Below are positions 1-64,000 of a DNA stretch of 64,000 bases, in pieces. Where the stretch lies: contig NZ_FXXA01000002.1 of the NCBI RefSeq assembly GCF_900184265.1, positions 2,466,539 through 2,530,538 on the forward strand, given 5' to 3'. Both the position numbers and the translations under genes were made by a program. This DNA comes from Eggerthella timonensis. Lineage in GTDB: Bacteria; Actinomycetota; Coriobacteriia; Coriobacteriales; Eggerthellaceae. Below the pieces are notes generated by a model. The model had not been told where the DNA came from. It worked only from the letters and a program-made list of their open reading frames with translations, and made no database searches. Each line of letters opens with the position of its first letter. Position 1 is the first letter of the stretch.

Positions 1-126
1 TGGCTGGCGCCGTCGATCTCCGACATCACCTCGACGCTGATCGTAGGCGGCTTCCTGGCCGTCGAGTGGCGGAGACTGCGCGCCGTGGAGGCGGGGAGGA
101 AGCCTGAATCTCCGCGCAGGCTCTAG
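1..126 (+). CDS. C-terminal end of a membrane transporter, possibly MATE family (partial)
   Basis: Only the last 41 codons are inside the window; frame 1 stays open from base 1 to the TAG at 124-126. The peptide begins with a hydrophobic stretch containing WLAPSISDITST and LIVGGFLAVEW, then a basic tail. That resembles the last helix and cytoplasmic tail of MATE-type multidrug exporters, but the fragment is too short to be sure. It lies upstream of the ech operon on the same strand, separated by a 277-base gap, and is probably a separate transcription unit. Confidence 0.45.
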   Translation, partial: WLAPSISDITSTLIVGGFLAVEWRRLRAVEAGRKPESPRRL

Positions 127-135
127 CTGCGCCGG

Positions 136-153
136 GACGGCGCCGTCTCTTTT
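136..153 (+). terminator. Weak terminator-like hairpin after the partial transporter gene
   Basis: The palindrome GACGGCGCCGTC lies 9 bases after the stop and is followed by TCTTTT. The stem is short, so this is a weak candidate for the end of the upstream transcript. Confidence 0.4.
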
Positions 154-340
154 GTGCAAGCGCACAACGAAAAGCGAGAAGGTTACGACCCGGAAACGAA
201 CGGGTAACGCGACGCCGTTTGCCAAAGACGTGTTGCCATTGGTCGCATCCGTATTCGCCGTTGGCACCCTTTTACCGAACAATCGCCTCCGGAGGGGGCC
301 TGTCATCCGACCGTTCACTTTTCTCTGGTAGAGTGGCAGC

Positions 341-358
341 GCGGGCGATATCGCTCGC
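341..358. promoter_or_regulatory. Near-perfect 18-bp palindrome in the ech upstream region
   Basis: The half-sites pair at 8 of 9 positions around a GCGATATCGC core, about 45 bases before the echA start. This is a typical place for a dimeric regulator. A possible -10 (TAGAGT, 329-334) lies just upstream, without a convincing -35. Apart from this, the 127-403 gap shows no gene. Confidence 0.35.
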
Positions 359-403
359 TTTTATTGTTCAAGTGCAATCGGTAAAGGTAAAGGGGGAAAC
401 TAC

Positions 404-2323
404 GTGGCTATGCTCGGGTTTTTAATCCTTTTCCCGCTGGTTGTTGCCGGCATCCTGCTCGTGGTGCGCAACAACCGAGCGAGAAACGTGATTGTGGGAG
501 CTTCCGCGCTCGTCATCGGGCTGGCGTCGGTGTGGCTCGTCGTATCCTATCTGGGAGCTCCATGGATAACGTATGAGTTCTACTCCCCGGTGGTCGATTA
601 CATCTGCATGGCCGTCAGCGTGCTCATCGCCGTGGCCATCCTGTATTTCGGCATCAAGTACAAGAACGTGTGGGCCTGCGTGCTCGCCGCCGTCCAGGTG
701 GTCGGCTCGCTCGTGTTCGAGTTCGGCTTCGCCCACGACATCCTCGTGACCGAAGGGCTGTACCTCGACTCGCTGTCGCTGCTCATGGCGTTCATCATCG
801 GCGTCATCGGCTCCGGCATCTGCGTGTACGCCCTCGGCTACATGGAGGACTTCCAGGCGCACGAGCCCGAGGGCGCGAAGGACCGCCGTCCGACGTTCTT
901 CGCCCTCATGTTCGTCTTCTTGGCCGCGATGTTCCTCATCGTGTTCTCGAACAACATGCTGTGGCTGTTCACCGGCTGGGAGATCACCACGGTGTGCTCG
1001 TTTTTGCTCATCGGCTACACGCGCACCGAGGAGGCCATCAAGAACGCCTTCCGCCAGATCATCATGAACATCCTCGGCGGCATCGCGTTCCTCGCGGCCC
1101 TGTACGTCATGGCCATCCAGTTCAACACGCTGTCGTTCCTCGAGTTCCTGCAGATCGGCATCGCCAACCCCGGCCTCGTCGTGCTGCCGGTGACGGCGCT
1201 CGCGTTCGCGGGCCTCACGAAGGCCGCGCAGATGCCGTTCCACACGTGGCTGCTCGGCGCCATGGTGGCGCCTACGCCCACCTCCGCGCTGCTGCACTCC
1301 TCCACGATGGTGAAGGCCGGCGTCTTCTTGCTCATCAAGCTGGCACCCATCATGATGGCGTGCCCCGTGCCGTCGGTCATGGTCATCCTCGTGGGCGGGC
1401 TCACGTTCCTCTTCTGCTCGTTCATGGCCATCTCGCAGTCCAACGCCAAGCGCGTGCTCGCGTACTCGACCATCGCCAACCTCGGCCTGATCGTGGCCTG
1501 CGCCGGAGTCGGGACGAAGGAGGCCGTGTGGGCGGCGACGTTCCTCGTGCTGTTCCATGCCATCGCGAAGTCGCTGCTGTTCCTGTGCGTCGGCACCGCC
1601 GAGCACCACATCGGCAGCCGCGACATCGAGGACATGGACCTCTTGTTCGAGCGCATGCCGCGCCTCGCGCGCTTCATGATGCTCGGCATCCTGTGCATGT
1701 TCATCGCCCCGTTCGGCATGCTCTTGGCCAAGTGGGCCACGCTCGTCTCCTTCGCCGATACCGGCCAGGTGGCGCTCATCGTGCTGTTGGCGTTCGGCTC
1801 CGCCGCCACGTTCATGTTCTGGGCGAAGTGGCTGGGCAAGCTCTCCGGCATCGCCGCGCGACCCGAGAACGTCGAGGTCAAAGTGCACACGAGCGAGTGG
1901 GTGGCCATCATGGTCATGGCCGTGCTCGTCATCCTGTGCTGCGTGGGCCTGCCCATCATCTCGTGGGCCGTGGTCGAGCCCTACATCTACAGCGTGTACG
2001 GCGCCGTCGGTCAGGACATCTCGTCGTCCAACCTGTGGATCGCCTCCATCCTGTCGGCGTTCATCGCCGTGGTGCTGTTCGCCGGCCTCGGCCGCTCGAA
2101 GGCCAAGAAGGTCGACATCTACTTGGCGGGCGTGAGCCGCGACAACGCAGAGCGCACGTTCTCCAACTCGCTGTCGGGCGAGTCCACCGCATCGGCGCGC
2201 AACTGGTACCTCGAGGGCATCTTCGGCGAGAAGCGCATCTCGCCTTTCGGCACCGCGTGCTGCACCATCATCATCGTGATCGCATTCGCGGCTGCTGCCG
2301 TGGGCGTTCCGGGACTGTTCTAG
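404..2323 (+). CDS. echA: Ech-type hydrogenase, large proton-translocating membrane subunit EchA (NuoL/HycC-like)
   Basis: This 639-residue polytopic membrane protein belongs to the proton-conducting transporter family (NuoL/MrpA/HycC). It would form the ion pump of a group 4 [NiFe] hydrogenase. About fourteen hydrophobic segments are visible, including the conserved region with FTGWEITTVCSFLLIG and a Lys-containing helix near FAGLTKAAQMPFHTWLLGAM. The second is the classic antiporter-subunit signature with PFHTWL and the following Pro/Thr-rich loop. The length matches EchA of methanogens and clostridia. The start is GTG at 404, preceded by AAAGGGGGAAA. It is first in a six-gene operon with 18 bases to echB. 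The gene order ABCDEF makes Ech more likely than a formate hydrogenlyase. Confidence 0.93.
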   Translation: MAMLGFLILFPLVVAGILLVVRNNRARNVIVGASALVIGLASVWLVVSYLGAPWITYEFYSPVVDYICMAVSVLIAVAILYFGIKYKNVWACVLAAVQVVGSLVFEFGFAHDILVTEGLYLDSLSLLMAFIIGVIGSGICVYALGYMEDFQAHEPEGAKDRRPTFFALMFVFLAAMFLIVFSNNMLWLFTGWEITTVCSFLLIGYTRTEEAIKNAFRQIIMNILGGIAFLAALYVMAIQFNTLSFLEFLQIGIANPGLVVLPVTALAFAGLTKAAQMPFHTWLLGAMVAPTPTSALLHSSTMVKAGVFLLIKLAPIMMACPVPSVMVILVGGLTFLFCSFMAISQSNAKRVLAYSTIANLGLIVACAGVGTKEAVWAATFLVLFHAIAKSLLFLCVGTAEHHIGSRDIEDMDLLFERMPRLARFMMLGILCMFIAPFGMLLAKWATLVSFADTGQVALIVLLAFGSAATFMFWAKWLGKLSGIAARPENVEVKVHTSEWVAIMVMAVLVILCCVGLPIISWAVVEPYIYSVYGAVGQDISSSNLWIASILSAFIAVVLFAGLGRSKAKKVDIYLAGVSRDNAERTFSNSLSGESTASARNWYLEGIFGEKRISPFGTACCTIIIVIAFAAAAVGVPGLF

Positions 2324-2341
2324 GAAAGGGTGTGATCTGAC

Positions 2342-3211
2342 ATGACTATGCTGTTCGCTCTCATCGGCACCCTCGTCTTCGCCATCGTCGCGCCGGTCCT
2401 GGGATGCCTGCTCGCGGGACTCGACCGCAAGATCTCGGCCCGCATGCAGGGTCGCGTGGGGCCTCCGCTCTTGCAGCCGTACTACGACGTGCGCAAGCTC
2501 ATCGAGAAGGACAACGTGTCGGTGAACTCCACCGAGGGCACCTACATCACGTGCGCCCTCGTGTTCACCCTCATCGCCGGCGGCATCTTCTTCTCCGGCG
2601 GCAACCTGCTGATGAGCGTCTTCGTCATCACGTTGTCGGGCCTGTTCTTCATCGTGGCCGCGTACTCGACGCGCTCGCCGTACGCCGAGATCGGCGCGAA
2701 CCGCGAGACGCTGCAGGTCATGGCGTACGAGCCCATGGTGCTGTTCATGGCCGTGGCGTTCTACATGGCGTCGGGCACGTTCAACTCGGCCGGCGTGTTC
2801 TTCCTCGACGCGCCCGTAGTGGCGAACATCTGGCTCGTGTTCCTGGGCTTCTTGTTCGTGCTCACCATCAAGCTGCGCAAGTCGCCGTTCGACCTGTCGT
2901 ACTCGCACCACGCCCACCAGGAGATCGTCAAGGGCATCACCACCGAGATGAGCGGCAAGACGCTCGCGAAGGTCGAGATCATGCACTGGTGCGAGAACGT
3001 GCTGTTCCTCGGCTGGACCGCGCTGTTCTTCCTCTGGGGAAACCCGCTGTCCATCGTGCTTGCGCTCGTGGTGGTGGCGCTCGTGTACTTCCTGGAGATC
3101 TGGATCGACAACAACTTCGCTCGCGTGAAGTGGCAGGCCCTGCTGGCGTCGGCGTGGGGCGTTGCCCTCGTCGCGGGCGGCGTGAACATCGCGTTCTTGG
3201 CCTACCTGTAA
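2342..3211 (+). CDS. echB: Ech hydrogenase membrane subunit EchB (NuoH-like)
   Basis: A 289-residue membrane protein of the NuoH/HycD family that anchors the soluble hydrogenase arm to the membrane arm. Features near the N-terminus include GLDRKISARMQGRVGPPLLQP, typical of the first cytoplasmic loop of NuoH homologues. Later comes the acidic loop AYSTRSPYAEIGANRETLQ, which faces the quinone or ion-channel region in complex I. Seven to eight transmembrane helices are visible. It lies 18 bases after echA and 13 bases before echC, so the genes are surely co-transcribed. Group 4 membrane hydrogenases do not reduce quinone, so the role here is coupling electron transfer to ion movement. Confidence 0.93.
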   Translation: MTMLFALIGTLVFAIVAPVLGCLLAGLDRKISARMQGRVGPPLLQPYYDVRKLIEKDNVSVNSTEGTYITCALVFTLIAGGIFFSGGNLLMSVFVITLSGLFFIVAAYSTRSPYAEIGANRETLQVMAYEPMVLFMAVAFYMASGTFNSAGVFFLDAPVVANIWLVFLGFLFVLTIKLRKSPFDLSYSHHAHQEIVKGITTEMSGKTLAKVEIMHWCENVLFLGWTALFFLWGNPLSIVLALVVVALVYFLEIWIDNNFARVKWQALLASAWGVALVAGGVNIAFLAYL

Positions 3212-3224
3212 AGGAGCTGCACCT

Positions 3225-3668
3225 ATGACGTATGCAACCAAATCACCGTGGGTCATCCACTACGACGGTTCCAGCTGCAACGGCTGCGACATCGAAGTGC
3301 TGGCCGCGCTGTGCCCCGGTTTCGATGTCGAGCGCTTCGGCATCATCAACACGGGCAACCCCAAGCACGCCGACATCTTCCTCGTCACGGGCAGCGTGAA
3401 CGAGCAGAACATCGGCGTGGTCCAGGAGATCTACAACCAGATGGTCGAGCCGAAGGTGGTCATCGCGTGCGGCATCTGCGCATGCTCGGCCGGCATCTTC
3501 CACGACTGCTACAACGTGATCGGCGGCGTCGACCAGGCCATTCCCGTGGACGTGTACGCGCCCGGCTGCGCCGTGCGACCCGAGGCCATCATCGACGCGG
3601 TCGTGCAGGGCCTCGGCATCCTGGAAGAGAAGTCGAAAGCCCTGCAGGCGCAGAAGAAAGGGGCGTGA
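3225..3668 (+). CDS. echC: Ech hydrogenase small subunit EchC (NuoB-like)
   Basis: This 147-residue subunit carries the proximal [4Fe-4S] cluster next to the NiFe site and takes electrons from ferredoxin via EchF. The NuoB pattern is complete: Cys18 and Cys21 in SSCNGCDIEVL, a Cys in ACGICACSAGIF, and the last in YAPGCAVRPEAIIDAV. There is no Tat signal, so it faces the cytoplasm as in other Ech/Coo/Hyc enzymes. The size is that of EchC in Methanosarcina-type enzymes. It sits 13 bases after echB and 4 bases before echD. Confidence 0.95.
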   Translation: MTYATKSPWVIHYDGSSCNGCDIEVLAALCPGFDVERFGIINTGNPKHADIFLVTGSVNEQNIGVVQEIYNQMVEPKVVIACGICACSAGIFHDCYNVIGGVDQAIPVDVYAPGCAVRPEAIIDAVVQGLGILEEKSKALQAQKKGA

Positions 3669-3672
3669 GGTC

Positions 3673-4401
3673 ATGACCCTGCGATCCGAGTTCATCCCCC
3701 TGACCGTCGAGGGCCTGCCGGCGCTCGCGGCCGAGAAGAAGGCCGAAGGCGCGCGCTTCGTGCAGATGCTGTGCGTGAACACCGAGGACGGCATCGACCT
3801 CGTCTACTCGTTCATGAAGGACGGCGTGCTGACGAACCACGAGATCAAGGCGGTGAAGAAGGGCACCGTCGTGCCCAGCGTCACCGACCAGTTCCTGGCC
3901 GCGTTCGTGTTCGAGAACGAGGCGCACGACCTGTTCGGCATGGACATCAAGGGCATCGCCATCGACTTCGGCGGCAACTTCTACGCGCTCGCGCAGAAAG
4001 AGCCCATGACCATCGTCTCGCCCGAGCAGCATGCCGCGCGCGAGAAGGCCAAGAAGCTGGCCGCCGCCAAGGCCGCCAAGGCGGCGAAGGCCAACGCGTC
4101 GTTCGTCGCCGATCATCCCGACGCGAAGCCGAAGCGCGAGGGCGTCATCGAGCCGTCCGGCGACGACGATCTGGAGACGCGCCTGGCCGGCATGGATCCC
4201 GAGAAGGTGGCGCGCGTGCGCGCCGGCATCGCGGCGAAGGCCAAGAAGGCCGCCGCCGAGGCCGAGGCAGCCAAGAAGGCGGCCGCCGACGAGAAGATCG
4301 CGAACCTCGACCAGGAGAAGGCCGCCAAGGTGAAGGCGGCCCTCGAGGCCAAGGCCGCGCGCGAAGCCGCGAAAGCGGAAGCAGAAAAGGAAGGAGAGTA
4401 G
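3673..4401 (+). CDS. echD: Ech hydrogenase subunit EchD (NuoC-like) with a long Lys/Ala-rich C-terminal tail
   Basis: Residues 1 to about 115 form a NuoC/HycE-N-type domain ending in the family segment FENEAHDLFGMDIKGIAIDFGG. The usual EchD stops soon after this. Here about 125 further residues follow, dominated by Lys, Ala and Glu. The tail holds two imperfect repeats of roughly 45 residues, one built on LAGMDPEKVARVRAGI and one on IANLDQEKAAKVKAAL, each followed by a KA-rich helix. It looks like a charged coiled or histone-H1-like extension. The reading frame runs straight into echE with a 1-base gap, so the tail is not a frameshift artefact. Its function is unknown; docking of a ferredoxin or another acidic partner is one possibility. 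Confidence 0.9.
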   Translation: MTLRSEFIPLTVEGLPALAAEKKAEGARFVQMLCVNTEDGIDLVYSFMKDGVLTNHEIKAVKKGTVVPSVTDQFLAAFVFENEAHDLFGMDIKGIAIDFGGNFYALAQKEPMTIVSPEQHAAREKAKKLAAAKAAKAAKANASFVADHPDAKPKREGVIEPSGDDDLETRLAGMDPEKVARVRAGIAAKAKKAAAEAEAAKKAAADEKIANLDQEKAAKVKAALEAKAAREAAKAEAEKEGE

Positions 4402-4402
4402 C

Positions 4403-5491
4403 ATGGGAAAGGCGACCGTCATCCCGTTCGGCCCCCAGCACCCGGTGCTGCCCGAGCCTTTGCACCTCGACCTCGTGGTCGAGGACGAGACCGTCATCGA
4501 GGCGGTTCCCCAGATCGGCTTCATCCATCGCGGCCTCGAGAAGCTCGTCGAGACGCGCGACTACAACCAGTTCATCTACGTGGCCGAGCGCATCTGCGGC
4601 ATCTGCGCGTTCGGGCATTCCATGGGCTACGCCGAGACTGTCGAGAAGCTCATGGGCGTCGAGATCCCCGAACGCGCCGAGTACCTGCGCGTCATCTGGC
4701 ACGAGCTTTCGCGTATCCACTCCCACGTGCTGTGGATGGGCCTCGCGGCCGACGCGTTCGGCTTCGAGAGCCTGTTCATGCACTGCTGGCGTCTGCGCGA
4801 GCGCGTGCTCGACATCTTCGAGAAGACCACGGGCGGCCGCGTCATCTTCTCGGTCGTCAAGGTGGGCGGCGTGGTCCGCGACATCGACGACGCCCAGTTC
4901 GCCGAGATGAAGCGCGTGCTCGAGGGCATCAAGGACGACTACCGCCAGCTGTGCAACGCCTTCCTCAAGGACACCTCGGTGAAGAACCGCACCGTGGGCG
5001 TGGGCTACATCAGCCACGAGGACGCGCTCGGCATGAGCATGGTGGGCCCGTTCGCACGCGCCTCCAACGTGAACTACGACGTGCGCATGCTGGGCAACGG
5101 CGGCTACGGCTTCCTGAGCGATTTCCAGCCCATCCTCGACGGCCAGGGCGACTGCTACGCCCGCGTGAAGGTGCGCGCGCTCGAAGTGCTGCAGTCCATC
5201 GACATCATCGAGGAGATGATCGCCAAGATCCCCGCAGGCGACATCGCCGTCGACGTGAAGGGCTCGCCCGCGGCCGGCGCCGAGGCTGCCAACGTGGTGG
5301 AGCAGCCCCGCGGCGAGTGCTACTACTACGCGCGCGGCAACGGGACGAAGTTCCTCGACCGCATGCGCATGCGCACGCCCACGTCGCAGAACCTGGCCGG
5401 CATGGCCACGGCGCTGGCCGGCTGCGATCTGGCCGACGTCAACATGATCGTGCTCACCATCGACCCCTGCATCAGCTGCACGGAAAGGTAG
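4403..5491 (+). CDS. echE: Ech hydrogenase large catalytic subunit EchE (NuoD-like, NiFe site)
   Basis: The 362-residue catalytic subunit. Both Ni-binding Cys pairs are present: RICGICAFGHS (Cys65/Cys68) near the N-terminus and DPCISCTER (Cys356/Cys359) as the very last residues. It is therefore a true NiFe hydrogenase rather than a complex I NuoD, which has lost these cysteines. The protein ends directly after the second motif with no C-terminal extension. Known Ech and CooH large subunits also lack the peptide that an endopeptidase removes from most NiFe enzymes, so this is family-typical and not a truncation. It is followed 7 bases later by echF. No hyp maturation genes lie in the window. 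Confidence 0.95.
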   Translation: MGKATVIPFGPQHPVLPEPLHLDLVVEDETVIEAVPQIGFIHRGLEKLVETRDYNQFIYVAERICGICAFGHSMGYAETVEKLMGVEIPERAEYLRVIWHELSRIHSHVLWMGLAADAFGFESLFMHCWRLRERVLDIFEKTTGGRVIFSVVKVGGVVRDIDDAQFAEMKRVLEGIKDDYRQLCNAFLKDTSVKNRTVGVGYISHEDALGMSMVGPFARASNVNYDVRMLGNGGYGFLSDFQPILDGQGDCYARVKVRALEVLQSIDIIEEMIAKIPAGDIAVDVKGSPAAGAEAANVVEQPRGECYYYARGNGTKFLDRMRMRTPTSQNLAGMATALAGCDLADVNMIVLTIDPCISCTER

Positions 5492-5498
5492 GAGGACC

Positions 5499-5855
5499 AT
5501 GGGAAGCTTCAAGCTGGGAAAGATGACACTCGGAGGCCTGTTCAAGAAGCCCGAGACGCTTCTGTACCCCGTTCAGACGAAAACGCCTCCCGCGGGCCTC
5601 AAGGGCCATGTGGTGAACGACGTGGACCGCTGCATCCTGTGCGGCATCTGCCAAAAGCGCTGCCCCTGCGCCGCCATCACGGTTGACAAGCCGGGACGCA
5701 CCTGGACGATCGACCGCTTCCGCTGCGTGCAGTGCGGCAGCTGCGTGCGCGAGTGCCCGAAGGACTGCCTGACCATGGAGCCCGCGTACACGCCGCCCGC
5801 GACGAGCAAGCACGTCGACGCCTTCGAGGTCCCGGAGACCAAGAAGACGGCGTAA
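5499..5855 (+). CDS. echF: Ech hydrogenase ferredoxin-like subunit EchF (NuoI-like)
   Basis: A 118-residue polyferredoxin with two [4Fe-4S] motifs, CILCGICQKRCPCAAI and CVQCGSCVRECPKDCL. It should pass electrons from soluble ferredoxin to EchC. The N-terminal GKMTLGGLFKKPETLLYP segment is typical of NuoI/EchF proteins that sit on the membrane arm. A good Shine-Dalgarno (AGGAGG) precedes the ATG. It is the last gene of the operon; a strong hairpin follows 28 bases after the stop. Confidence 0.94.
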   Translation: MGSFKLGKMTLGGLFKKPETLLYPVQTKTPPAGLKGHVVNDVDRCILCGICQKRCPCAAITVDKPGRTWTIDRFRCVQCGSCVRECPKDCLTMEPAYTPPATSKHVDAFEVPETKKTA

Positions 5856-5883
5856 GCGCCGCGCCGCAAAACGCGCGACCCGG

Positions 5884-5912
5884 AAGCCCCGCTCGTCGAG
5901 CGGGGCTTCTTG
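5884..5912 (+). terminator. Terminator of the ech operon
   Basis: A perfect 11-bp stem (AAGCCCCGCTC / GAGCGGGGCTT) with a 3-base loop, followed by CTTG. The T-tract is weak but the stem is strong, and it lies just after echF. Confidence 0.8.
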
Positions 5913-5925
5913 CGTTGGGTCCGCG

Positions 5926-6135
5926 TCGGCGAAATCGCGGTTCGTGGCAGGTTTTGCGAGTTATTCGTCGTCGTCGGCCTCGTCGAGCACGGTCGAGGCG
6001 CGGGGCGGATGCGCTGGGCCGCGTTTTGCCTGGTGGGGAGCATCCAGCGCGTCCGTTGGCGGAAAACGCCCCCGTGCAGGCGCCGTCAGATGACGAATTT
6101 CGGCGTTTTTCTGCCACGAACCGCGACTTCGCCGG
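5926..6135. repeat. Inverted-repeat element 1 (about 210 bp)
   Basis: The outer arms at 5926-5950 and 6111-6135 are inverted repeats matching at 23 of 25 positions; both contain CGCGGTTCGTGGCAG or its complement. Beyond the left arm the sequence continues TTTTGCGAGTTATTCGTCG. That 30-base stretch matches the left arm of the element at 29575 with one mismatch. No plausible ORF lies inside. It looks like a non-autonomous mobile or structured repeat filling the gap between ech and the next gene. Confidence 0.75.
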
Positions 6136-6388
6136 CGCAAGGCCTTGAACCCGGACGAACGGGTCGGACGGGGCTGTCTTGGCCACGCTTCCCGCTTCGT
6201 GGGCGCGCGCATCGGCGATCGAATGCACTGCGAAGGCAGGCGGCGCGGGCTCGTCAAGGGTGCCGCGTTCGCCGGCGCGCTCGTCGCTTCCGAAGAGCAG
6301 GCAGCGCTGCGGTGGCGAGCCGGCGTGCTCCGGCGAATGGAAAAGCTGTTGAAGCGTGAAACAAGGGCGGGGGATGGGGGAAACCTGC

Positions 6389-6446
6389 TAGAATGGTGGA
6401 CTATCGGATCACGTTCGACCGGGCCTGGGCGCTGGGCCCGGTTTTT
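6389..6446 (+). promoter_or_regulatory. Possible -10 followed by an intrinsic-terminator-like hairpin ahead of the phosphatidyltransferase gene
   Basis: TAGAAT at 6389-6394 could be a -10, though no good -35 is seen. It is followed by an 8-bp stem, ACCGGGCC (6418-6425) with GGCCCGGT (6435-6442), then TTTTT. The hairpin ends 37 bases before the gene start. It could stop read-through from upstream or act as an attenuator. The leader looks too short for a riboswitch. Confidence 0.55.
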
Positions 6447-6483
6447 GCGTCGAGGGACGCGCATGGAAGGGAAGGATGCTTGT

Positions 6484-7137
6484 ATGGGACGCAAGGATGA
6501 GGGCTGCGCAGCCGACCAGGTGAGCGACCGCATCTTCACCGTGCCGAACGTCATATCGTTCGTTCGGCTCTGCCTCGTGCCCATCTTCCTCGTGCTGCTG
6601 TTCAACGGCTACAACATCGTCGCCACGCTCCTGTACGCGCTGGCCGCGGGCACCGACTGGATCGACGGGCAGATCGCGCGCCGCACGAACGCCGTGTCGC
6701 GCCTGGGCCAGCTGCTCGACCCGGCGGTCGACCGCATCCTCATGATCGCGGGCGTGTGCGGGCTGTTCCTCGTGGGGCGCCTGCCGCTGTGGATCATCCT
6801 CGTCGTGCTCGTGCGCGACTTGGCTCTGCTCGTGGGCGGCGCGGTGCTGCTCAAACGCTTCCGCGTGCGCGTGGCCGTCATCTTCCCGGGCAAGGTGGCC
6901 ACGACGTTTCTGTTCGTGGGCTTCGCCGGCCTGCTGCTGAACTGGCCGCTCGTCCCGGGGCTCGGCCTCGTCGACGCGGCGTGGCTGCCGGGCCTGAACG
7001 CGCTGCCCTGCTCGTGGGGCATCTGGTTCGTGTACGCCGGCCTTGTGCTGGCTCTCGCCACCACGGCCTACTACGTCGTCGCCGCGCTGCGGAGCGTGCG
7101 CGCCGCCCAGGGCGTGCAGGCGGAAAGCGCGCGGTAG
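6484..7137 (+). CDS. CDP-alcohol phosphatidyltransferase family membrane protein
   Basis: This 217-residue integral membrane enzyme has the complete family signature in TDWIDGQIARRTNAVSRLGQLLDPAVDRI (written here as spaced parts: DWIDGQIAR, then G, then DPAVDR). That is DxxDGxxARxxxxxxxxGxxxDxxxD, which binds the CDP group and metals. It joins an alcohol to a diacylglycerol phosphate; PgsA or cardiolipin-synthase-like activity is likely. About five further helices follow. The ATG at 6484 is chosen because GGAAGGGAAGG lies just upstream; the frame is open further 5' but contains the terminator hairpin there. A second PgsA-type enzyme occurs at 63.1 kb, fused to CinA, so the two probably have different products. 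Confidence 0.85.
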   Translation: MGRKDEGCAADQVSDRIFTVPNVISFVRLCLVPIFLVLLFNGYNIVATLLYALAAGTDWIDGQIARRTNAVSRLGQLLDPAVDRILMIAGVCGLFLVGRLPLWIILVVLVRDLALLVGGAVLLKRFRVRVAVIFPGKVATTFLFVGFAGLLLNWPLVPGLGLVDAAWLPGLNALPCSWGIWFVYAGLVLALATTAYYVVAALRSVRAAQGVQAESAR

Positions 7138-7140
7138 CCG

Positions 7141-9450
7141 ATGACCGACCGGACGCCGAGACGAACGGGCGCAGGGCGCTCCGAACGCCCCGCTGGCTCC
7201 GGTCGCCCTGCGCCCTCGACGCAGCGCGATTCGTACGGCCGCGCCTCCCATCGCGGCGCCGCGCCTGCGCGCCGCCAGCCGTCGCAACCGCCCTCGCGCC
7301 GCTCGCGCGCGAACGCGGGCGCCTCCCGGGCGCCCCGCGCCTCCGCGCAGCGCCCGCGCGACGCCCGCGCCTACAACGCTCCCGCCGTCTGGACGAAGGA
7401 CGCCCCGCGCTCCGCCGCCGCAGGCGGGCGCGGCCCCGTGCGCCGCATCCTCGGAGCCGTGGGAAGCGCGCTGCTGGCGCTCGTCGCGTTTGCGGGCACA
7501 GGGCTGGCCGCGCTGCTGCGCGCGCTCGCGCATCTCGTGGCGCGCAGCCGCATCGCCCTCGTAGCCCTCGTCGTGGTGGCGGTGGCGCTCGTCGGCGGCC
7601 TCGCGGACTTCGGCATGAACGCGGGCAAGGCCTATCCGGGCGTGCGGGTGGGCCAGATCGACGCTGCCGGCAAGACGGCCGACGAGCTGGTCGCCCTTAT
7701 CGAGGAAACCTACGGCGCCCGCCTGGCCCAGGGCACCGTCACCGTCTACGCGAACGACGAGGCCGCCTCGCGCATCGCCGACGAGGCGGCCGCCGCTCAG
7801 GACGCCGCGCTGGCCGAGCAGCTGGCGGTGGAGGAGGCCCGCGCCAACAAGCTGGCCTGGACGGCCGACGCCTCGTCGCTCGAGGCCCACGTGCCGGCAG
7901 AGGAGCTGGCCGCCGAGGCGCTCGCGGTGGGACGAGAGGACGGCGGCATCCTCGCGCGCCTCGCAGCGCTCGTCTCGGGCCGCGAGCTCGAACCGCGCGC
8001 CGCGTACGCCGACGCCGCCATCGAGTCGCTGGCCGCCGACATCGACGCCGCCATCGGCGACCCGCGCGTCGACTACGGCATCGCCGTCGAAGACGGCACG
8101 GCCGCGGTGACCGCAGGCCATGACGGGTCCATGGTGAACCGCGACGCGCTCAAGCGGACGCTCGACGGCATCTTCCTCGGGCAGGAGGGCGGCAGCGGGT
8201 CGTTCGTGGCCCAGACGGAGTACGCGCCCCTGCGCGTGGACGAAGCCGCCGCCCAGGCCACGTGCGACGCCGTGAACGCCGCCATCGCGCACGGCGCCCG
8301 CTTCGCCTACGACGGCGCCACGTGGAGCGCCTCGGCCTCCGACATCGGCGGCTGGGTGGGCACGCGCGTCGAGGGCTCCTCGCTCGTGGCGTTCGTCGAC
8401 GCGGCGAAGGCGAAGCCGGCGCTGCTGGCGCACGTGGCCGAGGTGAGCAAGGGCGATGCGGTGCGCGCGACGTTCGAAGTGGACGGCGACCAGGTGAGCG
8501 TGCGCACCCAGGGCGCGGGCACGATCCCGCTCGTCGCCGAGGCCGTCTCCCGGCTCGACGCGGCGCTGTTCGGCGAGGACGGCAAGGCGCTTGCGGGCGC
8601 AGGCGCCGACGAGCCGGTCGAGGTGGCCATCGGGTCGGGCCCGGCTCCCGAGACGATGCCGTTCGACGAGGCGATGGAGCTCGGCGTGATCGGCACCATC
8701 GCCGCCTACACCACCGAGTACACCACCGGTCCGGGCACCGAAGCGCGCAACCACAACATCGCCCTCGTGTCTCAATTCCTCAGCAACTCCGTGGTGAAGC
8801 CCGGCGACAGCTGGTCGTTCAACGGGACGGCAGGGGATTGCAGCACCGAGGAGCGCGGCTTCAAGGGCGCCGGCGCCATCGTGGACGGCGAGTACGACGA
8901 CGCCATCGGCGGCGGCATCTGCCAGGTGGCGACCACCATGTTCAACGCCGTGCACAACGCGGGCTTCCCCGTGCTCACGCGGCACAACCACTCGCTCTAC
9001 ATCGCCAGCTACCCCACGGGCCGCGATGCGGCGGTCAGCTGGCCCGATTTGGACCTCGTATGGGAAAACGATTCCGCCAGCGATGTTTTGGTGCGTCTTT
9101 CTTGTGTGGACGGGTCCGTAACCGCTACACTATACGGAGTCGATCCCGGATACCTCGTGTCCACGACGACCGGCGATTGGGGCGAGGGCGAGAAATACGC
9201 GACCAGGACGAAGGTCGACGAGACGCTCGCGCCGAACACGAGCTACGTCAAGACGCGGGGCACCGACGGACGCACCATCACGGTCATCCGCACGGTGAAG
9301 GACGAATCCGGCGCCGTCTTGCACGAGGACGCGTTCAACTCCGTGTACGACCCGGTGACGGAGGTTGTCGTCGAAGGGCCGAAATCCGCGGACGACGATA
9401 AGGGCGACGCTGCGACGGAGGGCTCTTCATCCAACGTCACGAGCAATTGA
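7141..9450 (+). CDS. Membrane-anchored VanW family protein with peptidoglycan-binding-like repeats
   Basis: A 769-residue protein. Residues 1-115 are a low-complexity Arg/Ala/Pro-rich cytoplasmic segment; a transmembrane helix follows near 138-158. Two extracellular repeats of the PG_binding_4/YoaR type come next, beginning around GVRVGQIDAAGKT and again after IDAAIGDP. The VanW domain lies near residues 520-680 and includes NHNIALVSQFLSNSVVKPG, GGGICQVATTMFNA and LTRHNHSLYIASYPTG. VanW occurs in some vancomycin-resistance clusters, but its chemistry is not established, and this architecture is common in Gram-positive envelope proteins. No other van resistance genes are nearby, so a general cell-wall role is likelier. 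It starts 3 bases after the previous gene. Confidence 0.88.
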   Translation: MTDRTPRRTGAGRSERPAGSGRPAPSTQRDSYGRASHRGAAPARRQPSQPPSRRSRANAGASRAPRASAQRPRDARAYNAPAVWTKDAPRSAAAGGRGPVRRILGAVGSALLALVAFAGTGLAALLRALAHLVARSRIALVALVVVAVALVGGLADFGMNAGKAYPGVRVGQIDAAGKTADELVALIEETYGARLAQGTVTVYANDEAASRIADEAAAAQDAALAEQLAVEEARANKLAWTADASSLEAHVPAEELAAEALAVGREDGGILARLAALVSGRELEPRAAYADAAIESLAADIDAAIGDPRVDYGIAVEDGTAAVTAGHDGSMVNRDALKRTLDGIFLGQEGGSGSFVAQTEYAPLRVDEAAAQATCDAVNAAIAHGARFAYDGATWSASASDIGGWVGTRVEGSSLVAFVDAAKAKPALLAHVAEVSKGDAVRATFEVDGDQVSVRTQGAGTIPLVAEAVSRLDAALFGEDGKALAGAGADEPVEVAIGSGPAPETMPFDEAMELGVIGTIAAYTTEYTTGPGTEARNHNIALVSQFLSNSVVKPGDSWSFNGTAGDCSTEERGFKGAGAIVDGEYDDAIGGGICQVATTMFNAVHNAGFPVLTRHNHSLYIASYPTGRDAAVSWPDLDLVWENDSASDVLVRLSCVDGSVTATLYGVDPGYLVSTTTGDWGEGEKYATRTKVDETLAPNTSYVKTRGTDGRTITVIRTVKDESGAVLHEDAFNSVYDPVTEVVVEGPKSADDDKGDAATEGSSSNVTSN

Positions 9451-9465
9451 GAGGTGAATACTCAG

Positions 9466-10776
9466 GTGTACTACCAGCCAGACATCGAGACCATGCCCGT
9501 AGAGCAGCTGCGCGGCCTGCAGCTCGCGCGCATGAAGAAGACCGTGGCCCACGCCTACGACAACGTGGCGTTCTACCAGCAGTCGTTCAAGGACGCCGGC
9601 GTCGAGCCGGGAGATCTCAAGACGCTTGACGATCTCGCGAAGTTCCCGTTCGTCGTGAAGCAGGACATGCGCGACGCCTACCCGTTCGGGCTGTTCGCCG
9701 TGCCGCAGAAGGACGTCGCGCGCATCCATGCGTCCTCCGGGACGACGGGCCAGGCCACCGTGGTGGGCCACACCGCGAACGATCTGGCGAACTGGGGCGA
9801 CTGCTTCGCGCGCGGCATCTACATGGTGGGCGGCAACGAGAACTCGACCATCCAGGTGTCCTACGGCTACGGCCTGTTCACGGGCGGCTTGGGCGCGCAC
9901 GCCGGCGGCGAGGCCGTGGGCTGCTCGGTGATCCCCACCTCGTCGGGCAACACGAAGCGCCAGATCCAGATGATGAAGGACCTCGGCACCGACATCCTCG
10001 CATGCACGCCGTCCTACGCGCTGCTCATTGCCGACACGGCCATCGAGATGGGCTACGACCCCGCCACCGAGTTCAAGATCTCGGCCGGCATCTTCGGAGC
10101 CGAGCCCGCCTCCGAGAGCATGCGCGAGGATATCCGCAAGAAGCTCGGCATCCAGTACTGCGACGTGTACGGCCTGTCCGAGGTCATGGGCCCCGGCGTG
10201 GCCATGGAATGCGCCGAATCGAGGGGCCTGCACGTGGCCGAGGACCAGTTCTACGCCGAGATCGTCGATCCCGACACGCTCCAGCCCGTGCCCGACGGCA
10301 CCTACGGCGAGCTCGTGTTCACCACGCTCGTGCGCGAGTGCTGCCCGCTCGTGCGCTACCGCACCCGCGACGTCACGCGCATCATCCCCGAGGCGTGCGG
10401 CTGCGGTCGCACCCACCGCAAGATCGACCGCATCGTGGGCCGCACCGACGACATGCTCATCCTGCGCGGCGTGAACGTGTTCCCGTCCCAGATCGAGCAG
10501 GTCATCGTCAGCTTCCCCGAGATCGCGGCGCAGTACCAGATCATCCTCACCTCGAAGGGCCCGCTCGACCACGTCGAGCTCGACGTGGAGACCGTTCCCG
10601 AATTCCCGTTCGACGAGATCCGCAAGCTCGAGGACCTCAAGCGCCGCCTGGCGTCCGAGCTCAAGAGCAACCTGCAGATCGCCGTCGACATCAAGATCGT
10701 GGAGCCGAAGACCATCGAGCGCAGCGAGGGCAAGGCGAAGCGCATCATCGACCTCAGAGAAGGGAAGAAGGCATGA
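9466..10776 (+). CDS. Phenylacetate-CoA ligase family enzyme (PaaK-like, copy 1)
   Basis: A 436-residue AMP-forming ANL-superfamily ligase that activates aryl-acetic acids with CoA and ATP, or runs in reverse. The ATP-binding P-loop-like motif is IHASSGTTGQATVVG, and YGLSEVMGPG is the adenine-binding region. The C-terminal domain has the hinge/LRGVNVFPSQ segment and ends with the usual Lys-containing GKAKRIIDLR. A GTG at 9466 is preferred over an in-frame GTG at 9454 because GAGAGGTGA precedes it at correct spacing and homologues begin with MYYQP-like residues. The stop overlaps the start of an ACT-domain gene (ATGA). A second copy lies at 16.1 kb with the IOR operon. Confidence 0.9.
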   Translation: MYYQPDIETMPVEQLRGLQLARMKKTVAHAYDNVAFYQQSFKDAGVEPGDLKTLDDLAKFPFVVKQDMRDAYPFGLFAVPQKDVARIHASSGTTGQATVVGHTANDLANWGDCFARGIYMVGGNENSTIQVSYGYGLFTGGLGAHAGGEAVGCSVIPTSSGNTKRQIQMMKDLGTDILACTPSYALLIADTAIEMGYDPATEFKISAGIFGAEPASESMREDIRKKLGIQYCDVYGLSEVMGPGVAMECAESRGLHVAEDQFYAEIVDPDTLQPVPDGTYGELVFTTLVRECCPLVRYRTRDVTRIIPEACGCGRTHRKIDRIVGRTDDMLILRGVNVFPSQIEQVIVSFPEIAAQYQIILTSKGPLDHVELDVETVPEFPFDEIRKLEDLKRRLASELKSNLQIAVDIKIVEPKTIERSEGKAKRIIDLREGKKA

Positions 10777-11201
10777 TTTCGCAGCTGACCGTTTTCCTCG
10801 AGAACGAGAAGGGCCGCCTCGCGGCCGCCTGCCGCGCCGTCTCCGACGCGGGCATCAACATGCACGCGCTCAACCTCGCCGACACGGCGGACTTCGGCGT
10901 CGTGCGCATGCTGACCGACACGCCCGAGGCCGCGGCCGAAGCGCTGCGCGAGCAGGGCTACCGTGCCACCGTCACCTCGGTGCTCGGCGTGCGCGTGCCC
11001 AACGTGCCGGGCGGCCTGGCCACGCTCCTCGAGTTCATGGACGAGCAGGACGCGAACGTCGAGTACGGCTACTGCTTCTCGGTGAACGAGGACTTCGCCG
11101 TCGACGTTCTCAAGGTCGACGGCTCGGACGATCTGGAGCAGAAGCTGACCGAAGCCGGTTTCGAACCGGTCCGACCGGAGGATATCTACCGCATTGACTA
11201 A
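10773..11201 (+). CDS. Tandem ACT-domain protein (copy 1)
   Basis: A 142-residue protein made of two ACT domains: the first starts ISQLTVFLENEKGRLAAACRAVSDAGIN, the second follows VLGVRVPNVPGGLATLLEFMDE. ACT pairs bind amino acids and regulate enzymes. Stand-alone ACT proteins are regularly found beside paaK and ior genes. The start overlaps the paaK stop by ATGA, implying translational coupling. It is likely an allosteric partner sensing an aromatic amino acid; which ligand cannot be read from sequence. Confidence 0.88.
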   Translation: MISQLTVFLENEKGRLAAACRAVSDAGINMHALNLADTADFGVVRMLTDTPEAAAEALREQGYRATVTSVLGVRVPNVPGGLATLLEFMDEQDANVEYGYCFSVNEDFAVDVLKVDGSDDLEQKLTEAGFEPVRPEDIYRID

Positions 11202-12597
11202 CACCTTCAAGCACCTCGCATCCATCGGGCATGCGCGCTTTCTGGCGTGCATGCTCGCGTGCGCGCTCGCGTTCTCGAGCGCGGCCGTGCCCACGCTCGC
11301 CTTCGCCGACGTGCGCAAGGCCGACGTCGTCTACGGCCAGACCGTCGACGCGCGCGGCCTGGCCGTGGCGCAGTGCCCCAACATCGACGCCGAGTACGCC
11401 ATCGTGATGGGCGCCGACGGCACCGTGTACTTCGAGCGCAACGCCCAGAGCCCCACGCAGATCGCCTCCATCACGAAGATCATGACCGGCGTGGTCGCCC
11501 TCGATGCTGTGGCCAGCGGGCTCGTGACGCTCGATTCCCCCATCACGGTGTCCGCCGCCGCGGCGGCCGTGGGCGAATCGTCGGCGGGCCTGCAGGAGGG
11601 CGACGTCATGGATCTCGACGCGGCGCTCAAGGCGCTGCTCGTGCCTTCGGGCAACGACGCCGCCGTGGCCATCGCCGAGACCGTCGGGGCCCTCATGGAG
11701 CCGGGCGCGGCCGATCCGGAAGCCGTGTTCGTGGATGCGATGAACGCCAAGGCGCAGGAGCTCGGCTGCACCGACACGGTGTACGAGAACCCCCACGGCC
11801 TCGATTTCGACGCCTACGAGGGCAACCTGCACAGCACGGCCGCCGACGTGGCCAAAGTGGTGCAGTACGCCATGACCAACGACACGTTCCGCGCGGCCGT
11901 GGGCGGCGGCAGCACCGACATCCAGGTGACGCGCGCCGACGGCACGAAAGCCGACATCTACCTCGAGACCACCGACGGCTTCTTCGACATCTACGAGTAC
12001 GCCGTGGGCGTGAAGACCGGCGTCACGCTGCTGGCCGGCCCGTCGTTCGCGGGCGCCGCCAACAAGGACGGACGCGAGCTGTACGCCATCGTCATCAACT
12101 CGTCCTCGGAGGCGCAGCGCTTCCAGGATGCCGAGAACCTGTGCGAGTGGGTGTACCAGCACGAGATCTCCTACCAGCTGGCGAACAGCCCCGAAACCGC
12201 CACGATGAACGGCGCGGAGGTGCCGGTGGTGGCCGAGGTGGCGCACGCCGGGTGGATCGACGCCACGGTGAAGGCGACGCTGCGCGATCCCGCCGCAGCC
12301 GTCACCATCTTCGACCTGAACGGCAACGTGAGCCAGTCGCTCGAGTTCGACGAGCTGACGGGCAACGTGAAGGAAGGCGACAAGGTGGGCACAATCACCT
12401 TCAAGCAACGCAACGCCACCATCGCGACGATGGACCTCGTAGCGTGCGAGGACCTGGACGCGCCCGACTTCTTCGAGGGCGTCGGCGTGTGGTGGGACCG
12501 CCTGTTCCGCAGCTTCTCGGGCGGCCAGCAGGAGGCGCAGTCCGTCACGCTCAACGAAACGCCGCTCGTCATCGACAAGACCGCGTCCGCCGCGTAA
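11194..12597 (+). CDS. Secreted D-alanyl-D-alanine carboxypeptidase (peptidase S11)
   Basis: A 467-residue penicillin-binding protein of the DacA/DacF type that trims D-Ala from peptidoglycan pentapeptides. A Sec signal peptide spans about residues 10-38, ending ALAFADV. The catalytic motifs are SxxK in ASITKIM (Ser92, Lys95), SxN in PSGNDAA, and KTG in VGVKTGV. A C-terminal beta-rich domain follows, and the end has an aromatic-rich segment (VWWDRLFRSF) that may be the usual amphipathic membrane anchor. The start is TTG at 11194, inside the end of the ACT gene, with GGAGGA 11 bases upstream. An ATG at 11230 or 11248 is an alternative, but would shorten the signal peptide. Confidence 0.92.
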   Translation: MTNTFKHLASIGHARFLACMLACALAFSSAAVPTLAFADVRKADVVYGQTVDARGLAVAQCPNIDAEYAIVMGADGTVYFERNAQSPTQIASITKIMTGVVALDAVASGLVTLDSPITVSAAAAAVGESSAGLQEGDVMDLDAALKALLVPSGNDAAVAIAETVGALMEPGAADPEAVFVDAMNAKAQELGCTDTVYENPHGLDFDAYEGNLHSTAADVAKVVQYAMTNDTFRAAVGGGSTDIQVTRADGTKADIYLETTDGFFDIYEYAVGVKTGVTLLAGPSFAGAANKDGRELYAIVINSSSEAQRFQDAENLCEWVYQHEISYQLANSPETATMNGAEVPVVAEVAHAGWIDATVKATLRDPAAAVTIFDLNGNVSQSLEFDELTGNVKEGDKVGTITFKQRNATIATMDLVACEDLDAPDFFEGVGVWWDRLFRSFSGGQQEAQSVTLNETPLVIDKTASAA

Positions 12598-12622
12598 CGC
12601 CGGACCTCAGAGAGGATACGCC

Positions 12623-13060
12623 ATGAGCATGTGCCCAGTATGCAACAACCCCATCGACTCGCAGGCTGCCGCCTGCCCGCATTGCGGGTTCAAGCTGCTC
12701 GGCTCGACCCAGCGCTTCGAGCCGCTGTCGTTCGGCGACGACGCGCTTCCCGTCGCGGCGGCCCCCCAGGCAGCCGCCGCGCTCCACGTGGTGCGCGGGC
12801 CGCAGACCGGCGTGACCTACCAGCTGGGCGACCAGCCGCTCACCATCGGCCGGAGCCCGCAGTGCGACCTGTTCCTCAACGACATGACCGTGTCGCGCGA
12901 GCATGCCGCGGTGGAACCCGCAGACGGCGGCTACGTCATCCGCGACGCCAATTCGTTCAACGGCGTGTGGGTGAACAACGACAGCGTGGAGGCGCGCCGC
13001 CTCGTTTCGGGCGACGTCATCCAGATCGGCGCCTTCTGCCTCGTCTACAAGGAAGAGTAG
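12623..13060 (+). CDS. Zinc-ribbon plus FHA-domain protein
   Basis: A 145-residue cytoplasmic protein. Residues 4-22 form a zinc ribbon (CPVCNNPI then CPHCGFKL). After a linker comes an FHA phosphothreonine-binding domain with the hallmark residues in TIGRSPQCDLFLNDMTVSREHA and DANSFNGVWVNN. FHA modules bind proteins phosphorylated by Ser/Thr kinases, so this could report PknB-type signalling on cell-wall synthesis. It sits 25 bases after the carboxypeptidase gene with a good ribosome site (AGAGAGGA). The partner kinase is not in the window. Confidence 0.88.
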   Translation: MSMCPVCNNPIDSQAAACPHCGFKLLGSTQRFEPLSFGDDALPVAAAPQAAAALHVVRGPQTGVTYQLGDQPLTIGRSPQCDLFLNDMTVSREHAAVEPADGGYVIRDANSFNGVWVNNDSVEARRLVSGDVIQIGAFCLVYKEE

Positions 13061-13062
13061 CG

Positions 13063-13105
13063 CCGTATGTCCCCAATGGGGTCTGACCCCATTGGGGACA
13101 TACGG
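13063..13105. repeat. Perfect 19-bp palindrome with GGGGTCTGACCCC centre
   Basis: The arms 13063-13081 and 13087-13105 are exact inverted repeats around a TCTGA loop; the arm reads CCGTATGTCCCCAATGGGG. It begins 2 bases after the FHA stop codon, so it may end that transcript, but no T-tract follows. The GGGGTC-GACCCC centre resembles REP-type dispersed palindromes. Confidence 0.85.
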
Positions 13106-13117
13106 CCGGATACGGGT

Positions 13118-13177
13118 GCATCATCGCCCCGAAAACACGCTTGGAGGCCGTTTTGCGTGTTTTCGGGGCGATGATGC
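13118..13177. repeat. Second perfect palindrome, 23-bp arms
   Basis: The arms 13118-13140 and 13155-13177 are exact inverted repeats separated by 14 bases; they contain CATCGCCCCGAAAACACG. It follows the first palindrome after 12 bases. Together they form a double-hairpin block between the FHA gene and iorA. Confidence 0.85.
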
Positions 13178-13203
13178 GTTTCGGAGCGCTCGTCATTCTC
13201 GCT

Positions 13204-13270
13204 CAACGTGCGCCGTTCGGCTCGGTTTCGATGGTTTGACCGGGGCGGGCGGCGCACGTTGCCGTATAAT
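13204..13270 (+). promoter_or_regulatory. iorA promoter region with an 11-bp inverted repeat
   Basis: A consensus -10, TATAAT, is at 13265-13270, 34 bases before the iorA ATG. A -35-like TTGACC at 13236-13241 is 23 bases away, longer than usual. The inverted repeat CAACGTGCGCC (13204-13214) / GGCGCACGTTG (13251-13261) brackets the -35 and touches the -10. This is a plausible regulator site. Confidence 0.5.
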
Positions 13271-13304
13271 TCCGACGTGGGTCATTACACGGAAGGGTTC
13301 GCTC

Positions 13305-15068
13305 ATGGAATTGATGTCAGGCAACGAGGCAATAGCCCAGGGGGCATGGGAGGCCGGCGCGCGCATCGGCGTGGCCTATCCCGGCACGCCGTCGACGGAG
13401 ACGCTCGAGGCGTTCGCGAAGAAGGACGGCGTGTACGCCGAATGGGCCGTCAACGAGAAGGTGGCCGTGGAAGTGGGCATCGGGGCGTCGGCCGCCGGCG
13501 CGCGCGTGCTGACCACGATGAAGCACGTCGGCGTGAACGTGGCCGCCGATCCGCTGTTCACCGCCGCGTATTCGGGCGTCGGGGGAGGCCTCGTGGTGCT
13601 CGCCGCCGACGATCCGGGCATGTACTCGTCGCAGAACGAGCAGGATTCCCACTGGTACGCCCGCGCGGCGCACATCCCCATGCTCGACCCCGCCGACTCC
13701 GCCGAGGCGCTGCGCTTCACCCGCGAGGCGTACCAGCTGTCCGAGCGCTTCGACGTGCCGGTGTTCATCCGCTCCACGGTGCGCGTGTCGCACACGAAGA
13801 CGCCGGTCGAGCCGGGCGAGCGCGTCGAAGCGGCGCTCAAGCCCTACGAGAGCGACCCCGCGAAGTGGGTCATGATGCCCGCGTTCGCGAAGCCGCGCCG
13901 CAAGGTGCAGCTCGAGCGCATCGACGCGCTGCGCGCCTGGGCCGAGGAATGCCCCTACAACGAGGTGCTGCATCGCGGAAGCGCCGTGGGCGTGGTGTGC
14001 GCGGGCGCCGTCTACCAGCACGTGCGCGAGGCGCTGCCCGACGCGTCCGTGTTCAAGCTGGGCCTCACCTGGCCACTGCCGGCTGCTGCGCTGCGCGATT
14101 TCGCCGACGGCGTGGAGGCGCTCTACGTGGTGGAGGAGGCTTCCGAGTACCTTGCCGAAAGCGTGCGCGCGCTCGGCGTCGAGGTGGCGCCGTTCGCCCG
14201 TCCGCTGCCGCGCGACGGCGAGCTGACGCCCGGCCTCATCCGCGCGGCGTTCGGCTGCGACGAGCCCGCGCACGAGCAGCTGCCCGCCGGCCTTCCCGGC
14301 CGTCCGCCGGCGCTGTGCGCCGGATGCCCGCACCGCCTCGTGTTCAAGGAGCTGTCTCGCATGAAGGCCGTCGTCACGGGCGACATCGGCTGCTACACGC
14401 TGGGCGCGCTGCCGCCGCTGTCCGCCATGGACACCACCATCGACATGGGCGCGTCGGTCTCGATGTCGCACGGCTTCGAGCTGGCCTGGGCGGGAACCGA
14501 CCACCGCCCCGTCGTGGGCGTCATCGGCGACTCGACGTTCGCGCACTCGGGCCTCTCGGCGCTGATCTCCACCGTGTACAACCGAGGCGGCGGCACCATC
14601 TGCGTGCTCGACAACCGCACCACCGCCATGACGGGCCGCCAGGGCAACCCCTTCAACGGCGAGACGCTGCAGAAGCGCCCCTCGCGCGAGCTCGACCTCG
14701 AGGGCGTCGTGCGCGCCATCGGCGTCGAGGACGTGCGCACCATCGACCCGAACGATGCGTTGGCCGTGCGCCGCGCGCTCAAGGAGGCCGTGGCCACGGG
14801 CGAGCTGTCCGTGCTCGTGTTCCGCAGCCCGTGCGTGCTCATCGACCGGCATCGGGAGCCTGCGTACGCGGTGGGCGAGGCCTGCACGGCCTGCGGCGTG
14901 TGCTCGACGCTGGGCTGCCCGGCCATCGCGAAGGACCCGGCTAACGACCACGCGCTCATCGACGCCGCGCAGTGCATCGGGTGCGGCCAGTGCGCGCAGT
15001 ACTGCGCTTATCGGGCCATCGCGCAACCCGAACCCGCTATCTCGGCAAACGAAGGGAGCCAGGCATGA
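13305..15068 (+). CDS. iorA: Indolepyruvate ferredoxin oxidoreductase, alpha subunit
   Basis: A 587-residue thiamine-diphosphate enzyme that oxidatively decarboxylates aryl pyruvates (from Trp, Phe, Tyr) to aryl-acetyl-CoA and reduces ferredoxin. The N-terminal pyrimidine-binding domain starts MSGNEAIAQGAWEAGARIG and includes YPGTPSTE. The middle domain has CAGCPHRLVF. The TPP-binding segment is GDIGCYTLG to GVIGDSTFAHSGL. Two ferredoxin motifs close the protein: CTACGVCSTLGCPAI and CIGCGQCAQYCAYRAI. The ATG at 13305 has GGAAGGG seven bases before it. The stop overlaps iorB by ATGA. Confidence 0.96.
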   Translation: MELMSGNEAIAQGAWEAGARIGVAYPGTPSTETLEAFAKKDGVYAEWAVNEKVAVEVGIGASAAGARVLTTMKHVGVNVAADPLFTAAYSGVGGGLVVLAADDPGMYSSQNEQDSHWYARAAHIPMLDPADSAEALRFTREAYQLSERFDVPVFIRSTVRVSHTKTPVEPGERVEAALKPYESDPAKWVMMPAFAKPRRKVQLERIDALRAWAEECPYNEVLHRGSAVGVVCAGAVYQHVREALPDASVFKLGLTWPLPAAALRDFADGVEALYVVEEASEYLAESVRALGVEVAPFARPLPRDGELTPGLIRAAFGCDEPAHEQLPAGLPGRPPALCAGCPHRLVFKELSRMKAVVTGDIGCYTLGALPPLSAMDTTIDMGASVSMSHGFELAWAGTDHRPVVGVIGDSTFAHSGLSALISTVYNRGGGTICVLDNRTTAMTGRQGNPFNGETLQKRPSRELDLEGVVRAIGVEDVRTIDPNDALAVRRALKEAVATGELSVLVFRSPCVLIDRHREPAYAVGEACTACGVCSTLGCPAIAKDPANDHALIDAAQCIGCGQCAQYCAYRAIAQPEPAISANEGSQA

Positions 15069-15691
15069 TGACCTCGAACGATACCGTCACCGTCCTCTTG
15101 TGCGGCGTGGGCGGCCAGGGCACCATCCTGGCGGCCGACCTCCTGGCGCACGCGGCGCTGGAGTCGGGCTACGACGCGAAGGTATCCGAGATCCACGGCA
15201 TGTCGCAGCGCGGCGGCGCGGTGACCACCGTCGTGCGCTTCGGGCGCGAGGGCGTGCTGTCCATGGTGTCCGACGAGGGCTGCGCCGACTGCGTGGTCTC
15301 CTTCGAGACCACCGAGGCCCTGCGCAACCTCCCCAACGTGCGCGAGGGGGGCTACCTGCTCGTGGCCGACGAGTCCATCCAGCCGCTGCCCGTGCTCATC
15401 GGGCGCGCGTCCATGCCCGAGCACGCGCACGAGACGCTCCTCGCAGCGGGCGCCACGCTCATTCCGGCAAGCGACATCGCCGTGGGGGTTGGCGCGCCGA
15501 AGTCGGTGAACGTGGTGCTGCTGGGCGCGCTCGCGACGCGCCTCGACTTCACGGAGGATGCGTGGGAGCGGGTCATCGCGCGCCGCGTGCCGCCCAAGAC
15601 CGTCGACGCGAACCTGGCCGCGTTCCGCGCGGGCCTCGACTTCGCGCGCGACGGGGCATCGCGCTGCGACGGGGCCGGGGAGGGGATGTAA
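15065..15691 (+). CDS. iorB: Indolepyruvate ferredoxin oxidoreductase, beta subunit
   Basis: A 208-residue gamma-type (catalytic-gamma family) subunit partnering IorA. The nucleotide/CoA-binding beginning is VLLCGVGGQGTILAADLLA, followed by the family motif EIHGMSQRGGAVTTVVRFG. The length is normal. Translation is coupled to iorA by an ATGA overlap, and the next ACT gene starts 4 bases downstream. Confidence 0.95.
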   Translation: MMTSNDTVTVLLCGVGGQGTILAADLLAHAALESGYDAKVSEIHGMSQRGGAVTTVVRFGREGVLSMVSDEGCADCVVSFETTEALRNLPNVREGGYLLVADESIQPLPVLIGRASMPEHAHETLLAAGATLIPASDIAVGVGAPKSVNVVLLGALATRLDFTEDAWERVIARRVPPKTVDANLAAFRAGLDFARDGASRCDGAGEGM

Positions 15692-15695
15692 AGCC

Positions 15696-16130
15696 ATGAG
15701 CGTGCAGCAGATCAGCGTGTTTTTGGAAAGCCGTCCCGGTCATCTGCGCCGCGTGCTCGACGCGTTCGAGGAGGCGCACGTCAGCGTGCGCGGCTACAGC
15801 GCCTCGGACACGGGCGACTACGGCATCGTGCGCTTCATCGTGGACGCGCCCGACAAGGCGCTCGCCGTGCTGCAGGACATGGGCGCGGCGGCCACGCAGA
15901 CCGACGTGCTGTGCGCCCGCCTCGACGACGAGCCGGGTGAGCTCGCCCGCGTCATGGGCGTCATGGCCGATTGCGGCATCAACGTGACGTACAGCTATTC
16001 GCTCATCTCCACCTACATCGCGCTGGCCACAGACGAGCTCGCGCGCGCCGAGGAGCTGCTGGCGGGCGAGCCCGTCGAGCTCATCGGGCAGGACGACCTT
16101 GCGCGGCCCATCGCGCCGGAAGGCCGGTGA
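15696..16130 (+). CDS. Tandem ACT-domain protein (copy 2)
   Basis: A 144-residue protein of two ACT domains, the first in QISVFLESRPGHLRRVLDAFEEAHVS and the second in VLCARLDDEPGELARVMGVMADCGIN. It is paralogous to the ACT gene at 10.8 kb, and each copy is adjacent to a paaK. Position between iorB and paaK, with overlaps at both ends, argues that it regulates flux through the IOR/PaaK pathway in response to an aromatic compound. Confidence 0.88.
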   Translation: MSVQQISVFLESRPGHLRRVLDAFEEAHVSVRGYSASDTGDYGIVRFIVDAPDKALAVLQDMGAAATQTDVLCARLDDEPGELARVMGVMADCGINVTYSYSLISTYIALATDELARAEELLAGEPVELIGQDDLARPIAPEGR

Positions 16131-16135
16131 GCTGC

Positions 16136-17500
16136 GTGGCCGACATGACCGTGAAGGGCGCGGCGCTGGCCGCCGCCGCGGCGGGCGACTTCTCCGACCT
16201 GCCCATCCACAACCCCGCCGTCGAGTGCGCCTCGCGCGAGCGCATCCGCGCCATCCAGCTGGAAAAGCTGATCGCGCAGGTGGCCTGGATCTACGAGCGC
16301 GTCCCGTGGTACCGCGCGCGCATGGACGCCCTCGGCGTGGCGCCTGCCGACATCAAGACGCTCGACGACGTGCGCAAGCTCCCGTTCACGGACAAGTCCG
16401 CGCTGCGCGACACGTTCCCGTACGGCCTGTTCGCCGTGCCGCTCGACGAGGTGGTGGAGCTGCACGCGTCCTCGGGCACCACGGGCAAGCCCATCGTGGT
16501 GGGCTACAACGAAAGCGATATGGCCATGTGGGCCGACTGCATCATGCGCCTCGTTCAGATGGCCGGCGTCGTGCCGGGCGACCGCGCGCAGATGGCGTTC
16601 GGCTACGGCATGTTCACGGGCGGCTTCGGCCTGCACTACGGGCTGCAGAAGCTCGGCTGCATGATGATCCCCGCCGGCTCGGGCAACACCGAGCGCCACA
16701 TCGCCATGATCGAGGACTACGGCACCACCGTCCTCGTTGCAACGCCTTCCTACGCGCTGCACGTGTGCGAGGTAGGGGAGCGCATGGGCTACGACTGGGC
16801 GAAGTCGCCGCTGCGCGTGGGGCTGTTCGGCGGCGAGCCGTGCCCGCCGGGCCTCAAGGCCGAGATCGAGAGCCGCATGCACATCGTGTGCACCGACAAC
16901 TACGGCCTCACCGAGGTCATGGGCCCGGGCGTGTCGGGGGAGTGCCTCGCCTCGCGCGACATGCAGCACTTGGCCGAGGACCACTTCCTGTGGGAGGTCG
17001 TCGACCCTGAGACGGGCGAGCCAGTGCCCGACGGGGAGATGGGCGAGCTCGTGCTCACGCCGCTCGGGAAGCAGGCCATCCCCGTGCTGCGCTACCGCAC
17101 GCACGACCTGACCCGCGTGGTCGTCGAGCCCTGCGCCTGCGGGCGAACCACGGCACGCATGCAGAAGGTGCGCGCACGCTCCGACGACATGCTCATCATC
17201 CGCGGCACGAACGTGTTCCCCTCCCAGGTGGAAGACGTGCTGGCCGGCATCGACGGCGTCACGCCGCACTACCGCATCGTCGTGGAGAGCGTGGGCGGCC
17301 TCGACCGCATGACCGTGCACGTGGAGCTCAAGCCCGAGGCGTTCTCGGACTCGTTCGAGGACATGGAGAACCTGCGCCGCTCCATCGAGGAGAAGCTCAA
17401 GGGCGTGCTGCTCGTGGGCGTGCGCGTGAAGCTCGTCGAGCCCGGCGGCATCGAGCGCTCGCTCGGCAAGACCAAGCACGTCGAGGATCTGCGGAAGTAA
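16136..17500 (+). CDS. Phenylacetate-CoA ligase family enzyme (PaaK-like, copy 2)
   Basis: A ligase of about 454 residues, paralogous to copy 1. It has the motif LHASSGTTGKPIVVG, the YGLTEVMGPG segment, CACGRTTARMQKVRARSDDML, and a C-terminal IERSLGKTKHVEDLR with the catalytic Lys. It carries an N-terminal extension (TVKGAALAAAAAGDFSDL) absent from copy 1. The exact start is uncertain: GTG at 16127 overlaps the ACT stop but has its GGAAGG too close, GTG at 16136 is better spaced, and ATG at 16145 is also possible. As last gene of iorA-iorB-ACT-paaK it probably interconverts the aryl-acetyl-CoA made by IOR and the free acid, which could conserve energy as ATP if run in reverse. Confidence 0.9.
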   Translation: MADMTVKGAALAAAAAGDFSDLPIHNPAVECASRERIRAIQLEKLIAQVAWIYERVPWYRARMDALGVAPADIKTLDDVRKLPFTDKSALRDTFPYGLFAVPLDEVVELHASSGTTGKPIVVGYNESDMAMWADCIMRLVQMAGVVPGDRAQMAFGYGMFTGGFGLHYGLQKLGCMMIPAGSGNTERHIAMIEDYGTTVLVATPSYALHVCEVGERMGYDWAKSPLRVGLFGGEPCPPGLKAEIESRMHIVCTDNYGLTEVMGPGVSGECLASRDMQHLAEDHFLWEVVDPETGEPVPDGEMGELVLTPLGKQAIPVLRYRTHDLTRVVVEPCACGRTTARMQKVRARSDDMLIIRGTNVFPSQVEDVLAGIDGVTPHYRIVVESVGGLDRMTVHVELKPEAFSDSFEDMENLRRSIEEKLKGVLLVGVRVKLVEPGGIERSLGKTKHVEDLRK

Positions 17501-17526
17501 CTGGGCCTGCACGGGAATGGCTCCCC

Positions 17527-17618
17527 GGCACGGGGCGCCATGCTCAAACGGTCCTGAGCTCGCACGGACGCCCCAGCGGGGCGTCCGGCTCGTGCGGAAC
17601 TGCGCGGTGCCCCGTGCC
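17527..17618. repeat. Structured hairpin element A (related to element B)
   Basis: The outer stem pairs 17527-17539 (GGCACGGGGCGCC) with 17606-17618 at 12 of 13 positions. Inside is a perfect 9-bp hairpin, GGACGCCCC (17566-17574) and GGGGCGTCC (17578-17586), with loop AGC, extended by CGCAC/GTGCG. Between the stems lie the unpaired words GCCATGCTCAAAC and TGCGGAACTGCGCG. Element B at 17778 carries the same words in the opposite orientation but with different stem sequences. Confidence 0.75.
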
Positions 17619-17730
17619 AGGGCACCCCGCGTTGAAACCCTTCCGCACGTTCGAGCGCTCGACCTGCGAAGGCGCTCGATGCCGCCGGTTCGCAAACGTG
17701 TTGCAATATCCCTCGAAGGAGAAGGTCGCG

Positions 17731-18819
17731 ATGTACGAGAAGGGCTTGTGCGAAGAACCGGATGACGTCTGCCGTGCGGCCGGGGCCTCCTCGGAGGGCG
17801 TCACGCGCAGACCCGCAGCGACGTGGACGGTCCAGCGGACCGTCCGCCAAAGCGAGGACTGTTTGAGCATGGCGCCCTCCGAGGAGGCCCCGGCCCAAGG
17901 CCCTGTGGTCGGCCGGTTCGCGCCGTCTCCGACGGGGCGGATGCACGCGGGCAACGTGTTCGCGGCGCTCACGGCGTGGCTCGTGGCGAAGTCGCAGGGC
18001 GGAAAGATCGTGCTGCGCATCGAGGACCTCGACGCCGAGCGATCGAAGCCCGCCTACGTCGACGCGGCGCAGCGCGACTTCGAGGCGCTCGGGCTTTTCT
18101 GGGACGAGGGGCCTTACTTCCAGCACGACCGCACGGAAGCCTATCGCGCGGCCTTCGACGAGCTGCGCGCCCGCGACCTCGTCTACCCCTGCTTCTGCAC
18201 GCGCGCCGACCTGCATGCGGCCTCGGCGCCGCACCGCGGCGAGAAGCCGGTGTATCCGGGCACCTGCCGCAGCCTCGGCGACGAGGAACGGGAGGCCCGC
18301 GCACGAGAGCGCACGCCCGCGCAGCGCCTGCTCGTGCCCGACGAGCGCATCGCCTTCATCGACCAGGTGCAGGGGCCTTACGAGCAGAACCTCGCTTCCG
18401 ACTGCGGCGACTTCCTCGTGCGGCGCTCGGACGGCGCCTTCGCCTACCAGCTGGCCGTCGTCGTAGACGACGCGGCACAGGGCGTCACGTCGGTGGTGCG
18501 CGGCGTGGACCTTTTGTGCTCGACGCCGCAGCAGCTCTACCTTCAAGGGCTGCTCGGCCTGCCGCATCCGACCTATGCGCATATCCCCCTGCTCGTCGCC
18601 GAGCGCGACCGGCGCCTCTCGAAGCGCGATCGCGACGCCGCGCTCGACGCGCTGCTCGAGCGCTTCAAGACGCCCGCAGGCGTCATCGGGCACATCGCCG
18701 GCATCACCGGACTCGCTCCCACGTGCGATCCCGCCACGCCCGAGCAGCTGTTGGCGACGTTCGACCCCACCGCGCTGCCCGCAGCCTTCGACGACCTTGT
18801 GCAGGTGCGCTGGAGGTAG
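17731..18819 (+). CDS. gluQ: Glutamyl-Q tRNA(Asp) synthetase (YadB/GluQ-RS)
   Basis: A truncated class I synthetase paralogue that attaches glutamate to queuosine in tRNA(Asp) instead of to a tRNA 3' end. The ATP-binding signature is GRFAPSPTGRMHAGN, followed by IVLRIEDLDAERSKPAY. Zn-type cysteines appear in YPCFCTRADL and YPGTCR, and the KMSKS-like loop is RRLSKRDRD. The anticodon-binding domain is missing, as expected. The start is debatable. ATG at 17731 has a very strong AAGGAGAAGG and gives 362 residues with a 60-residue N-terminal extension. That extension is encoded mostly by hairpin element B. ATG at 17869 (weaker site) gives the usual family N-terminus. Confidence 0.9.
   Translation: MYEKGLCEEPDDVCRAAGASSEGVTRRPAATWTVQRTVRQSEDCLSMAPSEEAPAQGPVVGRFAPSPTGRMHAGNVFAALTAWLVAKSQGGKIVLRIEDLDAERSKPAYVDAAQRDFEALGLFWDEGPYFQHDRTEAYRAAFDELRARDLVYPCFCTRADLHAASAPHRGEKPVYPGTCRSLGDEEREARARERTPAQRLLVPDERIAFIDQVQGPYEQNLASDCGDFLVRRSDGAFAYQLAVVVDDAAQGVTSVVRGVDLLCSTPQQLYLQGLLGLPHPTYAHIPLLVAERDRRLSKRDRDAALDALLERFKTPAGVIGHIAGITGLAPTCDPATPEQLLATFDPTALPAAFDDLVQVRWR
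17778..17895. repeat. Structured hairpin element B (inverted relative to A)
   Basis: The outer stem is 23 bp and perfect: 17778-17800 against 17873-17895. The inner hairpin is GGACGGTCC (17825-17833) and GGACCGTCC (17837-17845), again with loop AGC. On the minus strand it contains GCCATGCTCAAACAGTCCT (17857-17875) and CTGCGGGTCTGCGCG, matching element A between its stems. It overlaps the 5' part of the gluQ reading frame. Confidence 0.75.
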
Positions 18820-18821
18820 GC

Positions 18822-19319
18822 CTACCAGGAGGCGATGAGGGAGCTTGCGACCTCGACGGCCAGCACCGCGAGCATGATGATGACGAGAAGGGCGACGCCC
18901 TGAGTGCCGAGCTCATATTCTGCGGTAAGCTCCGGTCCCGTGCCGGCGGCCGCCTCCGCGATGGCCTTGCCGTCGCGTCGCGAGCCGACGCTGATCCAGG
19001 CGCATCCGGCCATAAGCGCGATCGGGATCGCAACGCCCGAAACCACGCCGACGCTCGCATCAAAGCCGCCCGTCGCACCGAAGGCCGAAATGCCGAGGAT
19101 GCCGGCGCATGCAACCGCCCACACCAGGTTCACGAGGGCCGCACGCCTTCCCCGACGTCGTTGAAGCGCGCTCGCCGGTCGGCCTTCGTAGGGGTTGTGA
19201 GCGATATCCGAAAGGCCGAGCCATTTCCCGCGCCAAAGCTTCCCGGCACTCAGCAGCAGAAACGCGATCAAGGGGATGAAGACGACGCATCCGGCGATCA
19301 GCTTCGCATGCTCATCCAT
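18822..19319 (-). CDS. Small membrane protein, family unknown (paralogue group, member 1)
   Basis: A 165-residue protein with four predicted transmembrane segments: LIAGCVVFIPLIAFLLLSAG, then helices near LVNLVWAVACAGILGISAF, VGVVSGVAIPIALMAGCAW and GVALLVIIMLAVLAVEVASSL. After the first helix it has KLWRGKWLGL. This echoes LYNGRWLFLIA and MFWRGRWLVLLAG in two other small proteins here (28.7 and 33.1 kb), suggesting one family. It is convergent with gluQ with a 2-base gap. The ATG at 19319 is chosen over upstream in-frame starts because GAAGGGAGA precedes it. No function can be assigned. Confidence 0.75.
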   Translation of the reverse strand: MDEHAKLIAGCVVFIPLIAFLLLSAGKLWRGKWLGLSDIAHNPYEGRPASALQRRRGRRAALVNLVWAVACAGILGISAFGATGGFDASVGVVSGVAIPIALMAGCAWISVGSRRDGKAIAEAAAGTGPELTAEYELGTQGVALLVIIMLAVLAVEVASSLIASW

Positions 19320-19590
19320 GGCGCTCTCCCTTCGGTCGACCCTGCCCGCAGTATACTCCTGCGGCACTGCGCGAGGAAAGGACGAAGAGGGGGCGTCGGC
19401 AGCTGGAGGGGCGCGAAAGGGCGGCCATGACAATTCCAGGCGGTATTTCTCGTCGTCGCGCCTGGTTTCGGAAAAGGCATTCAGCATGTGTCCAGGTCGC
19501 AAGGCGCTCCGGTTCGCAGCACTCGAGTTAGTCGCGAGCAATATTGTCAGGGCTGACCTTTCGCGCCCACATGGCTCGCTGATCCATGGC
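19320..19590. other. Intergenic stretch with a possible minus-strand -10
   Basis: No gene is seen. On the minus strand TATACT at about 19351-19356 could be the -10 for the small membrane protein at 19319; no convincing -35 accompanies it. The remainder has no recognisable signal. Confidence 0.4.
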
Positions 19591-19747
19591 TATGTGTGGC
19601 AAAATCGGGTTTTTGGCAAATATTCCTCATCTCTCAGGGGTTCGAGTGCCGTTCGACGAGAAGCCCGTCGACGAAAGGCCTGGTCGCGGATTCACCCCGC
19701 CGCAAAAGGGCGCAGGTCTTCTGCCAAAACTCCGATTCTGCAACATA
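19591..19747. repeat. Inverted-repeat element 2 (about 157 bp)
   Basis: The arms 19591-19618 and 19722-19747 are inverted repeats with only a few mismatches and one length difference; both contain AATCGG followed by GTTTTTGGCA or its complement. The left arm continues AATATTCCTCATC. That resembles the GTTTTGCGAGATATTCGTC core of the elements at 5.9 and 29.6 kb, so the three look like divergent copies of one family. No ORF is inside. Confidence 0.65.
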
Positions 19748-19829
19748 TAGGAGCGTTTCTGCTGTCAAACCGCCCTCGACGCCGTCACTCTCTCGCTGAA
19801 TCAGCGCCTCTCCGGTCGAAACCCCCTCA

Positions 19830-19853
19830 CTCACGCAAAATGCGTGAGGTTTT
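19830..19853 (+). terminator. Orphan terminator hairpin before the molybdoenzyme cluster
   Basis: CTCACGCA (19830-19837), loop AAA, TGCGTGAG (19841-19848), then GTTTT and a further T-rich stretch. No plus-strand gene precedes it for about a kilobase. It may end a transcript from repeat element 2 or an unrecognised small RNA. Confidence 0.65.
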
Positions 19854-19964
19854 CCATCAGGTTTTTCTCCCGTTTCATCCAGAGTGCGGATAGTCCTGCC
19901 GCCTCTCACTGCCTACAGTGATGCCATCGGAGGAATGCAGCGAAGGGGGAGGTGCATAACCGCC

Positions 19965-20633
19965 ATGCAAGACGAAACAGAAATCGACGATCAAGGCGCG
20001 GCTAAAGGGCTGGACGTGCTCGAGGACACGGTCACCCGCCATCCGCTCAACCGCGAGGTGCTGTACCGCATGCTCGCGTTCTGCGGCGAGGAGCGCGCGT
20101 TGGACGATCTCGAACGCGAGATCGCTTCTTGGCCCTCGTTCAAAACCGCGACCCAGAACCAGTACCGACTCGCCGAGCACCTCGTGCGCGCGGGCGGGCT
20201 CGAGCGCATCGAACGCGACGAGAGCGGCGCAATCGTCGCGCCGCACGACAAAGAGGGCCTCGACGAAGACGCGATCGACGACCTCGTGGCAACCGTGTCG
20301 TACCGCGTCACCGAGACGGGCCGGCGCTTCGTGGAGCTGCATCGCCCGCGCGCTCGGCTCGTGGAACTGCTCCAGCTGGCCCCCGAGCGCGCCGAAGCGT
20401 ACGTCGAGCTGCTCGAGTTCGTGCGCGCGCAGCCGCGTTCCTACCGCGACGTCGAGGAACTCTTGCGCGACCGGCCGGTGCTGGAAACCGTCGTGGACGG
20501 CGTGCGGCGCACCATGCAGCCCAGCGTGTTCGTGGACAAGCTCGAGCGCTCCGGCGCTCTGGTCTGGAATGAGGGGTGGTGCTTGACGGAGGAGGGGGAA
20601 TCGTTTCTGCAGGAACTGAAGGCAAGCGAGTAG
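19965..20633 (+). CDS. Conserved-looking hypothetical protein upstream of the molybdoenzyme operon
   Basis: A 222-residue soluble, acidic, helix-rich protein that I do not recognise. It ends with VFVDKLERSGALVWNEGWCLTEEGESFLQELKASE, which reads like a winged-helix wing (an aromatic strand followed by LTEEG), and HPLNREVLYRMLAFC near the N-terminus looks helical. A DNA- or partner-binding role is conceivable but unproven. There is no signal peptide and no metal motif. The ATG at 19965 follows AGGGGGAGGTG; upstream in-frame codons lack a ribosome site. It ends 30 bases before the catalytic subunit gene, so it is probably part of that operon. Confidence 0.75.
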   Translation: MQDETEIDDQGAAKGLDVLEDTVTRHPLNREVLYRMLAFCGEERALDDLEREIASWPSFKTATQNQYRLAEHLVRAGGLERIERDESGAIVAPHDKEGLDEDAIDDLVATVSYRVTETGRRFVELHRPRARLVELLQLAPERAEAYVELLEFVRAQPRSYRDVEELLRDRPVLETVVDGVRRTMQPSVFVDKLERSGALVWNEGWCLTEEGESFLQELKASE

Positions 20634-20663
20634 AACCGTTACAGGAGGAGAAAGGGAGAGAAC

Positions 20664-23492
20664 ATGGCTGAAACCACGTTGACGCGCCGAAGCTTCGTCA
20701 AGGCGTCCGCGCTCGCGGGCGCGACGGCGGCATTCGGCGTCTCGATGGCCGGCTGCATGCAGGAGGCCCCGAAGGAAGAGGGCGGCTCTGCGGGTGGCGC
20801 GCAAGAAGAGCTCGTGAGGATGAAGACGTCCTGCCACGGCTGCATCCAGATGTGCCCGGCCGTCGCGTATCTGAAGGACGGCGTCGTCGTGAGGCTGGAA
20901 GGCGACCCCGACGCGCCGGTGAGCCGCGGCAGCCTCTGCATCAAAGGGCTCAACCAGCTGCACACCATGTACAGCCCGCGGCGCGTGCTGCACCCGCTCA
21001 GGCGGGCGGGCGAGCGCGGCGAGAACAAATGGGAGGTCATCAGCTGGGACGAGGCCGTCGAGGAGGCGGCCACGCACATCTGCGACGCCATCGACAAGTA
21101 CGGCCCCTATGCCTTTTTCGCCAGCGTCGGAGGCGGCGGCTCGTACTCGTTCATGGAGGCTATGACGCTGCCGATGGCGTTCGGATCGCCTACGGTGTTC
21201 GAGCCGGGCTGCGCCCAATGCTACCTGCCGCGCTGGAGCCTGTCGAAGCTGTTCTACGGCGGCAACGACCAGTCCATCGCGGACAACGCCGTGCAGGAGA
21301 TCTTCCGCACGGGCGACGACAACAAGGCCGAGGTCGTGGTGCTGTGGGGCGCCCAGCCTTCCGTCAGCCAGACGGCCGAATCGGGCCGCGGCATGGCCGA
21401 GCTGCGCGCCAAGGGGGTGAAGACCATCGTCGTCGATCCCAACTTCTCGCCCGATGCCGTGAAGGCCGACGTGTGGCTGCCGGTGCGCCCGGCCACCGAC
21501 ACGGGCCTCTTGCTGTGCTGGTTCCGCTACATCTTCGAGAACAAGCTCTACGACGAGGAATTCACCAAGTACTGGACGAACCTGCCCTTCCTCATCGACC
21601 CGGATACGAAGCTGCCGGTGAAGGCGCAGGAGTTGTTCCCGGACTTCGAGCAGACCACGCCCGAGAACACCCCGGCCTACGTGTGCTTCGATCTCAAGAC
21701 GAACGCGGTGGCGCCCTTCGAGTTCTCTGCGCCCGCTGACGCGGCGGTCGACCCCGAGATCTTCTGGACGGGGGATTTCGAGGGCAAAACGTACAAGACG
21801 GCCGGCCAGATCTACAAGGAGGAAGCCGACCCCTGGACCCTCGAGCGCACCGCCGAGAACTGCTGGCTCGACGCCGCCAAGATCGAGGAGGCCATCAAGA
21901 TCTACACCGATGCGAAGGTGGCCGGCATCGCCAACGGCGTGGCGTCCGACATGACCGAGTCGGCCAGCCAGGTGCCGCTCGGCTGCATGGGCCTCGACGC
22001 CATCATGGGCTACGTCAACAAGCCCGGCTGCACGATGACGCAGTACGGCGCAGCGGGCGCGCAGCCTGTGAAGCGCCCGGTCACGTACAACAACGGATTC
22101 GACGGCATGTTCTCCGACATGTACGGCATCGGCGCGGTCGTGGGCATGAGCGACGCCGAGAACGAGGCGCGCGCCAAGAAGCTGGGGGAGGAGAACCCGC
22201 AGCAGAAGCTGGCGAACCAGCTGCTCGTCGACCGCCTGGGCATGAAGGACCACAAGGGCCTGTACGCCTGGTGCCACAGCCATATCCCCACGGTGCGCGA
22301 GGCCATCGCCACGGGCGAGCCGTACAAGCCGCGCGTATGGTTCGACATGTCGGGCAACAAGCTTGCCATGCTGGGCAACGCGAAATCGTGGTACGAGGTG
22401 TTCCCCGAAGTGGACTACATCATCGGCCAGTACCCCATGCTCACCTCGTTCCATATCGAGGCCGCCGACCTCGTGTTCCCTGTGCGCGAGTGGCTTGAAG
22501 AGCCCATGGTGAACATGACCCAGCTCAACACGCAGTGGCTGCAGAACGAGTGCGTGCACATCGGCGAGACGGTCTCGCATTCCATCCCCGCCGCTCAGGT
22601 GGTGGCGAAATGCGCCGAGAAGATGGGCGGCGAGCTGCCCGGCCTCAAACCCGGCTACCTGGGCAGCGCGACCGAGGAGGAGGTCAAGGCCTCCGTCGCC
22701 GAGACGCTGCACGCTCCCAGCTGGGACGAGCTGGTCAAGGACACCGACAAGTACGTGCCCTTCGTCACGCCGGCCGAGGAGTACTTCCAGTACAACCAGC
22801 ACGAGACGGTGGTGGACGACGGGCTGCCAGCGGGCTTCGGCACCGAGAGCCGCAAGATCGAAGTGTACTGCCAGATCCTGCTCAAGCTGGCGCGCACGGG
22901 CTACCCGTTCTGCTACCCGGAGCCGCAGGAGCCCTGCGAGGACTACAGCCCCATCTGCTCCTACATCGAGCCGGCGGAAAGCCCGCTCGCAGACGAGCAG
23001 TATCCTTTCGTGCTCACGTCGGGCCGCGTGCCGTACTTCCACCACGGCACCATGCGCCACGCCGCGCTCTCCCGCGAACTGTTCCCGACCGCCGAGATCC
23101 GCATCAACCCGGCCAGCGCCGAGGAGCTGGGCATCGAGCACCTGGACTGGGTGAAGGTGTCGAGCCGCCGCGGCGAGGTGCACGCGCGCGCCTACCTCAC
23201 CGAAGGCGTGCATCCCAAGTGCGTGTGGATGGAGCGTTTCTGGAACCCCGAGTGCTACGACGAGTCCCAATCCAACCCGACGGCCGGGTGGCGCGAGTGC
23301 AACGTCAACGTGCTGACGAAGAACGACGCCCCGTTCAACGAGGTATACGGCTCCTACACCAACCGCGGCTTCACGGTGAGCATCGAGAAGTCGGAAAAGC
23401 CCGCGAACGTGTGGGTGGAGCCCGGTGAGTTCGCCCCGTTCCTGCCGACTGAGGAGATGCTGTCCGAAGCTCAGACGAAGGATGTGTTCTGA
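20664..23492 (+). CDS. Tat-exported molybdopterin oxidoreductase, DMSO reductase family catalytic subunit
   Basis: A 942-residue enzyme with a twin-arginine signal (TLTRRSFVKASALAGATA) and a lipobox-like MAGC at its end, so it works outside the membrane. The N-terminal [4Fe-4S] motif is CHGCIQMCPAV with the fourth Cys in RGSLCIKG, then the molybdopterin-binding domains, ending with the C-terminal dinucleotide-binding beta-barrel (YPFVLTSGRVPYFHHGTMRH). The probable Mo ligand lies in SPTVFEPGCAQCYLPRW, where a Cys fits the polysulfide/arsenate reductase pattern; this is inference. Eggerthellaceae have many such enzymes, including catechol dehydroxylases. The substrate of this one cannot be deduced. 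Its stop overlaps the Fe-S subunit gene by one base. Confidence 0.93.
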   Translation: MAETTLTRRSFVKASALAGATAAFGVSMAGCMQEAPKEEGGSAGGAQEELVRMKTSCHGCIQMCPAVAYLKDGVVVRLEGDPDAPVSRGSLCIKGLNQLHTMYSPRRVLHPLRRAGERGENKWEVISWDEAVEEAATHICDAIDKYGPYAFFASVGGGGSYSFMEAMTLPMAFGSPTVFEPGCAQCYLPRWSLSKLFYGGNDQSIADNAVQEIFRTGDDNKAEVVVLWGAQPSVSQTAESGRGMAELRAKGVKTIVVDPNFSPDAVKADVWLPVRPATDTGLLLCWFRYIFENKLYDEEFTKYWTNLPFLIDPDTKLPVKAQELFPDFEQTTPENTPAYVCFDLKTNAVAPFEFSAPADAAVDPEIFWTGDFEGKTYKTAGQIYKEEADPWTLERTAENCWLDAAKIEEAIKIYTDAKVAGIANGVASDMTESASQVPLGCMGLDAIMGYVNKPGCTMTQYGAAGAQPVKRPVTYNNGFDGMFSDMYGIGAVVGMSDAENEARAKKLGEENPQQKLANQLLVDRLGMKDHKGLYAWCHSHIPTVREAIATGEPYKPRVWFDMSGNKLAMLGNAKSWYEVFPEVDYIIGQYPMLTSFHIEAADLVFPVREWLEEPMVNMTQLNTQWLQNECVHIGETVSHSIPAAQVVAKCAEKMGGELPGLKPGYLGSATEEEVKASVAETLHAPSWDELVKDTDKYVPFVTPAEEYFQYNQHETVVDDGLPAGFGTESRKIEVYCQILLKLARTGYPFCYPEPQEPCEDYSPICSYIEPAESPLADEQYPFVLTSGRVPYFHHGTMRHAALSRELFPTAEIRINPASAEELGIEHLDWVKVSSRRGEVHARAYLTEGVHPKCVWMERFWNPECYDESQSNPTAGWRECNVNVLTKNDAPFNEVYGSYTNRGFTVSIEKSEKPANVWVEPGEFAPFLPTEEMLSEAQTKDVF

Positions 23493-24106
23493 TGAGAAAC
23501 TGCCTGGTTATCGACCTCGACCGCTGCAGCGGGTGCGACAGCTGCATCGCGGCCTGCAAGCTTGAGAACGACGTGGACCTGGGCGTGTACTACAACCGCG
23601 TGCACGCCGTGGGCCCCACGGGGACCTTCCCGGACATCGAGCAGTACTGGCTGCCCCTGCAATGCCAGCAATGCGAGAACCCCGGGTGCATCGAGGTGTG
23701 CCCGACGGGCGCGTCGTACCGCGACGAGGCCACGGGCGTGGTGCTCGTGAACGCCGAGGAGTGCATCGGGTGCGAGTCGTGCCTGACGGGTTGCCCGTAC
23801 AACGTGCGCCAGCTCAACCCAAACACGAACGTGGTGGAGAAGTGCACGCTGTGCTTCCAGCGCCATGAGAACGAGACCTGGGAGCCGGCCTGCGTGCACA
23901 ACTGCTGCTGCGGCGCGCGCTACTTCGGCGACCTCGACGACGCGAACAGCTCGGCGGCGAAGGCCGTCGCGGCGGCGGGCGCCGAGAACTGCCACCAGCT
24001 CGACGACCCGCACGGCTTGAAGCCGGCGACCGTCTACATCTTGTCCGCGAAGACCGCAGCATGGCAGGACGATCCCGCGACGACGGAACGCGTTGCCGTT
24101 TCGTAG
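23492..24106 (+). CDS. DmsB-like four-cluster ferredoxin subunit
   Basis: A 204-residue electron-transfer subunit with four Cys clusters: CSGCDSCIAACKLEN, CQQCENPGCIEVCPTGA, CIGCESCLTGCPYN, and CTLCFQRHENETWEPACVHNCCC. It shuttles electrons to the Mo subunit. It has no signal peptide and is expected to be exported with its Tat partner. The coding start overlaps the preceding stop (TGATGA arrangement), so the two are coupled. The length matches DmsB/PhsB-type proteins. Confidence 0.93.
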   Translation: MRNCLVIDLDRCSGCDSCIAACKLENDVDLGVYYNRVHAVGPTGTFPDIEQYWLPLQCQQCENPGCIEVCPTGASYRDEATGVVLVNAEECIGCESCLTGCPYNVRQLNPNTNVVEKCTLCFQRHENETWEPACVHNCCCGARYFGDLDDANSSAAKAVAAAGAENCHQLDDPHGLKPATVYILSAKTAAWQDDPATTERVAVS

Positions 24107-24128
24107 GCCGCGTCGCGCGTCGCGCGCC

Positions 24129-24168
24129 GTCCCGGCAGGCCGACCTCCCTCCCGAGGCCTGCCGGGAC
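24129..24168 (+). promoter_or_regulatory. Intercistronic 12-bp stem-loop between the Fe-S and chaperone genes
   Basis: GTCCCGGCAGGC (24129-24140) pairs perfectly with GCCTGCCGGGAC (24157-24168) around a 16-base loop. It lies in the only sizeable gap of the operon and has no T-tract. It could protect the upstream mRNA from 3' decay or reduce read-through, so that structural subunits outnumber the chaperone. Confidence 0.6.
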
Positions 24169-24209
24169 ATTCGCGCGCTCCACGCAGGGATAGCAGAGAA
24201 AGGGGAACG

Positions 24210-24902
24210 ATGATGACGGAAACGAGCAGCGTCCCGGGCATCGCCTCGGCGCTCGAGGGCCGCGCAGCCTTCTACGACGCGGTGGCGGCGCTCTACTACA
24301 AGCCGCTGACGCAGGAGCAGATCGACCGCATCGCTGACGGGGGGCTCGGCGCGTTCGCCGACACGAGCGAGCTGGTGGCCGAAGGGCTGCACGACATGGA
24401 GCGCGCGGTGGCCAAGCGCCATTCCGGCACGCGCCAGGAGCTGGCGGTGGACTTCACCGGCGCGTTCGCCGGCACGTCGTCGTGGAAGGGGCGCTACGCC
24501 ACGCCCTACGAGTCGGTGTTCACGAGCGAGGAGGGGCTGCTGTTCCAGGAGTCCTACCACGAAGTGCACCGCCTGTACCGCGAGAACGGCGTGCGGAAAG
24601 GCGCGGGCTTCGATTTCCCCGACGACCACCTGTCGTACATCTGCGAGCTCCAAGCCGTCCTGGCCCGACGTGCCGTCGAGGCGCTCGAGGCGGGCGACGC
24701 CGAAGGGGCGCTGGAGCAGGTGTGCCGCTCGCAAGCCGTGCTGCGCGACCACGTGCTGTCGTGGTTCGACGACTTCGAGGAGACGGCGCTGCTCCTCGTG
24801 AAGACGCGCTTCTACCGGGGCGTCCTGAAGATGACCAAGGGGTTCTTCCTGTTCGATGCCGGCGTGCTCGAAGATTTGGCGGAGGAGTTGGAAAGGCTAT
24901 GA
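24210..24902 (+). CDS. TorD/DmsD-family molybdoenzyme chaperone
   Basis: A 230-residue all-helical cytoplasmic protein. The TorD hallmarks are AAFYDAVAALYYKPLT near the N-terminus, the central DFTGAFAGTSSWKGRYATPYESVFTSEEGLL with the conserved PYESV, and DDHLSYICELQAVL (the E/D-x-P-D-H-l family motif). These chaperones bind the Tat signal and help insert the Mo cofactor. AGAAAGGGGAACG precedes the double ATG. Its stop overlaps the next membrane gene by ATGA. Confidence 0.9.
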   Translation: MMTETSSVPGIASALEGRAAFYDAVAALYYKPLTQEQIDRIADGGLGAFADTSELVAEGLHDMERAVAKRHSGTRQELAVDFTGAFAGTSSWKGRYATPYESVFTSEEGLLFQESYHEVHRLYRENGVRKGAGFDFPDDHLSYICELQAVLARRAVEALEAGDAEGALEQVCRSQAVLRDHVLSWFDDFEETALLLVKTRFYRGVLKMTKGFFLFDAGVLEDLAEELERL

Positions 24903-25582
24903 CGTTCGCCCTCGTGCTCGCATGCACGATAGTCGCTTGCTTCGCGCTGCGCAATCCCCTCAAGGCCTGCCCGATGGCGTTCTACGCGGCCGCCGTGCTC
25001 GCGGACGTCGCGTTCTTGGCCGGCACGTTTTGGGGCATGCCGCGCGATGTGTGGAGCGCGTTCTTCGTCCTCGTCCAGAAATGCCTGCTGCCGCTCGCCC
25101 TGTTCGTCGTCGTGATGTACATCGGCGTGCTCCCACAGGGTTCGCGACCGTGCCGGTGGCTCAAGGCGGTGCGCGCCGAGCTGTCAATCGTCGCATGGAT
25201 CCTCTCGCTCGGACACATGGCGGTGTACGGCGCCACCTACCTGCCGCGTCTTCTCACGGGTGGGAGGACGGACGCGAACGTCGTCGCATCGTTCGTCGTG
25301 GCCGTCGTGCTGTTGGCGTTGCTCCTCGTGCTGGGCGTCACGTCCTTCAACGCGGTGAAGCGCCGCATGCGCACCGAGACCTGGAAGAACGTGCAACGGC
25401 TGGCGTACCCGTTCTTCCTGCTCGTGTACGCGCACCTCCTGCTGATGCTGGCGCCTTCGGCGCTGCACGGCGGCATTGCCGCCACGGCGAGCGTTGCGGT
25501 ATACTCGGCAGTGTTCGCGGCGTACATCGTTCTGCGGCTCGTCCGCGCCGTGCGGGAGCGTCGCGCGCGCGACGCCGTCTGA
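24899..25582 (+). CDS. Cytochrome-b-like membrane protein (ferric-reductase/MsrQ type), probable quinol-oxidising anchor
   Basis: A 227-residue protein with six to seven hydrophobic helices. His residues sit within helices in ILSLGHMAVYGATYLP and LLVYAHLLLML, with a basic loop KRRMRTETWKNVQRLAYP between. This is the arrangement of ferric-reductase-like transmembrane domains and MsrQ/YedZ, which bind heme b. Location right after the chaperone suggests it links menaquinol to the Fe-S subunit in place of a DmsC- or NrfD-type anchor. Heme binding is inference. Confidence 0.75.
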   Translation: MTFALVLACTIVACFALRNPLKACPMAFYAAAVLADVAFLAGTFWGMPRDVWSAFFVLVQKCLLPLALFVVVMYIGVLPQGSRPCRWLKAVRAELSIVAWILSLGHMAVYGATYLPRLLTGGRTDANVVASFVVAVVLLALLLVLGVTSFNAVKRRMRTETWKNVQRLAYPFFLLVYAHLLLMLAPSALHGGIAATASVAVYSAVFAAYIVLRLVRAVRERRARDAV

Positions 25583-25646
25583 CGCTCGCAAAGGAGCGCG
25601 CGGCTCGAGCTGTCGTCCGTTCGGGGAGGGGGAGTCGACTGCTTTC

Positions 25647-27194
25647 ATGAAGGCGTTTCCGGAAAAGCTCGTCAAGGCGTGCCCGTCGGTGCCCTACCTT
25701 GCGCTCGGCATCTGGCTGGCATGGGCCTATATCGCCTACAGCGGCACCGCCTGGCTCTCGGACACCGAGGTCAACGGCGCGAACATCTCCACGATGTACA
25801 TTGTCTCGACGCTCGCGTTCGGCATCGCGCTGCTCGCGGCCGCCTGCGCGGGGCAGCGCGTGCGCCGGTTGATCGACCGCCCGCAGGCGGTGCTCGCCGG
25901 CGGGGCCGCGGCATCCCTCGGGTGCCTCGTCATCATCCTCATCGGGCCGTACTATCTCATGCCCGTGCTCTCGGACGAGGTCACGAACGTCGTCTTCTAC
26001 ATCGCCAGCGCATGCACGGGCGTCGGCACATCCGTGATCGGCCTCAAGTGCGGGCAGCTGTACGGCGGCATCGCGCCTCGCAAGGCCATCCTGTACACGG
26101 CGCTCTCGCACGTCGTGATCGCGCTCATCTACTTCACCGTCATCGGCTCGCCCGCCTGGCAGCCCGTTGCGGGAGGGCCGTCTCTCACGGGCATCGTCGC
26201 CTTCGTGAGCATGCCCTTCGCCGCCGCAGCCGCTTCCGCGCTGTCGTTCATCGCGCCTCCAAGCGAGAAGGGCGCGCCCGAGGACCGCAGCTCCCGCTTC
26301 CCGCGGTCGTTCTGGAAGCTCATCGCGGTCACGTTCGTCTTCTCGTTCGTGGTGGTGGCCCTGCGCTCGATGCTCGTCGAGGTGTCGCCGGTCGACGTCA
26401 CGCTCGACAACACGCGCCTTGTCATGCTGCTGCGCATGGTCATGGCGCTCGTGTTCGCGGCGGCGGCCATCGGCGTCGAGGGGGAGCGCTTCGACTTCGG
26501 CAAGATCTACTCGGTCATCATGGCCGCCGTCGTGGCGCTCATCGCGTTCTGTCCCATCGTGGGCGTCACGCACCTCGGGTGGAGCGCGCTCGTCACCTTC
26601 CTCTCGGCCATCTTCGAGTTCGTGCTGTGGTGCATCCTCGCGTTCGTGGTCTACCAGCGCCATATTTCGGCCGTGCTCGTGTTCGGCTACGGATACGGGA
26701 TGTTCATGGCGGGGTCGGGCGCCGGATGGCTGGCGGGCGTGCACCTGTTCCCGCAGATAGCGGTCACGTCGAACTCCATCGTGCTGTACCTCGTGCTGGC
26801 GTTCGCGGTGCTTGCGTGCGCGTTCGTGCTGTTCTCGGAGAAGGAGTTCGACCGCCTGTTCAAGCCCGAGGGGGCAGGGGAGGCCTCGCTCGACGACCTG
26901 CTGGGCGACGAGCTTCCCGACCCGCACGCCGACGACGAGGCGCCTTCGGGCAAGAAGGGCCGCTTCGGGCTGGCCATCGACGCGCTGGCCGAACAGGCGG
27001 GCCTCTCGCCGCGCGAGAAGGACGTGCTGCGCTGCCTGGCCATGGGCTACGACGCCGGCACGGCCGCCAAGCGCCTGCAGGTGTCGTGGAACACCGTGCG
27101 CACCCATACGCGCAACGTGTACGCGAAGCTCGACGTCCATGCGCGCCAGGAGCTCATCGCGCTCGTCGACGAGGCCACCGACCAGCTTCCGTGA
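25647..27194 (+). CDS. Membrane-sensor LuxR-type transcriptional regulator (molybdoenzyme operon)
   Basis: A 515-residue protein. Roughly twelve transmembrane helices occupy residues 15-405, then a linker rich in Asp/Glu, and a C-terminal LuxR helix-turn-helix near residues 445-510: LSPREKDVLRCLAMGYDAGTAAKRLQVS, then WNTVRTHTRNVYAKLDVHARQEL. This one-component architecture, an MFS-like sensor fused to a LuxR domain, is expanded in Eggerthellaceae and is commonly next to substrate-induced reductases. It probably senses the substrate or a related ligand at the membrane and activates this operon. The ATG at 25647 is preferred; a GGGGAGGGGGAG block lies upstream. Confidence 0.9.
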   Translation: MKAFPEKLVKACPSVPYLALGIWLAWAYIAYSGTAWLSDTEVNGANISTMYIVSTLAFGIALLAAACAGQRVRRLIDRPQAVLAGGAAASLGCLVIILIGPYYLMPVLSDEVTNVVFYIASACTGVGTSVIGLKCGQLYGGIAPRKAILYTALSHVVIALIYFTVIGSPAWQPVAGGPSLTGIVAFVSMPFAAAAASALSFIAPPSEKGAPEDRSSRFPRSFWKLIAVTFVFSFVVVALRSMLVEVSPVDVTLDNTRLVMLLRMVMALVFAAAAIGVEGERFDFGKIYSVIMAAVVALIAFCPIVGVTHLGWSALVTFLSAIFEFVLWCILAFVVYQRHISAVLVFGYGYGMFMAGSGAGWLAGVHLFPQIAVTSNSIVLYLVLAFAVLACAFVLFSEKEFDRLFKPEGAGEASLDDLLGDELPDPHADDEAPSGKKGRFGLAIDALAEQAGLSPREKDVLRCLAMGYDAGTAAKRLQVSWNTVRTHTRNVYAKLDVHARQELIALVDEATDQLP

Positions 27195-27221
27195 CGTGCG
27201 CCTCGGCGCCGACGCTCGACC

Positions 27222-27872
27222 TCAGAGCGCGCCTAGCAGCTCCGATACGCCCAGGTCGTTGAACAGGAGGAAGCGGCCCGCGAACGCCGCCGCCAGGTAT
27301 AGCGCCGGCTCGCCGAGGCCGGCCATCGCGGGTCTGCGCGCGAAGGCGCCGCGCCGCGGCGCCGGCGTGCCGTGACGCAGGAGGCTCCATGCCTTGAACA
27401 GCGCGAACCCGGCGAGGGCGCCCAGCGCGTTCATGACGAGGTCGTCCGCATCGGTGGTTCGGTTGTTCAGCAGCTGGCTCAGCTCGATTGCCAGCGAGAA
27501 CGCGAGCCCGAACGCGAGCGCGCCCGATGCCCGCATGCGCGGACGGAACGCAAACGGAAGCAGGAAGCCGAGCGGGACGAACAGCACGGCGTTCAACGCG
27601 CACCCGACGACGTCGGCGTCGGCGAAAGGGACGAGGCTCACGCTGCTCGCCACCGGCCCGTGCCCGTCGAGGATGCGCAGCAGATCGTAGAGCGTGCCGG
27701 CTCCCGTGACGCTCAGCACCGCGGCAAGGTACAACGCGAACGCGAGCGTCGGCAGGCACGCGCTCGCCTGGGTTCCCGTGCGCCGCGCCCGTTCTCGCAC
27801 GATCGCGTACGCGACGAAGAGCGGAACGAGCGCCGTCGCCGCCTCGTACGCCGTCGATACCGCCTGCTCCAT
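27222..27872 (-). CDS. VanZ-family membrane protein
   Basis: A 216-residue protein with five to six transmembrane helices. VanZ signatures are NAVLFVPLGFLLPF and the later ELSQLLNNRTTDADDLVMNALGALAGF, the conserved region with an acidic cluster ahead of a Gly-rich helix. VanZ gives low-level teicoplanin resistance in some enterococcal clusters, but most homologues are of unknown function. It converges with the LuxR gene. No other van genes adjoin it. Confidence 0.85.
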   Translation of the reverse strand: MEQAVSTAYEAATALVPLFVAYAIVRERARRTGTQASACLPTLAFALYLAAVLSVTGAGTLYDLLRILDGHGPVASSVSLVPFADADVVGCALNAVLFVPLGFLLPFAFRPRMRASGALAFGLAFSLAIELSQLLNNRTTDADDLVMNALGALAGFALFKAWSLLRHGTPAPRRGAFARRPAMAGLGEPALYLAAAFAGRFLLFNDLGVSELLGAL

Positions 27873-28013
27873 CGAAGCCCCCTTCGTCCTTGGTTGAGAG
27901 AAGGCCCCATGCTACCAGGCTCGCGACGCGCAGCCGCGCTGCTTCGGCATACTTAAGGCGCGCTTAAGGAATCCGTTGCCGCATGTTCCGATTCCGGCCG
28001 CCCGGCACAGGCC

Positions 28014-28592
28014 CTACGAGCGCACGGCGCGCTCGATGCGCCGCTCGGGCACCACCCACAGCACGAGCATGAGCGCATTCACCACGAACACGAGCTCGGG
28101 GCGCACGAGGATGCCGAGCGCGATGGCCGCGAGGTTCGCCCCCACCGACGCCCACGATTTCCAGTACCGGTTGAAGTAGACGCTCACCGCGTCGTTGCCG
28201 TCCTCCACCTGCCGCAGATTGCGCGCCACGACGAAGAACATTATGTCGGCGGCCATTACCATGAAGCCGAACGTCACCTGGGGCGCAAGGTCGGAGAAGT
28301 AGTCGCCCATCCACGATGTGACGAAGGGGAACAGCGACAGGCTGAGTATGAAGAAGTTGTTCGCCCAGAGCACCTTGCCGTTCACGCTGCGCGCGGCTTG
28401 GAACAGGTGATGGTGGTTGTTCCAATAGATGGCCAGCATGAGGAAGCTGACCAGGTAGATGAGCAGCCGGTGCCACTCCTCGAACAGGGCGGCGAAACCG
28501 CCGCCGGTCGGCTCGTGCAGTTCGAGCACGAGCACCGTCATGATGATGGCGATGATCGCGTCGGTGAACGCTTCCAATCTTCCCTTCGGCAT
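28014..28592 (-). CDS. TMEM175 family (DUF1211) predicted potassium channel
   Basis: A 192-residue protein that begins with the family motif RLEAFTDAIIAIIMTVLVLEL, close to the RxxxFSDAVFAI pattern whose first helix lines the pore in bacterial TMEM175 channels. Six helices are visible, including LIYLVSFLMLAIYWNNHHHLF with the His cluster typical of the family. AAAGGGACGGG lies before the ATG. It is likely an independent gene; neighbours give no clue to its role. Confidence 0.85.
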   Translation of the reverse strand: MPKGRLEAFTDAIIAIIMTVLVLELHEPTGGGFAALFEEWHRLLIYLVSFLMLAIYWNNHHHLFQAARSVNGKVLWANNFFILSLSLFPFVTSWMGDYFSDLAPQVTFGFMVMAADIMFFVVARNLRQVEDGNDAVSVYFNRYWKSWASVGANLAAIALGILVRPELVFVVNALMLVLWVVPERRIERAVRS

Positions 28593-28713
28593 GCCCGTCC
28601 CTTTCGCCGCGCCGTTCGCCTGAGCCGACCAGCATAGCGGGCGGGAAGCCGTCTCGTCGAGTTCGCAACCCGATCGGCGGCCGCGCGTCGCCGATTCGTG
28701 GCTGCCCCGTCGC

Positions 28714-29151
28714 TCAGACGAACAGAAGCGACACGGCCGTCATGACGGCGCAGGCGCCCAGCAACAGGACGAGCAGGCGCACGCCGTCCTTCTTGAACCG
28801 ATCCTGGTAGTTCTGATCCTTGCGCCCGGCGAACAGCGTCCACACGAGGCTCAGGCAGAAGGCCACGAGCGCGATGTTGCTGAGGACGGTGGCGGCCTGC
28901 ACGAACACCGGCACGCCGGTCATCTTGCCCATCTCGAAGGCCATGAGCGTGGCCACGACGGCGAAGCAGGCCACCATGACCCACGAGGCCCGTTTGCCCG
29001 TGTTGGCGGTTCCCTCGGGGAAGAACGTGCCCTTCTTCGTCTTCTCGGGCTTGGCGATCAGGAACAGCCAGCGCCCGTTGTACAGCTGCACCGCCAACAG
29101 CGCCGCAGCAACCAGCAGCAATGCGCCCAGCACCAAACGTGCGATCTCCAT
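28714..29151 (-). CDS. Small membrane protein, family unknown (paralogue group, member 2)
   Basis: A 145-residue protein with four hydrophobic helices. After the first helix it reads VQLYNGRWLFLIAKPEK, then FPEGTANTGKRASWVMVACFAVVATLM, AATVLSNIALVAFCLSLVWTL and VRLLVLLLGACAVMTAVSLLFV. The NGRWLFLIA motif is shared, with variations, by the proteins at 18.8 kb (RGKWLGL) and 33.1 kb (RGRWLVLLAG). In Gram-positive genomes DUF3784-type proteins look similar, but I cannot confirm membership. GGGAGGC lies before the ATG. Confidence 0.75.
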   Translation of the reverse strand: MEIARLVLGALLLVAAALLAVQLYNGRWLFLIAKPEKTKKGTFFPEGTANTGKRASWVMVACFAVVATLMAFEMGKMTGVPVFVQAATVLSNIALVAFCLSLVWTLFAGRKDQNYQDRFKKDGVRLLVLLLGACAVMTAVSLLFV

Positions 29152-29346
29152 GGAAAGCCTCCCTTAGCTCTCGCGCCCGTCGTTTTCCGTCCGTTGAGAG
29201 TATACGGTATCGCACGCCCATCCGGCCACTGCATGCGCCTGCGAAAGCCGGCCGCAAGCCCTCCTTGCCGGGCTGCGGCATGCACGAAGGGGCGGTTCGA
29301 TCCCGTCGGCCCCGGTACGGCCGGGCATACGTCGACGGCGGTTCAA

Positions 29347-29543
29347 CATAGGGATTCTCGTTTCGCGGCCGTTTTCGACGGGTATACGTCGCCGTTCAAA
29401 CCATCTCGCGGCGCGGAAAAATGCACCAAGCCGCTGAACTGGCCCTTTGGAAAACGTTCTCCTATGGTCGGTGCGCGCGCTCGGGCGAAGCCCTTCCAAA
29501 CGACGTATACGTCGAAAACGGCCACGACTGGAGGATCTCTATG
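29347..29543. repeat. Inverted-repeat element 3a (about 197 bp)
   Basis: The arms 29347-29391 and 29501-29543 are imperfect inverted repeats; both contain GGCC(GTTTTCGACG) followed by GTATACGTCG, and start or end with CATAG-GAT. The left flank GGCGGTTCAACATAG resembles GGTGGTTAAACATAG just outside the right arm (29549-29563). It is adjacent to element 3b. No protein-coding signal lies inside. Confidence 0.65.
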
Positions 29544-29574
29544 TCGATGGTGGTTAAACATAGAGTGACGGGGT

Positions 29575-29741
29575 TCGTGGCAGGTTTTGCGAGATATTCG
29601 TCGCGATTCCCGGCCGTGGCGCTCGGCTTCTTTCGGCACATCCCTGTGATCAGGGGATAGGCGATCCGCTCCGGTGCTTCGCCCTCGCGCGTCCTTCGTC
29701 GGCAAGCGGAAACGACGAATATCTCGCAAAACCTGCCACGA
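29575..29741. repeat. Inverted-repeat element 3b (about 167 bp)
   Basis: The arms 29575-29603 and 29713-29741 are 29-bp perfect inverted repeats carrying TCGTGGCAGGTTTTGCGAGA. The left-arm sequence repeats at 5941-5970 with one mismatch. It ends 34 bases before the marR -35, so it could also influence that promoter. The whole 29152-29775 gap is otherwise gene-free. Confidence 0.8.
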
Positions 29742-29775
29742 GTCGCGGCTTCGCCGGCTCGTCGGGCTCGCGGGC

Positions 29776-29804
29776 TTGACAACAAGATAGTTCGGTGACA
29801 GAAT
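29776..29804 (+). promoter_or_regulatory. marR promoter
   Basis: TTGACA (29776-29781), 17-base spacer, CAGAAT (29799-29804). The spacer contains GATAGTTCGG (29786-29795), a word that recurs as AATAGTTCGA and AATAATTCGA ahead of the ArsA gene. It may be the binding half-site of the MarR protein, implying autoregulation. Confidence 0.75.
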
Positions 29805-29832
29805 GAATTTACTTCGAGAAAGGAAGCATTCT

Positions 29833-30339
29833 ATGACGAACGAGCGCGCGACGAATCTCCCAACCGACGAGTTCTTCTGGGAGTTCCTCGACGCGGGCAA
29901 GGACGCCTTCTCCTCCGAGCGGTGGCAGGGCGTGCTCATGGACTGCTCCAAGAACGAGCTGCTCGCGCTCGTGCACGTCTACCGTGCGGGCGAGACCACC
30001 ATGTCGCGCATCGCCGAGTACGTGGGCGTGCCGCTGAACACGGCCACGGGCATCGCGAACCGGCTGGAAAAGCGCGGCCTCGTGCAGCGCTGGCGCAGCG
30101 TCCAGGACAAGCGCGTGATGGTGGTGCGCATCACCGACGAAGGCGCGCGGCAGGTGGCCGAGGTCATGGGCACGGTGGGCTCGCTCGTCGGAGCGCTGTT
30201 CGAGGACCTGTCGGACGAGGAGCGGCTCGTGCTGCTCAAGGTGGTCAAGCGGCTGCCCGCGCTGCTCGAGCGCGAAGGCGGGGACGGGAAGGAGCGCGGA
30301 AGCGCGAAGACGGGCATGAAGCGCATCGCGATCGAGTAG
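29833..30339 (+). CDS. MarR-family transcriptional regulator
   Basis: A 168-residue winged-helix protein. The DNA-binding core is ALVHVYRAGETTMSRIAEYVGVPLNTATGIANRLEKRGLVQR (recognition helix near LNTATGIANRL), followed by the wing WRSVQDKRVMVVRITDEG. Helical dimerisation ends flank it. The ATG at 29833 has AAAGGAAG before it. A terminator-like hairpin separates it from the ArsA genes, but shared half-sites upstream of both suggest that it controls them. Confidence 0.9.
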   Translation: MTNERATNLPTDEFFWEFLDAGKDAFSSERWQGVLMDCSKNELLALVHVYRAGETTMSRIAEYVGVPLNTATGIANRLEKRGLVQRWRSVQDKRVMVVRITDEGARQVAEVMGTVGSLVGALFEDLSDEERLVLLKVVKRLPALLEREGGDGKERGSAKTGMKRIAIE

Positions 30340-30424
30340 GCGCGTGCGCCCTCCGGGCGCGGAGGAGCGCGGGGCGCATGGGACAACGTCGATCCCGCCG
30401 ACGCGGGGCGCACGAGGCACGGCG

Positions 30425-30443
30425 GCGGCAACGCCGCGTTTTT
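30425..30443 (+). terminator. Terminator after marR
   Basis: GCGGC, loop AAC, GCCGC, then GTTTTT. A short but GC-rich stem with a run of five T. It lies 86 bases after the marR stop and just before the putative ArsA operator. Confidence 0.65.
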
Positions 30444-30449
30444 CGCACC

Positions 30450-30475
30450 AATAGTTCGAGCATGGAATAATTCGA
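30450..30475 (+). promoter_or_regulatory. Direct repeats ahead of the ArsA operon, candidate MarR sites
   Basis: AATAGTTCGA (30450-30459) and AATAATTCGA (30466-30475) are direct repeats 16 bases apart, ending 21 bases before the ArsA start. A one-base variant sits in the marR promoter. The binding protein is inferred from position only. Confidence 0.45.
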
Positions 30476-30496
30476 CTGAAGAAGATAGGACGCACG

Positions 30497-31678
30497 ATGA
30501 CGCAGATTCGGATATTCACGGGAAAGGGCGGGGTCGGCAAGACGAGCGTTGCGGCCGCGAGCGCCTGGAAGGCGGCCGCACGCGGCGAGCGCACGCTGCT
30601 GGCCAGCACGGATGCGGCGCACAGCGTGAGCGATGTGCTGGCGCAGCGCGTCGGGCCCGAAGAGGTGCGCGTGGCCGACAACCTCGATGCGGTCGAGCTC
30701 GACGCCGACCGCATCATGGAAGGGGAGTACGGCGACCTCGTCCGATCCGTCACCTCGATGGCCACCAGCATGCAGCGCGGCGCCGACGACGGCGGCGAGC
30801 TGCCGACCATGCCGGGCCTCGACGGGCTGTTCGCGCTGCTCAAGCTGCTCGAGTACGCCGAAAGCGGGCGCTGGGACACCATCGTCGTGGACTGCGCGCC
30901 CACGGGCGAGACGCTCGCCCTGCTCAAATTCCCCGAACTTCTGGGCTGGTACGTCGAGAAGTGGCTGCCGCTCGGCAAGGCGGCGCTGCGCGTGCTGTCG
31001 CCGCTGTCCAAGAAAGTGCTCAAGGTGGAGCTTCCCGACAAGCACGCCATGTCGGACATCGAGCGCCTCTACGCGCGGCTCATCGACCTGCAGGAGCTGC
31101 TGAAGGACGGCGACCGCACCGCCGTGCGCATCGTGACGCTGCCCGAGAAGATGGTCGTCGAGGAGACGAAGCGCAACTACCTCTACCTCAACCTGTTCGG
31201 CTACCGCGTGGACGGCCTCGTCGTGAACCGCGTGCTGCCCGCCGAGGAGGCGCAGGGCTTCTTCGCCGAATGGGCCGAGGTCCAGGCGCGCTGCATGGAC
31301 GAGCTCTCCCAGGTGTTCGCCGACGTGCCCACCGCGCGCCTCCCCTGGCACGGCACCGACATCTGCGGCGCGGAAGGGGTGGCGCAGCTGGCCGAGGAGC
31401 TTCCCGACGAGAGCGTGTTCGCCGCCGCGCCGCCCCTCGAGCACGAGCGTTACGCGCAGACGCCAGACGGATGGGCGCTCGAGCTGGCGCTTCCGCTGGC
31501 GGACAAGGGCGCGCTCGAGCTGTACCAGGCCGGAAGCGACCTCGTCGTGCGCGTGGGCGCCATGGCCCGCTGCATCCCGCTGCCGAACGCGCTGGCGGGC
31601 TTCGACGTGGCGGGCGCGCGGCTGGAGAACGGAACGCTGCACGTGGCCTTCGCGGAAGGAGAACGGGATGAACGCTGA
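30497..31678 (+). CDS. ArsA/Get3-type ATPase (copy 1)
   Basis: A 393-residue single-domain anion-transporting-ATPase family protein. It has the deviant P-loop FTGKGGVGKTSVAAA, switch I in STDAAHSVSD, and switch II/A-loop in VVDCAPTGETLALLKFPE. A C-terminal domain near residues 320-390 (WALELALPLADKGALELYQAGSDLVVRVG) resembles the alpha-crystallin-like domain seen in actinobacterial ArsA proteins. No arsB/arsC lies nearby, and the E. coli ArsA cysteine set is not evident, so arsenite export is unlikely; a Get3-like client-handling role is possible. The stop overlaps the next small gene by 11 bases. Confidence 0.88.
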   Translation: MTQIRIFTGKGGVGKTSVAAASAWKAAARGERTLLASTDAAHSVSDVLAQRVGPEEVRVADNLDAVELDADRIMEGEYGDLVRSVTSMATSMQRGADDGGELPTMPGLDGLFALLKLLEYAESGRWDTIVVDCAPTGETLALLKFPELLGWYVEKWLPLGKAALRVLSPLSKKVLKVELPDKHAMSDIERLYARLIDLQELLKDGDRTAVRIVTLPEKMVVEETKRNYLYLNLFGYRVDGLVVNRVLPAEEAQGFFAEWAEVQARCMDELSQVFADVPTARLPWHGTDICGAEGVAQLAEELPDESVFAAAPPLEHERYAQTPDGWALELALPLADKGALELYQAGSDLVVRVGAMARCIPLPNALAGFDVAGARLENGTLHVAFAEGERDER

Positions 31679-31922
31679 GTTCGCAAGCAAGATGCTCGAG
31701 GCCAAACGGCTCGAGGCGGAAGCCCTCGCCCTGCTCGTGCCGCCGCCGGCGCGCCGCATGGCGGCGGCGGCCGTGCGCGCGTGCGCCGAGGCGGCCCTCG
31801 GCATGCTGGAAGGCGCGCCCGCACCGCATGAGCCATCGCCGCAAGCGGAGCGGCGCGCGGCGCAACCGGAACGGAAACCGAAGCGGCACGAGCGCGGTCT
31901 GCGCCCCATCGCCATCGATTAG
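31668..31922 (+). CDS. Small Ala/Arg-rich protein between two ArsA-type ATPases
   Basis: An 84-residue protein I do not recognise. The N-terminal half forms a likely helix with KMLEAKRLEAEALALLVPPP, and the C-terminal half is basic and Pro-rich, ending RGLRPIAID. It overlaps the end of the first ArsA gene and ends 17 bases before the second, with a GGAAGGAGAA ribosome site. It probably encodes an accessory or adaptor of the two ATPases. Confidence 0.7.
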   Translation: MNAEFASKMLEAKRLEAEALALLVPPPARRMAAAAVRACAEAALGMLEGAPAPHEPSPQAERRAAQPERKPKRHERGLRPIAID

Positions 31923-31939
31923 AAGCGGGAGCTTACATC

Positions 31940-33103
31940 ATGAGGATCATCCTGTACACCGGCAAGGGCGGCGTGGGCAAGACCTGCGTGGCCGCCGCCA
32001 CGGCGCTGCATCTGGCCGAGCGCGGGCAGCGCGTGCTCGTCGCCAGCACCGACGTCGCGCACAGCCTGGGCGACGCGTTCGACCTGCCCGTCGGCAGCGC
32101 GGCGACGCCCGTGGCCGAGAACCTGCAGGCGCTCGAGATCGACCCGGCCGTCGCCGGCCGCGCCGCGTGGGGAGGCTTGCAGGGCTACCTGCGCACGCTC
32201 ATGACGAGCCACGCCGACGCCGGCATCGAAGCCGACGAGCTGCTCGTGTTCCCGGGGCTCGAGGAGCTGTTCGCGCTGCTGGCCCTGCTCGACATCGAGC
32301 GCGGGGGCGCCTACGACGTGCTCGTCGTGGACTGCGCGCCCACGGGCGAGACGCTGTCGCTGCTCAAGTACCCCGAGCGCCTCGGCGCGTTCATCGAGGA
32401 CGCGCTTCCGTTCAAGCGCAAGGCCCTCAAGCTGGGGCGGCCCGTCCTCGAGGGGCTCATGAAGATGCCGATGCCCGACGACGCGCTGTTCGACGAGGTG
32501 TCGGCGCTCGTGGACAAGCTGGAGGCGCTGCGCGCGCTGCTCGTCGACGACGAGCGCGTCAGCCTGCGCGTGGTCACCACGGCCGAGCGCATCGTGGTGC
32601 AGGAGGCGAAGCGCGCGTTCTCGTGGCTGCACCTGTACGGCTACAACGTGGACGCGGTCGTGGCCAACCGGCTGTACCCCGACGAGGCGCTGGCCGGCTA
32701 CTTCGAGCGTTGGACCGAGCTGCAGCGCGCGTCGATGCGGGAGATCGAGGAGGGGTTCTCGGGCGTGCCCGTCCTGCGCCTCATGCTCCGCCACGGCGAG
32801 CTGCGCGGCCTCGACGGGCTTCGCGAGGCAGCCGCCGAGCTCTACGACGGCGTGGATCCCGCTCTCGTGCTCGCCCGCACCGAGACGGCGAGCATCGTGC
32901 AGGCCGACGGCGCGCTCGAGCTGTCCCTCGCGGTGCCGTTCTTCGACAAGCGCGATCTCGAGCTGCACCAAGACGGCGACGCGCTCGTCGTCGCGCTCAA
33001 GAACCAGCGCCGTCGCATCGCGCTGCCGGACGAGGCCCGCGGGCTGGACGTTGCAGGGGCCCGCTACGAGGACGGGCGCCTCGTCGTGAGGTTCGAGGGG
33101 TAA
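31940..33103 (+). CDS. ArsA/Get3-type ATPase (copy 2)
   Basis: A 387-residue paralogue of the upstream ATPase with identical motif order: YTGKGGVGKTCVAAATALHLAERG, STDVAHSLGDAF, VVDCAPTGETLSLLKYPE, and a C-terminal beta domain (LELSLAVPFFDKRDLELHQDGDALVV). Family members act as homodimers or pseudodimers; adjacent single-domain copies could form a heterodimer equivalent to the two-domain E. coli ArsA. It terminates the operon. The following gene is on the other strand. Confidence 0.88.
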   Translation: MRIILYTGKGGVGKTCVAAATALHLAERGQRVLVASTDVAHSLGDAFDLPVGSAATPVAENLQALEIDPAVAGRAAWGGLQGYLRTLMTSHADAGIEADELLVFPGLEELFALLALLDIERGGAYDVLVVDCAPTGETLSLLKYPERLGAFIEDALPFKRKALKLGRPVLEGLMKMPMPDDALFDEVSALVDKLEALRALLVDDERVSLRVVTTAERIVVQEAKRAFSWLHLYGYNVDAVVANRLYPDEALAGYFERWTELQRASMREIEEGFSGVPVLRLMLRHGELRGLDGLREAAAELYDGVDPALVLARTETASIVQADGALELSLAVPFFDKRDLELHQDGDALVVALKNQRRRIALPDEARGLDVAGARYEDGRLVVRFEG

Positions 33104-33121
33104 GGCCGCGCAGCCTCGGCG

Positions 33122-33595
33122 CTACAACCCCGCCGCCACCGCTCCCACCGCGCCAACCACGGCCAGCACGGCCACGACGAAGACGATGGTGGCGGCGTGC
33201 AGGTGGTCGAGGCTCGACCGGCGCGGGGCGGCGCCTTTCGACGAGGGCTGCTCGTCGTCCGGACGCTGCACGATGAAAAACCAGACCAGGACCACGACGA
33301 GCGCGACGAACGCCACGTTGTTCGCCATCGATGCGGCCGACACGACCCCTGCGCTGCGGGCGAGCTCGCCGGCCAGGAACACGACGAGCGTGGCCATGAG
33401 CGTGCCGGCCGCCATGAGCACCACGGCCATGTGCCTGCCGAGCGCGCGGCAGGCCTCGTCGCGCCCGGGATCCGCGGCGGCGGACCCCGCCAGCAGCACG
33501 AGCCAGCGCCCGCGCCAGAACATGGTTGCGAGCAGCGCGAACGCGACGAGTGCGACGCCGGAGGCCGCGATGGCGGCGATGACGGCTCCTTCCAT
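33122..33595 (-). CDS. Small membrane protein, family unknown (paralogue group, member 3)
   Basis: A 157-residue protein with four transmembrane helices: VIAAIAASGVALVAFALLATMF, MAVVLMAAGTLMATLVVFLAG, MANNVAFVALVVVLVWFFIVQ and AATIVFVVAVLAVVGAVGAVAAGL. The motif FWRGRWLVLLAG after helix 1 corresponds to the NGRWLFLIA of the 28.7 kb protein. It lies 21 bases downstream of menA on the same strand and is probably co-transcribed with it. Confidence 0.75.
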   Translation of the reverse strand: MEGAVIAAIAASGVALVAFALLATMFWRGRWLVLLAGSAAADPGRDEACRALGRHMAVVLMAAGTLMATLVVFLAGELARSAGVVSAASMANNVAFVALVVVLVWFFIVQRPDDEQPSSKGAAPRRSSLDHLHAATIVFVVAVLAVVGAVGAVAAGL

Positions 33596-33616
33596 GGTGA
33601 TCAGCCCCTCCCTCGC

Positions 33617-34549
33617 CTACGCCGTCAGCGTGACGGCGCTCGCCAGGATGGCCGCCGCGTAGAACGCGCCGAGCGCGATGTTCACGCTGCACACCTGCGC
33701 CATGGCGCCGATGCGGGCCGCCGGGGCCAGCGGATTCCCCAAAAGCGCCTTGAGCAGGGGATAGGAGGCCAGCAGCATGAACGGCATCACCACGAGCCCG
33801 TTCGTGAAGAACACGGCCACGAGCGCGACGATGGCGACCACCCACGCGTACACGACGCCGTGGTAGAGCGCCCGCGCCCGCTCGCGACCCAGCAGCACCG
33901 ACAGCGTGCGGCGGCCCGACTCCACGTCCTTCTCCACGTCGCACGTGTTGTTCGTGAACATGATGAGGCCCACGCCGAGGATGGTGGGCACGGCCCACAA
34001 CAGCGCGCGGAGGTCGAAGATGCCCGTGAGCGCCTGATAGCTTGCCAGCGGGATGAGGCCGCCCATCACGAACCCGCTGACGAGCTCGCCGATGGGCAGG
34101 TAGGAGATGGGCGTCTTGCCCGCCGAGTACAGCACCACGATGACGGCGCCAACGGCGCCCAGCGCGAGCGGGATCCATCCGGCGATCCAGATCACGTACG
34201 CGCCCAGCAGGAACGCCGCCGCGAGGAACCCGATCGCCAGCGCGAGCGCCGCGCGCGGGTTCACGTTGTTGTACACGAGCACGGCGTCGGTGGGATCCAC
34301 GTTGTCGTCGGCCGAGTCGGCTCCCTTCACGTAATCGTAGTAGTCGTTGAACGTGTTGACGGCCGCCTGCATGAGCACGCAGATGACCAGCAGCACGCAC
34401 GCCATGGTCGCCGACACCGCCGGCGCGGTGACGGCCGCGGCCGCGACGGCCGCGAGCACGGGCAGGATGGCGGCCGGCCAGGTGTGCGGCGCCGCCAGCT
34501 GCATGGCCATGCGGGGGGTCAGTCTTCCGTACGCGACGGGTGCGCTCAT
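33617..34549 (-). CDS. menA: 1,4-dihydroxy-2-naphthoate polyprenyltransferase (menaquinone biosynthesis)
   Basis: A 310-residue UbiA-superfamily membrane enzyme that attaches the polyprenyl tail to dihydroxynaphthoate. The first Asp-rich motif is NTFNDYYDYVKGADS and the second is TNNTCDVEKDVESGRRTL; both bind the prenyl diphosphate via Mg. Nine hydrophobic helices are visible. The start ATG overlaps the stop of the upstream hydrolase gene (ATGA). Menaquinone would serve the molybdoenzyme respiration suggested at 20-25 kb. Confidence 0.9.
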   Translation of the reverse strand: MSAPVAYGRLTPRMAMQLAAPHTWPAAILPVLAAVAAAAVTAPAVSATMACVLLVICVLMQAAVNTFNDYYDYVKGADSADDNVDPTDAVLVYNNVNPRAALALAIGFLAAAFLLGAYVIWIAGWIPLALGAVGAVIVVLYSAGKTPISYLPIGELVSGFVMGGLIPLASYQALTGIFDLRALLWAVPTILGVGLIMFTNNTCDVEKDVESGRRTLSVLLGRERARALYHGVVYAWVVAIVALVAVFFTNGLVVMPFMLLASYPLLKALLGNPLAPAARIGAMAQVCSVNIALGAFYAAAILASAVTLTA

Positions 34550-35718
34550 GCTTCGGTTCCTTTCTCGGGGTCGTACGTCTCGCGTCGGCGCGGCAGCCAG
34601 GTGGGCGGGGCGGGTTTGAAGCGCTTGACGGTCTCGGCTTTCAGGATGCCGCCGAGCGAGCCGAGCGTCTGCCAGATGAAGCTCTTCGTCTCGGCGTCCA
34701 GCTTCGAGCGCGCGCCCAGCATGCGCCGCGTGTTCGCGAACAGCTTCTCTTGGAACTCGCTCCACGTGCCCGCCTCGGTTGCGGCGAACAGGTCGTATAT
34801 GGTGTCGATGAACCGCTCTCGCTCGACGGGCGACTTGCTGCGCAGCCATGCGTCGAGCGCCTCGTCGAAGAACACCGCCGAAGGGTTGAGCGCGTCCTGG
34901 TACACGAAGTCGTCGCCCTCGGTCTGCCAGGTGAACGGCTCGTGCTGGAACACCGACATGGCCGATGACCGCACCACGCGGTAGTCGGCGCGCCGCTCGA
35001 GGATCATGCCGAACGCCGAGGACTCGGGCACGGTCTTGTGCAAGAGGCGGCAGAACCGCTCGTCGTCGATGCGCGGCGAGGGGTCGTCCAGAAACGAGGG
35101 GCCGTCGTGGTTGAACACGCCCCGCAGACGGTCGAAGGCGCGGTCGTCGGCCACGAGCGCCGCGTACTCGGCGAGGTTGCCGCCTTTGGAGTGGCCGCCC
35201 ACGACGAGGGGGCAGGGCAGGGCCGACGCCACGCCCGACAGGTAGGCCGCCGCGGTGCACTGGGAGGGGATCACCTCCTTGAAGCAGAGGTTGAAATCCT
35301 CCTTCCAGCCGGCGAAGCTGCCGTCGGTGCCCCGGAACGCGAGGTAGGCCGTCTGGCCGTCGGCATCGGGGAAGGTGAGCGTGACCGCCGAGAACTGCTT
35401 CTCCACCGCGTCGGAGCGCTCGTTGGCGTAGAACGAGGCGCGCACGTCGCGCATGCGGCGGCTTGCCGACAGGACGTGCAGGAACGCCTCGGTGTCCTTC
35501 GCGTCCTCCATCCAGCTGTGCGCCGTGAGCGCGCTCCAGTCGGACAGCATCACCACGTCGTGCAGCAGCGCTCCCGCGCCCGAGGCGAGGTCGATGCCGG
35601 GCGCCGCTTCGTAGTTGAAGTACGCGAGCGTCGCGAACACGAGCGAGTCCACGGGGTTAAACGGTGATTCCGCGAAGGTGCGCTGCTCTTCGGCCATATA
35701 CGTTACGATATTCCTCAT
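34546..35718 (-). CDS. Mbeg1-like (DUF2974) alpha/beta hydrolase, lipase-like
   Basis: A 390-residue cytoplasmic protein. The nucleophile elbow is GGHSKGGNLAEYAA (GHSKG). A lipase-3-like substrate region TAYLAFRGTDGSFAGWKEDFNL lies upstream, and NHDGPSF follows. There is no signal peptide. The DUF2974 family is widespread in Firmicutes and Actinobacteria, with no settled function. The ATG at 35718 is selected; one at 35697 is also possible. Its stop overlaps the menA start, so the pair is translationally coupled, perhaps for lipid or quinone metabolism. Confidence 0.85.
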   Translation of the reverse strand: MRNIVTYMAEEQRTFAESPFNPVDSLVFATLAYFNYEAAPGIDLASGAGALLHDVVMLSDWSALTAHSWMEDAKDTEAFLHVLSASRRMRDVRASFYANERSDAVEKQFSAVTLTFPDADGQTAYLAFRGTDGSFAGWKEDFNLCFKEVIPSQCTAAAYLSGVASALPCPLVVGGHSKGGNLAEYAALVADDRAFDRLRGVFNHDGPSFLDDPSPRIDDERFCRLLHKTVPESSAFGMILERRADYRVVRSSAMSVFQHEPFTWQTEGDDFVYQDALNPSAVFFDEALDAWLRSKSPVERERFIDTIYDLFAATEAGTWSEFQEKLFANTRRMLGARSKLDAETKSFIWQTLGSLGGILKAETVKRFKPAPPTWLPRRRETYDPEKGTEA

Positions 35719-35759
35719 GCGACCATTGTAGCCGATTGCAAAGGACGGACAGCCGAACC

Positions 35760-36209
35760 ATGCGGGTTTGCACGCCAATCACCATACGCTATGCCGAGAC
35801 GGACATGATGGGCGTCGTCTATCATGCCAACTACCTGCTGTACTTCGAGGATGCGCGCACGCGGTTCCTCGAGGCCATCGGGTTTCCCTACGACCACATC
35901 GAGCAGGCGGGCTATATGTCGCCCGTCACTCACTTCGAATGCGACTACGGCGCGCCGCTGCGCTACGGCGACACGGCCGTCGTGCGCACGCGCATCGTGG
36001 AGTCGCGCCCGGTGAAGACCGTGTACGCCTACGAGGTGTTCCGCGAGGGCCAGGACCTCGACAAGGAGAAGCCGTGCTGCACGGGCCGCAGCACCCACTG
36101 CCTCGTGGACGCCGCCACCTTCAAGCCCGTCAGCCTGAAGCGCGCGATGCCTCAGCTGTACGAGCGCTACCTCGAGGTGCTCGAGCCGGAAGAAGGGAAG
36201 GGCCGATGA
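35760..36209 (+). CDS. YbgC/FadM-type acyl-CoA thioesterase (hotdog fold)
   Basis: A 149-residue hotdog thioesterase. The catalytic signature is TIRYAETDMMGVVYHANYLLYFEDARTRFL, with Asp in the YAETDMMGVVYH motif of the 4-hydroxybenzoyl-CoA thioesterase group. It hydrolyses acyl-CoA esters; the aryl-CoA chemistry elsewhere in the window makes an aryl substrate thinkable but unproven. The ATG at 35760 is the first in frame with homologues. It is divergent from the hydrolase gene, and its stop overlaps the phosphatase gene (ATGA). Confidence 0.88.
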   Translation: MRVCTPITIRYAETDMMGVVYHANYLLYFEDARTRFLEAIGFPYDHIEQAGYMSPVTHFECDYGAPLRYGDTAVVRTRIVESRPVKTVYAYEVFREGQDLDKEKPCCTGRSTHCLVDAATFKPVSLKRAMPQLYERYLEVLEPEEGKGR

Positions 36210-36682
36210 GCGCGCCGTTCCGCATCCTGTTCGTGTGCCACGGCAACATCTGCCGCTCCACGATGGCCGAGTTCGTCATGAAGGACCTCGTGGCGCGCCA
36301 CGGCCTGTCCGACCGCTTCGTTATCGCCTCCGCGGCCACGCACGACGACGAGATCGGCAGCCCCGTTCACCACGGCACGCGCGCCGTGCTCGAGGCGCAG
36401 GGCATCGACTGCTCGGGCAAGACCGCCCGCCGCCTGCGCCGCGCCGACGCCGAGGAATGGGACCTGTTCGTGGGCATGGACGAGGCGAACATGCGCGACA
36501 TGCGCCGCCAGCTGGGGCGCGAGGCCGAGGACCGCTGCTTCAAGCTGCTGGAGTTCGCCGACTCCGATCGCGACGTGGCCGACCCGTGGTACACGGGCGA
36601 CTTCGACGCCACCTACGATGACGTGATCGCCGGCTGCACGGGGCTGCTCGCGCGGCTGGCACCGGGCGCGAAGCGGCCGTAG
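36206..36682 (+). CDS. Low-molecular-weight protein tyrosine phosphatase
   Basis: A 158-residue enzyme with the P-loop FVCHGNICRSTMAE (CX5R: Cys to Arg-Ser) near the N-terminus and the general acid Asp in VADPWYTGDF, both at standard spacing. Such enzymes dephosphorylate tyrosine kinases of capsule systems or other proteins. It overlaps the thioesterase gene and is followed 10 bases later by a PAP2 phosphatase. Confidence 0.93.
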   Translation: MSAPFRILFVCHGNICRSTMAEFVMKDLVARHGLSDRFVIASAATHDDEIGSPVHHGTRAVLEAQGIDCSGKTARRLRRADAEEWDLFVGMDEANMRDMRRQLGREAEDRCFKLLEFADSDRDVADPWYTGDFDATYDDVIAGCTGLLARLAPGAKRP

Positions 36683-36692
36683 GGGCGGCTGC

Positions 36693-37229
36693 GTGGACAT
36701 CGCCATCCTCGACGCCATCCAGGAGCACCTGCGCACGCCGTTACTCGACCAGGTCATGCTGCTGGCCACGCACCTGGGCGACCTCGCCCTCGTGTGGCTG
36801 ATCGCGGCCGCCGTGCTCATCGCGCAGCCGCGGCACCGCCGCTACGGCATCGCCGTGCTCGCGGCCGTCGTCGTCACGGCCGCCCTCGGCATGTTCGTGC
36901 TGAAGCCCCTGTTCGGCCGCGCGCGGCCGTTCGTCGCCTACGAGTTCGCGGGGCTCCTCATCCCGCCGCCGTCGGGCGACTCGTTCCCCTCGAACCACTC
37001 GATGGTGTCGTTCGCCGCGGCGGCGGCGCTGTGCTGCCTGCCCGGCAAGGGCAGGGCGGTGCTGGCGCTCAAGGTGTCGGCCGTCGCCGTGGCGTGCCTC
37101 ATCGCGTTCTCGCGCATCTACCTGTACGTGCACTACCCCTCCGACATCGTCGCGGGCGCCCTCATCGGCATCGCGGTGGGCGTGGCCTCGGTCCAGGTCG
37201 TGAGGAAGGCGTGGCCCGAGCGCGCATGA
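36693..37229 (+). CDS. PAP2-family membrane phosphatase
   Basis: A 178-residue protein with six helices. All three PAP2 motifs are visible: KPLFGRARP, FPSNHSM and SRIYLYVHYPSDIVAG, giving the catalytic His and Asp. Likely substrates are undecaprenyl pyrophosphate or phosphatidic/phosphatidylglycerol phosphate. The GTG start at 36693 is the only one before motif 1 that leaves the first helix intact. It is in an apparent operon with the thioesterase and tyrosine phosphatase. Confidence 0.9.
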   Translation: MDIAILDAIQEHLRTPLLDQVMLLATHLGDLALVWLIAAAVLIAQPRHRRYGIAVLAAVVVTAALGMFVLKPLFGRARPFVAYEFAGLLIPPPSGDSFPSNHSMVSFAAAAALCCLPGKGRAVLALKVSAVAVACLIAFSRIYLYVHYPSDIVAGALIGIAVGVASVQVVRKAWPERA

Positions 37230-37295
37230 GCGCCCTGCGCTCGGGACCGCGATCCGCCGCACGGCGTTGCGCTCGGGATGGCAGGGCGGGCCGCA

Positions 37296-37304
37296 TGCTA
37301 TACT
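37296..37304 (+). promoter_or_regulatory. Extended -10 promoter
   Basis: TGCTATACT combines a TG extension with the -10 TATACT (37299-37304). No -35 is needed or seen. It lies 40 bases before the chosen start of the membrane gene at 37344. Confidence 0.55.
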
Positions 37305-37343
37305 GGGCCTATGCGGAACCGATCCTTCGAGGAGGCGGTCGAC

Positions 37344-37964
37344 ATGGGCGGAGGATACGCTGCGCAATGGGTCGCGGTGGCGATCGTCGCGCTCGTCCTG
37401 GTCGGCGGGAGCGCGCTCTCACGCTGGGTGGAAGGATGGGGCGTGCGCGCCGCAGGCCCCTACGGCCGCCTCGTCGGGGTGCGCGTGGTGGCGGGCAAGC
37501 CCGCGCCGCGGCGCGGAATGCTGTTCGCGCGCTGCCTGCTCGTGTCCGAGGCGATCGCCGGCGCGCTCGTGGCGGCCGAGGCGGTGATGGCTTCCGCTCC
37601 CGTGTCCACGCCGGCCGTGACCGGCATCGCCCTCGTCGGCATGTTCGCCGCCATGGCGGCCGCGCTGCCGGCCGTGGGGCTGCGCCAGGCGATCCTGTAC
37701 GGGTTCGCCGGATACGTGCTGTTCGGGGTGCTGATGCTTCTCCCCGTCGCCGCGCTCGACCACGCCTTCGGCCTGAGCGGCCCCGCGCTGTTCGCGTTCG
37801 TGAACCTCCTGCCCGTGGCGGGAGCGGCGCTCGGGATAGCGCTCTCGCCGCGCCGGCTGCGCTTCGAGCGCGCGTTCGAGGACGGCCACGTCGACCGCAT
37901 CTGGGTATCCGCCCGCTCGCGCTCGTTCGAGCCTCTGCGCGAGCTCGCCGCCCCGAGCGCCTAG
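37344..37964 (+). CDS. Hypothetical membrane protein
   Basis: A 206-residue protein that I cannot place in a family. It has five or six hydrophobic segments: WVAVAIVALVLVGGSAL, LVSEAIAGALVAAEAVM, VTGIALVGMFAAMAAALPAVGL, AILYGFAGYVLFGVLMLLPVA and ALFAFVNLLPVAGAALGIAL. The C-terminal tail is basic. The ATG at 37344 is preferred because GAGGAGG lies 8 bases upstream. It ends in a CTAG shared with the convergent ku gene. Confidence 0.65.
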   Translation: MGGGYAAQWVAVAIVALVLVGGSALSRWVEGWGVRAAGPYGRLVGVRVVAGKPAPRRGMLFARCLLVSEAIAGALVAAEAVMASAPVSTPAVTGIALVGMFAAMAAALPAVGLRQAILYGFAGYVLFGVLMLLPVAALDHAFGLSGPALFAFVNLLPVAGAALGIALSPRRLRFERAFEDGHVDRIWVSARSRSFEPLRELAAPSA

Positions 37965-38791
37965 GCCGACGCCCGCTTGCGCGCGGGCTTCTTCGCCGGC
38001 GGCTCCTTCTTCGGCTCCGCGCCCTCGGCTTTCCCCTCGCGCGCCTTGAGGCTGGCCGACAGGGCGTCCATGAGGTTGATGATGTTCGACGGCTGGGCCT
38101 GCTGGTTCTCCGCCACGATCTGCTTGCCGGCGATCTTGTCCTGGATGAGCTGCATGAGCTTCTCCTGGTACGTGTTGCGGAAACGGCCCGGATCGAACGG
38201 CGCGGTCATGCTCTCCACGAGCTGCTTCGCCATGGACAGCTCCTCGTCGGCCACGTCGGGGTGCGCGAGGGTCTTCGGCACGTCCTTGACCTCGCTTTGG
38301 TAGTGCAGCGTCATCATGACGAGGTCGTCGTCGTGGGGGATGAGCGCGATGGGCGTTTCCGAGTTCCCGAGCACCGTCGTGCCGATGGCGATCTTGCCTT
38401 CGTCCACCATGGCGCGGCGCAAGAGCTCGAGCGCCTTCTCGCCGCCGGGCTGGGCCACCACCTGGTAGGGCTTCTCGAAGTAGAGGGGAGGCACTTCGTC
38501 GATGTCGGAGAACTGGACGATCTTCATCGCGCGGTCGGCGTCGGTCTTGATGGCGTCGAGCTCGGCGTCGTCGACCACCACGTACTTGCCCTTCTCGTAC
38601 TGGTAGCCCTTCACGATGTCGTCGGGTTCAAGCTCTCGTTTACAGTCGGGGCACGTCTTCACGTAGCGCACCCGCTTCATGCTATCTTTTGCAAGTTGGT
38701 TGAACCGCACGGCGTCGTCCTGCGTCGCCGTGAACAGCTCCACCGGGATGTATACGAGACCGAACGCGATTGCGCCTTTTCGACCGGCCAT
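37961..38791 (-). CDS. ku: Ku homodimer protein (non-homologous end joining)
   Basis: A 276-residue bacterial Ku. It begins GRKGAIAFGLVYIPVELFTA, the family N-terminus, and contains CPDCKRELEPDDIVKGYQYEKGKYVVV with the Cys pair, then the central beta-barrel region. The Lys-rich C-terminus (PKKEPPAKKPARKRASA) may add DNA binding. Ku threads onto broken DNA ends and recruits ligase D; no ligD lies in this window. The start at 38791 is supported by AAGGAGCAGGTC; a longer upstream frame has no ribosome site. It is convergent with the preceding gene. Confidence 0.95.
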   Translation of the reverse strand: MAGRKGAIAFGLVYIPVELFTATQDDAVRFNQLAKDSMKRVRYVKTCPDCKRELEPDDIVKGYQYEKGKYVVVDDAELDAIKTDADRAMKIVQFSDIDEVPPLYFEKPYQVVAQPGGEKALELLRRAMVDEGKIAIGTTVLGNSETPIALIPHDDDLVMMTLHYQSEVKDVPKTLAHPDVADEELSMAKQLVESMTAPFDPGRFRNTYQEKLMQLIQDKIAGKQIVAENQQAQPSNIINLMDALSASLKAREGKAEGAEPKKEPPAKKPARKRASA

Positions 38792-38945
38792 GACCTGCTC
38801 CTTCCTCGCGGATACCTCACGGCATCGTAGCGCGCCGCCCGCTTCGGGCGGATGCGCGGGCGCCGTTCGGAGGCGAACTGCAACGGCGGCGTTTTCAGGC
38901 GGGCAATCCAGCGGGAAACGCAGGGAAGCGGAGAAAGGAGCGGGC

Positions 38946-41072
38946 ATGGATGCGCAGGTCGTCTACTGGATCGGCTTCTTCGTGGCGCTCGCGTTCATCG
39001 TGTTCGGAGCCGACGACCTGCTGTGGGACGTCTTCGCGCTGTTCCGCGGCATCGGCAAGAGGCGCGTGAAGCTGTCGCTCATCAACGAGAAGCCTCCGAA
39101 GATGCTGGCGGTCGTCATCGCCGCCTGGCACGAGGATGCCGTGATCGGCGAGGTGGTGGACAACCTCGTGGCCTCTGCGCAGTACCCGCGCTCGCTCTAC
39201 CGGGTGTTTTTGGGCGTGTATCCCAACGACTCCGCCACGGTGGCCGTGGCCCGCGCGCTCGAGGCGCGCCACGGCGGCACCGTCGTGGCGGTGGTGGGGG
39301 ACGCGCCGGGCCCCACGTCGAAGGCCGACAACATCAACGCCACGCTGCGCGCCGTCCGCGCCTACGAGCGCGCCCGCGACGTGCGCTTCGCGAGCGTCAC
39401 CATCCACGATGCCGAGGACGTGGTGCATCCCAACGAGTTCAAGATGACGAACTACCTGATCGACGAGTACGACGCCCTCCAGTTCCCCGTGTTCCCCCTG
39501 CAGCGCATGCCGCGGCTGCGGCTGTTCTTCAAGACGCTCACCTCGTCCACCTACGCCGACGAGTTCGCCGAGCACCACTTCCGCACCATGGTCATGCGCG
39601 ACGAGCTGGGCTTCGTGCCGTCGGCTGGCACGGGGTTCGCCATCGGGCGGCAGATCCTCGACGCGTATCGCGGCGAGGATCTGCTGCCGCGCAACAGCCT
39701 GACCGAGGACTACAAGCTGTCGCTCACCCTGCGCATGCGCGGCTTCCGCGTCCACTACGTGCTGGAGAAGGTGCCGCGCGTCGACGCGCGCGGGCGCACG
39801 GTGTGGGATTACATCGCCACGCGCTCGCTGTTCCCGTCCACGTTCAAGGCGGCCGTGCGCCAGAAGGCGCGCTGGGTGTACGGCATCACCATGCAGAGCG
39901 CGAACATGGGCGACGTGTTCGGCAAGAGTGCTCTCACGTTCGCCGAGCGCACCTTCCTGTACAAAGACCTCAAGGCGAAGTTCGCGAACTTCGTGCTGCT
40001 GCCCGGCTACGCCGTGCTCGCGTACTTCCTCGTGCAGACGCTCGTGCCCGGTGTCGAGCTGCCCGTCATGTACCCGCTGTTCAGCTTCTCGTGGTGGATG
40101 TGCGTGTTCCTGCTGTTCATGATGGTGGAGCGCCAGGTGCTGCGCGGGCGCGCGCTCGTGAACGTGTACGGATGGAAGACGATGGCGTTCTCCATCCTGC
40201 TGCCGCCGCTGTTCCCGATCAGGCTGCTGTGGGGCAACCTCATCAACCTGTGCGCGACGTTTCGCGCGTGGCGGCAGAAGATCGCCTACGTCCTGTTGCG
40301 CGGGCGCGAGGCCAAGGCGGCGGCTGCGCCCGTCGTCGAGCATCGGTGCGCGACGGCGCCGGAGGCGGAAGGGGATGGCGAGCAGGCGCCGGACGCGCCG
40401 GCCGGGCAAAGCGGGCCCGCGTGGAACAAGACCGACCATGAGTTCCTCCCCGCCTCGGTGCTCGAGCGCTACCGAAGGCTCTTGGGCGATGCTCTGCTCG
40501 AGCAGGGATTCGTCGAGCCGGGGCACCTCGAGGACGCCGTGGGCGCCGCGCTCGAGCGCGGCGTGCGGCTGGGGCAGGAGCTGCTCGCGCAGGGGCTCGT
40601 GGAGGAGCGCCATATCACGCAGGCCTACGCGCTGCAGCAGCAGTCGATGTTCGTGCGCGCCTCGCCATCCCTCGTGCTGCCAGCGCTCATGGAGGACCTG
40701 CCGCCCGGCGCGGACGAGGCCGAGGGGCACGGGTCCGCGGTGCTTCCCCTCGTGCACGTGGGGAAGGGCTGGATCGTCGCGGTGGACGACGACATGCCGG
40801 CCGCCGAGCGCGCCCGGCTGGCGCTCGTGCTGGACGGCCCGGCGTTCTTCCTGTTCTCCAGCACGGCCGACCTGATCGAAGCCTTCGAGGGAGCGCTTGT
40901 CGACGAGGAGGAGTCCCGCGCGCCGCAGCCGGGCGAGGCGGCTGCGCTTCTGAACGCGACGCAGGTGGAGCTGCCCCAGGCGGGCATGGCGCTCGCCTAT
41001 GCGCTGCATCTGGGCCGGTCGGTGGACGACGTCGCGCGCGAGATGGGCCTGGCCGTCTCGCGCCTCGGCTAG
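38946..41072 (+). CDS. NfrB-like membrane glycosyltransferase (GT2) with C-terminal MshEN domain
   Basis: A 708-residue fusion. The N-terminal helix YWIGFFVALAFIVFG precedes a family 2 glycosyltransferase with HDAEDVVHP (DxD-like), TEDYKLSLTLRMRG and QKARWVYG (QxxRW), the catalytic set of processive polysaccharide synthases. Helices near residues 350-440 form the export channel. After a variable linker (about 465-490), residues 500-555 hold two tandem MshEN-type motifs, RLLGDALLEQGFV and VRLGQELLAQGLV, each followed by helices with the L..A...Q pattern. MshEN domains bind cyclic-di-GMP. The architecture is that of E. coli NfrB. The gene converges on wecB with a shared CTAG stop. Confidence 0.85.
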   Translation: MDAQVVYWIGFFVALAFIVFGADDLLWDVFALFRGIGKRRVKLSLINEKPPKMLAVVIAAWHEDAVIGEVVDNLVASAQYPRSLYRVFLGVYPNDSATVAVARALEARHGGTVVAVVGDAPGPTSKADNINATLRAVRAYERARDVRFASVTIHDAEDVVHPNEFKMTNYLIDEYDALQFPVFPLQRMPRLRLFFKTLTSSTYADEFAEHHFRTMVMRDELGFVPSAGTGFAIGRQILDAYRGEDLLPRNSLTEDYKLSLTLRMRGFRVHYVLEKVPRVDARGRTVWDYIATRSLFPSTFKAAVRQKARWVYGITMQSANMGDVFGKSALTFAERTFLYKDLKAKFANFVLLPGYAVLAYFLVQTLVPGVELPVMYPLFSFSWWMCVFLLFMMVERQVLRGRALVNVYGWKTMAFSILLPPLFPIRLLWGNLINLCATFRAWRQKIAYVLLRGREAKAAAAPVVEHRCATAPEAEGDGEQAPDAPAGQSGPAWNKTDHEFLPASVLERYRRLLGDALLEQGFVEPGHLEDAVGAALERGVRLGQELLAQGLVEERHITQAYALQQQSMFVRASPSLVLPALMEDLPPGADEAEGHGSAVLPLVHVGKGWIVAVDDDMPAAERARLALVLDGPAFFLFSSTADLIEAFEGALVDEEESRAPQPGEAAALLNATQVELPQAGMALAYALHLGRSVDDVAREMGLAVSRLG

Positions 41073-42190
41073 GCGAGCGCTTCGCCGAGCGCCCCGCGGA
41101 TGCGCTCGGCGGCGTGGCCGTCGCCGTAAGGATCGGGCGCGGCCGCCATGCGCGCGTAGAGCGCCGGATCGTCCAGCAGAGCCTCGCACGAGGCGCGCAC
41201 GCCAGCGTAGGACGTGCCGGCCAGGACGGCGCAGCCCGCTTCGAGGGCCTCGGGGCGCTCGGTGTCGTCGCGCAGCACGACCACGGGCACGTCGAGGGCC
41301 GGCGCCTCCTCCTGCACGCCGCCCGAATCCGTCAGCATGAACGAGCAGCGCGCCATGAAGTTGGAGAAGTCGGCGTAATCGAGCGGTTCGACGAGGCGTA
41401 TGCGCGGATGCCCGCCCAGCACGCGCTCGGCGACGGCGCGCACGGCCGGGTTGCGATGCACGGGATAGACGGCCTCCACGTCCGGATGCGCGTCCACGGC
41501 ATCGCGCACGGCCGCGAACATGCGCTCCATCGGCGCGCCGAGGTTCTCGCGTCGATGGCAGGTGAGCCCGATGACGCGCGCGCCCTCGAAGTCCACGGCG
41601 GCCAGCTCCCCGCTCGCGAACCGGTACGACGGATCCACCGTCGCGAGCAGCGCGTCGATGACCGTGTTGCCGGTGACCCAAACGTTCGCAGGATCGACGC
41701 CCTCGGCCACGAGGTTCGCGCGGTTGCCGGCGGTGGGGGCGTAGTGCCAGGAGGCGAGGTTCGAGACAAGGCGTCGGTTCATCTCCTCAGGGAAGGGGGA
41801 GTACCGGTTTCCCGAGCGCAGGCCCGCCTCCACGTGCCCCACGGGGATCTGCCGGTAGAACGATGCGAGCGCCAGCGCGAAGGCGGTGGACGTGTCGCCG
41901 TGCACGAGCACCGCGTCGGGCTCCGTGCGTTCGAGCACGGGGGTCGACGCGGTCAGGATGCGCGCCGTGAGGCCGTCGAGCGTCTGACGATCGCGCATGA
42001 GGTCCAGGTCGCAGTCGATGCGCAGGCCGAACGCGCCCACCGCCTGATCGAGCATCTCCCGATGCTGGGCCGTGGCGAGCACTACCGTCTCGAACGCCCC
42101 GTCCTCCTCGAGCGCCCGCAGCACGGGCGCCATCTTCACCGCCTCCGGCCTCGTGCCGAACGCGACGAGCACCTTTTTCTTCCGCTCCAT
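41069..42190 (-). CDS. wecB: UDP-N-acetylglucosamine 2-epimerase (non-hydrolysing)
   Basis: A 373-residue enzyme that makes UDP-ManNAc from UDP-GlcNAc. Family marks are AFGTRPEAVKMAPVL at the N-terminus, VHGDTSTAFA, GHVEAGLRSGNRYSPFPEE, CHRRENLGAPM, and SDSGGVQEEAP-like TDSGGVQEEAPALDVPV. The length is normal for WecB. It converges with the NfrB-like synthase, its probable consumer. AGGAGGCTCGC precedes the ATG at 42190. Confidence 0.95.
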   Translation of the reverse strand: MERKKKVLVAFGTRPEAVKMAPVLRALEEDGAFETVVLATAQHREMLDQAVGAFGLRIDCDLDLMRDRQTLDGLTARILTASTPVLERTEPDAVLVHGDTSTAFALALASFYRQIPVGHVEAGLRSGNRYSPFPEEMNRRLVSNLASWHYAPTAGNRANLVAEGVDPANVWVTGNTVIDALLATVDPSYRFASGELAAVDFEGARVIGLTCHRRENLGAPMERMFAAVRDAVDAHPDVEAVYPVHRNPAVRAVAERVLGGHPRIRLVEPLDYADFSNFMARCSFMLTDSGGVQEEAPALDVPVVVLRDDTERPEALEAGCAVLAGTSYAGVRASCEALLDDPALYARMAAAPDPYGDGHAAERIRGALGEALA

Positions 42191-42446
42191 GCGAGCCTCC
42201 TTTCCTGGCCGGCATCGTAGCGCCGCCCGAGGAACGCTCCGGCCTCGAGCGGCCATGCGCTGACGGCCCGTTGGGAAACGGTAGGGGAAGCATGACCGGG
42301 AAGAGCGGCTCGCGCACCATGATCAAGCAAAAGTTGAGAGGGGGCGAGGAGCTATGGGGGGGGTTGCGGCAACGCGTGAGGCGCTCTGCCGTGCGAAGGA
42401 GATCCACGACGGCGGGTTCGCCCGCAGGAGCGCTTCCCGACACGAC
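42191..42446. other. Intergenic stretch upstream of wecB with a UUCG hairpin
   Basis: No convincing gene. There is an 8-G run at 42356-42363 and a very stable hairpin GCGGG-TTCG-CCCGC at 42412-42425. On the plus strand, a transcript through here would end at the hairpin at 42447-42472. It could be a small structured RNA antisense to the 3' end of the small peptide mRNA; this is speculative. Confidence 0.35.
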
Positions 42447-42472
42447 GAAGGGCCGGCATATACCGGCCCTTC
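42447..42472. terminator. Bidirectional terminator-like hairpin
   Basis: GAAGGGCCGG (42447-42456), loop CATATA, CCGGCCCTTC (42463-42472). A perfect 10-bp stem, but no T-tract on either side. It lies 15 bases after the stop of the 24-residue ORF on the minus strand. Confidence 0.65.
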
Positions 42473-42487
42473 GTTCGCGCATCCCCG

Positions 42488-42562
42488 CTATGCGAGGCGT
42501 CGGACGAGCGAAACGCACCCGAGAACGCCGATGAAGCATAGCAGGGAGATCACATACCCCAT
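42488..42562 (-). CDS. Predicted 24-residue single-helix membrane peptide
   Basis: A short ORF of 25 codons with a near-perfect Shine-Dalgarno, AAGGAGGA, just before its ATG. The peptide is a hydrophobic helix (MGYVISLLCFIGVLGCVSL) ending in a basic tail (VRRLA), and a strong hairpin follows 15 bases after the TAG. This is the build of type I toxins or regulatory micropeptides. It lies between wecB and a lipoprotein gene, and it is not found as a domain of either. Whether it is translated is untested; the ribosome site, amphipathic design and hairpin argue that it is real. Confidence 0.6.
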   Translation of the reverse strand: MGYVISLLCFIGVLGCVSLVRRLA

Positions 42563-42642
42563 GATTCCTCCTTGCGACGAGTCTGCGATCCATCGTTTGA
42601 CATGCACGATAGCACGCGCAGAGGATCGAAGGCCCTACGTTG

Positions 42643-42685
42643 CCGCATCGGTTACCGAGCGGTATCCCGTTCGTAACCGATGCGG
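42643..42685. repeat. 13-bp inverted repeat after the lipoprotein gene
   Basis: CCGCATCGGTTAC (42643-42655) and GTAACCGATGCGG (42673-42685) are perfect inverted repeats with a 17-base loop, starting 10 bases after the lipoprotein stop. It is a possible terminator without T-tract, or a regulatory site for the small peptide gene. Confidence 0.6.
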
Positions 42686-42695
42686 TTGCGCGTCG

Positions 42696-43262
42696 TCATT
42701 GCGCGAACAAGGCGGCGGACAGCGCCTGCTCCGCTTCGGGAGACGGGCTCCATACGTTGTCCGTGCGCGTGAACGGCAGCTCCACCGGGCTCGACTCGGT
42801 GGGCTCGACGCCTGCGAGCACCTCGAGCACCACCTGGCCGATCTTCGCGTTGAGCTCGTCGGCGCCGAGCGCGGCCGTCTCCTCGTCCTCGGCGAGCGCC
42901 GCCGTGGCCTCCGTCAGCGCCTGGGTGAACGCGTCGAACTTCTTGCAGGTGAGCACCACCGTGGCCGTGGCGCTGTCGTCCTCGACCTTCACCTCGTCGA
43001 TGCGGTAGTCGAAGCCGTCGAGGTAGGCGGCTATGAACGTCTGCGCGTCGATGCCGTACACGGCCAGCTGGTCGGCCCCGCTGTCGGCCGCCAGCTCGTC
43101 GAGCAGCGCTGCGTCGTGGGTCTTCAAGCGCTCGAGCTCGTCGGATACTCCCTGGCGCACCACCTCCTCGGCGCTCGGGCCGCAGCCGACGAGCGACAGC
43201 GCGCCGAAGCTCAGCACGGCTGCGGCCAGGCAGGCCGCCATGATCGTCTTGATGGATTTCAT
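42696..43262 (-). CDS. Hypothetical lipoprotein
   Basis: A 188-residue secreted protein. The signal peptide is MKSIKTIMAACLAAAVLSFGA with the lipobox SLVGC (Cys about residue 27). The mature part is acidic and helical, beginning SAEEVVRQGVSDELERLK, with DGFDYRIDEVKVEDDSATATVVLTCKKFD in the middle. That alternating strand pattern is seen in DUF5105-like Gram-positive lipoproteins, but I cannot confirm the family. GGAAGGGGAAACG precedes the ATG at 43262. It is divergent from the LuxR gene. Confidence 0.8.
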   Translation of the reverse strand: MKSIKTIMAACLAAAVLSFGALSLVGCGPSAEEVVRQGVSDELERLKTHDAALLDELAADSGADQLAVYGIDAQTFIAAYLDGFDYRIDEVKVEDDSATATVVLTCKKFDAFTQALTEATAALAEDEETAALGADELNAKIGQVVLEVLAGVEPTESSPVELPFTRTDNVWSPSPEAEQALSAALFAQ

Positions 43263-43337
43263 CGTTTCCCCTTCCTGGTTCGCCTCCGTACCAGCATAAG
43301 GCCTCGGGCGCGTTACGTCCATCCCGGCGATATCGGG

Positions 43338-43343
43338 TATCAT
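43338..43343 (+). promoter_or_regulatory. Possible -10 of a leaderless LuxR transcript
   Basis: TATCAT lies exactly 7 bases before the ATG at 43350, and no Shine-Dalgarno is present. This suggests the transcript may begin at or near the start codon. A weak -35 (TTACGT, 43313-43318) has a 19-base spacing. Confidence 0.4.
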
Positions 43344-43349
43344 GGCACC

Positions 43350-44828
43350 ATGAACGAATCGAACGCATCCTCCTTCGCGCGCCGGCACGAAACGGGCATC
43401 GTCACCCTCGGGTTCACCTGCCTGTACGTCGTTGCCATCGTGTTCTTCTACAGCGACTGGATCTCCGACGTGCCCCAGGCCGACCCGCTCGCGTACCTCG
43501 CCGTGCTCAACGGCGCCCTGTGCGCGGGGGCCGCTCTCTCCTGGCTCGCTGCGCGGCGGGGAAGGGGACGCGGGGCGGCTACCGTCGTCGTCGGCACATC
43601 GTGCTACGCCGCAGCCCTCGCGCTTCTAGCCGCCGCCTTCCCCGCCGGATCGGCGGCGCTGTGCTACGCGGCCGGGATCCCGGCCGGGCTCGGAGCGGGC
43701 CTGCTCGTGCCGCGGTGGTTCGTGCGGGCAGGCGAGCTTGCAGGGGAGCGCTACGCCTACGCGCTCGGGCTCGCTTCTGCCGTCAGCGCGCCGGTCGTGC
43801 TCGCGCTCGACACCGTATCGCCGCCTGCCCTGATCGCCGCCTGCGCGCTGCTCGTGCTCGTTTCCTCGGCGCTGCTCGCGCTGCCGAAGCCGTCGGCGAA
43901 CGACCCGGACGGCGCGCCCGCCGACCAACGGGACGATGCGCGCGCCGAAGGACGCCCCTTTGCGAAGCTGGCCGCGCCCTTGGCCTACGTGTTTTTGCTG
44001 TCGATCGTCTACGGAGTGCTCGACGTCGTGGCGTCGGCGAACCCCGGGGCCTCGGACGTGCCCGGCCTCGCCTCGCTCGCCGCCGGCATCGTGGCGGACG
44101 CCGGGTTTTTGCTGTACGTGCGCTTCGACGGCCGTCGCTACGCGACGATGCTCAACGCGACGCTCGCCGTCATCGCCACGGGACTGCTGTTCCTGCCGTT
44201 CTTGCCGGGCGCGTACAGCATCGCCCTCGTCGTGCTGACGCACATGGGGTGGGAGGTCGCGCTGCTCATCTCCTACACGCTCGTCATCAAGGCGCTGCGC
44301 GGCGATCGCGCGAAGCTGCTGGCGGGAGCCGCGTTCGTGTTCGCCTTCCCGCGCCCCGGCGTGGTGCTCGGGGCGCTGGCCGCATCGGCCGTGGCCGTGG
44401 ACAGCCGCTTCGCCTTCGCCCAGACGACCATCGTGTCCTTCGCGCTGCTGTACCTCATCATGATGGCCATCTGGCTGCTGCGCACGCGCGAGAAGCGCGC
44501 CGCCGAGCACGCCATCCGCAAGCGAGACGAGCTCATCAGACGCTACGTGCGCGCTCGCACCGATCTGCAGCTGCTCGCCTGCGACGAGCTGGCGCGCGCG
44601 CACGGCCTGACGAAGCGCGAGACGGAGCTCCTCAAGCTGCTCGCGCAAGGACGCGACGCCGCATACGTCGAGAAGACGCTGTTCCTGTCGCGCAACACGG
44701 TGAAAAGCTATACGAAGTCGCTGTACGCCAAGCTGGGCGTGCACTCGAAACAGGAGGTGATCGACCTCGTCAAGGAGGGCATGGCCTTCGGAGAGGATGG
44801 CTCCGTCGATAGGGAACCGCCCGCTTAG
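43350..44828 (+). CDS. Membrane-sensor LuxR-type transcriptional regulator (second copy)
   Basis: A 492-residue protein with about twelve hydrophobic helices through residue 375, then a coiled, charged linker (REKRAAEHAIRKRDELIRRYVRARTD) and a LuxR helix-turn-helix: HGLTKRETELLKLLAQGRDAAYVEKTLFLS, NTVKSYTKSLYAKLGVHSKQEVIDLV. It is related in architecture to the 25.6 kb regulator but has no reductase operon beside it, so its target is unknown. No ribosome site precedes ATG 43350; translation could be leaderless. Its TAG stop lies within a 31-base palindrome. Confidence 0.88.
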   Translation: MNESNASSFARRHETGIVTLGFTCLYVVAIVFFYSDWISDVPQADPLAYLAVLNGALCAGAALSWLAARRGRGRGAATVVVGTSCYAAALALLAAAFPAGSAALCYAAGIPAGLGAGLLVPRWFVRAGELAGERYAYALGLASAVSAPVVLALDTVSPPALIAACALLVLVSSALLALPKPSANDPDGAPADQRDDARAEGRPFAKLAAPLAYVFLLSIVYGVLDVVASANPGASDVPGLASLAAGIVADAGFLLYVRFDGRRYATMLNATLAVIATGLLFLPFLPGAYSIALVVLTHMGWEVALLISYTLVIKALRGDRAKLLAGAAFVFAFPRPGVVLGALAASAVAVDSRFAFAQTTIVSFALLYLIMMAIWLLRTREKRAAEHAIRKRDELIRRYVRARTDLQLLACDELARAHGLTKRETELLKLLAQGRDAAYVEKTLFLSRNTVKSYTKSLYAKLGVHSKQEVIDLVKEGMAFGEDGSVDREPPA

Positions 44829-44847
44829 AGTTACTCTAAGCGGGCGG
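44817..44847. repeat. CTTAGAGT palindrome, copy 1, extended to a 15-bp stem
   Basis: Two perfect 15-base arms around one central base; the core is GCTTAGAGTTACTCTAAGC. It contains the LuxR gene's stop codon (GCT-TAG) and extends with CCGCCC/GGGCGG. The same core occurs at 48552 and 52634. Confidence 0.85.
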
Positions 44848-44890
44848 AAAGCGCGCGGATCGTGCATGCGAGCAGCGGGGAAGGGAAGGG

Positions 44891-45787
44891 TCAGGCGTTC
44901 AGCAGCGGCTCGGTGAACCAGTCGCGCCGCTCCCACTCCTGACGGCGCATGATGCTGTCGAAGGCGGAGGCGCAGAAGCGACGGACCGCGGCTTCGGGGT
45001 CGTCGTAGCGCAGCGCGTCCTCGAGCCGCAGGAAGTACTCGGCGTTCTCGGCGTCGTAGAACGCCTCCTTCACGCCCGCGTCCTCCGACGACCCTTCCTC
45101 GAGGAACGGGTAGGCGAGCACGAAGAAGGACGGGTCGTTCACGACGTCGTCGCCGGGCCAGAATCCGCACTCCACGAACTGCTCGTCGAATGCGATGCGC
45201 TCCACGAGGGAGGCGGTGCGCTCGAAGGGGCACGGCTTGCCCGAGAACAGCACCGTCGTCATGTCGAAGGTGCCCCAGAACAGCGACGGCGGGATCTTCT
45301 TGCCGCGGAAAGGGGCCGCGAAGCCGCTCAGGGCGCCGCGTGCGAACAGGAACTGGCGGAAGGAGCGCTGGGCGGCCTTCTCGTCGAACTCGTGCGCGCT
45401 GTGCTGCCGGTCGAACGGGACGTCGGTGTACATTTCCTGCGGGACCGGGTTGATGGCCACGGGGTGGCCGATGTTCTCGAGCATGGCGGTGAAACGGCCG
45501 TACAGCTCGCTCACCGAGGCTCGGCCCTTGATGGGGAACCGCGCTCGATCGCCCGCCGTGGTCTCAGCGCTCATTTCCGCATCCGCGATGCTCAGCCTGA
45601 CCTCGAACCCGTCGGCGCCCGCCGGGATGAGGCCGGTCGTGAACCCGTCCGCGTCCGCGTCGAGCACCACCTGCTTCCACTCGGGCTGGGGATCCATCGA
45701 TTCAAGCTTCACTTTGCCCATCATCTGCAACAGCATGTGCTCGGTGTCGCACGTGTCGCGCCAATCCTGATATGTCAGTACGCTCAT
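44891..45787 (-). CDS. DUF5996 family protein
   Basis: A 298-residue cytoplasmic protein. It begins LTYQDWRDTCDTEHMLLQMMGKVKLES, the family N-terminus, followed by PEWKQVVLDADADGFTTGLIP and a central region with ENIGHPVAINPVPQEM. The function is unknown in the family; the folds may resemble nucleotide or cofactor-binding barrels. GAGGTGA sits 5 bases before the ATG at 45787, so the upstream frame is non-coding. It lies 43 bases from the LuxR gene's palindrome, tail to tail. Confidence 0.8.
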   Translation of the reverse strand: MSVLTYQDWRDTCDTEHMLLQMMGKVKLESMDPQPEWKQVVLDADADGFTTGLIPAGADGFEVRLSIADAEMSAETTAGDRARFPIKGRASVSELYGRFTAMLENIGHPVAINPVPQEMYTDVPFDRQHSAHEFDEKAAQRSFRQFLFARGALSGFAAPFRGKKIPPSLFWGTFDMTTVLFSGKPCPFERTASLVERIAFDEQFVECGFWPGDDVVNDPSFFVLAYPFLEEGSSEDAGVKEAFYDAENAEYFLRLEDALRYDDPEAAVRRFCASAFDSIMRRQEWERRDWFTEPLLNA

Positions 45788-45884
45788 ATAATCACCTCGC
45801 AGCCATCGTATCGGCGCGAGGGCTTGAAGGCATGCGCGGATCCCGTTCGTCAGAGGCTCGTTGGCAAACGGATAGCCCAGCGTG

Positions 45885-46259
45885 TCAGTTTTTCGAATCG
45901 GAGCGCTTCGACCCCAGCTTCTTCCTGATGTCGCTGTTGAGGTCCTCGCGCCATTTGGCAAGGTAGGTGGCCGCGTTCGCCAGCAGCTCGTCGCTGAACG
46001 CCGCGACGTCTTCGCCGGTGATGTCGAGCACGCCCTTGCCCGCGTACGCGCCCTCTTCGAACAGTTCGAGCAGGTCCGCCTGAAGCGCCACCATGTCCAA
46101 GCCGCCGCCGGATGCGAACTTCCACATGTAATCCTGTATCTTGCGATAGGCGTAGCGGTAGTCCTCGGGCAGGGCGTTCACGCGCGCCACCAGAGCCCGG
46201 TACTCCCGCTTGTCCCTGATGATTTGCGCAGGGTTGATATAGTGCGACAGGTTTCCCAT
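45885..46259 (-). CDS. DUF1048 family protein
   Basis: A 124-residue helical protein beginning NLSHYINPAQIIRDKREYRALVARVNALPEDYRYAYRKIQDYMWKFASG, the DUF1048 hallmark. The rest is predicted helical with LDITGEDVAAFSDELLANAATY. Members nearly always follow PadR regulators, as here: the PadR gene ends 1 base before this start codon. The job is unknown, possibly a partner or anti-regulator of PadR. Confidence 0.85.
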   Translation of the reverse strand: MGNLSHYINPAQIIRDKREYRALVARVNALPEDYRYAYRKIQDYMWKFASGGGLDMVALQADLLELFEEGAYAGKGVLDITGEDVAAFSDELLANAATYLAKWREDLNSDIRKKLGSKRSDSKN

Positions 46260-46260
46260 G

Positions 46261-46581
46261 TCAGCGCTCCTTCAATTCGTTGATTTTCGACGAGACGAAC
46301 TCCCACTTGGTCCAGAAGCGCGCCAGCTCTTCGCGTCCCGCATCGTTCAAGGTGTAGAACTTGCGCGGCGGCCCCATCGTGGACGGTTTCTTATCGGTGT
46401 TCACGAGCCCGTTCTTCTCGAGCCGCACGAGGATGGCGTACACCGTGCCCTCCACGACGTCGGCGAAGCCCAGCTCGTTCAAACGGCGCGTGATCTCGTA
46501 CCCGTACGTCTCCTCGCGTCCGATGATCTCGAGCACGCATCCCTCCAATACGCCCTTCAGCATCTCCGTCAAGTGTTCCAC
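46261..46581 (-). CDS. PadR-family transcriptional regulator
   Basis: A winged-helix repressor of about 106 residues: EHLTEMLKGVLEGCVLEIIGREETYGYEITRRLNELGFADVVEGTVYAILVRLEKNGLV, then the wing with GPPRKFYTLNDAGREELARF. The start is set at GTG 46581 because AAGGCGGCGAGC precedes it and homologues begin at this point. An in-frame GTG at 46611 would place the operator palindrome inside the gene. The sequence before it has a strong promoter with the palindrome CTTACTAGTAAG, so it is probably autoregulated. It forms an operon with DUF1048. Confidence 0.88.
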   Translation of the reverse strand: MEHLTEMLKGVLEGCVLEIIGREETYGYEITRRLNELGFADVVEGTVYAILVRLEKNGLVNTDKKPSTMGPPRKFYTLNDAGREELARFWTKWEFVSSKINELKER

Positions 46582-46593
46582 ATCGCTCGCCGC

Positions 46594-46653
46594 CTTACTA
46601 GTAAGTGTCACTACCTACCGCTATATAGTAGTGCATAGTAGCTAGCACGTCAA
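46594..46653 (-). promoter_or_regulatory. padR promoter and operator
   Basis: On the minus strand: TTGACG (46653-46648), 17-base spacer, TACTAT (46630-46625). About a dozen bases downstream of the predicted start point lies the 12-bp palindrome CTTACTAGTAAG (46594-46605), a likely PadR site. Confidence 0.65.
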
Positions 46654-46858
46654 GGCTACGAGGAGATCGTGCGAGAGCAGCGAAGTATGGGGTGGTGCTT
46701 AGAAAGGAGACGAAGGGACGGGGTCAATGTCTCATTCGCGGCGTCGGCCGGAAGCTTCCCGCTGCGAGCCCCATTCACGAGACAGCCTGACCGGACACAT
46801 GCCAACGGCGGTTTAACAGAAAGACGGACGCCTTCGCCTGAAAGCGCTCATACACGGA

Positions 46859-47257
46859 TCAAAGGCCGAACAACGCGCGGCAGACGAGCACGATGACGAG
46901 CACCCACACGAGCACGATGGGAAGAGCGTAGTACCATTTTCTGGGCTTCCCGTTCTCCCAAATGCTTTCCGCATCTCGCCGACAGCGTTCGAGCACGGGC
47001 GAAGGGACGAGCTTTATCGTCAGAGCGACCATCGCAGGGAGCAGGATCACATCGTCCAAATACCCCAACAGGGGGATGAAATCCGGGATCAAGTCGATGG
47101 GCGAGAGGGCGTAGCCTACCGTCACGGCGGCGAGCGCTTTCGCTGCAATCGGCGTTTCCCGGTCCTTCAAAGCGAGAAAGATCGCAGGAACGTCCCTTTT
47201 GAGCCCTTTCATCCTGCCAACGAAGTCCATGATGTTTCGCAGATCCGATCCGTCCAT
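46859..47257 (-). CDS. DUF1232 (YkvA-like) membrane protein
   Basis: A 132-residue protein with LKDRETPIAAKALAAVTVGYALSPIDLIPDFIPLLGYLDDVILLPAMVALTIKLVPS, the full DUF1232 signature (YALSPIDLIPDFIPLLGYLDD), and a final helix ALPIVLVWVLVIVLVCRALF. The function is unknown, though the family is often linked to membrane stress. The start is uncertain: the frame runs up to 47398, but that section is AT-rich and looks like promoter; ATG 47257 fits the family length. No clear ribosome site precedes it. Confidence 0.8.
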   Translation of the reverse strand: MDGSDLRNIMDFVGRMKGLKRDVPAIFLALKDRETPIAAKALAAVTVGYALSPIDLIPDFIPLLGYLDDVILLPAMVALTIKLVPSPVLERCRRDAESIWENGKPRKWYYALPIVLVWVLVIVLVCRALFGL

Positions 47258-47446
47258 TGTCGTTACGGGAGCGACAAAGACCATCCTAGCAGAGGAAACC
47301 GCTAGAGCATACCCATCGCAATCAACCGGAAGTCGCGCTTCTATGGAAAATCTGCTTAAGTTTACATAAGACATATTATCAATAAAACTGGAGCTCACAA
47401 GGCAGCTGAGAGTGTTTTTGCTGGTCGTGAAGTTTACGGCATACGG

Positions 47447-47482
47447 AAACGCCGCAGGATCGTTGCATATCCTGCGGCGTTT
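47447..47482. terminator. Terminator between two minus-strand genes
   Basis: AAACGCCGCAGGAT (47447-47460) and ATCCTGCGGCGTTT (47469-47482) form a perfect 14-bp stem with an 8-base loop, 21 bases downstream of the DUF4190-like gene stop. It can act in both directions. Confidence 0.8.
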
Positions 47483-47503
47483 TATGCGTTTTACGACGAT
47501 GCG

Positions 47504-47965
47504 TTATCCCCACGTGGAATTCGAGCCTGCGGCGCCCATGCCGGCGTCCGTCATGGCGCCCGCGTAATCGCCGCTTTCCATCATCTCGAGCACGACGGGC
47601 ATCATCAAATAGAACGAGATCGCGTTGAGCGCGAACGCGACACCACAAACGGCCATGCCGACGATCGCCGAACGCTTGAGGCGCTGCGCGAGAACCGACA
47701 CGTCCGTATGCTTCGCGATGAGCTTGCCCAGCTTCCGGAACGCGACGATGGCGCACACGAGCCCGACACCGCTGAGCAGCACGCCGCCGATGAACAGCGA
47801 CACGGGACCGGCGACGCTGGCCACCATGACCATGGTTTGAGCCTTCTTCAGCTCTCGCAGGTCGTTCATGTTCGACGATGGAGCCGGAGCACCGTTGAGC
47901 GTCGGCTGGCGCCCCGGATCGTGCCCTGGAGGCGGTTCGGGAGGCCTATGTTCGTTGTCTGTCAT
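47504..47965 (-). CDS. Small membrane protein, DUF4190-like
   Basis: A 153-residue protein. The first 30 residues are Pro-rich and disordered (EHRPPEPPPGHDPGRQP). Two helices follow, MVMVASVAGPVSLFIGGVLLSGVGLVCAIVAF and SAIVGMAVCGVAFALNAISFYLMMPVVLEMM, separated by a basic loop. This resembles DUF4190-type proteins. AAGGAAGATGC precedes the start. No function can be proposed. Confidence 0.75.
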   Translation of the reverse strand: MTDNEHRPPEPPPGHDPGRQPTLNGAPAPSSNMNDLRELKKAQTMVMVASVAGPVSLFIGGVLLSGVGLVCAIVAFRKLGKLIAKHTDVSVLAQRLKRSAIVGMAVCGVAFALNAISFYLMMPVVLEMMESGDYAGAMTDAGMGAAGSNSTWG

Positions 47966-48136
47966 GCATCTTCCTTGTTTATCGAAATTTCACAGCTTCT
48001 GACCTGGGGTTTTATAAACAAAGCCCTGAGAGCCGTTCTAAGGCCCTATCTTGCCTTCGGACGAGTCCTAGGTCATGGAAAACGTGCTTTTTCAACCGAA
48101 CTGGCGAGTACTATACCATGAAGGTCATCGCAGGCC

Positions 48137-48538
48137 TCAATCCGTCGACAATTCCACACCTGCGGCATGCAGGCGCTTCAAGCTCTCGTCGAGTTCGGCG
48201 CGTTGGTATTCGAGCACCGTCTCCTGGGCTCGCACGATGGCCAGCCGCTCGTCTCGCGTCGAGGCGCCGCGTCGCTGCAGCTTCACGTAGTACTGGATGC
48301 CTTCGATGGACAGGCCGCTTTTTCGCAGCGCGTCGACGAAGTACAGCTGCGCCACATCGGATCGCGAGAACGTGCGAACGCCGCGCGCATCGCGTGCCAG
48401 CTCGGGAAAAAAGCCGCATTTGTCGTAATAGCGGATCGTGAAGGCGGAGATGCCCGTCATGTCGGCGACTTCGCTGATGCCGAAGCACGGCAACGTGCTC
48501 CGAGCGCTTCCGCCATGCTCGCTCGCATCCATCGTCAT
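48137..48538 (-). CDS. MerR-family transcriptional regulator
   Basis: A 133-residue protein: FGISEVADMTGISAFTIRYYDKCGFFPELARDARGVRTFSRSDVAQLYFVDALRKSGLSIEGIQYYVKL is the MerR DNA-binding domain with the IRYYD motif, followed by a helix used for dimerisation. No effector-binding domain or metal cysteines occur at the C-terminus, so it is a short MerR of unknown ligand. Upstream, 14 bases before the start, is the palindrome GCTTAGAGTAACTCTAAGC, which resembles MerR operators; autoregulation is likely. GGAAGGGAGGGG serves as ribosome site. Confidence 0.88.
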   Translation of the reverse strand: MTMDASEHGGSARSTLPCFGISEVADMTGISAFTIRYYDKCGFFPELARDARGVRTFSRSDVAQLYFVDALRKSGLSIEGIQYYVKLQRRGASTRDERLAIVRAQETVLEYQRAELDESLKRLHAAGVELSTD

Positions 48539-48551
48539 CCCCTCCCTTCCT

Positions 48552-48570
48552 GCTTAGAGTAACTCTAAGC
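48552..48570. promoter_or_regulatory. CTTAGAGT palindrome, copy 2, between dut and merR
   Basis: GCTTAGAGTAACTCTAAGC, perfect over 19 bases, 14 bases from the merR start and 20 bases from the dut stop. It matches the cores at 44.8 and 52.6 kb. MerR proteins favour operators of the form CTTAGAGT-N-ACTCTAAG, but no correctly spaced -35/-10 flanks it. Confidence 0.7.
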
Positions 48571-48589
48571 GAGTTGAAACGGCACGGAT

Positions 48590-49036
48590 CTACAGGCTCA
48601 CGCCGCTGCTGCCGAACCCGCCAGCGCCGCGCTCCGTCTCCGGCAGCTCCCCGCACACGTCGAACGCGGCGTCGGGCACGCGCATGATGACGAGCTGCGC
48701 AATGCGATCGCCCCGTTTGATCTCGAACGTGTTCTGCGGATCCAGGTTCACCAGAATGGCCTGGATCTCGCCGCGGTAGTTGCTGTCGATCAGTCCGGGC
48801 GCATTGACCAGCGATACGCCGTGCTTGATGGCAAGACCGCTGCGCGGCAGCACGAACCCCGCGTAGCCGCGCGGGATGGCCACGGCGATGCCGCACGGAA
48901 CCAGTTTGCGCTCGAAAGGCTGCATCGTGTCGTCGCAGGTGGCGCGCAAGTCGACGCCGGCATCGCCCGCATAGGCGTACGCGGGAACGGGCAGCTCGGC
49001 ATCGAGCTGCTGCAAAGGTACCGAAACATGCTCCAT
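48590..49036 (-). CDS. dut: Deoxyuridine 5'-triphosphate nucleotidohydrolase
   Basis: A 148-residue trimeric dUTPase. The motifs are AYAGDAGVDLRA (motif 1), PRGYAGFVLPRSGLAIKHG (2 and part of 3), VNAPGLIDSNYRGEIQAILVN (3), RGDRIAQLVIMRV (4), and the C-terminal Gly-rich ERGAGGFGSSGV (5). It removes dUTP and yields dUMP. It starts 1 base after nrdR, so the two form an operon in nucleotide metabolism. Confidence 0.95.
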   Translation of the reverse strand: MEHVSVPLQQLDAELPVPAYAYAGDAGVDLRATCDDTMQPFERKLVPCGIAVAIPRGYAGFVLPRSGLAIKHGVSLVNAPGLIDSNYRGEIQAILVNLDPQNTFEIKRGDRIAQLVIMRVPDAAFDVCGELPETERGAGGFGSSGVSL

Positions 49037-49037
49037 G

Positions 49038-49484
49038 CTAGCGCAATCCCTCCAACGCGGCGGCGAACTCCTCGACGTTGCGGAAGTCCTTGTACACGCT
49101 CGCGAAGCGCACGTAGGCGACGTCGTCGAGCTTGGCGAGTCGCACGAGCACCATGTCGCCCAGATCCTTCGACCCGATCTCGCTCTTCGAGGCGTTGCGC
49201 AGCTCGGCTTCGATGCTGTCGATGAGCGAGGCGATCTGCTCGGGCCCGATGGGCCGCTTGGCGGCGGCGTTGAGCAGGCCGCGCATGAGCTTCTGGCGGT
49301 CGTAGGCTTCCGACGAGCCGTCGGCTTTGATGACGATGAGCGGGTTGTCGCCCAGACGCTCGTAGGTGGTGAAACGACGCCCGCATTCGAGGCATTCGCG
49401 GCGGCGGCGAATGGCCGTGCCGTCCTCGGAAGGCCTCGAGTCGACCACTTTCGACTCTGGATTGCCGCAGGAAGGACAACGCAT
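49038..49484 (-). CDS. nrdR: Transcriptional repressor NrdR
   Basis: A 148-residue repressor of ribonucleotide reductase genes. The N-terminal zinc ribbon is MRCPSCGNPESKVVDSRPSEDG with CLECGRRFTTYER, and the ATP-cone begins PLIVIKADGSSEAYDRQKLMRGL. It binds ATP/dATP to sense nucleotide supply. An NrdR-box-like sequence (ACTATATATTGT type) lies in its own promoter region. AAAGGAGCAAGT precedes the start. Confidence 0.95.
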   Translation of the reverse strand: MRCPSCGNPESKVVDSRPSEDGTAIRRRRECLECGRRFTTYERLGDNPLIVIKADGSSEAYDRQKLMRGLLNAAAKRPIGPEQIASLIDSIEAELRNASKSEIGSKDLGDMVLVRLAKLDDVAYVRFASVYKDFRNVEEFAAALEGLR

Positions 49485-49519
49485 ACTTGCTCCTTTGTCG
49501 ATTTTGGGTTCAGCCTAAC

Positions 49520-49535
49520 ATACAATATATAGTGG
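49520..49535 (-). promoter_or_regulatory. NrdR-box-like site upstream of nrdR
   Basis: On the minus strand CCACTATATATTGTAT, close to the ACACTATATATTGTGT-type NrdR consensus. It sits 36 bases before the nrdR start, overlapping a possible TTGATT/TATGTT promoter, so nrdR-dut may be autoregulated. A second box is not apparent. Confidence 0.55.
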
Positions 49536-49591
49536 TTCAATCAACATGTCGGATTCGCGCAAAAAACCTGCACGATCCCCGCACGCCGCTT

Positions 49592-51106
49592 CTACCAGGC
49601 TACGCGCACATACGTATCCCCCAGTCCGACCTCCCCTTCCGCTCGCTCGACCTCGAACGACCAGCGCTCGTCCACGAGGGCGTCGAGGAATCGCTCGTCG
49701 TGCGACACGAGCACAAGCGCGCACGCGCAATCGCCGAGCACGTCCTGCAGGGCCTCGATCGAGCGAATGTCCAGGTGGTTCGTCGGCTCGTCCATGACGA
49801 TGAGGTGCGGCGAGGAGAGCAGGCTGCGCGCGATCATGAGCTTGCGCACCTCGCCCGGGCTGAGCTCCTCGCCGTCGAGCACGCGCGCCGGGGGCGACTC
49901 GAGCCGCGCCACGATGGAGAGCATGCGCCCTCGTTCGGCCGACGAGAGCCCCCGAAGCTCGTCGAGCAACGCGCGCACCTCATCGTCGGTTGTCTCCTGC
50001 GGAATATAGGCCACCCCCTCCTCCAGCGTCACCTGACGAATCAAGGCATTGAGCAGGGTGGACTTCCCCGCTCCGTTCCTGCCGACAAGGCCGATGCGGT
50101 CCTCGTTGCCGAGGTACAGCTCGGGATGGCGCAGCATGCGCCCGGCACCGAGCGGCATGCTGCCCTCGGGAAGATGGGCGAGCACCTTGCGCGCGGCAGT
50201 CTGGGCGTCCAACTCCAAGGAGCTGCGACGCTCCTTCTTGGCATCGAGGCCTTCGAGGCGCTTCTCTGCGGCCTCGATACGCTTGTCCATCTGCGATGAC
50301 AGCTTGCCCGCCTTGCCGTCCTGCCCGGAGTAGACGGCGAGCTTGATCTTCGCCCGCCCGTCGTGATCGTGGCGGTCGAGATGCCGCGCCGAGCGGCGGG
50401 CGGCCGAACGGGCCGCGACCCCGTCGCGCCGCACGCTCTCGGCTTTGATGCGCGCCAGCTCGTCGCGAGCAGCTCGTCGCTCGGCGCGCACGGTCTCGCG
50501 GCGCAGGTCGAGCTCGCGGCGCGCCTGCGTGTACGTGCCCGGGATGGCCGTCGCCCGGCCGGCTTCGACGAACACGCACGATCGCACGAGCTCGTCGAGC
50601 AACGCGCGATCGTGCGACACGAGCAGGCCGACGCCCTTGAACGAGGCGAGCGCTTGCGCGACGAGGTCGCGCGTGGGGGCGTCGAGATGGTTCGTCGGCT
50701 CGTCGAGCGCCAGCACCTGCGGCTCTGCGGCGAGTGCGCAGGCGATCTGGATGCGCTTGCGCTCGCCATGGGACAGCGATTCGTAGCACCAGAGCCACTC
50801 GTCCTCGATTTCCAGCAGCGTGCGCAGCTTGACGGCCGTGGAACCGTAGTCGCAAGCGAACTCCTCGAGCGTCGCAGGGGGCGATGAGGTGGATTGCCGG
50901 CACACCGTGCCGCGCGTTCGAGGCGACACGCTGCCTTGATCGGGCGTCAGGATGCCGCACACGCAGTGCACGAGCGTGCTCTTGCCGGCGCCGTTCGGCC
51001 CGACGATGCCCGTCCAGCCGTTCGCGAACACAAGCGAGACGTCGTCGAGGGCGCGTTCGTCGGCGCCTTCGTACGTATGGGAAAGATGGTGAGCGGTTAT
51101 GAACAT
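49592..51106 (-). CDS. ABC-F subfamily ATPase (ribosome-associated, possible antibiotic-resistance type)
   Basis: A 504-residue protein with two ABC domains and no membrane segment. Domain 1: IVGPNGAGKSTLVHC (Walker A), SLSHGERKRIQIA (signature), LALDEPTNHLD. Domain 2: LVGRNGAGKSTLLNA, LSPGEVRKLMIARSL, IVMDEPTNHLD. The long linker between them is highly charged, as needed to reach the ribosomal P-site tRNA. It may act as a translation factor or as a target-protection resistance protein. The start is at 51106 with GGAGGTC just upstream. An approximately 255-base leader with its own promoter precedes it. Confidence 0.88.
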   Translation of the reverse strand: MFITAHHLSHTYEGADERALDDVSLVFANGWTGIVGPNGAGKSTLVHCVCGILTPDQGSVSPRTRGTVCRQSTSSPPATLEEFACDYGSTAVKLRTLLEIEDEWLWCYESLSHGERKRIQIACALAAEPQVLALDEPTNHLDAPTRDLVAQALASFKGVGLLVSHDRALLDELVRSCVFVEAGRATAIPGTYTQARRELDLRRETVRAERRAARDELARIKAESVRRDGVAARSAARRSARHLDRHDHDGRAKIKLAVYSGQDGKAGKLSSQMDKRIEAAEKRLEGLDAKKERRSSLELDAQTAARKVLAHLPEGSMPLGAGRMLRHPELYLGNEDRIGLVGRNGAGKSTLLNALIRQVTLEEGVAYIPQETTDDEVRALLDELRGLSSAERGRMLSIVARLESPPARVLDGEELSPGEVRKLMIARSLLSSPHLIVMDEPTNHLDIRSIEALQDVLGDCACALVLVSHDERFLDALVDERWSFEVERAEGEVGLGDTYVRVAW

Positions 51107-51361
51107 GGCGACCTCCGTCGAAGAGGCGCACGGATGGCTCTGCGCAGCGTTCAGCGATGCCGATGAAAGGGAGCCGCGCGAATCGGAGCTAGCGGATGAA
51201 GCGCGAGGCGGAGTCGAGAACGATGACGAAAGCGCACCCGATGCGGCTGGTTGATGCATGCAAGGGGCGATGATAGGGCTTTCGTTATCGCTTCATGTTC
51301 CTTGTCTCCTTCGCGAAGCGCCTGCCGACATGGAAGCGCGGCGGCGCGGTTTGTTGCTGCT
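51107..51361 (-). promoter_or_regulatory. Long leader of the ABC-F gene
   Basis: From the predicted start point near 51361 to the ATG at 51106, the leader is about 255 bases and contains the mini-ORF at 51285-51296. Long leaders with short peptides commonly control ABC-F resistance genes by ribosome stalling. No terminator/antiterminator pair was clearly visible. Confidence 0.5.
51285..51296 (-). promoter_or_regulatory. Three-codon mini-ORF (Met-Lys-Arg-stop) in the ABC-F leader
   Basis: ATG AAG CGA TAA follows GAAGGAGACAAGGAAC, so it has a good ribosome site. It is 178 bases upstream of the ABC-F start. It may be a leader peptide or chance. Confidence 0.4.
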
Positions 51362-51367
51362 CGGCCG

Positions 51368-51396
51368 AGTCTACCACGACGCGCAGGATGCGTAAA
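51368..51396 (-). promoter_or_regulatory. Promoter of the ABC-F gene
   Basis: On the minus strand TTTACG (51396-51391), 17-base spacer, TAGACT (51373-51368). Four of six matches at each element. Confidence 0.6.
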
Positions 51397-51408
51397 CCCC
51401 CGAATGGA

Positions 51409-51464
51409 CGCGCCTCCGGGGTGGCGGAGGCGCTACGCAGCCACAGAAACGCAGCATCTGTGGA
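51409..51464 (-). other. Two stem-loops between the small SOS gene and the ABC-F promoter
   Basis: GCGCCTCC/GGAGGCGC (51409-51416 and 51425-51432) and CCACAGA/TCTGTGG (51441-51447 and 51458-51464). They may end the transcript of the 94-residue gene; there is no T-tract. Confidence 0.5.
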
Positions 51465-51509
51465 TCAGGGAACGGCCGCACGGGCCGACGATGAGCGGAA
51501 AACGGCTGG

Positions 51510-51794
51510 TTACAACCCCATGAGCAGGCTGGCCAACGCGAGCGCCCCGAACGCGCATCCGCCGACGACGGCCTGCCAGCGCTGCATGCGGCCGAACGAC
51601 ACGCCTTGCGCCGTGCCTGCGCGCAGCGCGGACGCAAACGATGCGCTGCCGTGCTTCGATCGCGCAGCGCCTCCGTCTTGGGACGGGCGCTCGGGAAACG
51701 AGATGATGCGCGCGCGTCGAGCAGGCGCCGAATCCAGCTTCGGCTGAAGGGCCGAGGTTCCCTCAACAGGGTACTTCATCTCAAAATTCTTCAT
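51510..51794 (-). CDS. Predicted SOS-induced small protein with a C-terminal membrane helix
   Basis: A 94-residue protein divergent from lexA. The N-terminal 65 residues are hydrophilic (EMKYPVEGTSALQPKLDSAPARRARIISFPERPS). One transmembrane helix ends it (WQAVVGGCAFGALALASLLMGL). A strong promoter, TTGACA-17-TATTAT, has a LexA-type box inside its spacer. AGGAGGG is placed before the ATG. In B. subtilis the gene next to lexA is yneA, a cell-division inhibitor. Actinobacterial DivS is likewise LexA-controlled. Sequence similarity to either is not obvious; role inferred from position and regulation. Confidence 0.75.
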   Translation of the reverse strand: MKNFEMKYPVEGTSALQPKLDSAPARRARIISFPERPSQDGGAARSKHGSASFASALRAGTAQGVSFGRMQRWQAVVGGCAFGALALASLLMGL

Positions 51795-51811
51795 TTTATG
51801 CCCTCCTGCTC

Positions 51812-51887
51812 TTGCGTAGAACCTTTGTTCGCGTATATAATAGGTCGAACAAAGGTTCATGTCAATAGGAATTTCATACATTTGTTC
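51812..51887. promoter_or_regulatory. Divergent SOS promoters with LexA boxes
   Basis: Boxes of the GAAC-N4-GTTC form are at 51819-51830 (GAACCTTTGTTC) and 51847-51858 (GAACAAAGGTTC), with a weaker third at 51876-51887. Leftward: -35 TTGACA (51865-51860), 17 bases, -10 TATTAT (51842-51837), with box 2 in the spacer. Rightward: TATAAT at 51836-51841 with box 1 between it and a weak TTGCGT (51812). Both genes should be repressed by LexA. Confidence 0.85.
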
Positions 51888-51921
51888 GGTAGAAGATAGA
51901 GCGGCGACGAAAGGACGATCC

Positions 51922-52560
51922 ATGGCCGAGAAAGTGACGAAGCGCCAGCAAGCGGTGCTCGACTGCATCGAGGAGTGCATTCGAGAGAAGGGGTACGGCC
52001 CGACCGTGCGCGAGGTATGCCAGAGCCTCGGCCTCTCCTCCCCTTCCACCGTGCACGTGCACTTGAAGGCGCTCGAGGAGAAGGGCCTCATCAAGCGCGA
52101 CCCGCTCAAGTCGCGCTCCATCGCGCTCACCTACCCGCTCGAGGACGCCGCCCTGGCCACCAACGTGGTGCAGCCCAGCTTCAGCAACATCGTGAGCGTG
52201 CCCCTCGTGGGCAACGTGGCCGCCGGCTCCCCCATCCTCGCCGAGGAGAACATCACCGACACCCTGTCGCTTCCCACCGAGATCGTGGGCGACGCTCCTT
52301 CGTTCCTGCTCTCCGTGCGCGGCGAGAGCATGATTGAGGCAGGCATCAACGACGGCGACTACGTCGTGGTCAAAGAGCAGCCCGTCGCGAACAACGGCGA
52401 CATCGTCGTGGCCATCATCGACGACGGCGCCACGGTGAAGCGCTTCTTCAAGGAAAGCGACCATATCCGCTTGCAGCCGGAGAACTCCACGATGGACCCC
52501 ATCATCACCACCGACTGCGCCATCGCCGGCAAGGTGGTCGCGGTATTCCGTCGCCTCTAG
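51922..52560 (+). CDS. lexA: LexA repressor
   Basis: A 212-residue SOS regulator. The N-terminal winged helix is KRQQAVLDCIEECIREKGYGPTVREVCQSLGLSSPSTVHVHLKALEEKGLIKRD. The Ala-Gly cleavage site is in GNVAAGSPI. The catalytic Ser is in GESMIEAGI and the Lys in GATVKRFFKE, completing the self-cleavage dyad. AAAGGACG precedes the ATG at 51922. A strong terminator follows. Confidence 0.96.
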   Translation: MAEKVTKRQQAVLDCIEECIREKGYGPTVREVCQSLGLSSPSTVHVHLKALEEKGLIKRDPLKSRSIALTYPLEDAALATNVVQPSFSNIVSVPLVGNVAAGSPILAEENITDTLSLPTEIVGDAPSFLLSVRGESMIEAGINDGDYVVVKEQPVANNGDIVVAIIDDGATVKRFFKESDHIRLQPENSTMDPIITTDCAIAGKVVAVFRRL

Positions 52561-52590
52561 CGCTGGCGCCGCACGCCGGACGAACCAACA

Positions 52591-52624
52591 GCGCCCCCGT
52601 CGCTCGATGAAGCGACGGGGGCGC
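52591..52624 (+). terminator. lexA terminator
   Basis: GCGCCCCCGTCGCT (52591-52604), loop CGATGA, AGCGACGGGGGCGC (52611-52624). A 14-bp perfect stem followed by TTGCCGTTCC. Confidence 0.85.
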
Positions 52625-52633
52625 TTGCCGTTC

Positions 52634-52650
52634 CTTAGAGTAACTCTAAG
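52634..52650. repeat. CTTAGAGT palindrome, copy 3, at the hflX stop codon
   Basis: CTTAGAGTAACTCTAAG. On the minus strand the hflX gene ends GCA ATA G..., and its stop TAG overlaps the palindrome edge (52646-52648). Together with copy 1 this places the palindrome exactly at a gene 3' end twice. Confidence 0.8.
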
Positions 52651-53956
52651 CTATTGCGAACGGCCTGAAGAGCCCGGCGTACGAAGGGCCCGCGAGCATG
52701 ACGATGTGCGTGCCCTCCTCCTCGTGCGCCTCCGAGAGGATACGGCACCGCTCGTGAGCGATGGAGACGAGGTCGCCCCGGTTGTAGGGGATCAGCACGT
52801 CGAGGTGCTCGTCCTGCGCCGAGGCGACGCGGGCGATATGCTCGACGAGCTCGCTCACGCCCTCCCCCGTCGCCGCCGACGCGAACTGCGCCTGCGGATG
52901 GCGCGCCTTGAGGACGCCGAGACGCTCTTCGTCGAGCAGGTCGCACTTGTTGAACACGAGCACGCGCAGCAGGTCCTGCGCCTGGATCTGCCCGAGCACG
53001 TCTTCCACTGCGGCGATCTGCGCCTCGTACTCGTCAGAGGACGCGTCCACCACGTGTAGCACGAGGTCGGCGCCCGTGATCTCGTCGAGCGTCGACTTGA
53101 ACGCCTCGACGAGCGTGGTCGGCAGCTTCTGGATGAACCCGACCGTGTCGGTGATGGTGATCTCGCGGCCCTCGGGCAGCTCGAACTTGCGCGTGGTGGA
53201 GTCGAGCGTGGCGAACAGCTTGTCGTAGGCCAGCACGTCCGCATTCGTCAGGCGGTTGAGCAGGCTCGATTTCCCGGCGTTCGTGTAGCCGGCCAGCGCC
53301 ACCTTGAACATGCCGCTCTCGTAGCGGCTCTCGCGCTGCACGGCCCGCACGTCGGCCAGGTGCTTGAGCTCGCGCTTGATCGATGTGATGCGCTTGCGCA
53401 CCATGCGGCGGTCGACCTCGAGCTGGCTCTCGCCTTCGCCGAAGCGAGATCCCACGCCGCCGCCCATGCGGTTGGAGGCCAGGTGCGCCCACATGCCGCG
53501 CAGGCGCGGCAGCAGGTACTCGTTCTGGGCGAGCCGCACCTGCAGCCGCCCTTCCTTGCTGGTGGCGTGCAGGGCGAAGATGTCGAGGATGAGCGCCGTG
53601 CGGTCGATGACCTTCACGTCGCGGCCCATCGCCTTCTCGAGGTTCGCTTGCTGCGAGGGCGTCAGCTCGTCGTCGAACACCACGAGGTCGGCCGCGTGGG
53701 CGCGCGCGAGCTCGGCCACCTCCTCGGCCTTGCCCGTGCCCACGAACGTGCGCGGGTTGGGCGCGTCGAGCTTCTGCGTGGTGGTGGCCACCACGTCGGC
53801 GCCCGCCGTGTCGACGAGACGTTCGAGCTCGGCGAGCGACGATACCAAAGGCCAGGTGGAGCCGGGGCGGTCGACGCCGACGAGCACGGCGCGCTCGCGG
53901 CGATCTTCGGAAACCGGGGTCATGCCCCGCGTGATGACTGATTCGAATTCCGTCAT
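52646..53956 (-). CDS. hflX: GTPase HflX
   Basis: A 436-residue ribosome-splitting GTPase. The N-terminal HflX domain runs to about residue 200 with NPRTFVGTGKAEEVAELA and LTPSQQANLEKAMGRDVKVIDRTALILDIFALHA. The G domain begins ALAGYTNAGKSSLLNRLTNADVLAYDKLFATLDSTTR, with DTVGFIQKLPTTLVEAF and NKCDLLD. It rescues ribosomes after stress. The start at 53956 (AAAGG upstream) gives the family length. It converges with lexA. Confidence 0.95.
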   Translation of the reverse strand: MTEFESVITRGMTPVSEDRRERAVLVGVDRPGSTWPLVSSLAELERLVDTAGADVVATTTQKLDAPNPRTFVGTGKAEEVAELARAHAADLVVFDDELTPSQQANLEKAMGRDVKVIDRTALILDIFALHATSKEGRLQVRLAQNEYLLPRLRGMWAHLASNRMGGGVGSRFGEGESQLEVDRRMVRKRITSIKRELKHLADVRAVQRESRYESGMFKVALAGYTNAGKSSLLNRLTNADVLAYDKLFATLDSTTRKFELPEGREITITDTVGFIQKLPTTLVEAFKSTLDEITGADLVLHVVDASSDEYEAQIAAVEDVLGQIQAQDLLRVLVFNKCDLLDEERLGVLKARHPQAQFASAATGEGVSELVEHIARVASAQDEHLDVLIPYNRGDLVSIAHERCRILSEAHEEEGTHIVMLAGPSYAGLFRPFAIA

Positions 53957-54119
53957 GGATGCAACCTTTCGATGCAGAGATGAGCGCACCGGGCATCGGC
54001 GCCGGCGCGCGAAGACAGTCGGAAGCGGTGTCGGCCGCTAGAGAAACGCGTGCGCTGTCTGCATGATAGGTGCTCCGATCTTGAACGGTTCGACGGCAGA
54101 ACCCTGCCCGTGGCTCCGT

Positions 54120-54128
54120 ATCATACCA
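54120..54128 (-). promoter_or_regulatory. Extended -10 for hflX
   Basis: On the minus strand TGGTATGAT: a TG-extended -10 (TATGAT, 54125-54120). The transcript would have an untranslated leader of about 155 bases, in which I see no clear regulatory element. Confidence 0.45.
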
Positions 54129-54155
54129 CATGCGCCCTTCCGTCTGGGGAAACCG

Positions 54156-55136
54156 TCAGGCAACGTCGCCGTTCAACAGCCCAAGCGCCTCGTCGGCGAG
54201 TGACGGCAGCTCGCGCTTCGTCGCGTCGAGCCACCGGATGCGCGCGTCCTTGCGGAACCACGTGCGCTGCCGCTTCGCGTAGCGCCGCGTGGCCAGCTTG
54301 ATCCGCTCGACGGCCTCGTCGAGGGAGATGCGCCCGTCGATCGCGTCGACGATCTCCTTGTAGCCGATGGCCTGGGGCGCCGTCACCCCTTCGCGGAAGC
54401 CGCGCGCGAGCAGCCCCTCCACCTCGGCCACGAGTCCCGCCTCGACCATGGCTTCCACCCGCGCGTCGATGCGCGCGCGCAGCACATCGGGGTCGACGGC
54501 CAAGCCGAAGAAGGTCGCGGGCACGAGCTGCGGGAGCCGAGAGAGCCGGGCGCGCTGCGCGGCGTACGTCGTGCCCTCTTCGAGCAGCTCGAAGGCGCGC
54601 ACGACGCGCTTGACGTCGGCGGGCGGGATGAGCGCCGCGCTCGCCTCGTCCCGCGCGGCGAGCAGCTTCCACAACGCCTCTGCGCCTTGCTCGCGCGCCA
54701 CGGCCTGATAGCGGTCGCGCACGGGATTGCCCACCTGCTCGCCCGCGGGGAAGTCGTACGCATCGACGGCCGCGCGCACGTAGAAGCCCGTTCCCCCCGC
54801 CAGCACGCTGCGCTTGCCACGCGCGTCGATCGCGCGGAAGCAGCCGCGCGCGTACTCTTGGAACAGCGCGGCGGAGAACGGCTCGCCCGGGTCGACGAGG
54901 TCGAGCCCATGATGCGGCACGAGGCGCTCGGACGCGGGCAGCTTGCCCGTGCCGATGTCCATGCCGCGGTAGATCTGCATGGAGTCGGCGCTGACCACCT
55001 CCCCGCCCAGCTCGAGCGCGAGCAGCTGCGCGAGGTCGGTCTTGCCGGACGCGGTGGGCCCCACGACGCAGACCACGGGAGCGCCCAGCGCGAACGAAGC
55101 CTCCGTCAAGGCCGGCTCAGCGTGCGGAGGCCGCAT
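54156..55136 (-). CDS. miaA: tRNA dimethylallyltransferase
   Basis: A 326-residue enzyme that adds dimethylallyl to A37 of tRNAs reading codons starting with U. The P-loop is VVGPTASGKTDLAQ, followed by VSADSMQIYRGMDIGTGK and LVDPGEPFSAALFQEYA, then GGTGFYVRA and the tRNA-binding WFRKDARIRWLDA. The start at 55136 overlaps the end of miaB by 20 bases, so the pair is coupled. MiaA and MiaB act in sequence to make ms2i6A. Confidence 0.95.
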   Translation of the reverse strand: MRPPHAEPALTEASFALGAPVVCVVGPTASGKTDLAQLLALELGGEVVSADSMQIYRGMDIGTGKLPASERLVPHHGLDLVDPGEPFSAALFQEYARGCFRAIDARGKRSVLAGGTGFYVRAAVDAYDFPAGEQVGNPVRDRYQAVAREQGAEALWKLLAARDEASAALIPPADVKRVVRAFELLEEGTTYAAQRARLSRLPQLVPATFFGLAVDPDVLRARIDARVEAMVEAGLVAEVEGLLARGFREGVTAPQAIGYKEIVDAIDGRISLDEAVERIKLATRRYAKRQRTWFRKDARIRWLDATKRELPSLADEALGLLNGDVA

Positions 55137-56496
55137 CGCGCTCGCCCACGACCTCGCCCGCGAGGTACCACGTCTTCGCCTCGTCCACCCGCACGCGCAC
55201 GATGCTGCCCGCAAGGTCCTCCGCGCGCGTGCCCGCAGGCGCCGGCGCGTGCACGGTCTGGTTCTTCGGGCTCTTGCCCGCCAGCAGGCCCTCGTCGCGC
55301 TTCGACGAGCCTTCCACCAGCACGTCGATCGTGCTTCCCAGATCCTGCTGGTTCGCCTCGAAGGCGCGCTTTTGCACGAGGTCCACGAGCCGGTCGAAGC
55401 GCTGCTGGATCACCTCGCGCGGCGTGTCGTCGTCCATGGACGCGGCCGGCGTGCCCTCGCGCTTCGAGTAGATGAACGTGAACACCTGGTGGTAGCCCAC
55501 CTCGTCCACGAGCCGGTACGTGTCCTCGAAGTCCTTGGCCGTCTCGCCGGGGAACCCGACGATGATGTCGGTGGACAGCGCGATGTCGCCCACGGCGTCG
55601 CGCAGCTTCGCGATGAGGCCCCGGTAGTGGTCGCGCGTGTAGCGGCGGTTCATCGCGGCGAGCACGGCGTCCGAGCCCGACTGCACGGGCAGGTGAAGCG
55701 CCGGCATGAGCGACCGCAGGGTCGCGAACTTGCCGATGACCTCGTCATTGAGGTCCTTCGGATGGCTCGTGGCGAACCGAAGGCGCTCGATGCCCGTCTG
55801 ATCGAGGGCGTCGAGCACCGCGGCGAAGCGGGGCGAGCCGTACAGGTCGCGCCCGTAGGAGTTCACGTTCTGGCCGAGCAGCGTGATCTCCTTCACGCCG
55901 GCGGCCACGTAGCGCTCGGCCTCGGCGACGATATCCTCGAGCGGCCGCGACTTCTCGCGCCCGCGCACGTACGGCACGATGCAATACGAGCAGAAGTTGT
56001 TGCAGCCGATGGTGATGGGCAGCCATGCCGCCCACTCGTGCTCGCGCGCCGTGGGCAGCTCGGTGGGGAACGACGACGCGGCGTCGAGCACCTCCACCTG
56101 ATGGCCGCCTTCGGCGAGCGCCGCCTCGAGCAGACGCGGCAGCGAGCCGAGGTTGTGCGTGCCGAACACCACGTCGAGGTGCTTCAGCTCTTCGACGAGC
56201 TTCTCGCCGTCGCGCTGGCCGATGCAGCCGCCCACGGCGACGATGCGCTTCGACAGCGGCGTGCCCGCACGCAACGGGATGTTCTTGAGCGAGGCGACCT
56301 GGCCGTACAGCCGCGTGTCGGCGGCTTCGCGCACGCAGCAGGTCATGAACGCAACGATGTCGGCGTCCTCGATGGCGTCGACCGCCAGCGCGCCCAGGCC
56401 TTCGAGCATGCCGGCGATGCGTTCGGAATCGTGCTTGTTCATCTGGCATCCGAACGTGCGGATGCAGAACGTCAAGTTCGTGAATGGGGTATGCAT
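55117..56496 (-). CDS. miaB: tRNA-2-methylthio-N6-dimethylallyladenosine synthase
   Basis: A 459-residue radical SAM methylthiotransferase. The N-terminal UPF0004 domain has TFGCQMNKHDSERIAGML and ATAAV-type cysteines in MTCCVREAAD and GGCIGQR; the radical SAM motif is GCNNFCSYCIVPYVRGREKSR. A C-terminal TRAM domain ends the protein. It modifies the product of miaA, encoded immediately downstream. It starts 15 bases after spoVS with a weak ribosome site, so it may depend on translational coupling. Confidence 0.95.
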   Translation of the reverse strand: MHTPFTNLTFCIRTFGCQMNKHDSERIAGMLEGLGALAVDAIEDADIVAFMTCCVREAADTRLYGQVASLKNIPLRAGTPLSKRIVAVGGCIGQRDGEKLVEELKHLDVVFGTHNLGSLPRLLEAALAEGGHQVEVLDAASSFPTELPTAREHEWAAWLPITIGCNNFCSYCIVPYVRGREKSRPLEDIVAEAERYVAAGVKEITLLGQNVNSYGRDLYGSPRFAAVLDALDQTGIERLRFATSHPKDLNDEVIGKFATLRSLMPALHLPVQSGSDAVLAAMNRRYTRDHYRGLIAKLRDAVGDIALSTDIIVGFPGETAKDFEDTYRLVDEVGYHQVFTFIYSKREGTPAASMDDDTPREVIQQRFDRLVDLVQKRAFEANQQDLGSTIDVLVEGSSKRDEGLLAGKSPKNQTVHAPAPAGTRAEDLAGSIVRVRVDEAKTWYLAGEVVGERDAASAR

Positions 56497-56511
56497 AAGC
56501 TCGTTTTCGTT

Positions 56512-56862
56512 TCAGCGGGTCTCGGGGGCGGAGCGGTGGGAATCGTCGCTCAGAGGCTGAGCGACGCCGCGCGTGTAGCGCGGATCCACCGTGAAGCGGA
56601 TGGCGGTGCGGTATTCGCCGTCGATGACGATGTCGGCGAACGAGGGGACGCAGGCGATCTCGATGCCGATGGGAGACAGGAAGCCGCGGGAGATGGCGAT
56701 GGCCTTGACCGCCTGGTTGACCGCGCCGGCGCCCACCGCCTGGATCTCGACGCTCACGCCGTCCTTCACCATGCCGGCGATGGCGCCGGCGACGGAGGCG
56801 GGCGACGACTTCGACGATACCTTCAAGCAGCCAACGTCTGGCTTATGTTCGGAAGTGGGCAT
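56512..56862 (-). CDS. spoVS: SpoVS-family protein
   Basis: A 116-residue protein: LKVSSKSSPASVAGAIAGMVKDGVSVEIQAVGAGAVNQAVKAIAISRGFLSPIGIEIACVPSF is the conserved SpoVS (stage V sporulation S, Alba-like) core, and ADIVIDGEYRTAIRFTV completes it. A C-terminal Ser/Arg tail of about 30 residues is extra. In Bacillus SpoVS influences septation and coat formation. Homologues exist in many non-sporulating bacteria and may bind nucleic acid. Here it heads the miaB-miaA transcript, next to rny. Confidence 0.9.
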   Translation of the reverse strand: MPTSEHKPDVGCLKVSSKSSPASVAGAIAGMVKDGVSVEIQAVGAGAVNQAVKAIAISRGFLSPIGIEIACVPSFADIVIDGEYRTAIRFTVDPRYTRGVAQPLSDDSHRSAPETR

Positions 56863-56958
56863 GCCTATCCTTTGTCGTTGGGTAGTCCGTATGGTTTGCT
56901 GTGTATGCTGCGATAGGATTCCGTTGTGCGTGAGATAGGTTATTCTTATGCTCTATCC

Positions 56959-56987
56959 ATTCTACTCATTAACGCTATGGCGCGCAA
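56959..56987 (-). promoter_or_regulatory. Promoter of spoVS-miaB-miaA
   Basis: On the minus strand TTGCGC (56987-56982), 17-base spacer, TAGAAT (56964-56959). This gives an untranslated leader of about 90 bases. Confidence 0.65.
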
Positions 56988-57018
56988 CCTGCGGCTATGC
57001 TGTTGTCAAGCGGGTTCG

Positions 57019-58104
57019 TCACCGTAGCTTCTCGATGGGGATGTGGATGCGCACGCCGTCCTTGCCCACGCGCACGTCTGGCTTCACCTCGGGCTCCAAG
57101 TAGTAGTCGCGGGCAAGCTCGGAAAACGCGCGCGCGATGCGCTGGGAGAACGCATCCAGGTCGTCCGGCGCGATCTTGAGCCCGCGAGCGTCGGCTGCCG
57201 GCGCTTTCGACGGACGAGAGCTCGGGCGCGGCTCGGGGTCCCCCTCGATGCGCACGCGGTTCACCAGCGCGTCGACCGGGGCGATCTCGCCGTCCAAGAT
57301 GCGGCGGGCCGAGCGCTCCGACAGAGCCAGGCCGAGCGCCTCGGCCTCCTCGGCGAAGCCGGCGGGATCCACGGCCACGGACAGGCGCTTGGCCACCGGC
57401 AGCTCGGAGGCGTCGGTGCAGAACGCGCGCATGGCCGAGGTGAGCGAGGAGAGCCCGAAGGCGTAGAGCGTCGCCGCGATGTCGGTGAGCGAGCCGAGGT
57501 ACACGGTACAGTCGTGGCGGCACTCGATGGCGAACTCGCAGGCGGTTCGCAGGATGTTCTTCGGCCCGCGCACGGCGATGCTCCCCGATTCGGTGCGCTC
57601 GAACACGGGGAAGCTCGACTGGTCGGCCTTCTCGCCGAGGCGGTCGAGGTCGGTCTCCACGACGAGCGCGGCGCCCTTTCCCGCGTCCGAGGCGACGACG
57701 CGCGCCGTCTCGGCGTTGACCGCGATGGAGTACAGCGCCATGCCGCGGCCGTGGACGCCCCATTTGTCCATGTGCATGCTGTCGAGCTTGGACGTGACGC
57801 GCGGCTCGAAGATGCGCTCGTGCATGGCGGCGGGCACGCCGTCGCCGTCGTCGATCATGACGAGCCGACGACGCTGCCCCTCGCGGGACACGGCGAGGAA
57901 GATGCTCTTCGCGTGCGCGTCGCGCGCGTTGCGCAGCATCTCGATGACGATGTCCTCGGTGGAGCGGATGTCGTGCGCCGCTTGCCGACGCTCGGCTTCG
58001 GCGCTCTTCAAACGGACGAAGCCATCCCCGAGGTCGGCCTCGACCCGGAGATGGCTATCGCCGCATACGTTCTCTATGAAGGCTTCGAGCGCTTCGTCGG
58101 CCAC
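57019..58104 (-). CDS. GHKL-type ATP-binding protein of unknown function
   Basis: A 361-residue protein with a Hsp90/MutL/histidine-kinase-like ATPase fold: the N-box is DIVIEMLRNARDAHAKSIFLA, the G1 motif MIDDGDGVPAAMHERIFEPRVTSK, and a G2-like KWGVHGRGMALYSIAVNAE. No phosphoacceptor or mismatch-repair domain follows. The C-terminal half (DDLDAFSQRIARAFSELARDYYLEPEVKPD) is unknown. It starts GTG 12 bases after rny and is likely co-transcribed with it. It could act in RNA or DNA metabolism; no assignment is made. Confidence 0.8.
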   Translation of the reverse strand: MADEALEAFIENVCGDSHLRVEADLGDGFVRLKSAEAERRQAAHDIRSTEDIVIEMLRNARDAHAKSIFLAVSREGQRRRLVMIDDGDGVPAAMHERIFEPRVTSKLDSMHMDKWGVHGRGMALYSIAVNAETARVVASDAGKGAALVVETDLDRLGEKADQSSFPVFERTESGSIAVRGPKNILRTACEFAIECRHDCTVYLGSLTDIAATLYAFGLSSLTSAMRAFCTDASELPVAKRLSVAVDPAGFAEEAEALGLALSERSARRILDGEIAPVDALVNRVRIEGDPEPRPSSRPSKAPAADARGLKIAPDDLDAFSQRIARAFSELARDYYLEPEVKPDVRVGKDGVRIHIPIEKLR

Positions 58105-58116
58105 GGGGCGCGCGCC

Positions 58117-59649
58117 CTACTTCGCGACGCCGACCGCGCGGCTCTCGCGGATGACCACGACCTTCACCTGGCCGGGGTACTGCATCTCGTTCTCGATGCG
58201 CTGCGCGATGTCGTGCGCGAGCACCGTGGTGGCGGCCTCGTCCACCGTGTCGGGCTCCACCATCACGCGCACCTCGCGGCCGGCCTGGATGGCGTAGGTC
58301 CGCTCCACGCCCTTGTACGAGCTGGCGATCTCCTCCAGCTTCTCGAGGCGCTTCACGTAGGCGTCGAGGGTCTCCTTGCGGGCGCCGGGGCGCGCCGCGG
58401 ACACGGCGTCGGCCGCCTGCACGAGCACGGCCAGCACGCTGGACGGCTCCACGTCGTTGTGGTGCGCTTCGATGGCATGGACGATCTCGGCACGCTCGCC
58501 GAAGCGACGGGCCAGATCGGCGCCGATGACGGCATGGCTGCCCTCCACCTCGTGATCGACCGCCTTGCCGAGGTCGTGCAGCAGGCCGGCGCGTTTGGCC
58601 GGGATGGGGTCGAGCCCCAGCTCGGACGCCATGACGCCCGAGAGGTAGGCCACTTCGAGCGAATGGTTCAGCACGTTCTGGCCGTACGAGGTGCGGTAGC
58701 GCAGGCGGCCGAGCGTGCGCACGAGCTCGGGGTGCAGGTCGTGGATGCCGGTGTCGAACGTGGCCTGCTCGCCCGCTTCCTGGACGCGCTGGTTCACGAA
58801 CGCCTCGGCCTTGCCGAACATCTCCTCGATGCGCGCCGGATGGATGCGGCCGTCGGCCACGAGGTTCTCCATCGTCACGCGGCCGATCTCGCGGCGCACC
58901 GGGTCGAAGCACGAGATGGTCACGCACTCCGGGGTGTCGTCGATGATGAGGTTCGTGCCGGTCAGCTGCTCGAACGAGCGGATGTTGCGGCCCTCGCGGC
59001 CGATGATGCGGCCCTTGAGGTCGTCGGAGGGGATGTGGATGGCGGACACGGTGGTCTCGGCCGAGTGGTCCGCCGCGACGCGCTGGATGGCCAGGCTGAG
59101 GATCGAGCGGGCCTTCTTGTCGGCTTCGGCCTTCGCGCGGGCCTCGGCATCGCGGATGATGGCCGCGGACTCGTGCGTCACCTCGTCCTTGAGCGTGTCG
59201 AGCAGCTCCGCCTTCGCCTCGTCCGGCGTCATGCCGGCGACGCGCTCGAGGCGGTAGCTCACTTCCTGCGCGGCCTCGTCGAGATCGCGCTCGCGACGTT
59301 CGAGCTGGCCCTGCATGGACGAGATCTGATGCTCGCGGGCGTCGAGCGACTCCACGCGGCGGTCGAGCGATTCCTCGCGCTGCGAGATGCGGTTCTCGGC
59401 GGAACGCACTTCGCGCAGGCGCTCCTTGCTCTCGGCCTGCGCCTCCTGCTTCAGCTTGAGCGCTTCGTCCTTCGCTTCGATGATGGCCTCTCGGCGCAGC
59501 GTTTCGGCTTGTCGTTTCGCGTCGTTCACCACGGATTCGGCCTCCTGCGCCGCGCGCTTCGTGGACGCGTTGACCAGGTAGCGGGTGACGACGAAGCCGA
59601 GGGCGATGCCGACGACGGCTCCGATGATCAGCCAGATGAATTCGGGCAT
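58117..59649 (-). CDS. rny: Ribonuclease Y
   Basis: A 510-residue membrane-anchored endoribonuclease that initiates mRNA decay. The N-terminal helix is [20 protein letters not shown], followed by a coiled coil to about residue 190 rich in Glu/Arg/Ala. The KH domain is [20 protein letters not shown]; the HD domain carries [20 protein letters not shown] and [32 protein letters not shown] precedes the start at 59649. The length is normal. Neighbours recX-recA upstream and the GHKL gene downstream. Confidence 0.96.
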
Positions 59650-59704
59650 ACGCTCCCCCTTTCGTTTCAGTTTCCAGTAGAGCGGTACATACAAGGGACA
59701 TAGA

Positions 59705-59731
59705 CATAAAAAATCCCGGAGAAAACCGGGC
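59705..59731 (-). terminator. Terminator downstream of recX
   Basis: On the minus strand CCCGG-TTTTCT-CCGGG followed by ATTTTTTATG. The gap from the recX stop is about 170 bases and holds no other gene. Confidence 0.8.
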
Positions 59732-59903
59732 ATGAACGAACGCACGCGATACGGGTGGCATCGTATGAATTTGTCTATAAGAAGTACCCTCATCAGGTAC
59801 GATCATTCAAGCTGCACTATATGATAAAGGTTGTGCCCGAATTGTAAAAGCCCTGACAAGAAATAATCTGAAAAGCGGGGGCGGAATGCGGGTAAAACGG
59901 CCC

Positions 59904-60608
59904 CTACCCCTCGACGGGATGCGCTTCGCACCAGAGTCGGGCGGCCGTCGACGACACCGAGGAGCTGAAGCCCTTCTGGGCGAGGCGACGGTAGGCGGCA
60001 TCGCGTCGGTTCTTCGCCCGCGGCGGCTTGCGGTCGAGCAGCGCGAGGGCGCGCTCGACCTCGCCCGCATCGTCGCCGTCCCGCTCGGCGAGCGCATCCA
60101 CGCCGTCGGCGTCGATGCCGAGCCCCTCGAGCTCCGCCGCGATGCCGCGCTTCCCACGCCCCTGGGCGAGGCGGCTGCGCACGAGCACGTCGGCGAACCG
60201 GGCGTCGTCGACGAGGCCGCAGGCCAGCGCGCGCGAAAGCGCCGCCTCGACGGCCTCGGGCTCGAAACCGTCGCGCGCGAGGCGACGGCGCAGCTGCTCG
60301 CTCGCCTGCTCGCGCACGAGGCAGAGACGCTCGATCTTGCGGAAGGCGGCCTCAGGGTCGGCGAACCGGGCGCCATCGGCGCCGTCGAGGGCCTCCTCCG
60401 GCTCGAAACGAAGGCCCTTGACGCGTGCGCAGGGGCCGTCGGGGTGATTGCCGGATGCGCCGCGGGCGGCGTCGCGAGCGTGCGGGCCGTCGGAAGCCTC
60501 CCGAGAACGGGAGGGCTTTGCGGCGTCGGCGGCGGGCGCCTTGCCCTGCTCGATGGCGGCGATCTCCGCGCGCAGGCGGGCGCGGAGATCGCTCGGGGAC
60601 TCGGGCAT
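59904..60608 (-). CDS. recX: RecX regulatory protein
   Basis: A 234-residue RecA modulator. The RecX domain begins KIERLCLVREQASEQLRRRLARDGFEPEAVEAALSRALACGLVDDARFADVLVRSRLAQGRGKRGIAAELEGLGID, typical three-helix repeats. The first 90 residues are low-complexity and charged, an extension compared with most RecX. It starts 1 base after the recA stop, so the two are co-expressed; RecX limits RecA filament growth. Confidence 0.9.
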   Translation of the reverse strand: MPESPSDLRARLRAEIAAIEQGKAPAADAAKPSRSREASDGPHARDAARGASGNHPDGPCARVKGLRFEPEEALDGADGARFADPEAAFRKIERLCLVREQASEQLRRRLARDGFEPEAVEAALSRALACGLVDDARFADVLVRSRLAQGRGKRGIAAELEGLGIDADGVDALAERDGDDAGEVERALALLDRKPPRAKNRRDAAYRRLAQKGFSSSVSSTAARLWCEAHPVEG

Positions 60609-60609
60609 G

Positions 60610-61668
60610 CTACTTCTTCTTCGTCGGCTTGGCGACCGGAGTGAGTGCGTTGGCCTCCTCGGTCGAGCGCGTGATGATGGGGATCTCGAAGGCCTCGCGC
60701 ACCTTCGTCTCCAGCTCGTCGCGCAAATCGGGGTTCTCCTTGAGCGTCTGCTTCGCCGCTTCGCGCCCTTGGCCCAAGCGCTCCTCGCCGTAGGTGTACC
60801 ACGCGCCGCTCTTCTTGGCCACGCCGGCCTCGACGGCCATGTCGACGATGCAGCCTTCGCGCGAGATGCCCTCGCCGTACATGAGGTCGAACTCGGCCTG
60901 GCGGAACGGCGGGGCCACCTTGTTCTTGACCACCTTGGCGCGCACGCGGTTGCCCACGATCTCGCCGTCCTTCTTGATGGAGTCGATGCGGCGGATGTCG
61001 ATGCGCACGCTCGAGAAGAACTTGAGGGCGCGGCCGCCCGTCGTGGTCTCGGGGTTGCCGAACATGACGCCGATCTTCTCGCGCAGCTGGTTGATGAAGA
61101 TGCACGTGGTGTTCGACTTCGACAGCGACCCGGCCAGCTTGCGCAAGGCCTGGGACATGAGGCGCGCCTGCAAACCCACCGTGGTGTCGCCGATCTCGCC
61201 CTCGATCTCGGCGCGGGGCACGAGCGCGGCCACGGAGTCGACCACGACGGCGTCGATGGCGCCCGAGCGCACGAGCATGTCGCAGATCTCGAGCGCCTGC
61301 TCGCCGGTGTCGGGCTGCGAGATGAGCACCTCGTCGATGTCGACGCCCAAGCGCGCGGCGTACACGGGGTCAAGCGCGTGCTCGGCGTCGATGAAGGCCA
61401 CGATGCCGCCCATGGCCTGCGCCTCGGCGATGATCTGGAGCGCGAGCGTGGTCTTGCCGCTCGACTCGGGGCCGTACACCTCCACGATGCGCCCGCGCGG
61501 AACGCCGCCGATGCCGAGTGCCGCGTCGAGCGGCAGCGCGCCGGTCGGGATGACCCCGATGTTGAGGTCGTGACCGCCCTCGCCGAACTTCATGATGGAG
61601 CCCTTGCCGAACTTGGTCTCGATCTGATCGGTGGTCAGCTTGAGCATCTTCGATTTTTCTTCGTTCAT
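60610..61668 (-). CDS. recA: Recombinase RecA
   Basis: A 352-residue ATP-dependent strand-exchange protein. The Walker A is [16 protein letters not shown], Walker [15 protein letters not shown], and L2 contains [27 protein letters not shown]. The C-terminus is Lys-rich (PVAKPTKKK). The promoter region carries a LexA box that is textbook quality. The length is average for the family. Confidence 0.98.
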
Positions 61669-61725
61669 GCGGTTCCTTCTCTTCCTGCCGCGAGCGCCAA
61701 GGACGCGGAGCGTTTGCTGCTTACC

Positions 61726-61753
61726 ATTATACGAACATATGTTTGTCGGTCAA
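61726..61753 (-). promoter_or_regulatory. recA promoter with SOS box in the spacer
   Basis: On the minus strand TTGACC (61753-61748), 16-base spacer, TATAAT (61731-61726). The spacer is occupied by CGAACATATGTTTG (61732-61745), a perfect fit to the CGAAC-N4-GTTYG LexA consensus of Gram-positive bacteria. Confidence 0.9.
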
Positions 61754-61930
61754 GCATTTTCGCGAAAGAAGCTTGCAACCCCAGTATAGCGTCGCCGTAT
61801 CACGTCCCGATGGCGCGCATCCAGCGCGCAGCACCTCTCGATCCAGCGCGCCTACCACGCCGAAGGCACGCGGTTTCCACGTTTCTTGCCACCCGATCCA
61901 ACGCGGTTTCCCCGCGACGCTCGCGCGATT

Positions 61931-63160
61931 CTAGCGCGTTTCCAGCGCCTCGAGCGCGAACTCGAGCGCCGCGCGCACGGTGAGCAGGCGAACCTCGTCG
62001 CGCGTTCCGGGGAAATGGCAGCAGCGTGCGCAGGTGAGAGCCGCATCCGCGCGGCCGATCCACACGGTGCCCACCGGCTTGCCCGGCTCGGCCCCGCCCG
62101 GCCCGGCGATGCCCGTCACCGACACGGCCACGTCGCACGCGAGCGTGCGCCGGGCGCCCTCCGCCATGGCGCTCGCCGTCTCCTCGCTGACCGCGCCGCA
62201 CAAGGCGAGCGTCTCGCGGCCCACGCCCAGCACGTCGCGCTTCACATCGGACGAGTAGCTGACGATGCCGCCGCGCACGACGTCCGAGCTGCCCGGAACG
62301 TCGGTGAGCGTCGCGGCGATGAGGCCGCCCGTGAGGCTCTCGGCCGCGCCGATGGTCTTCCCCGCCGCGCGGGCTGCCTCCAGCACGCGCCCGGCCAGCT
62401 CGTCGAGCGCCTCGGGCGCGATGCTCGCAGCCTCCTCGGCGTCGAGCGCGCGCACCGCCGACCCGTCGGCCGCATCCGCTTCCGCCGCCGCGCTCTCGGC
62501 AACCTTCGCCGCGCGCTTCGCGCGCTTACCCGACGGCGTGAACCCGAGGATCTCCTTCGCCTTCACGAAGTAGTCGAGCATCGAGACGATGGTGAGCGCC
62601 ACCGCCACGAGCATGACCGCCCACGACACGAGGTACAGCGGGTTGTGCAGCACGCCTTGCGGGTCGGTGATGACCACGCTGTCCTTGACGATGAACAGCA
62701 CGATGGCGATGATCTGCGTGACGGTCTTCGCCTTGCCGTACCAGCTGGCCGCGATGACCACGCCCTGGCTGGCCGCCACCATGCGTATGCCCGAGACGAT
62801 GAACTCGCGCGTGAGTATGACGAGCGCCACCCACGAGGGCAGCACGCCCAGCTCGATGAGCGCGAGCAGCGCGGCCGCCACGAGGATCTTGTCGGCCAGC
62901 GGGTCGATGAACTTGCCGAAGTTCGTCACTTCGCCGCGGCTGCGGGCCAGGTACCCGTCGAGGCCGTCGGTGGCGGCCAGCAGGATGAAGATGCCGGCGG
63001 CGATCCACGATTTCGACGCCTCGGCGTCGGGCCAGAACGGGAAGTACTCGGGCCACGGGCTGATGATGGCCACCACGAACACCGGCACGAGGCAGATGCG
63101 CAAGAGCGTCACCACGTTCGCCGGCGTCCACAGCTTCTCGTGGACGGGACCTTGCGCCAT
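61931..63160 (-). CDS. Fusion of PgsA (phosphatidylglycerophosphate synthase) with CinA C-terminal domain
   Basis: A 409-residue two-function protein. Residues 1-200 are a CDP-diacylglycerol-glycerol-3-phosphate 3-phosphatidyltransferase: [21 protein letters not shown] and the motif [30 protein letters not shown] split as [17 protein letters not shown] basic linker ([23 protein letters not shown]) joins residues 240 onward, a CinA C-terminal/PncC nicotinamide-nucleotide amidase domain: [60 protein letters not shown], and [24 protein letters not shown]. In most actinobacteria these are separate neighbouring genes before recA. The ATG at 63160 has GGGGAG. Confidence 0.9.
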
Positions 63161-63165
63161 CGCGC

Positions 63166-64000
63166 TCACTCCCCTTCCATCTCGTAGAGCAGCGTGTCGG
63201 CGATGCGAACGCGCCGCACCTCGCCCGGCTCGCCTGCGGCGAGGTAGGTGACGCCGTCCACCTCGGGCGCCTGGCACATGGCGCGCCCGAACAGCTGGCC
63301 GTCCTCCTCGAACCCCTCCACGAGCACGTCCATCTCGCGCCCGACGCGCGCGGCGATGCGCGGGCAGCACACGGCGTCGGCCAGGTCGCGCAAGCGCTGG
63401 GCGCGGTCGGCCTTCTCGTCCTCGTCAACCTGGTCGGGCAGGTCGTAAGCGCGCGTGCCCTCCTCGCGCGAGTACGGGAACACGCCCACGTAGTCGAACA
63501 GCCCCTCCTCCACGAAGGAGCACAGATCCTCGAACTGCTCGTCGGTTTCGCCGGGGAAGCCCGCGATGAGCGTCGTGCGCAGCGTGGCGCCCGGCACGTG
63601 CGCGAGCACGCGCTCGACGAGGGCCATGAACTCCTCGCGCGAGCCCGTGCGGTTCATAGCGCGCAGGATGCCCGCGTCGACGTGCTGCAGCGGGATGTCG
63701 AAGTAATCGCACACGTTCGCGTGCGCGGCCACGGCGTCGAGCAGCTCGTCGGTGAGGCCCTCCGGCTGTATGTACATGACGCGGAACCACGTCTGCGGGA
63801 ACTGCTCGGCCAAGGCCGACAGAAGCCTCGCCAAAGACGACGGCTCCTCGAAGTCGGCGCCCCAGCGCCCCGTGTCCTGGGCGATGAGCACGATCTCGCG
63901 CGCGCCGGCCTCCACCTGAGCGGCCACGTCGGCGCGCACGTCGTCGAGCGGGAAGCTGCGGTAGCGCCCGCGGATGTAGGGAATGGTGCAGTACGTGCAG
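63166..64000 (-). CDS. rimO: Ribosomal protein S12 methylthiotransferase (partial at window edge)
   Basis: The C-terminal 277 residues of a radical SAM methylthiotransferase. At the window edge the frame already shows [21 protein letters not shown], part of the radical SAM motif with the last two Cys, and [10 protein letters not shown] and [17 protein letters not shown] follow. The order rimO, pgsA-cinA, recA is common. The RimO reading is favoured over MiaB by QDTGRWG-type sequence, the C-terminal TRAM domain with LVEGFEED, and the fact that a MiaB is already present at 55.1 kb. Its start lies beyond base 64000. Confidence 0.9.

Follow-up and report, generated by a model that had tools for sequence, protein, structure and literature searches.

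Elements A and B, located at the paaK-gluQ boundary in the window (the whole 64,000-nucleotide stretch of the Eggerthella timonensis genome G000 analyzed here), are two copies of one dispersed palindromic repeat family, previously undescribed, in gut Eggerthellaceae. Neither the window nor the copies had a plausible match in Rfam 15 at the gathering or a permissive threshold, and the literature searched contained no publication in which the core words appear in a related context. The family is best read as a kind of dispersed palindromic repeat that resembles the REP and Rickettsia palindromic elements (RPE) and is a member of neither. With moderate confidence, we suggest that the copies owe their dispersal to mobility, as non-autonomous repeats comparable to REP and RPE, and that they are mobilized by a putative factor which recognizes the core when the hairpin is single-stranded or extruded. 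After insertion the arms would drift in sequence yet stay complementary at the DNA level, because template switching (or selection for DNA hairpins) would copy one arm onto the other.

The features of A and B are listed in Table 1. The two-strand core shared by the elements and their unrelated outer stems, pointed out in the preliminary description, are all seen in the sequence, as are the three-base loops; the inner hairpin, given there as 9 bp in both, has this length in B, whereas in A it has 10 bp. The core word GCCATGCTCAAACNGTCCT has two exact matches in the 64 kb compared to 0.03 expected, and since the same core recurs genome-wide, the likeness of A and B is far beyond chance. Element A lies 3' of the paaK stop codon (17498-17500), and B overlaps the gluQ start. 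The RNA folding z-scores of A and B, each on both strands, range from -4.4 to -10.9 relative to shuffles. A perfect 17-nt inverted repeat has one half at the end of paaK (17442-17458) and the other in the spacer that separates A from B (17672-17688).

Table 1. Features of the paaK-gluQ region in window coordinates (CM R1, covariance model of the family)
Feature	Positions	Strand	Remarks
Element A, palindromic repeat	17527..17618	+	core word on + strand; CM R1 78.5 bits
A outer left arm GGCACGGGGCGCC	17527..17539	+	12/13 paired with 17606-17618
A core strand 1 GCCATGCTCAAACGGTCCT	17537..17555	+	
A inner hairpin, 10 bp	17565..17587	+	17565-17574/17578-17587, AGC loop
A core strand 2 GCGGAACTGCGC	17594..17605	+	
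A outer right arm GGTGCCCCGTGCC	17606..17618	+	12/13 paired with 17527-17539
Spacer between A and B	17619..17777	.	
Element B, palindromic repeat	17778..17895	-	core word on - strand; CM R1 100.4 bits
B outer arm, 23 bp	17778..17800	.	23/23 complementary to 17873-17895
B core strand 2 GCTGCGGGTCTGCGCG (minus strand)	17804..17819	-	
B inner hairpin GGACGGTCC/GGACCGTCC, 9 bp	17825..17845	.	17825-17833/17837-17845, AGC loop (minus strand GCT)
B core strand 1 GCCATGCTCAAACAGTCCT (minus strand)	17855..17873	-	+ strand supplies ATG 17869, after GAGGA
B other outer arm	17873..17895	.	+ strand within first gluQ codons if ATG 17869 is used
gluQ, tRNA glutamyl-Q(34) synthetase	17869..18819	+	likely start ATG 17869; NCBIfam TIGR03838

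Of 138 Eggerthellaceae genomes, 75 contain the core word with at most one mismatch, in up to 20 copies per genome, while a reversed-core control was almost empty. The covariance model R1, built from 31 copies, had 13, 32, 24, 67, 66, and 18 matches in single genomes; the counts of 13 and 32 belong to the genome of the window (G000) and its congener G001, and those of 67 and 66 to two members of genus g6. G003 has one match and G002 has none. These counts are slight overcounts, because palindromes were sometimes matched on both strands; distinct copies number about 11 in G000 and 30 in G001. Thus the additional copies that had been predicted for Eggerthellaceae do exist. G000, G002, and G003 also contain numerous copies of a different dispersed repeat, TCATCCTGAGCGGAG..GTCGAAGGATCC.

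A copy is about 85-125 bp long and consists of an outer stem, core strand 1, a variable inner hairpin, core strand 2, and the other side of the outer stem. In well-matched copies, strand 1 has the consensus GTGC-TCARAC-AGTCC-T, and strand 2 the consensus GCGGAACT-(G)C-GCRC. The internal loop formed by the two strands is conserved, and the outer stem, with a median length of about 30 bp, is copy-specific. In a set of 48 copies, the stem feet are enriched in ACCTG/AACCT on the left and in GTTGA on the right, ACCTG standing at the 5' end of 17 copies compared to 0.6 expected. At four loci the copies are nested, with a full core residing within the inner hairpin of another core.

The stems covary strongly. 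Of the 39 pairs in the alignment of 31 copies, 27 vary on both sides, and the covariation score is 0.523 compared to 0.152 in shuffles (0 of 500 reach the observed value) and 0.10-0.17 for slid partners. Pairing scores of at least 30 were obtained for the own arms of 65 of 85 exact-core copies, as opposed to 3 of 505 comparisons with swapped arms. The family is shown to be dispersed and multicopy, with a conserved core and covarying stems; the absence of either further copies or covariation, which would have counted against the preliminary description, was not observed. Covariation of this strength agrees also with a structured 3'-UTR RNA, that is, a transcribed core hairpin whose internal loop is protein-binding or catalytic and which affects mRNA 3' ends or stability. 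We consider this explanation rather unlikely, partly for the following reason. In RNA helices, G-U is normally accepted much more readily than A-C, and a clear excess of G-U is expected on the RNA's own strand. Isolated mismatches in the distal arms (positions 14 and beyond) comprise 40 G.T and 46 A.C cases, and with this lack of a G-U excess on the core strand, a structured RNA transcribed from a single strand is not supported; a comparison with tRNAs involved two molecules, too few to calibrate the expected G-U tolerance. In the core-proximal arms, the mismatches are mostly A.C, which read as G.T on the opposite strand and are partly due to common descent within subfamilies. Hence the strand symmetry is only distal, a point against the reading preferred here.

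Since the distal preference for G-U is absent, pairing looks maintained at the DNA level and not by selection on one-strand RNA. Between B and its ortholog in G073, a genome from another genus, four pairs were exchanged on both sides without loss of pairing, two became T.G, and two broke. Together with the distal mismatch counts, these compensated changes favor upkeep of the arms at the DNA level. Replication template switching has been documented as a mechanism of such upkeep (PMC8794818), and the repeats resemble the hairpins maintained by it in having compensated stem substitutions that do not require G-U intermediates; the published cases are RNA genes, whereas here the mechanism is proposed for a dispersed repeat family. 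Two simpler accounts of the arms were rejected: they are not plainly hypervariable, as orthologs in G000 and G003 have identical arms, and they do not derive from an inverted target duplication, as two inspected empty sites lack arm-like sequence. Different core subtypes occupy one infB-rbfA site in three species. Downstream of the element at this site, a third segment complements its right arm and, as assessed by eye, tracks it between the three species, which fits copying between repeats.

The position of the copies relative to genes is strongly biased. In G000, G001, and G006, 49 of 60 copies come after a same-strand gene and six after an opposite-strand gene; by our count, the preceding same-strand stop codon is at most 53 nt from the model start in 42 copies. 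Typically, a copy directly follows a stop codon and has its core in sense orientation. This orientation bias speaks against mobile repeats and suggests a role in transcripts. It is an argument for a structured 3'-UTR RNA, as are the vertical retention of copies across genera and the circularly permuted cores of other phyla, a pattern of local RNA motifs. Such an RNA is difficult to reconcile with the loss of nearly all copies in two congeners (0 and 1 matches), with copies inside ORFs in both orientations, and with those within operons such as infB-rbfA, pheS-pheT, and the etf genes (gene names assigned by reading the proteins). The operonic and intragenic copies argue as well against intrinsic transcription terminators with a conserved loop sequence, which we regard as quite unlikely despite the location directly after stop codons. 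By inspection, a U-tract after the GC-rich hairpin is clear in Hydrogenedentota, where an A-tract and a U-tract flank the stem as in a terminator, and is absent from most Eggerthellaceae copies; moreover, a terminator does not need a fixed internal loop. In G003, simple GC-rich hairpins occupy two orthologous sites where relatives carry the element, a point in favor of terminators.

Among the copies within genes, in-frame insertions were found in hisH (in three species), pyrD, the M18 aminopeptidase gene, the N-terminal part of fabD, and, in two species, the gene of one unnamed protein. The HisH profile match is broken into two stretches, as expected with an insert. Both the pyrD and the aminopeptidase loci, which carry insertions in G001, are empty in three congeners. 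The term "hairpin-type mobile element", used in the preliminary description, fits these in-frame and lineage-specific insertions. At the same time, many copies reside at orthologous sites in G000, G001, and G006, and many are common to two genera at identical sites. Insertions in one species that are absent from its congeners, and the inheritance of many copies at orthologous sites, are thus both shown, and the family is old but not static; G002 and G003 carry zero and one match. The conserved sites count against mobile repeats, as a functional 3'-end element would also be kept at sites across two genera.

The paaK-gluQ site is itself variable. The gap between the two genes is about 370-400 bp in the window and about 10 bp in three congeners of the same gene order, which lack the insertion of A, spacer, and B. 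Positions 22-144 of the spacer are 91% identical to the orthologous locus in G073, the only close match among the 138 Eggerthellaceae genomes, and the orthologous B, with its ATG, is kept there. The A-spacer-B block would therefore represent an insertion between paaK and gluQ, with the B copy now serving as the gluQ start region. At the position of A, the G073 locus has a hairpin with a 26-bp stem, a different core and inner sequence, and a similar GACCTGCACGGG foot.

The insertion bears on the start of gluQ. An alternative in-frame ATG at 17731, preceded by AAGGAG (17716-17721), reads through B, and this frame is open across B in G073 too. The region downstream of it has no clear coding signal, and in the resulting product TIGR03838 is matched from residue 60 onward. 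In the three congeners gluQ starts about 10 bp past the paaK stop codon, about 8-10 codons before the VVGRF motif, and the N-terminus read from ATG 17869 has a similar length. The doubt about the long start expressed earlier is therefore justified, and ATG 17869 is likely the gluQ start. Its position in the B core right after GAGGA, the folding of B as RNA at about -100 kcal/mol, and the retention of B with its ATG in G073 could mean that B is a local device that sequesters the start and controls GluQ translation. This is very unlikely, as three congeners of the same gene order lack B and most copies of the family are not at gene starts.

The closest analogies among known systems are partial. 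REP sequences and BIMEs form GTAG- and CGTC-tagged super-families of 20-40 bp near gene 3' ends (PMC3733652). The Eggerthellaceae repeats are likewise high-copy dispersed palindromes near gene 3' ends, often in inverted pairs and in some cases within ORFs, but they are 85-125 bp long, and their two-strand internal loop is fixed while the stems are free to differ in sequence. Canonical REP mobilized by RAYT (TnpA_REP, PF01797) would account for this placement, for the inverted pairs, and for the intragenic copies, and RAYT-like genes are present in G000 and other genomes. This explanation is largely refuted and highly improbable. At the stem ends of 48 copies, the GTAG foot is not enriched (2 compared to 1.0 expected; CTAC, 1 compared to 1.3), and CGTC is weakly raised on one side (7 compared to 2.8). 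No core flanks the Y1_Tnp/RAYT genes at the 30 Eggerthellaceae loci and 30 loci from other phyla examined, the occurrence of Y1_Tnp genes does not follow copy number, and G008, with 67 matches to the model, has no PF01797 (Y1_Tnp) match. No transposase for the family was identified, which counts against mobile repeats.

Rickettsia palindromic elements are palindromes of about 100-150 bp found in frame within unrelated protein genes (PMC10969869), and the in-frame insertions in HisH, PyrD, the M18 aminopeptidase, and the FabD N-terminus are of the same type. Relative to the published description of RPE, the present repeats differ in their host (Eggerthellaceae), in their copy-specific stems, and in the intergenic position of most copies after stop codons. 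Similar to MITEs, the repeats are short, non-autonomous inverted-repeat elements with lineage-specific insertions, but the conserved part is the center and not terminal inverted repeats, and a parent IS was not found. Target duplications were not found either, the empty sites being too diverged to delimit one.

Outside the family, exact matches to the 16-base core are expected by chance a couple of hundred times in the 257-Gb collection, and so single distant matches prove little. However, at 94 of 112 scored loci the partner strand is present as well, at a distance of at most about 70 nt and in either the normal or the permuted order. Core and partner strand occur together in Hydrogenedentota, Deltaproteobacteria, Planctomycetes, Betaproteobacteria, Desulfobulbaceae, and Lachnospiraceae, the outer pairing being weaker in the permuted copies. 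Judging by these sequences, homology of the core across phyla is likely but not proven. A more tentative possibility is that the core, occurring in both circular permutations in Coriobacteriia, Hydrogenedentota, Betaproteobacteria, Deltaproteobacteria, Lachnospiraceae, and others, is a widespread recognition or catalytic motif of a new palindromic mobile super-family with a putative hairpin-processing enzyme, or that it acts as a small nucleic-acid enzyme in its own right. The likeness of ACAGTCCT to the hairpin ribozyme was rejected, as it is limited to a short word and the second domain is absent.

The repeats thus represent a gut-bacterial family able to enter genes of biosynthetic enzymes without breaking the frame. 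Since stem sequence and stem pairing are uncoupled in it, the family offers a natural test of template switching versus selection for perfect hairpins, and the cross-phylum core points to an unrecognized hairpin-binding or hairpin-cutting factor. Three matches of the core word were found in viral contigs. At five loci of Aminicenantes, the core word is embedded in a recurring context that lacks the usual partner strand. Finally, at six betaproteobacterial loci, permuted cores are part of a larger repeat of about 230 nt, which starts near AAAGTAACCAAAGAAGGCGACCCC, ends with GGCGGCGCACAGGGG, and resides in long non-coding regions.
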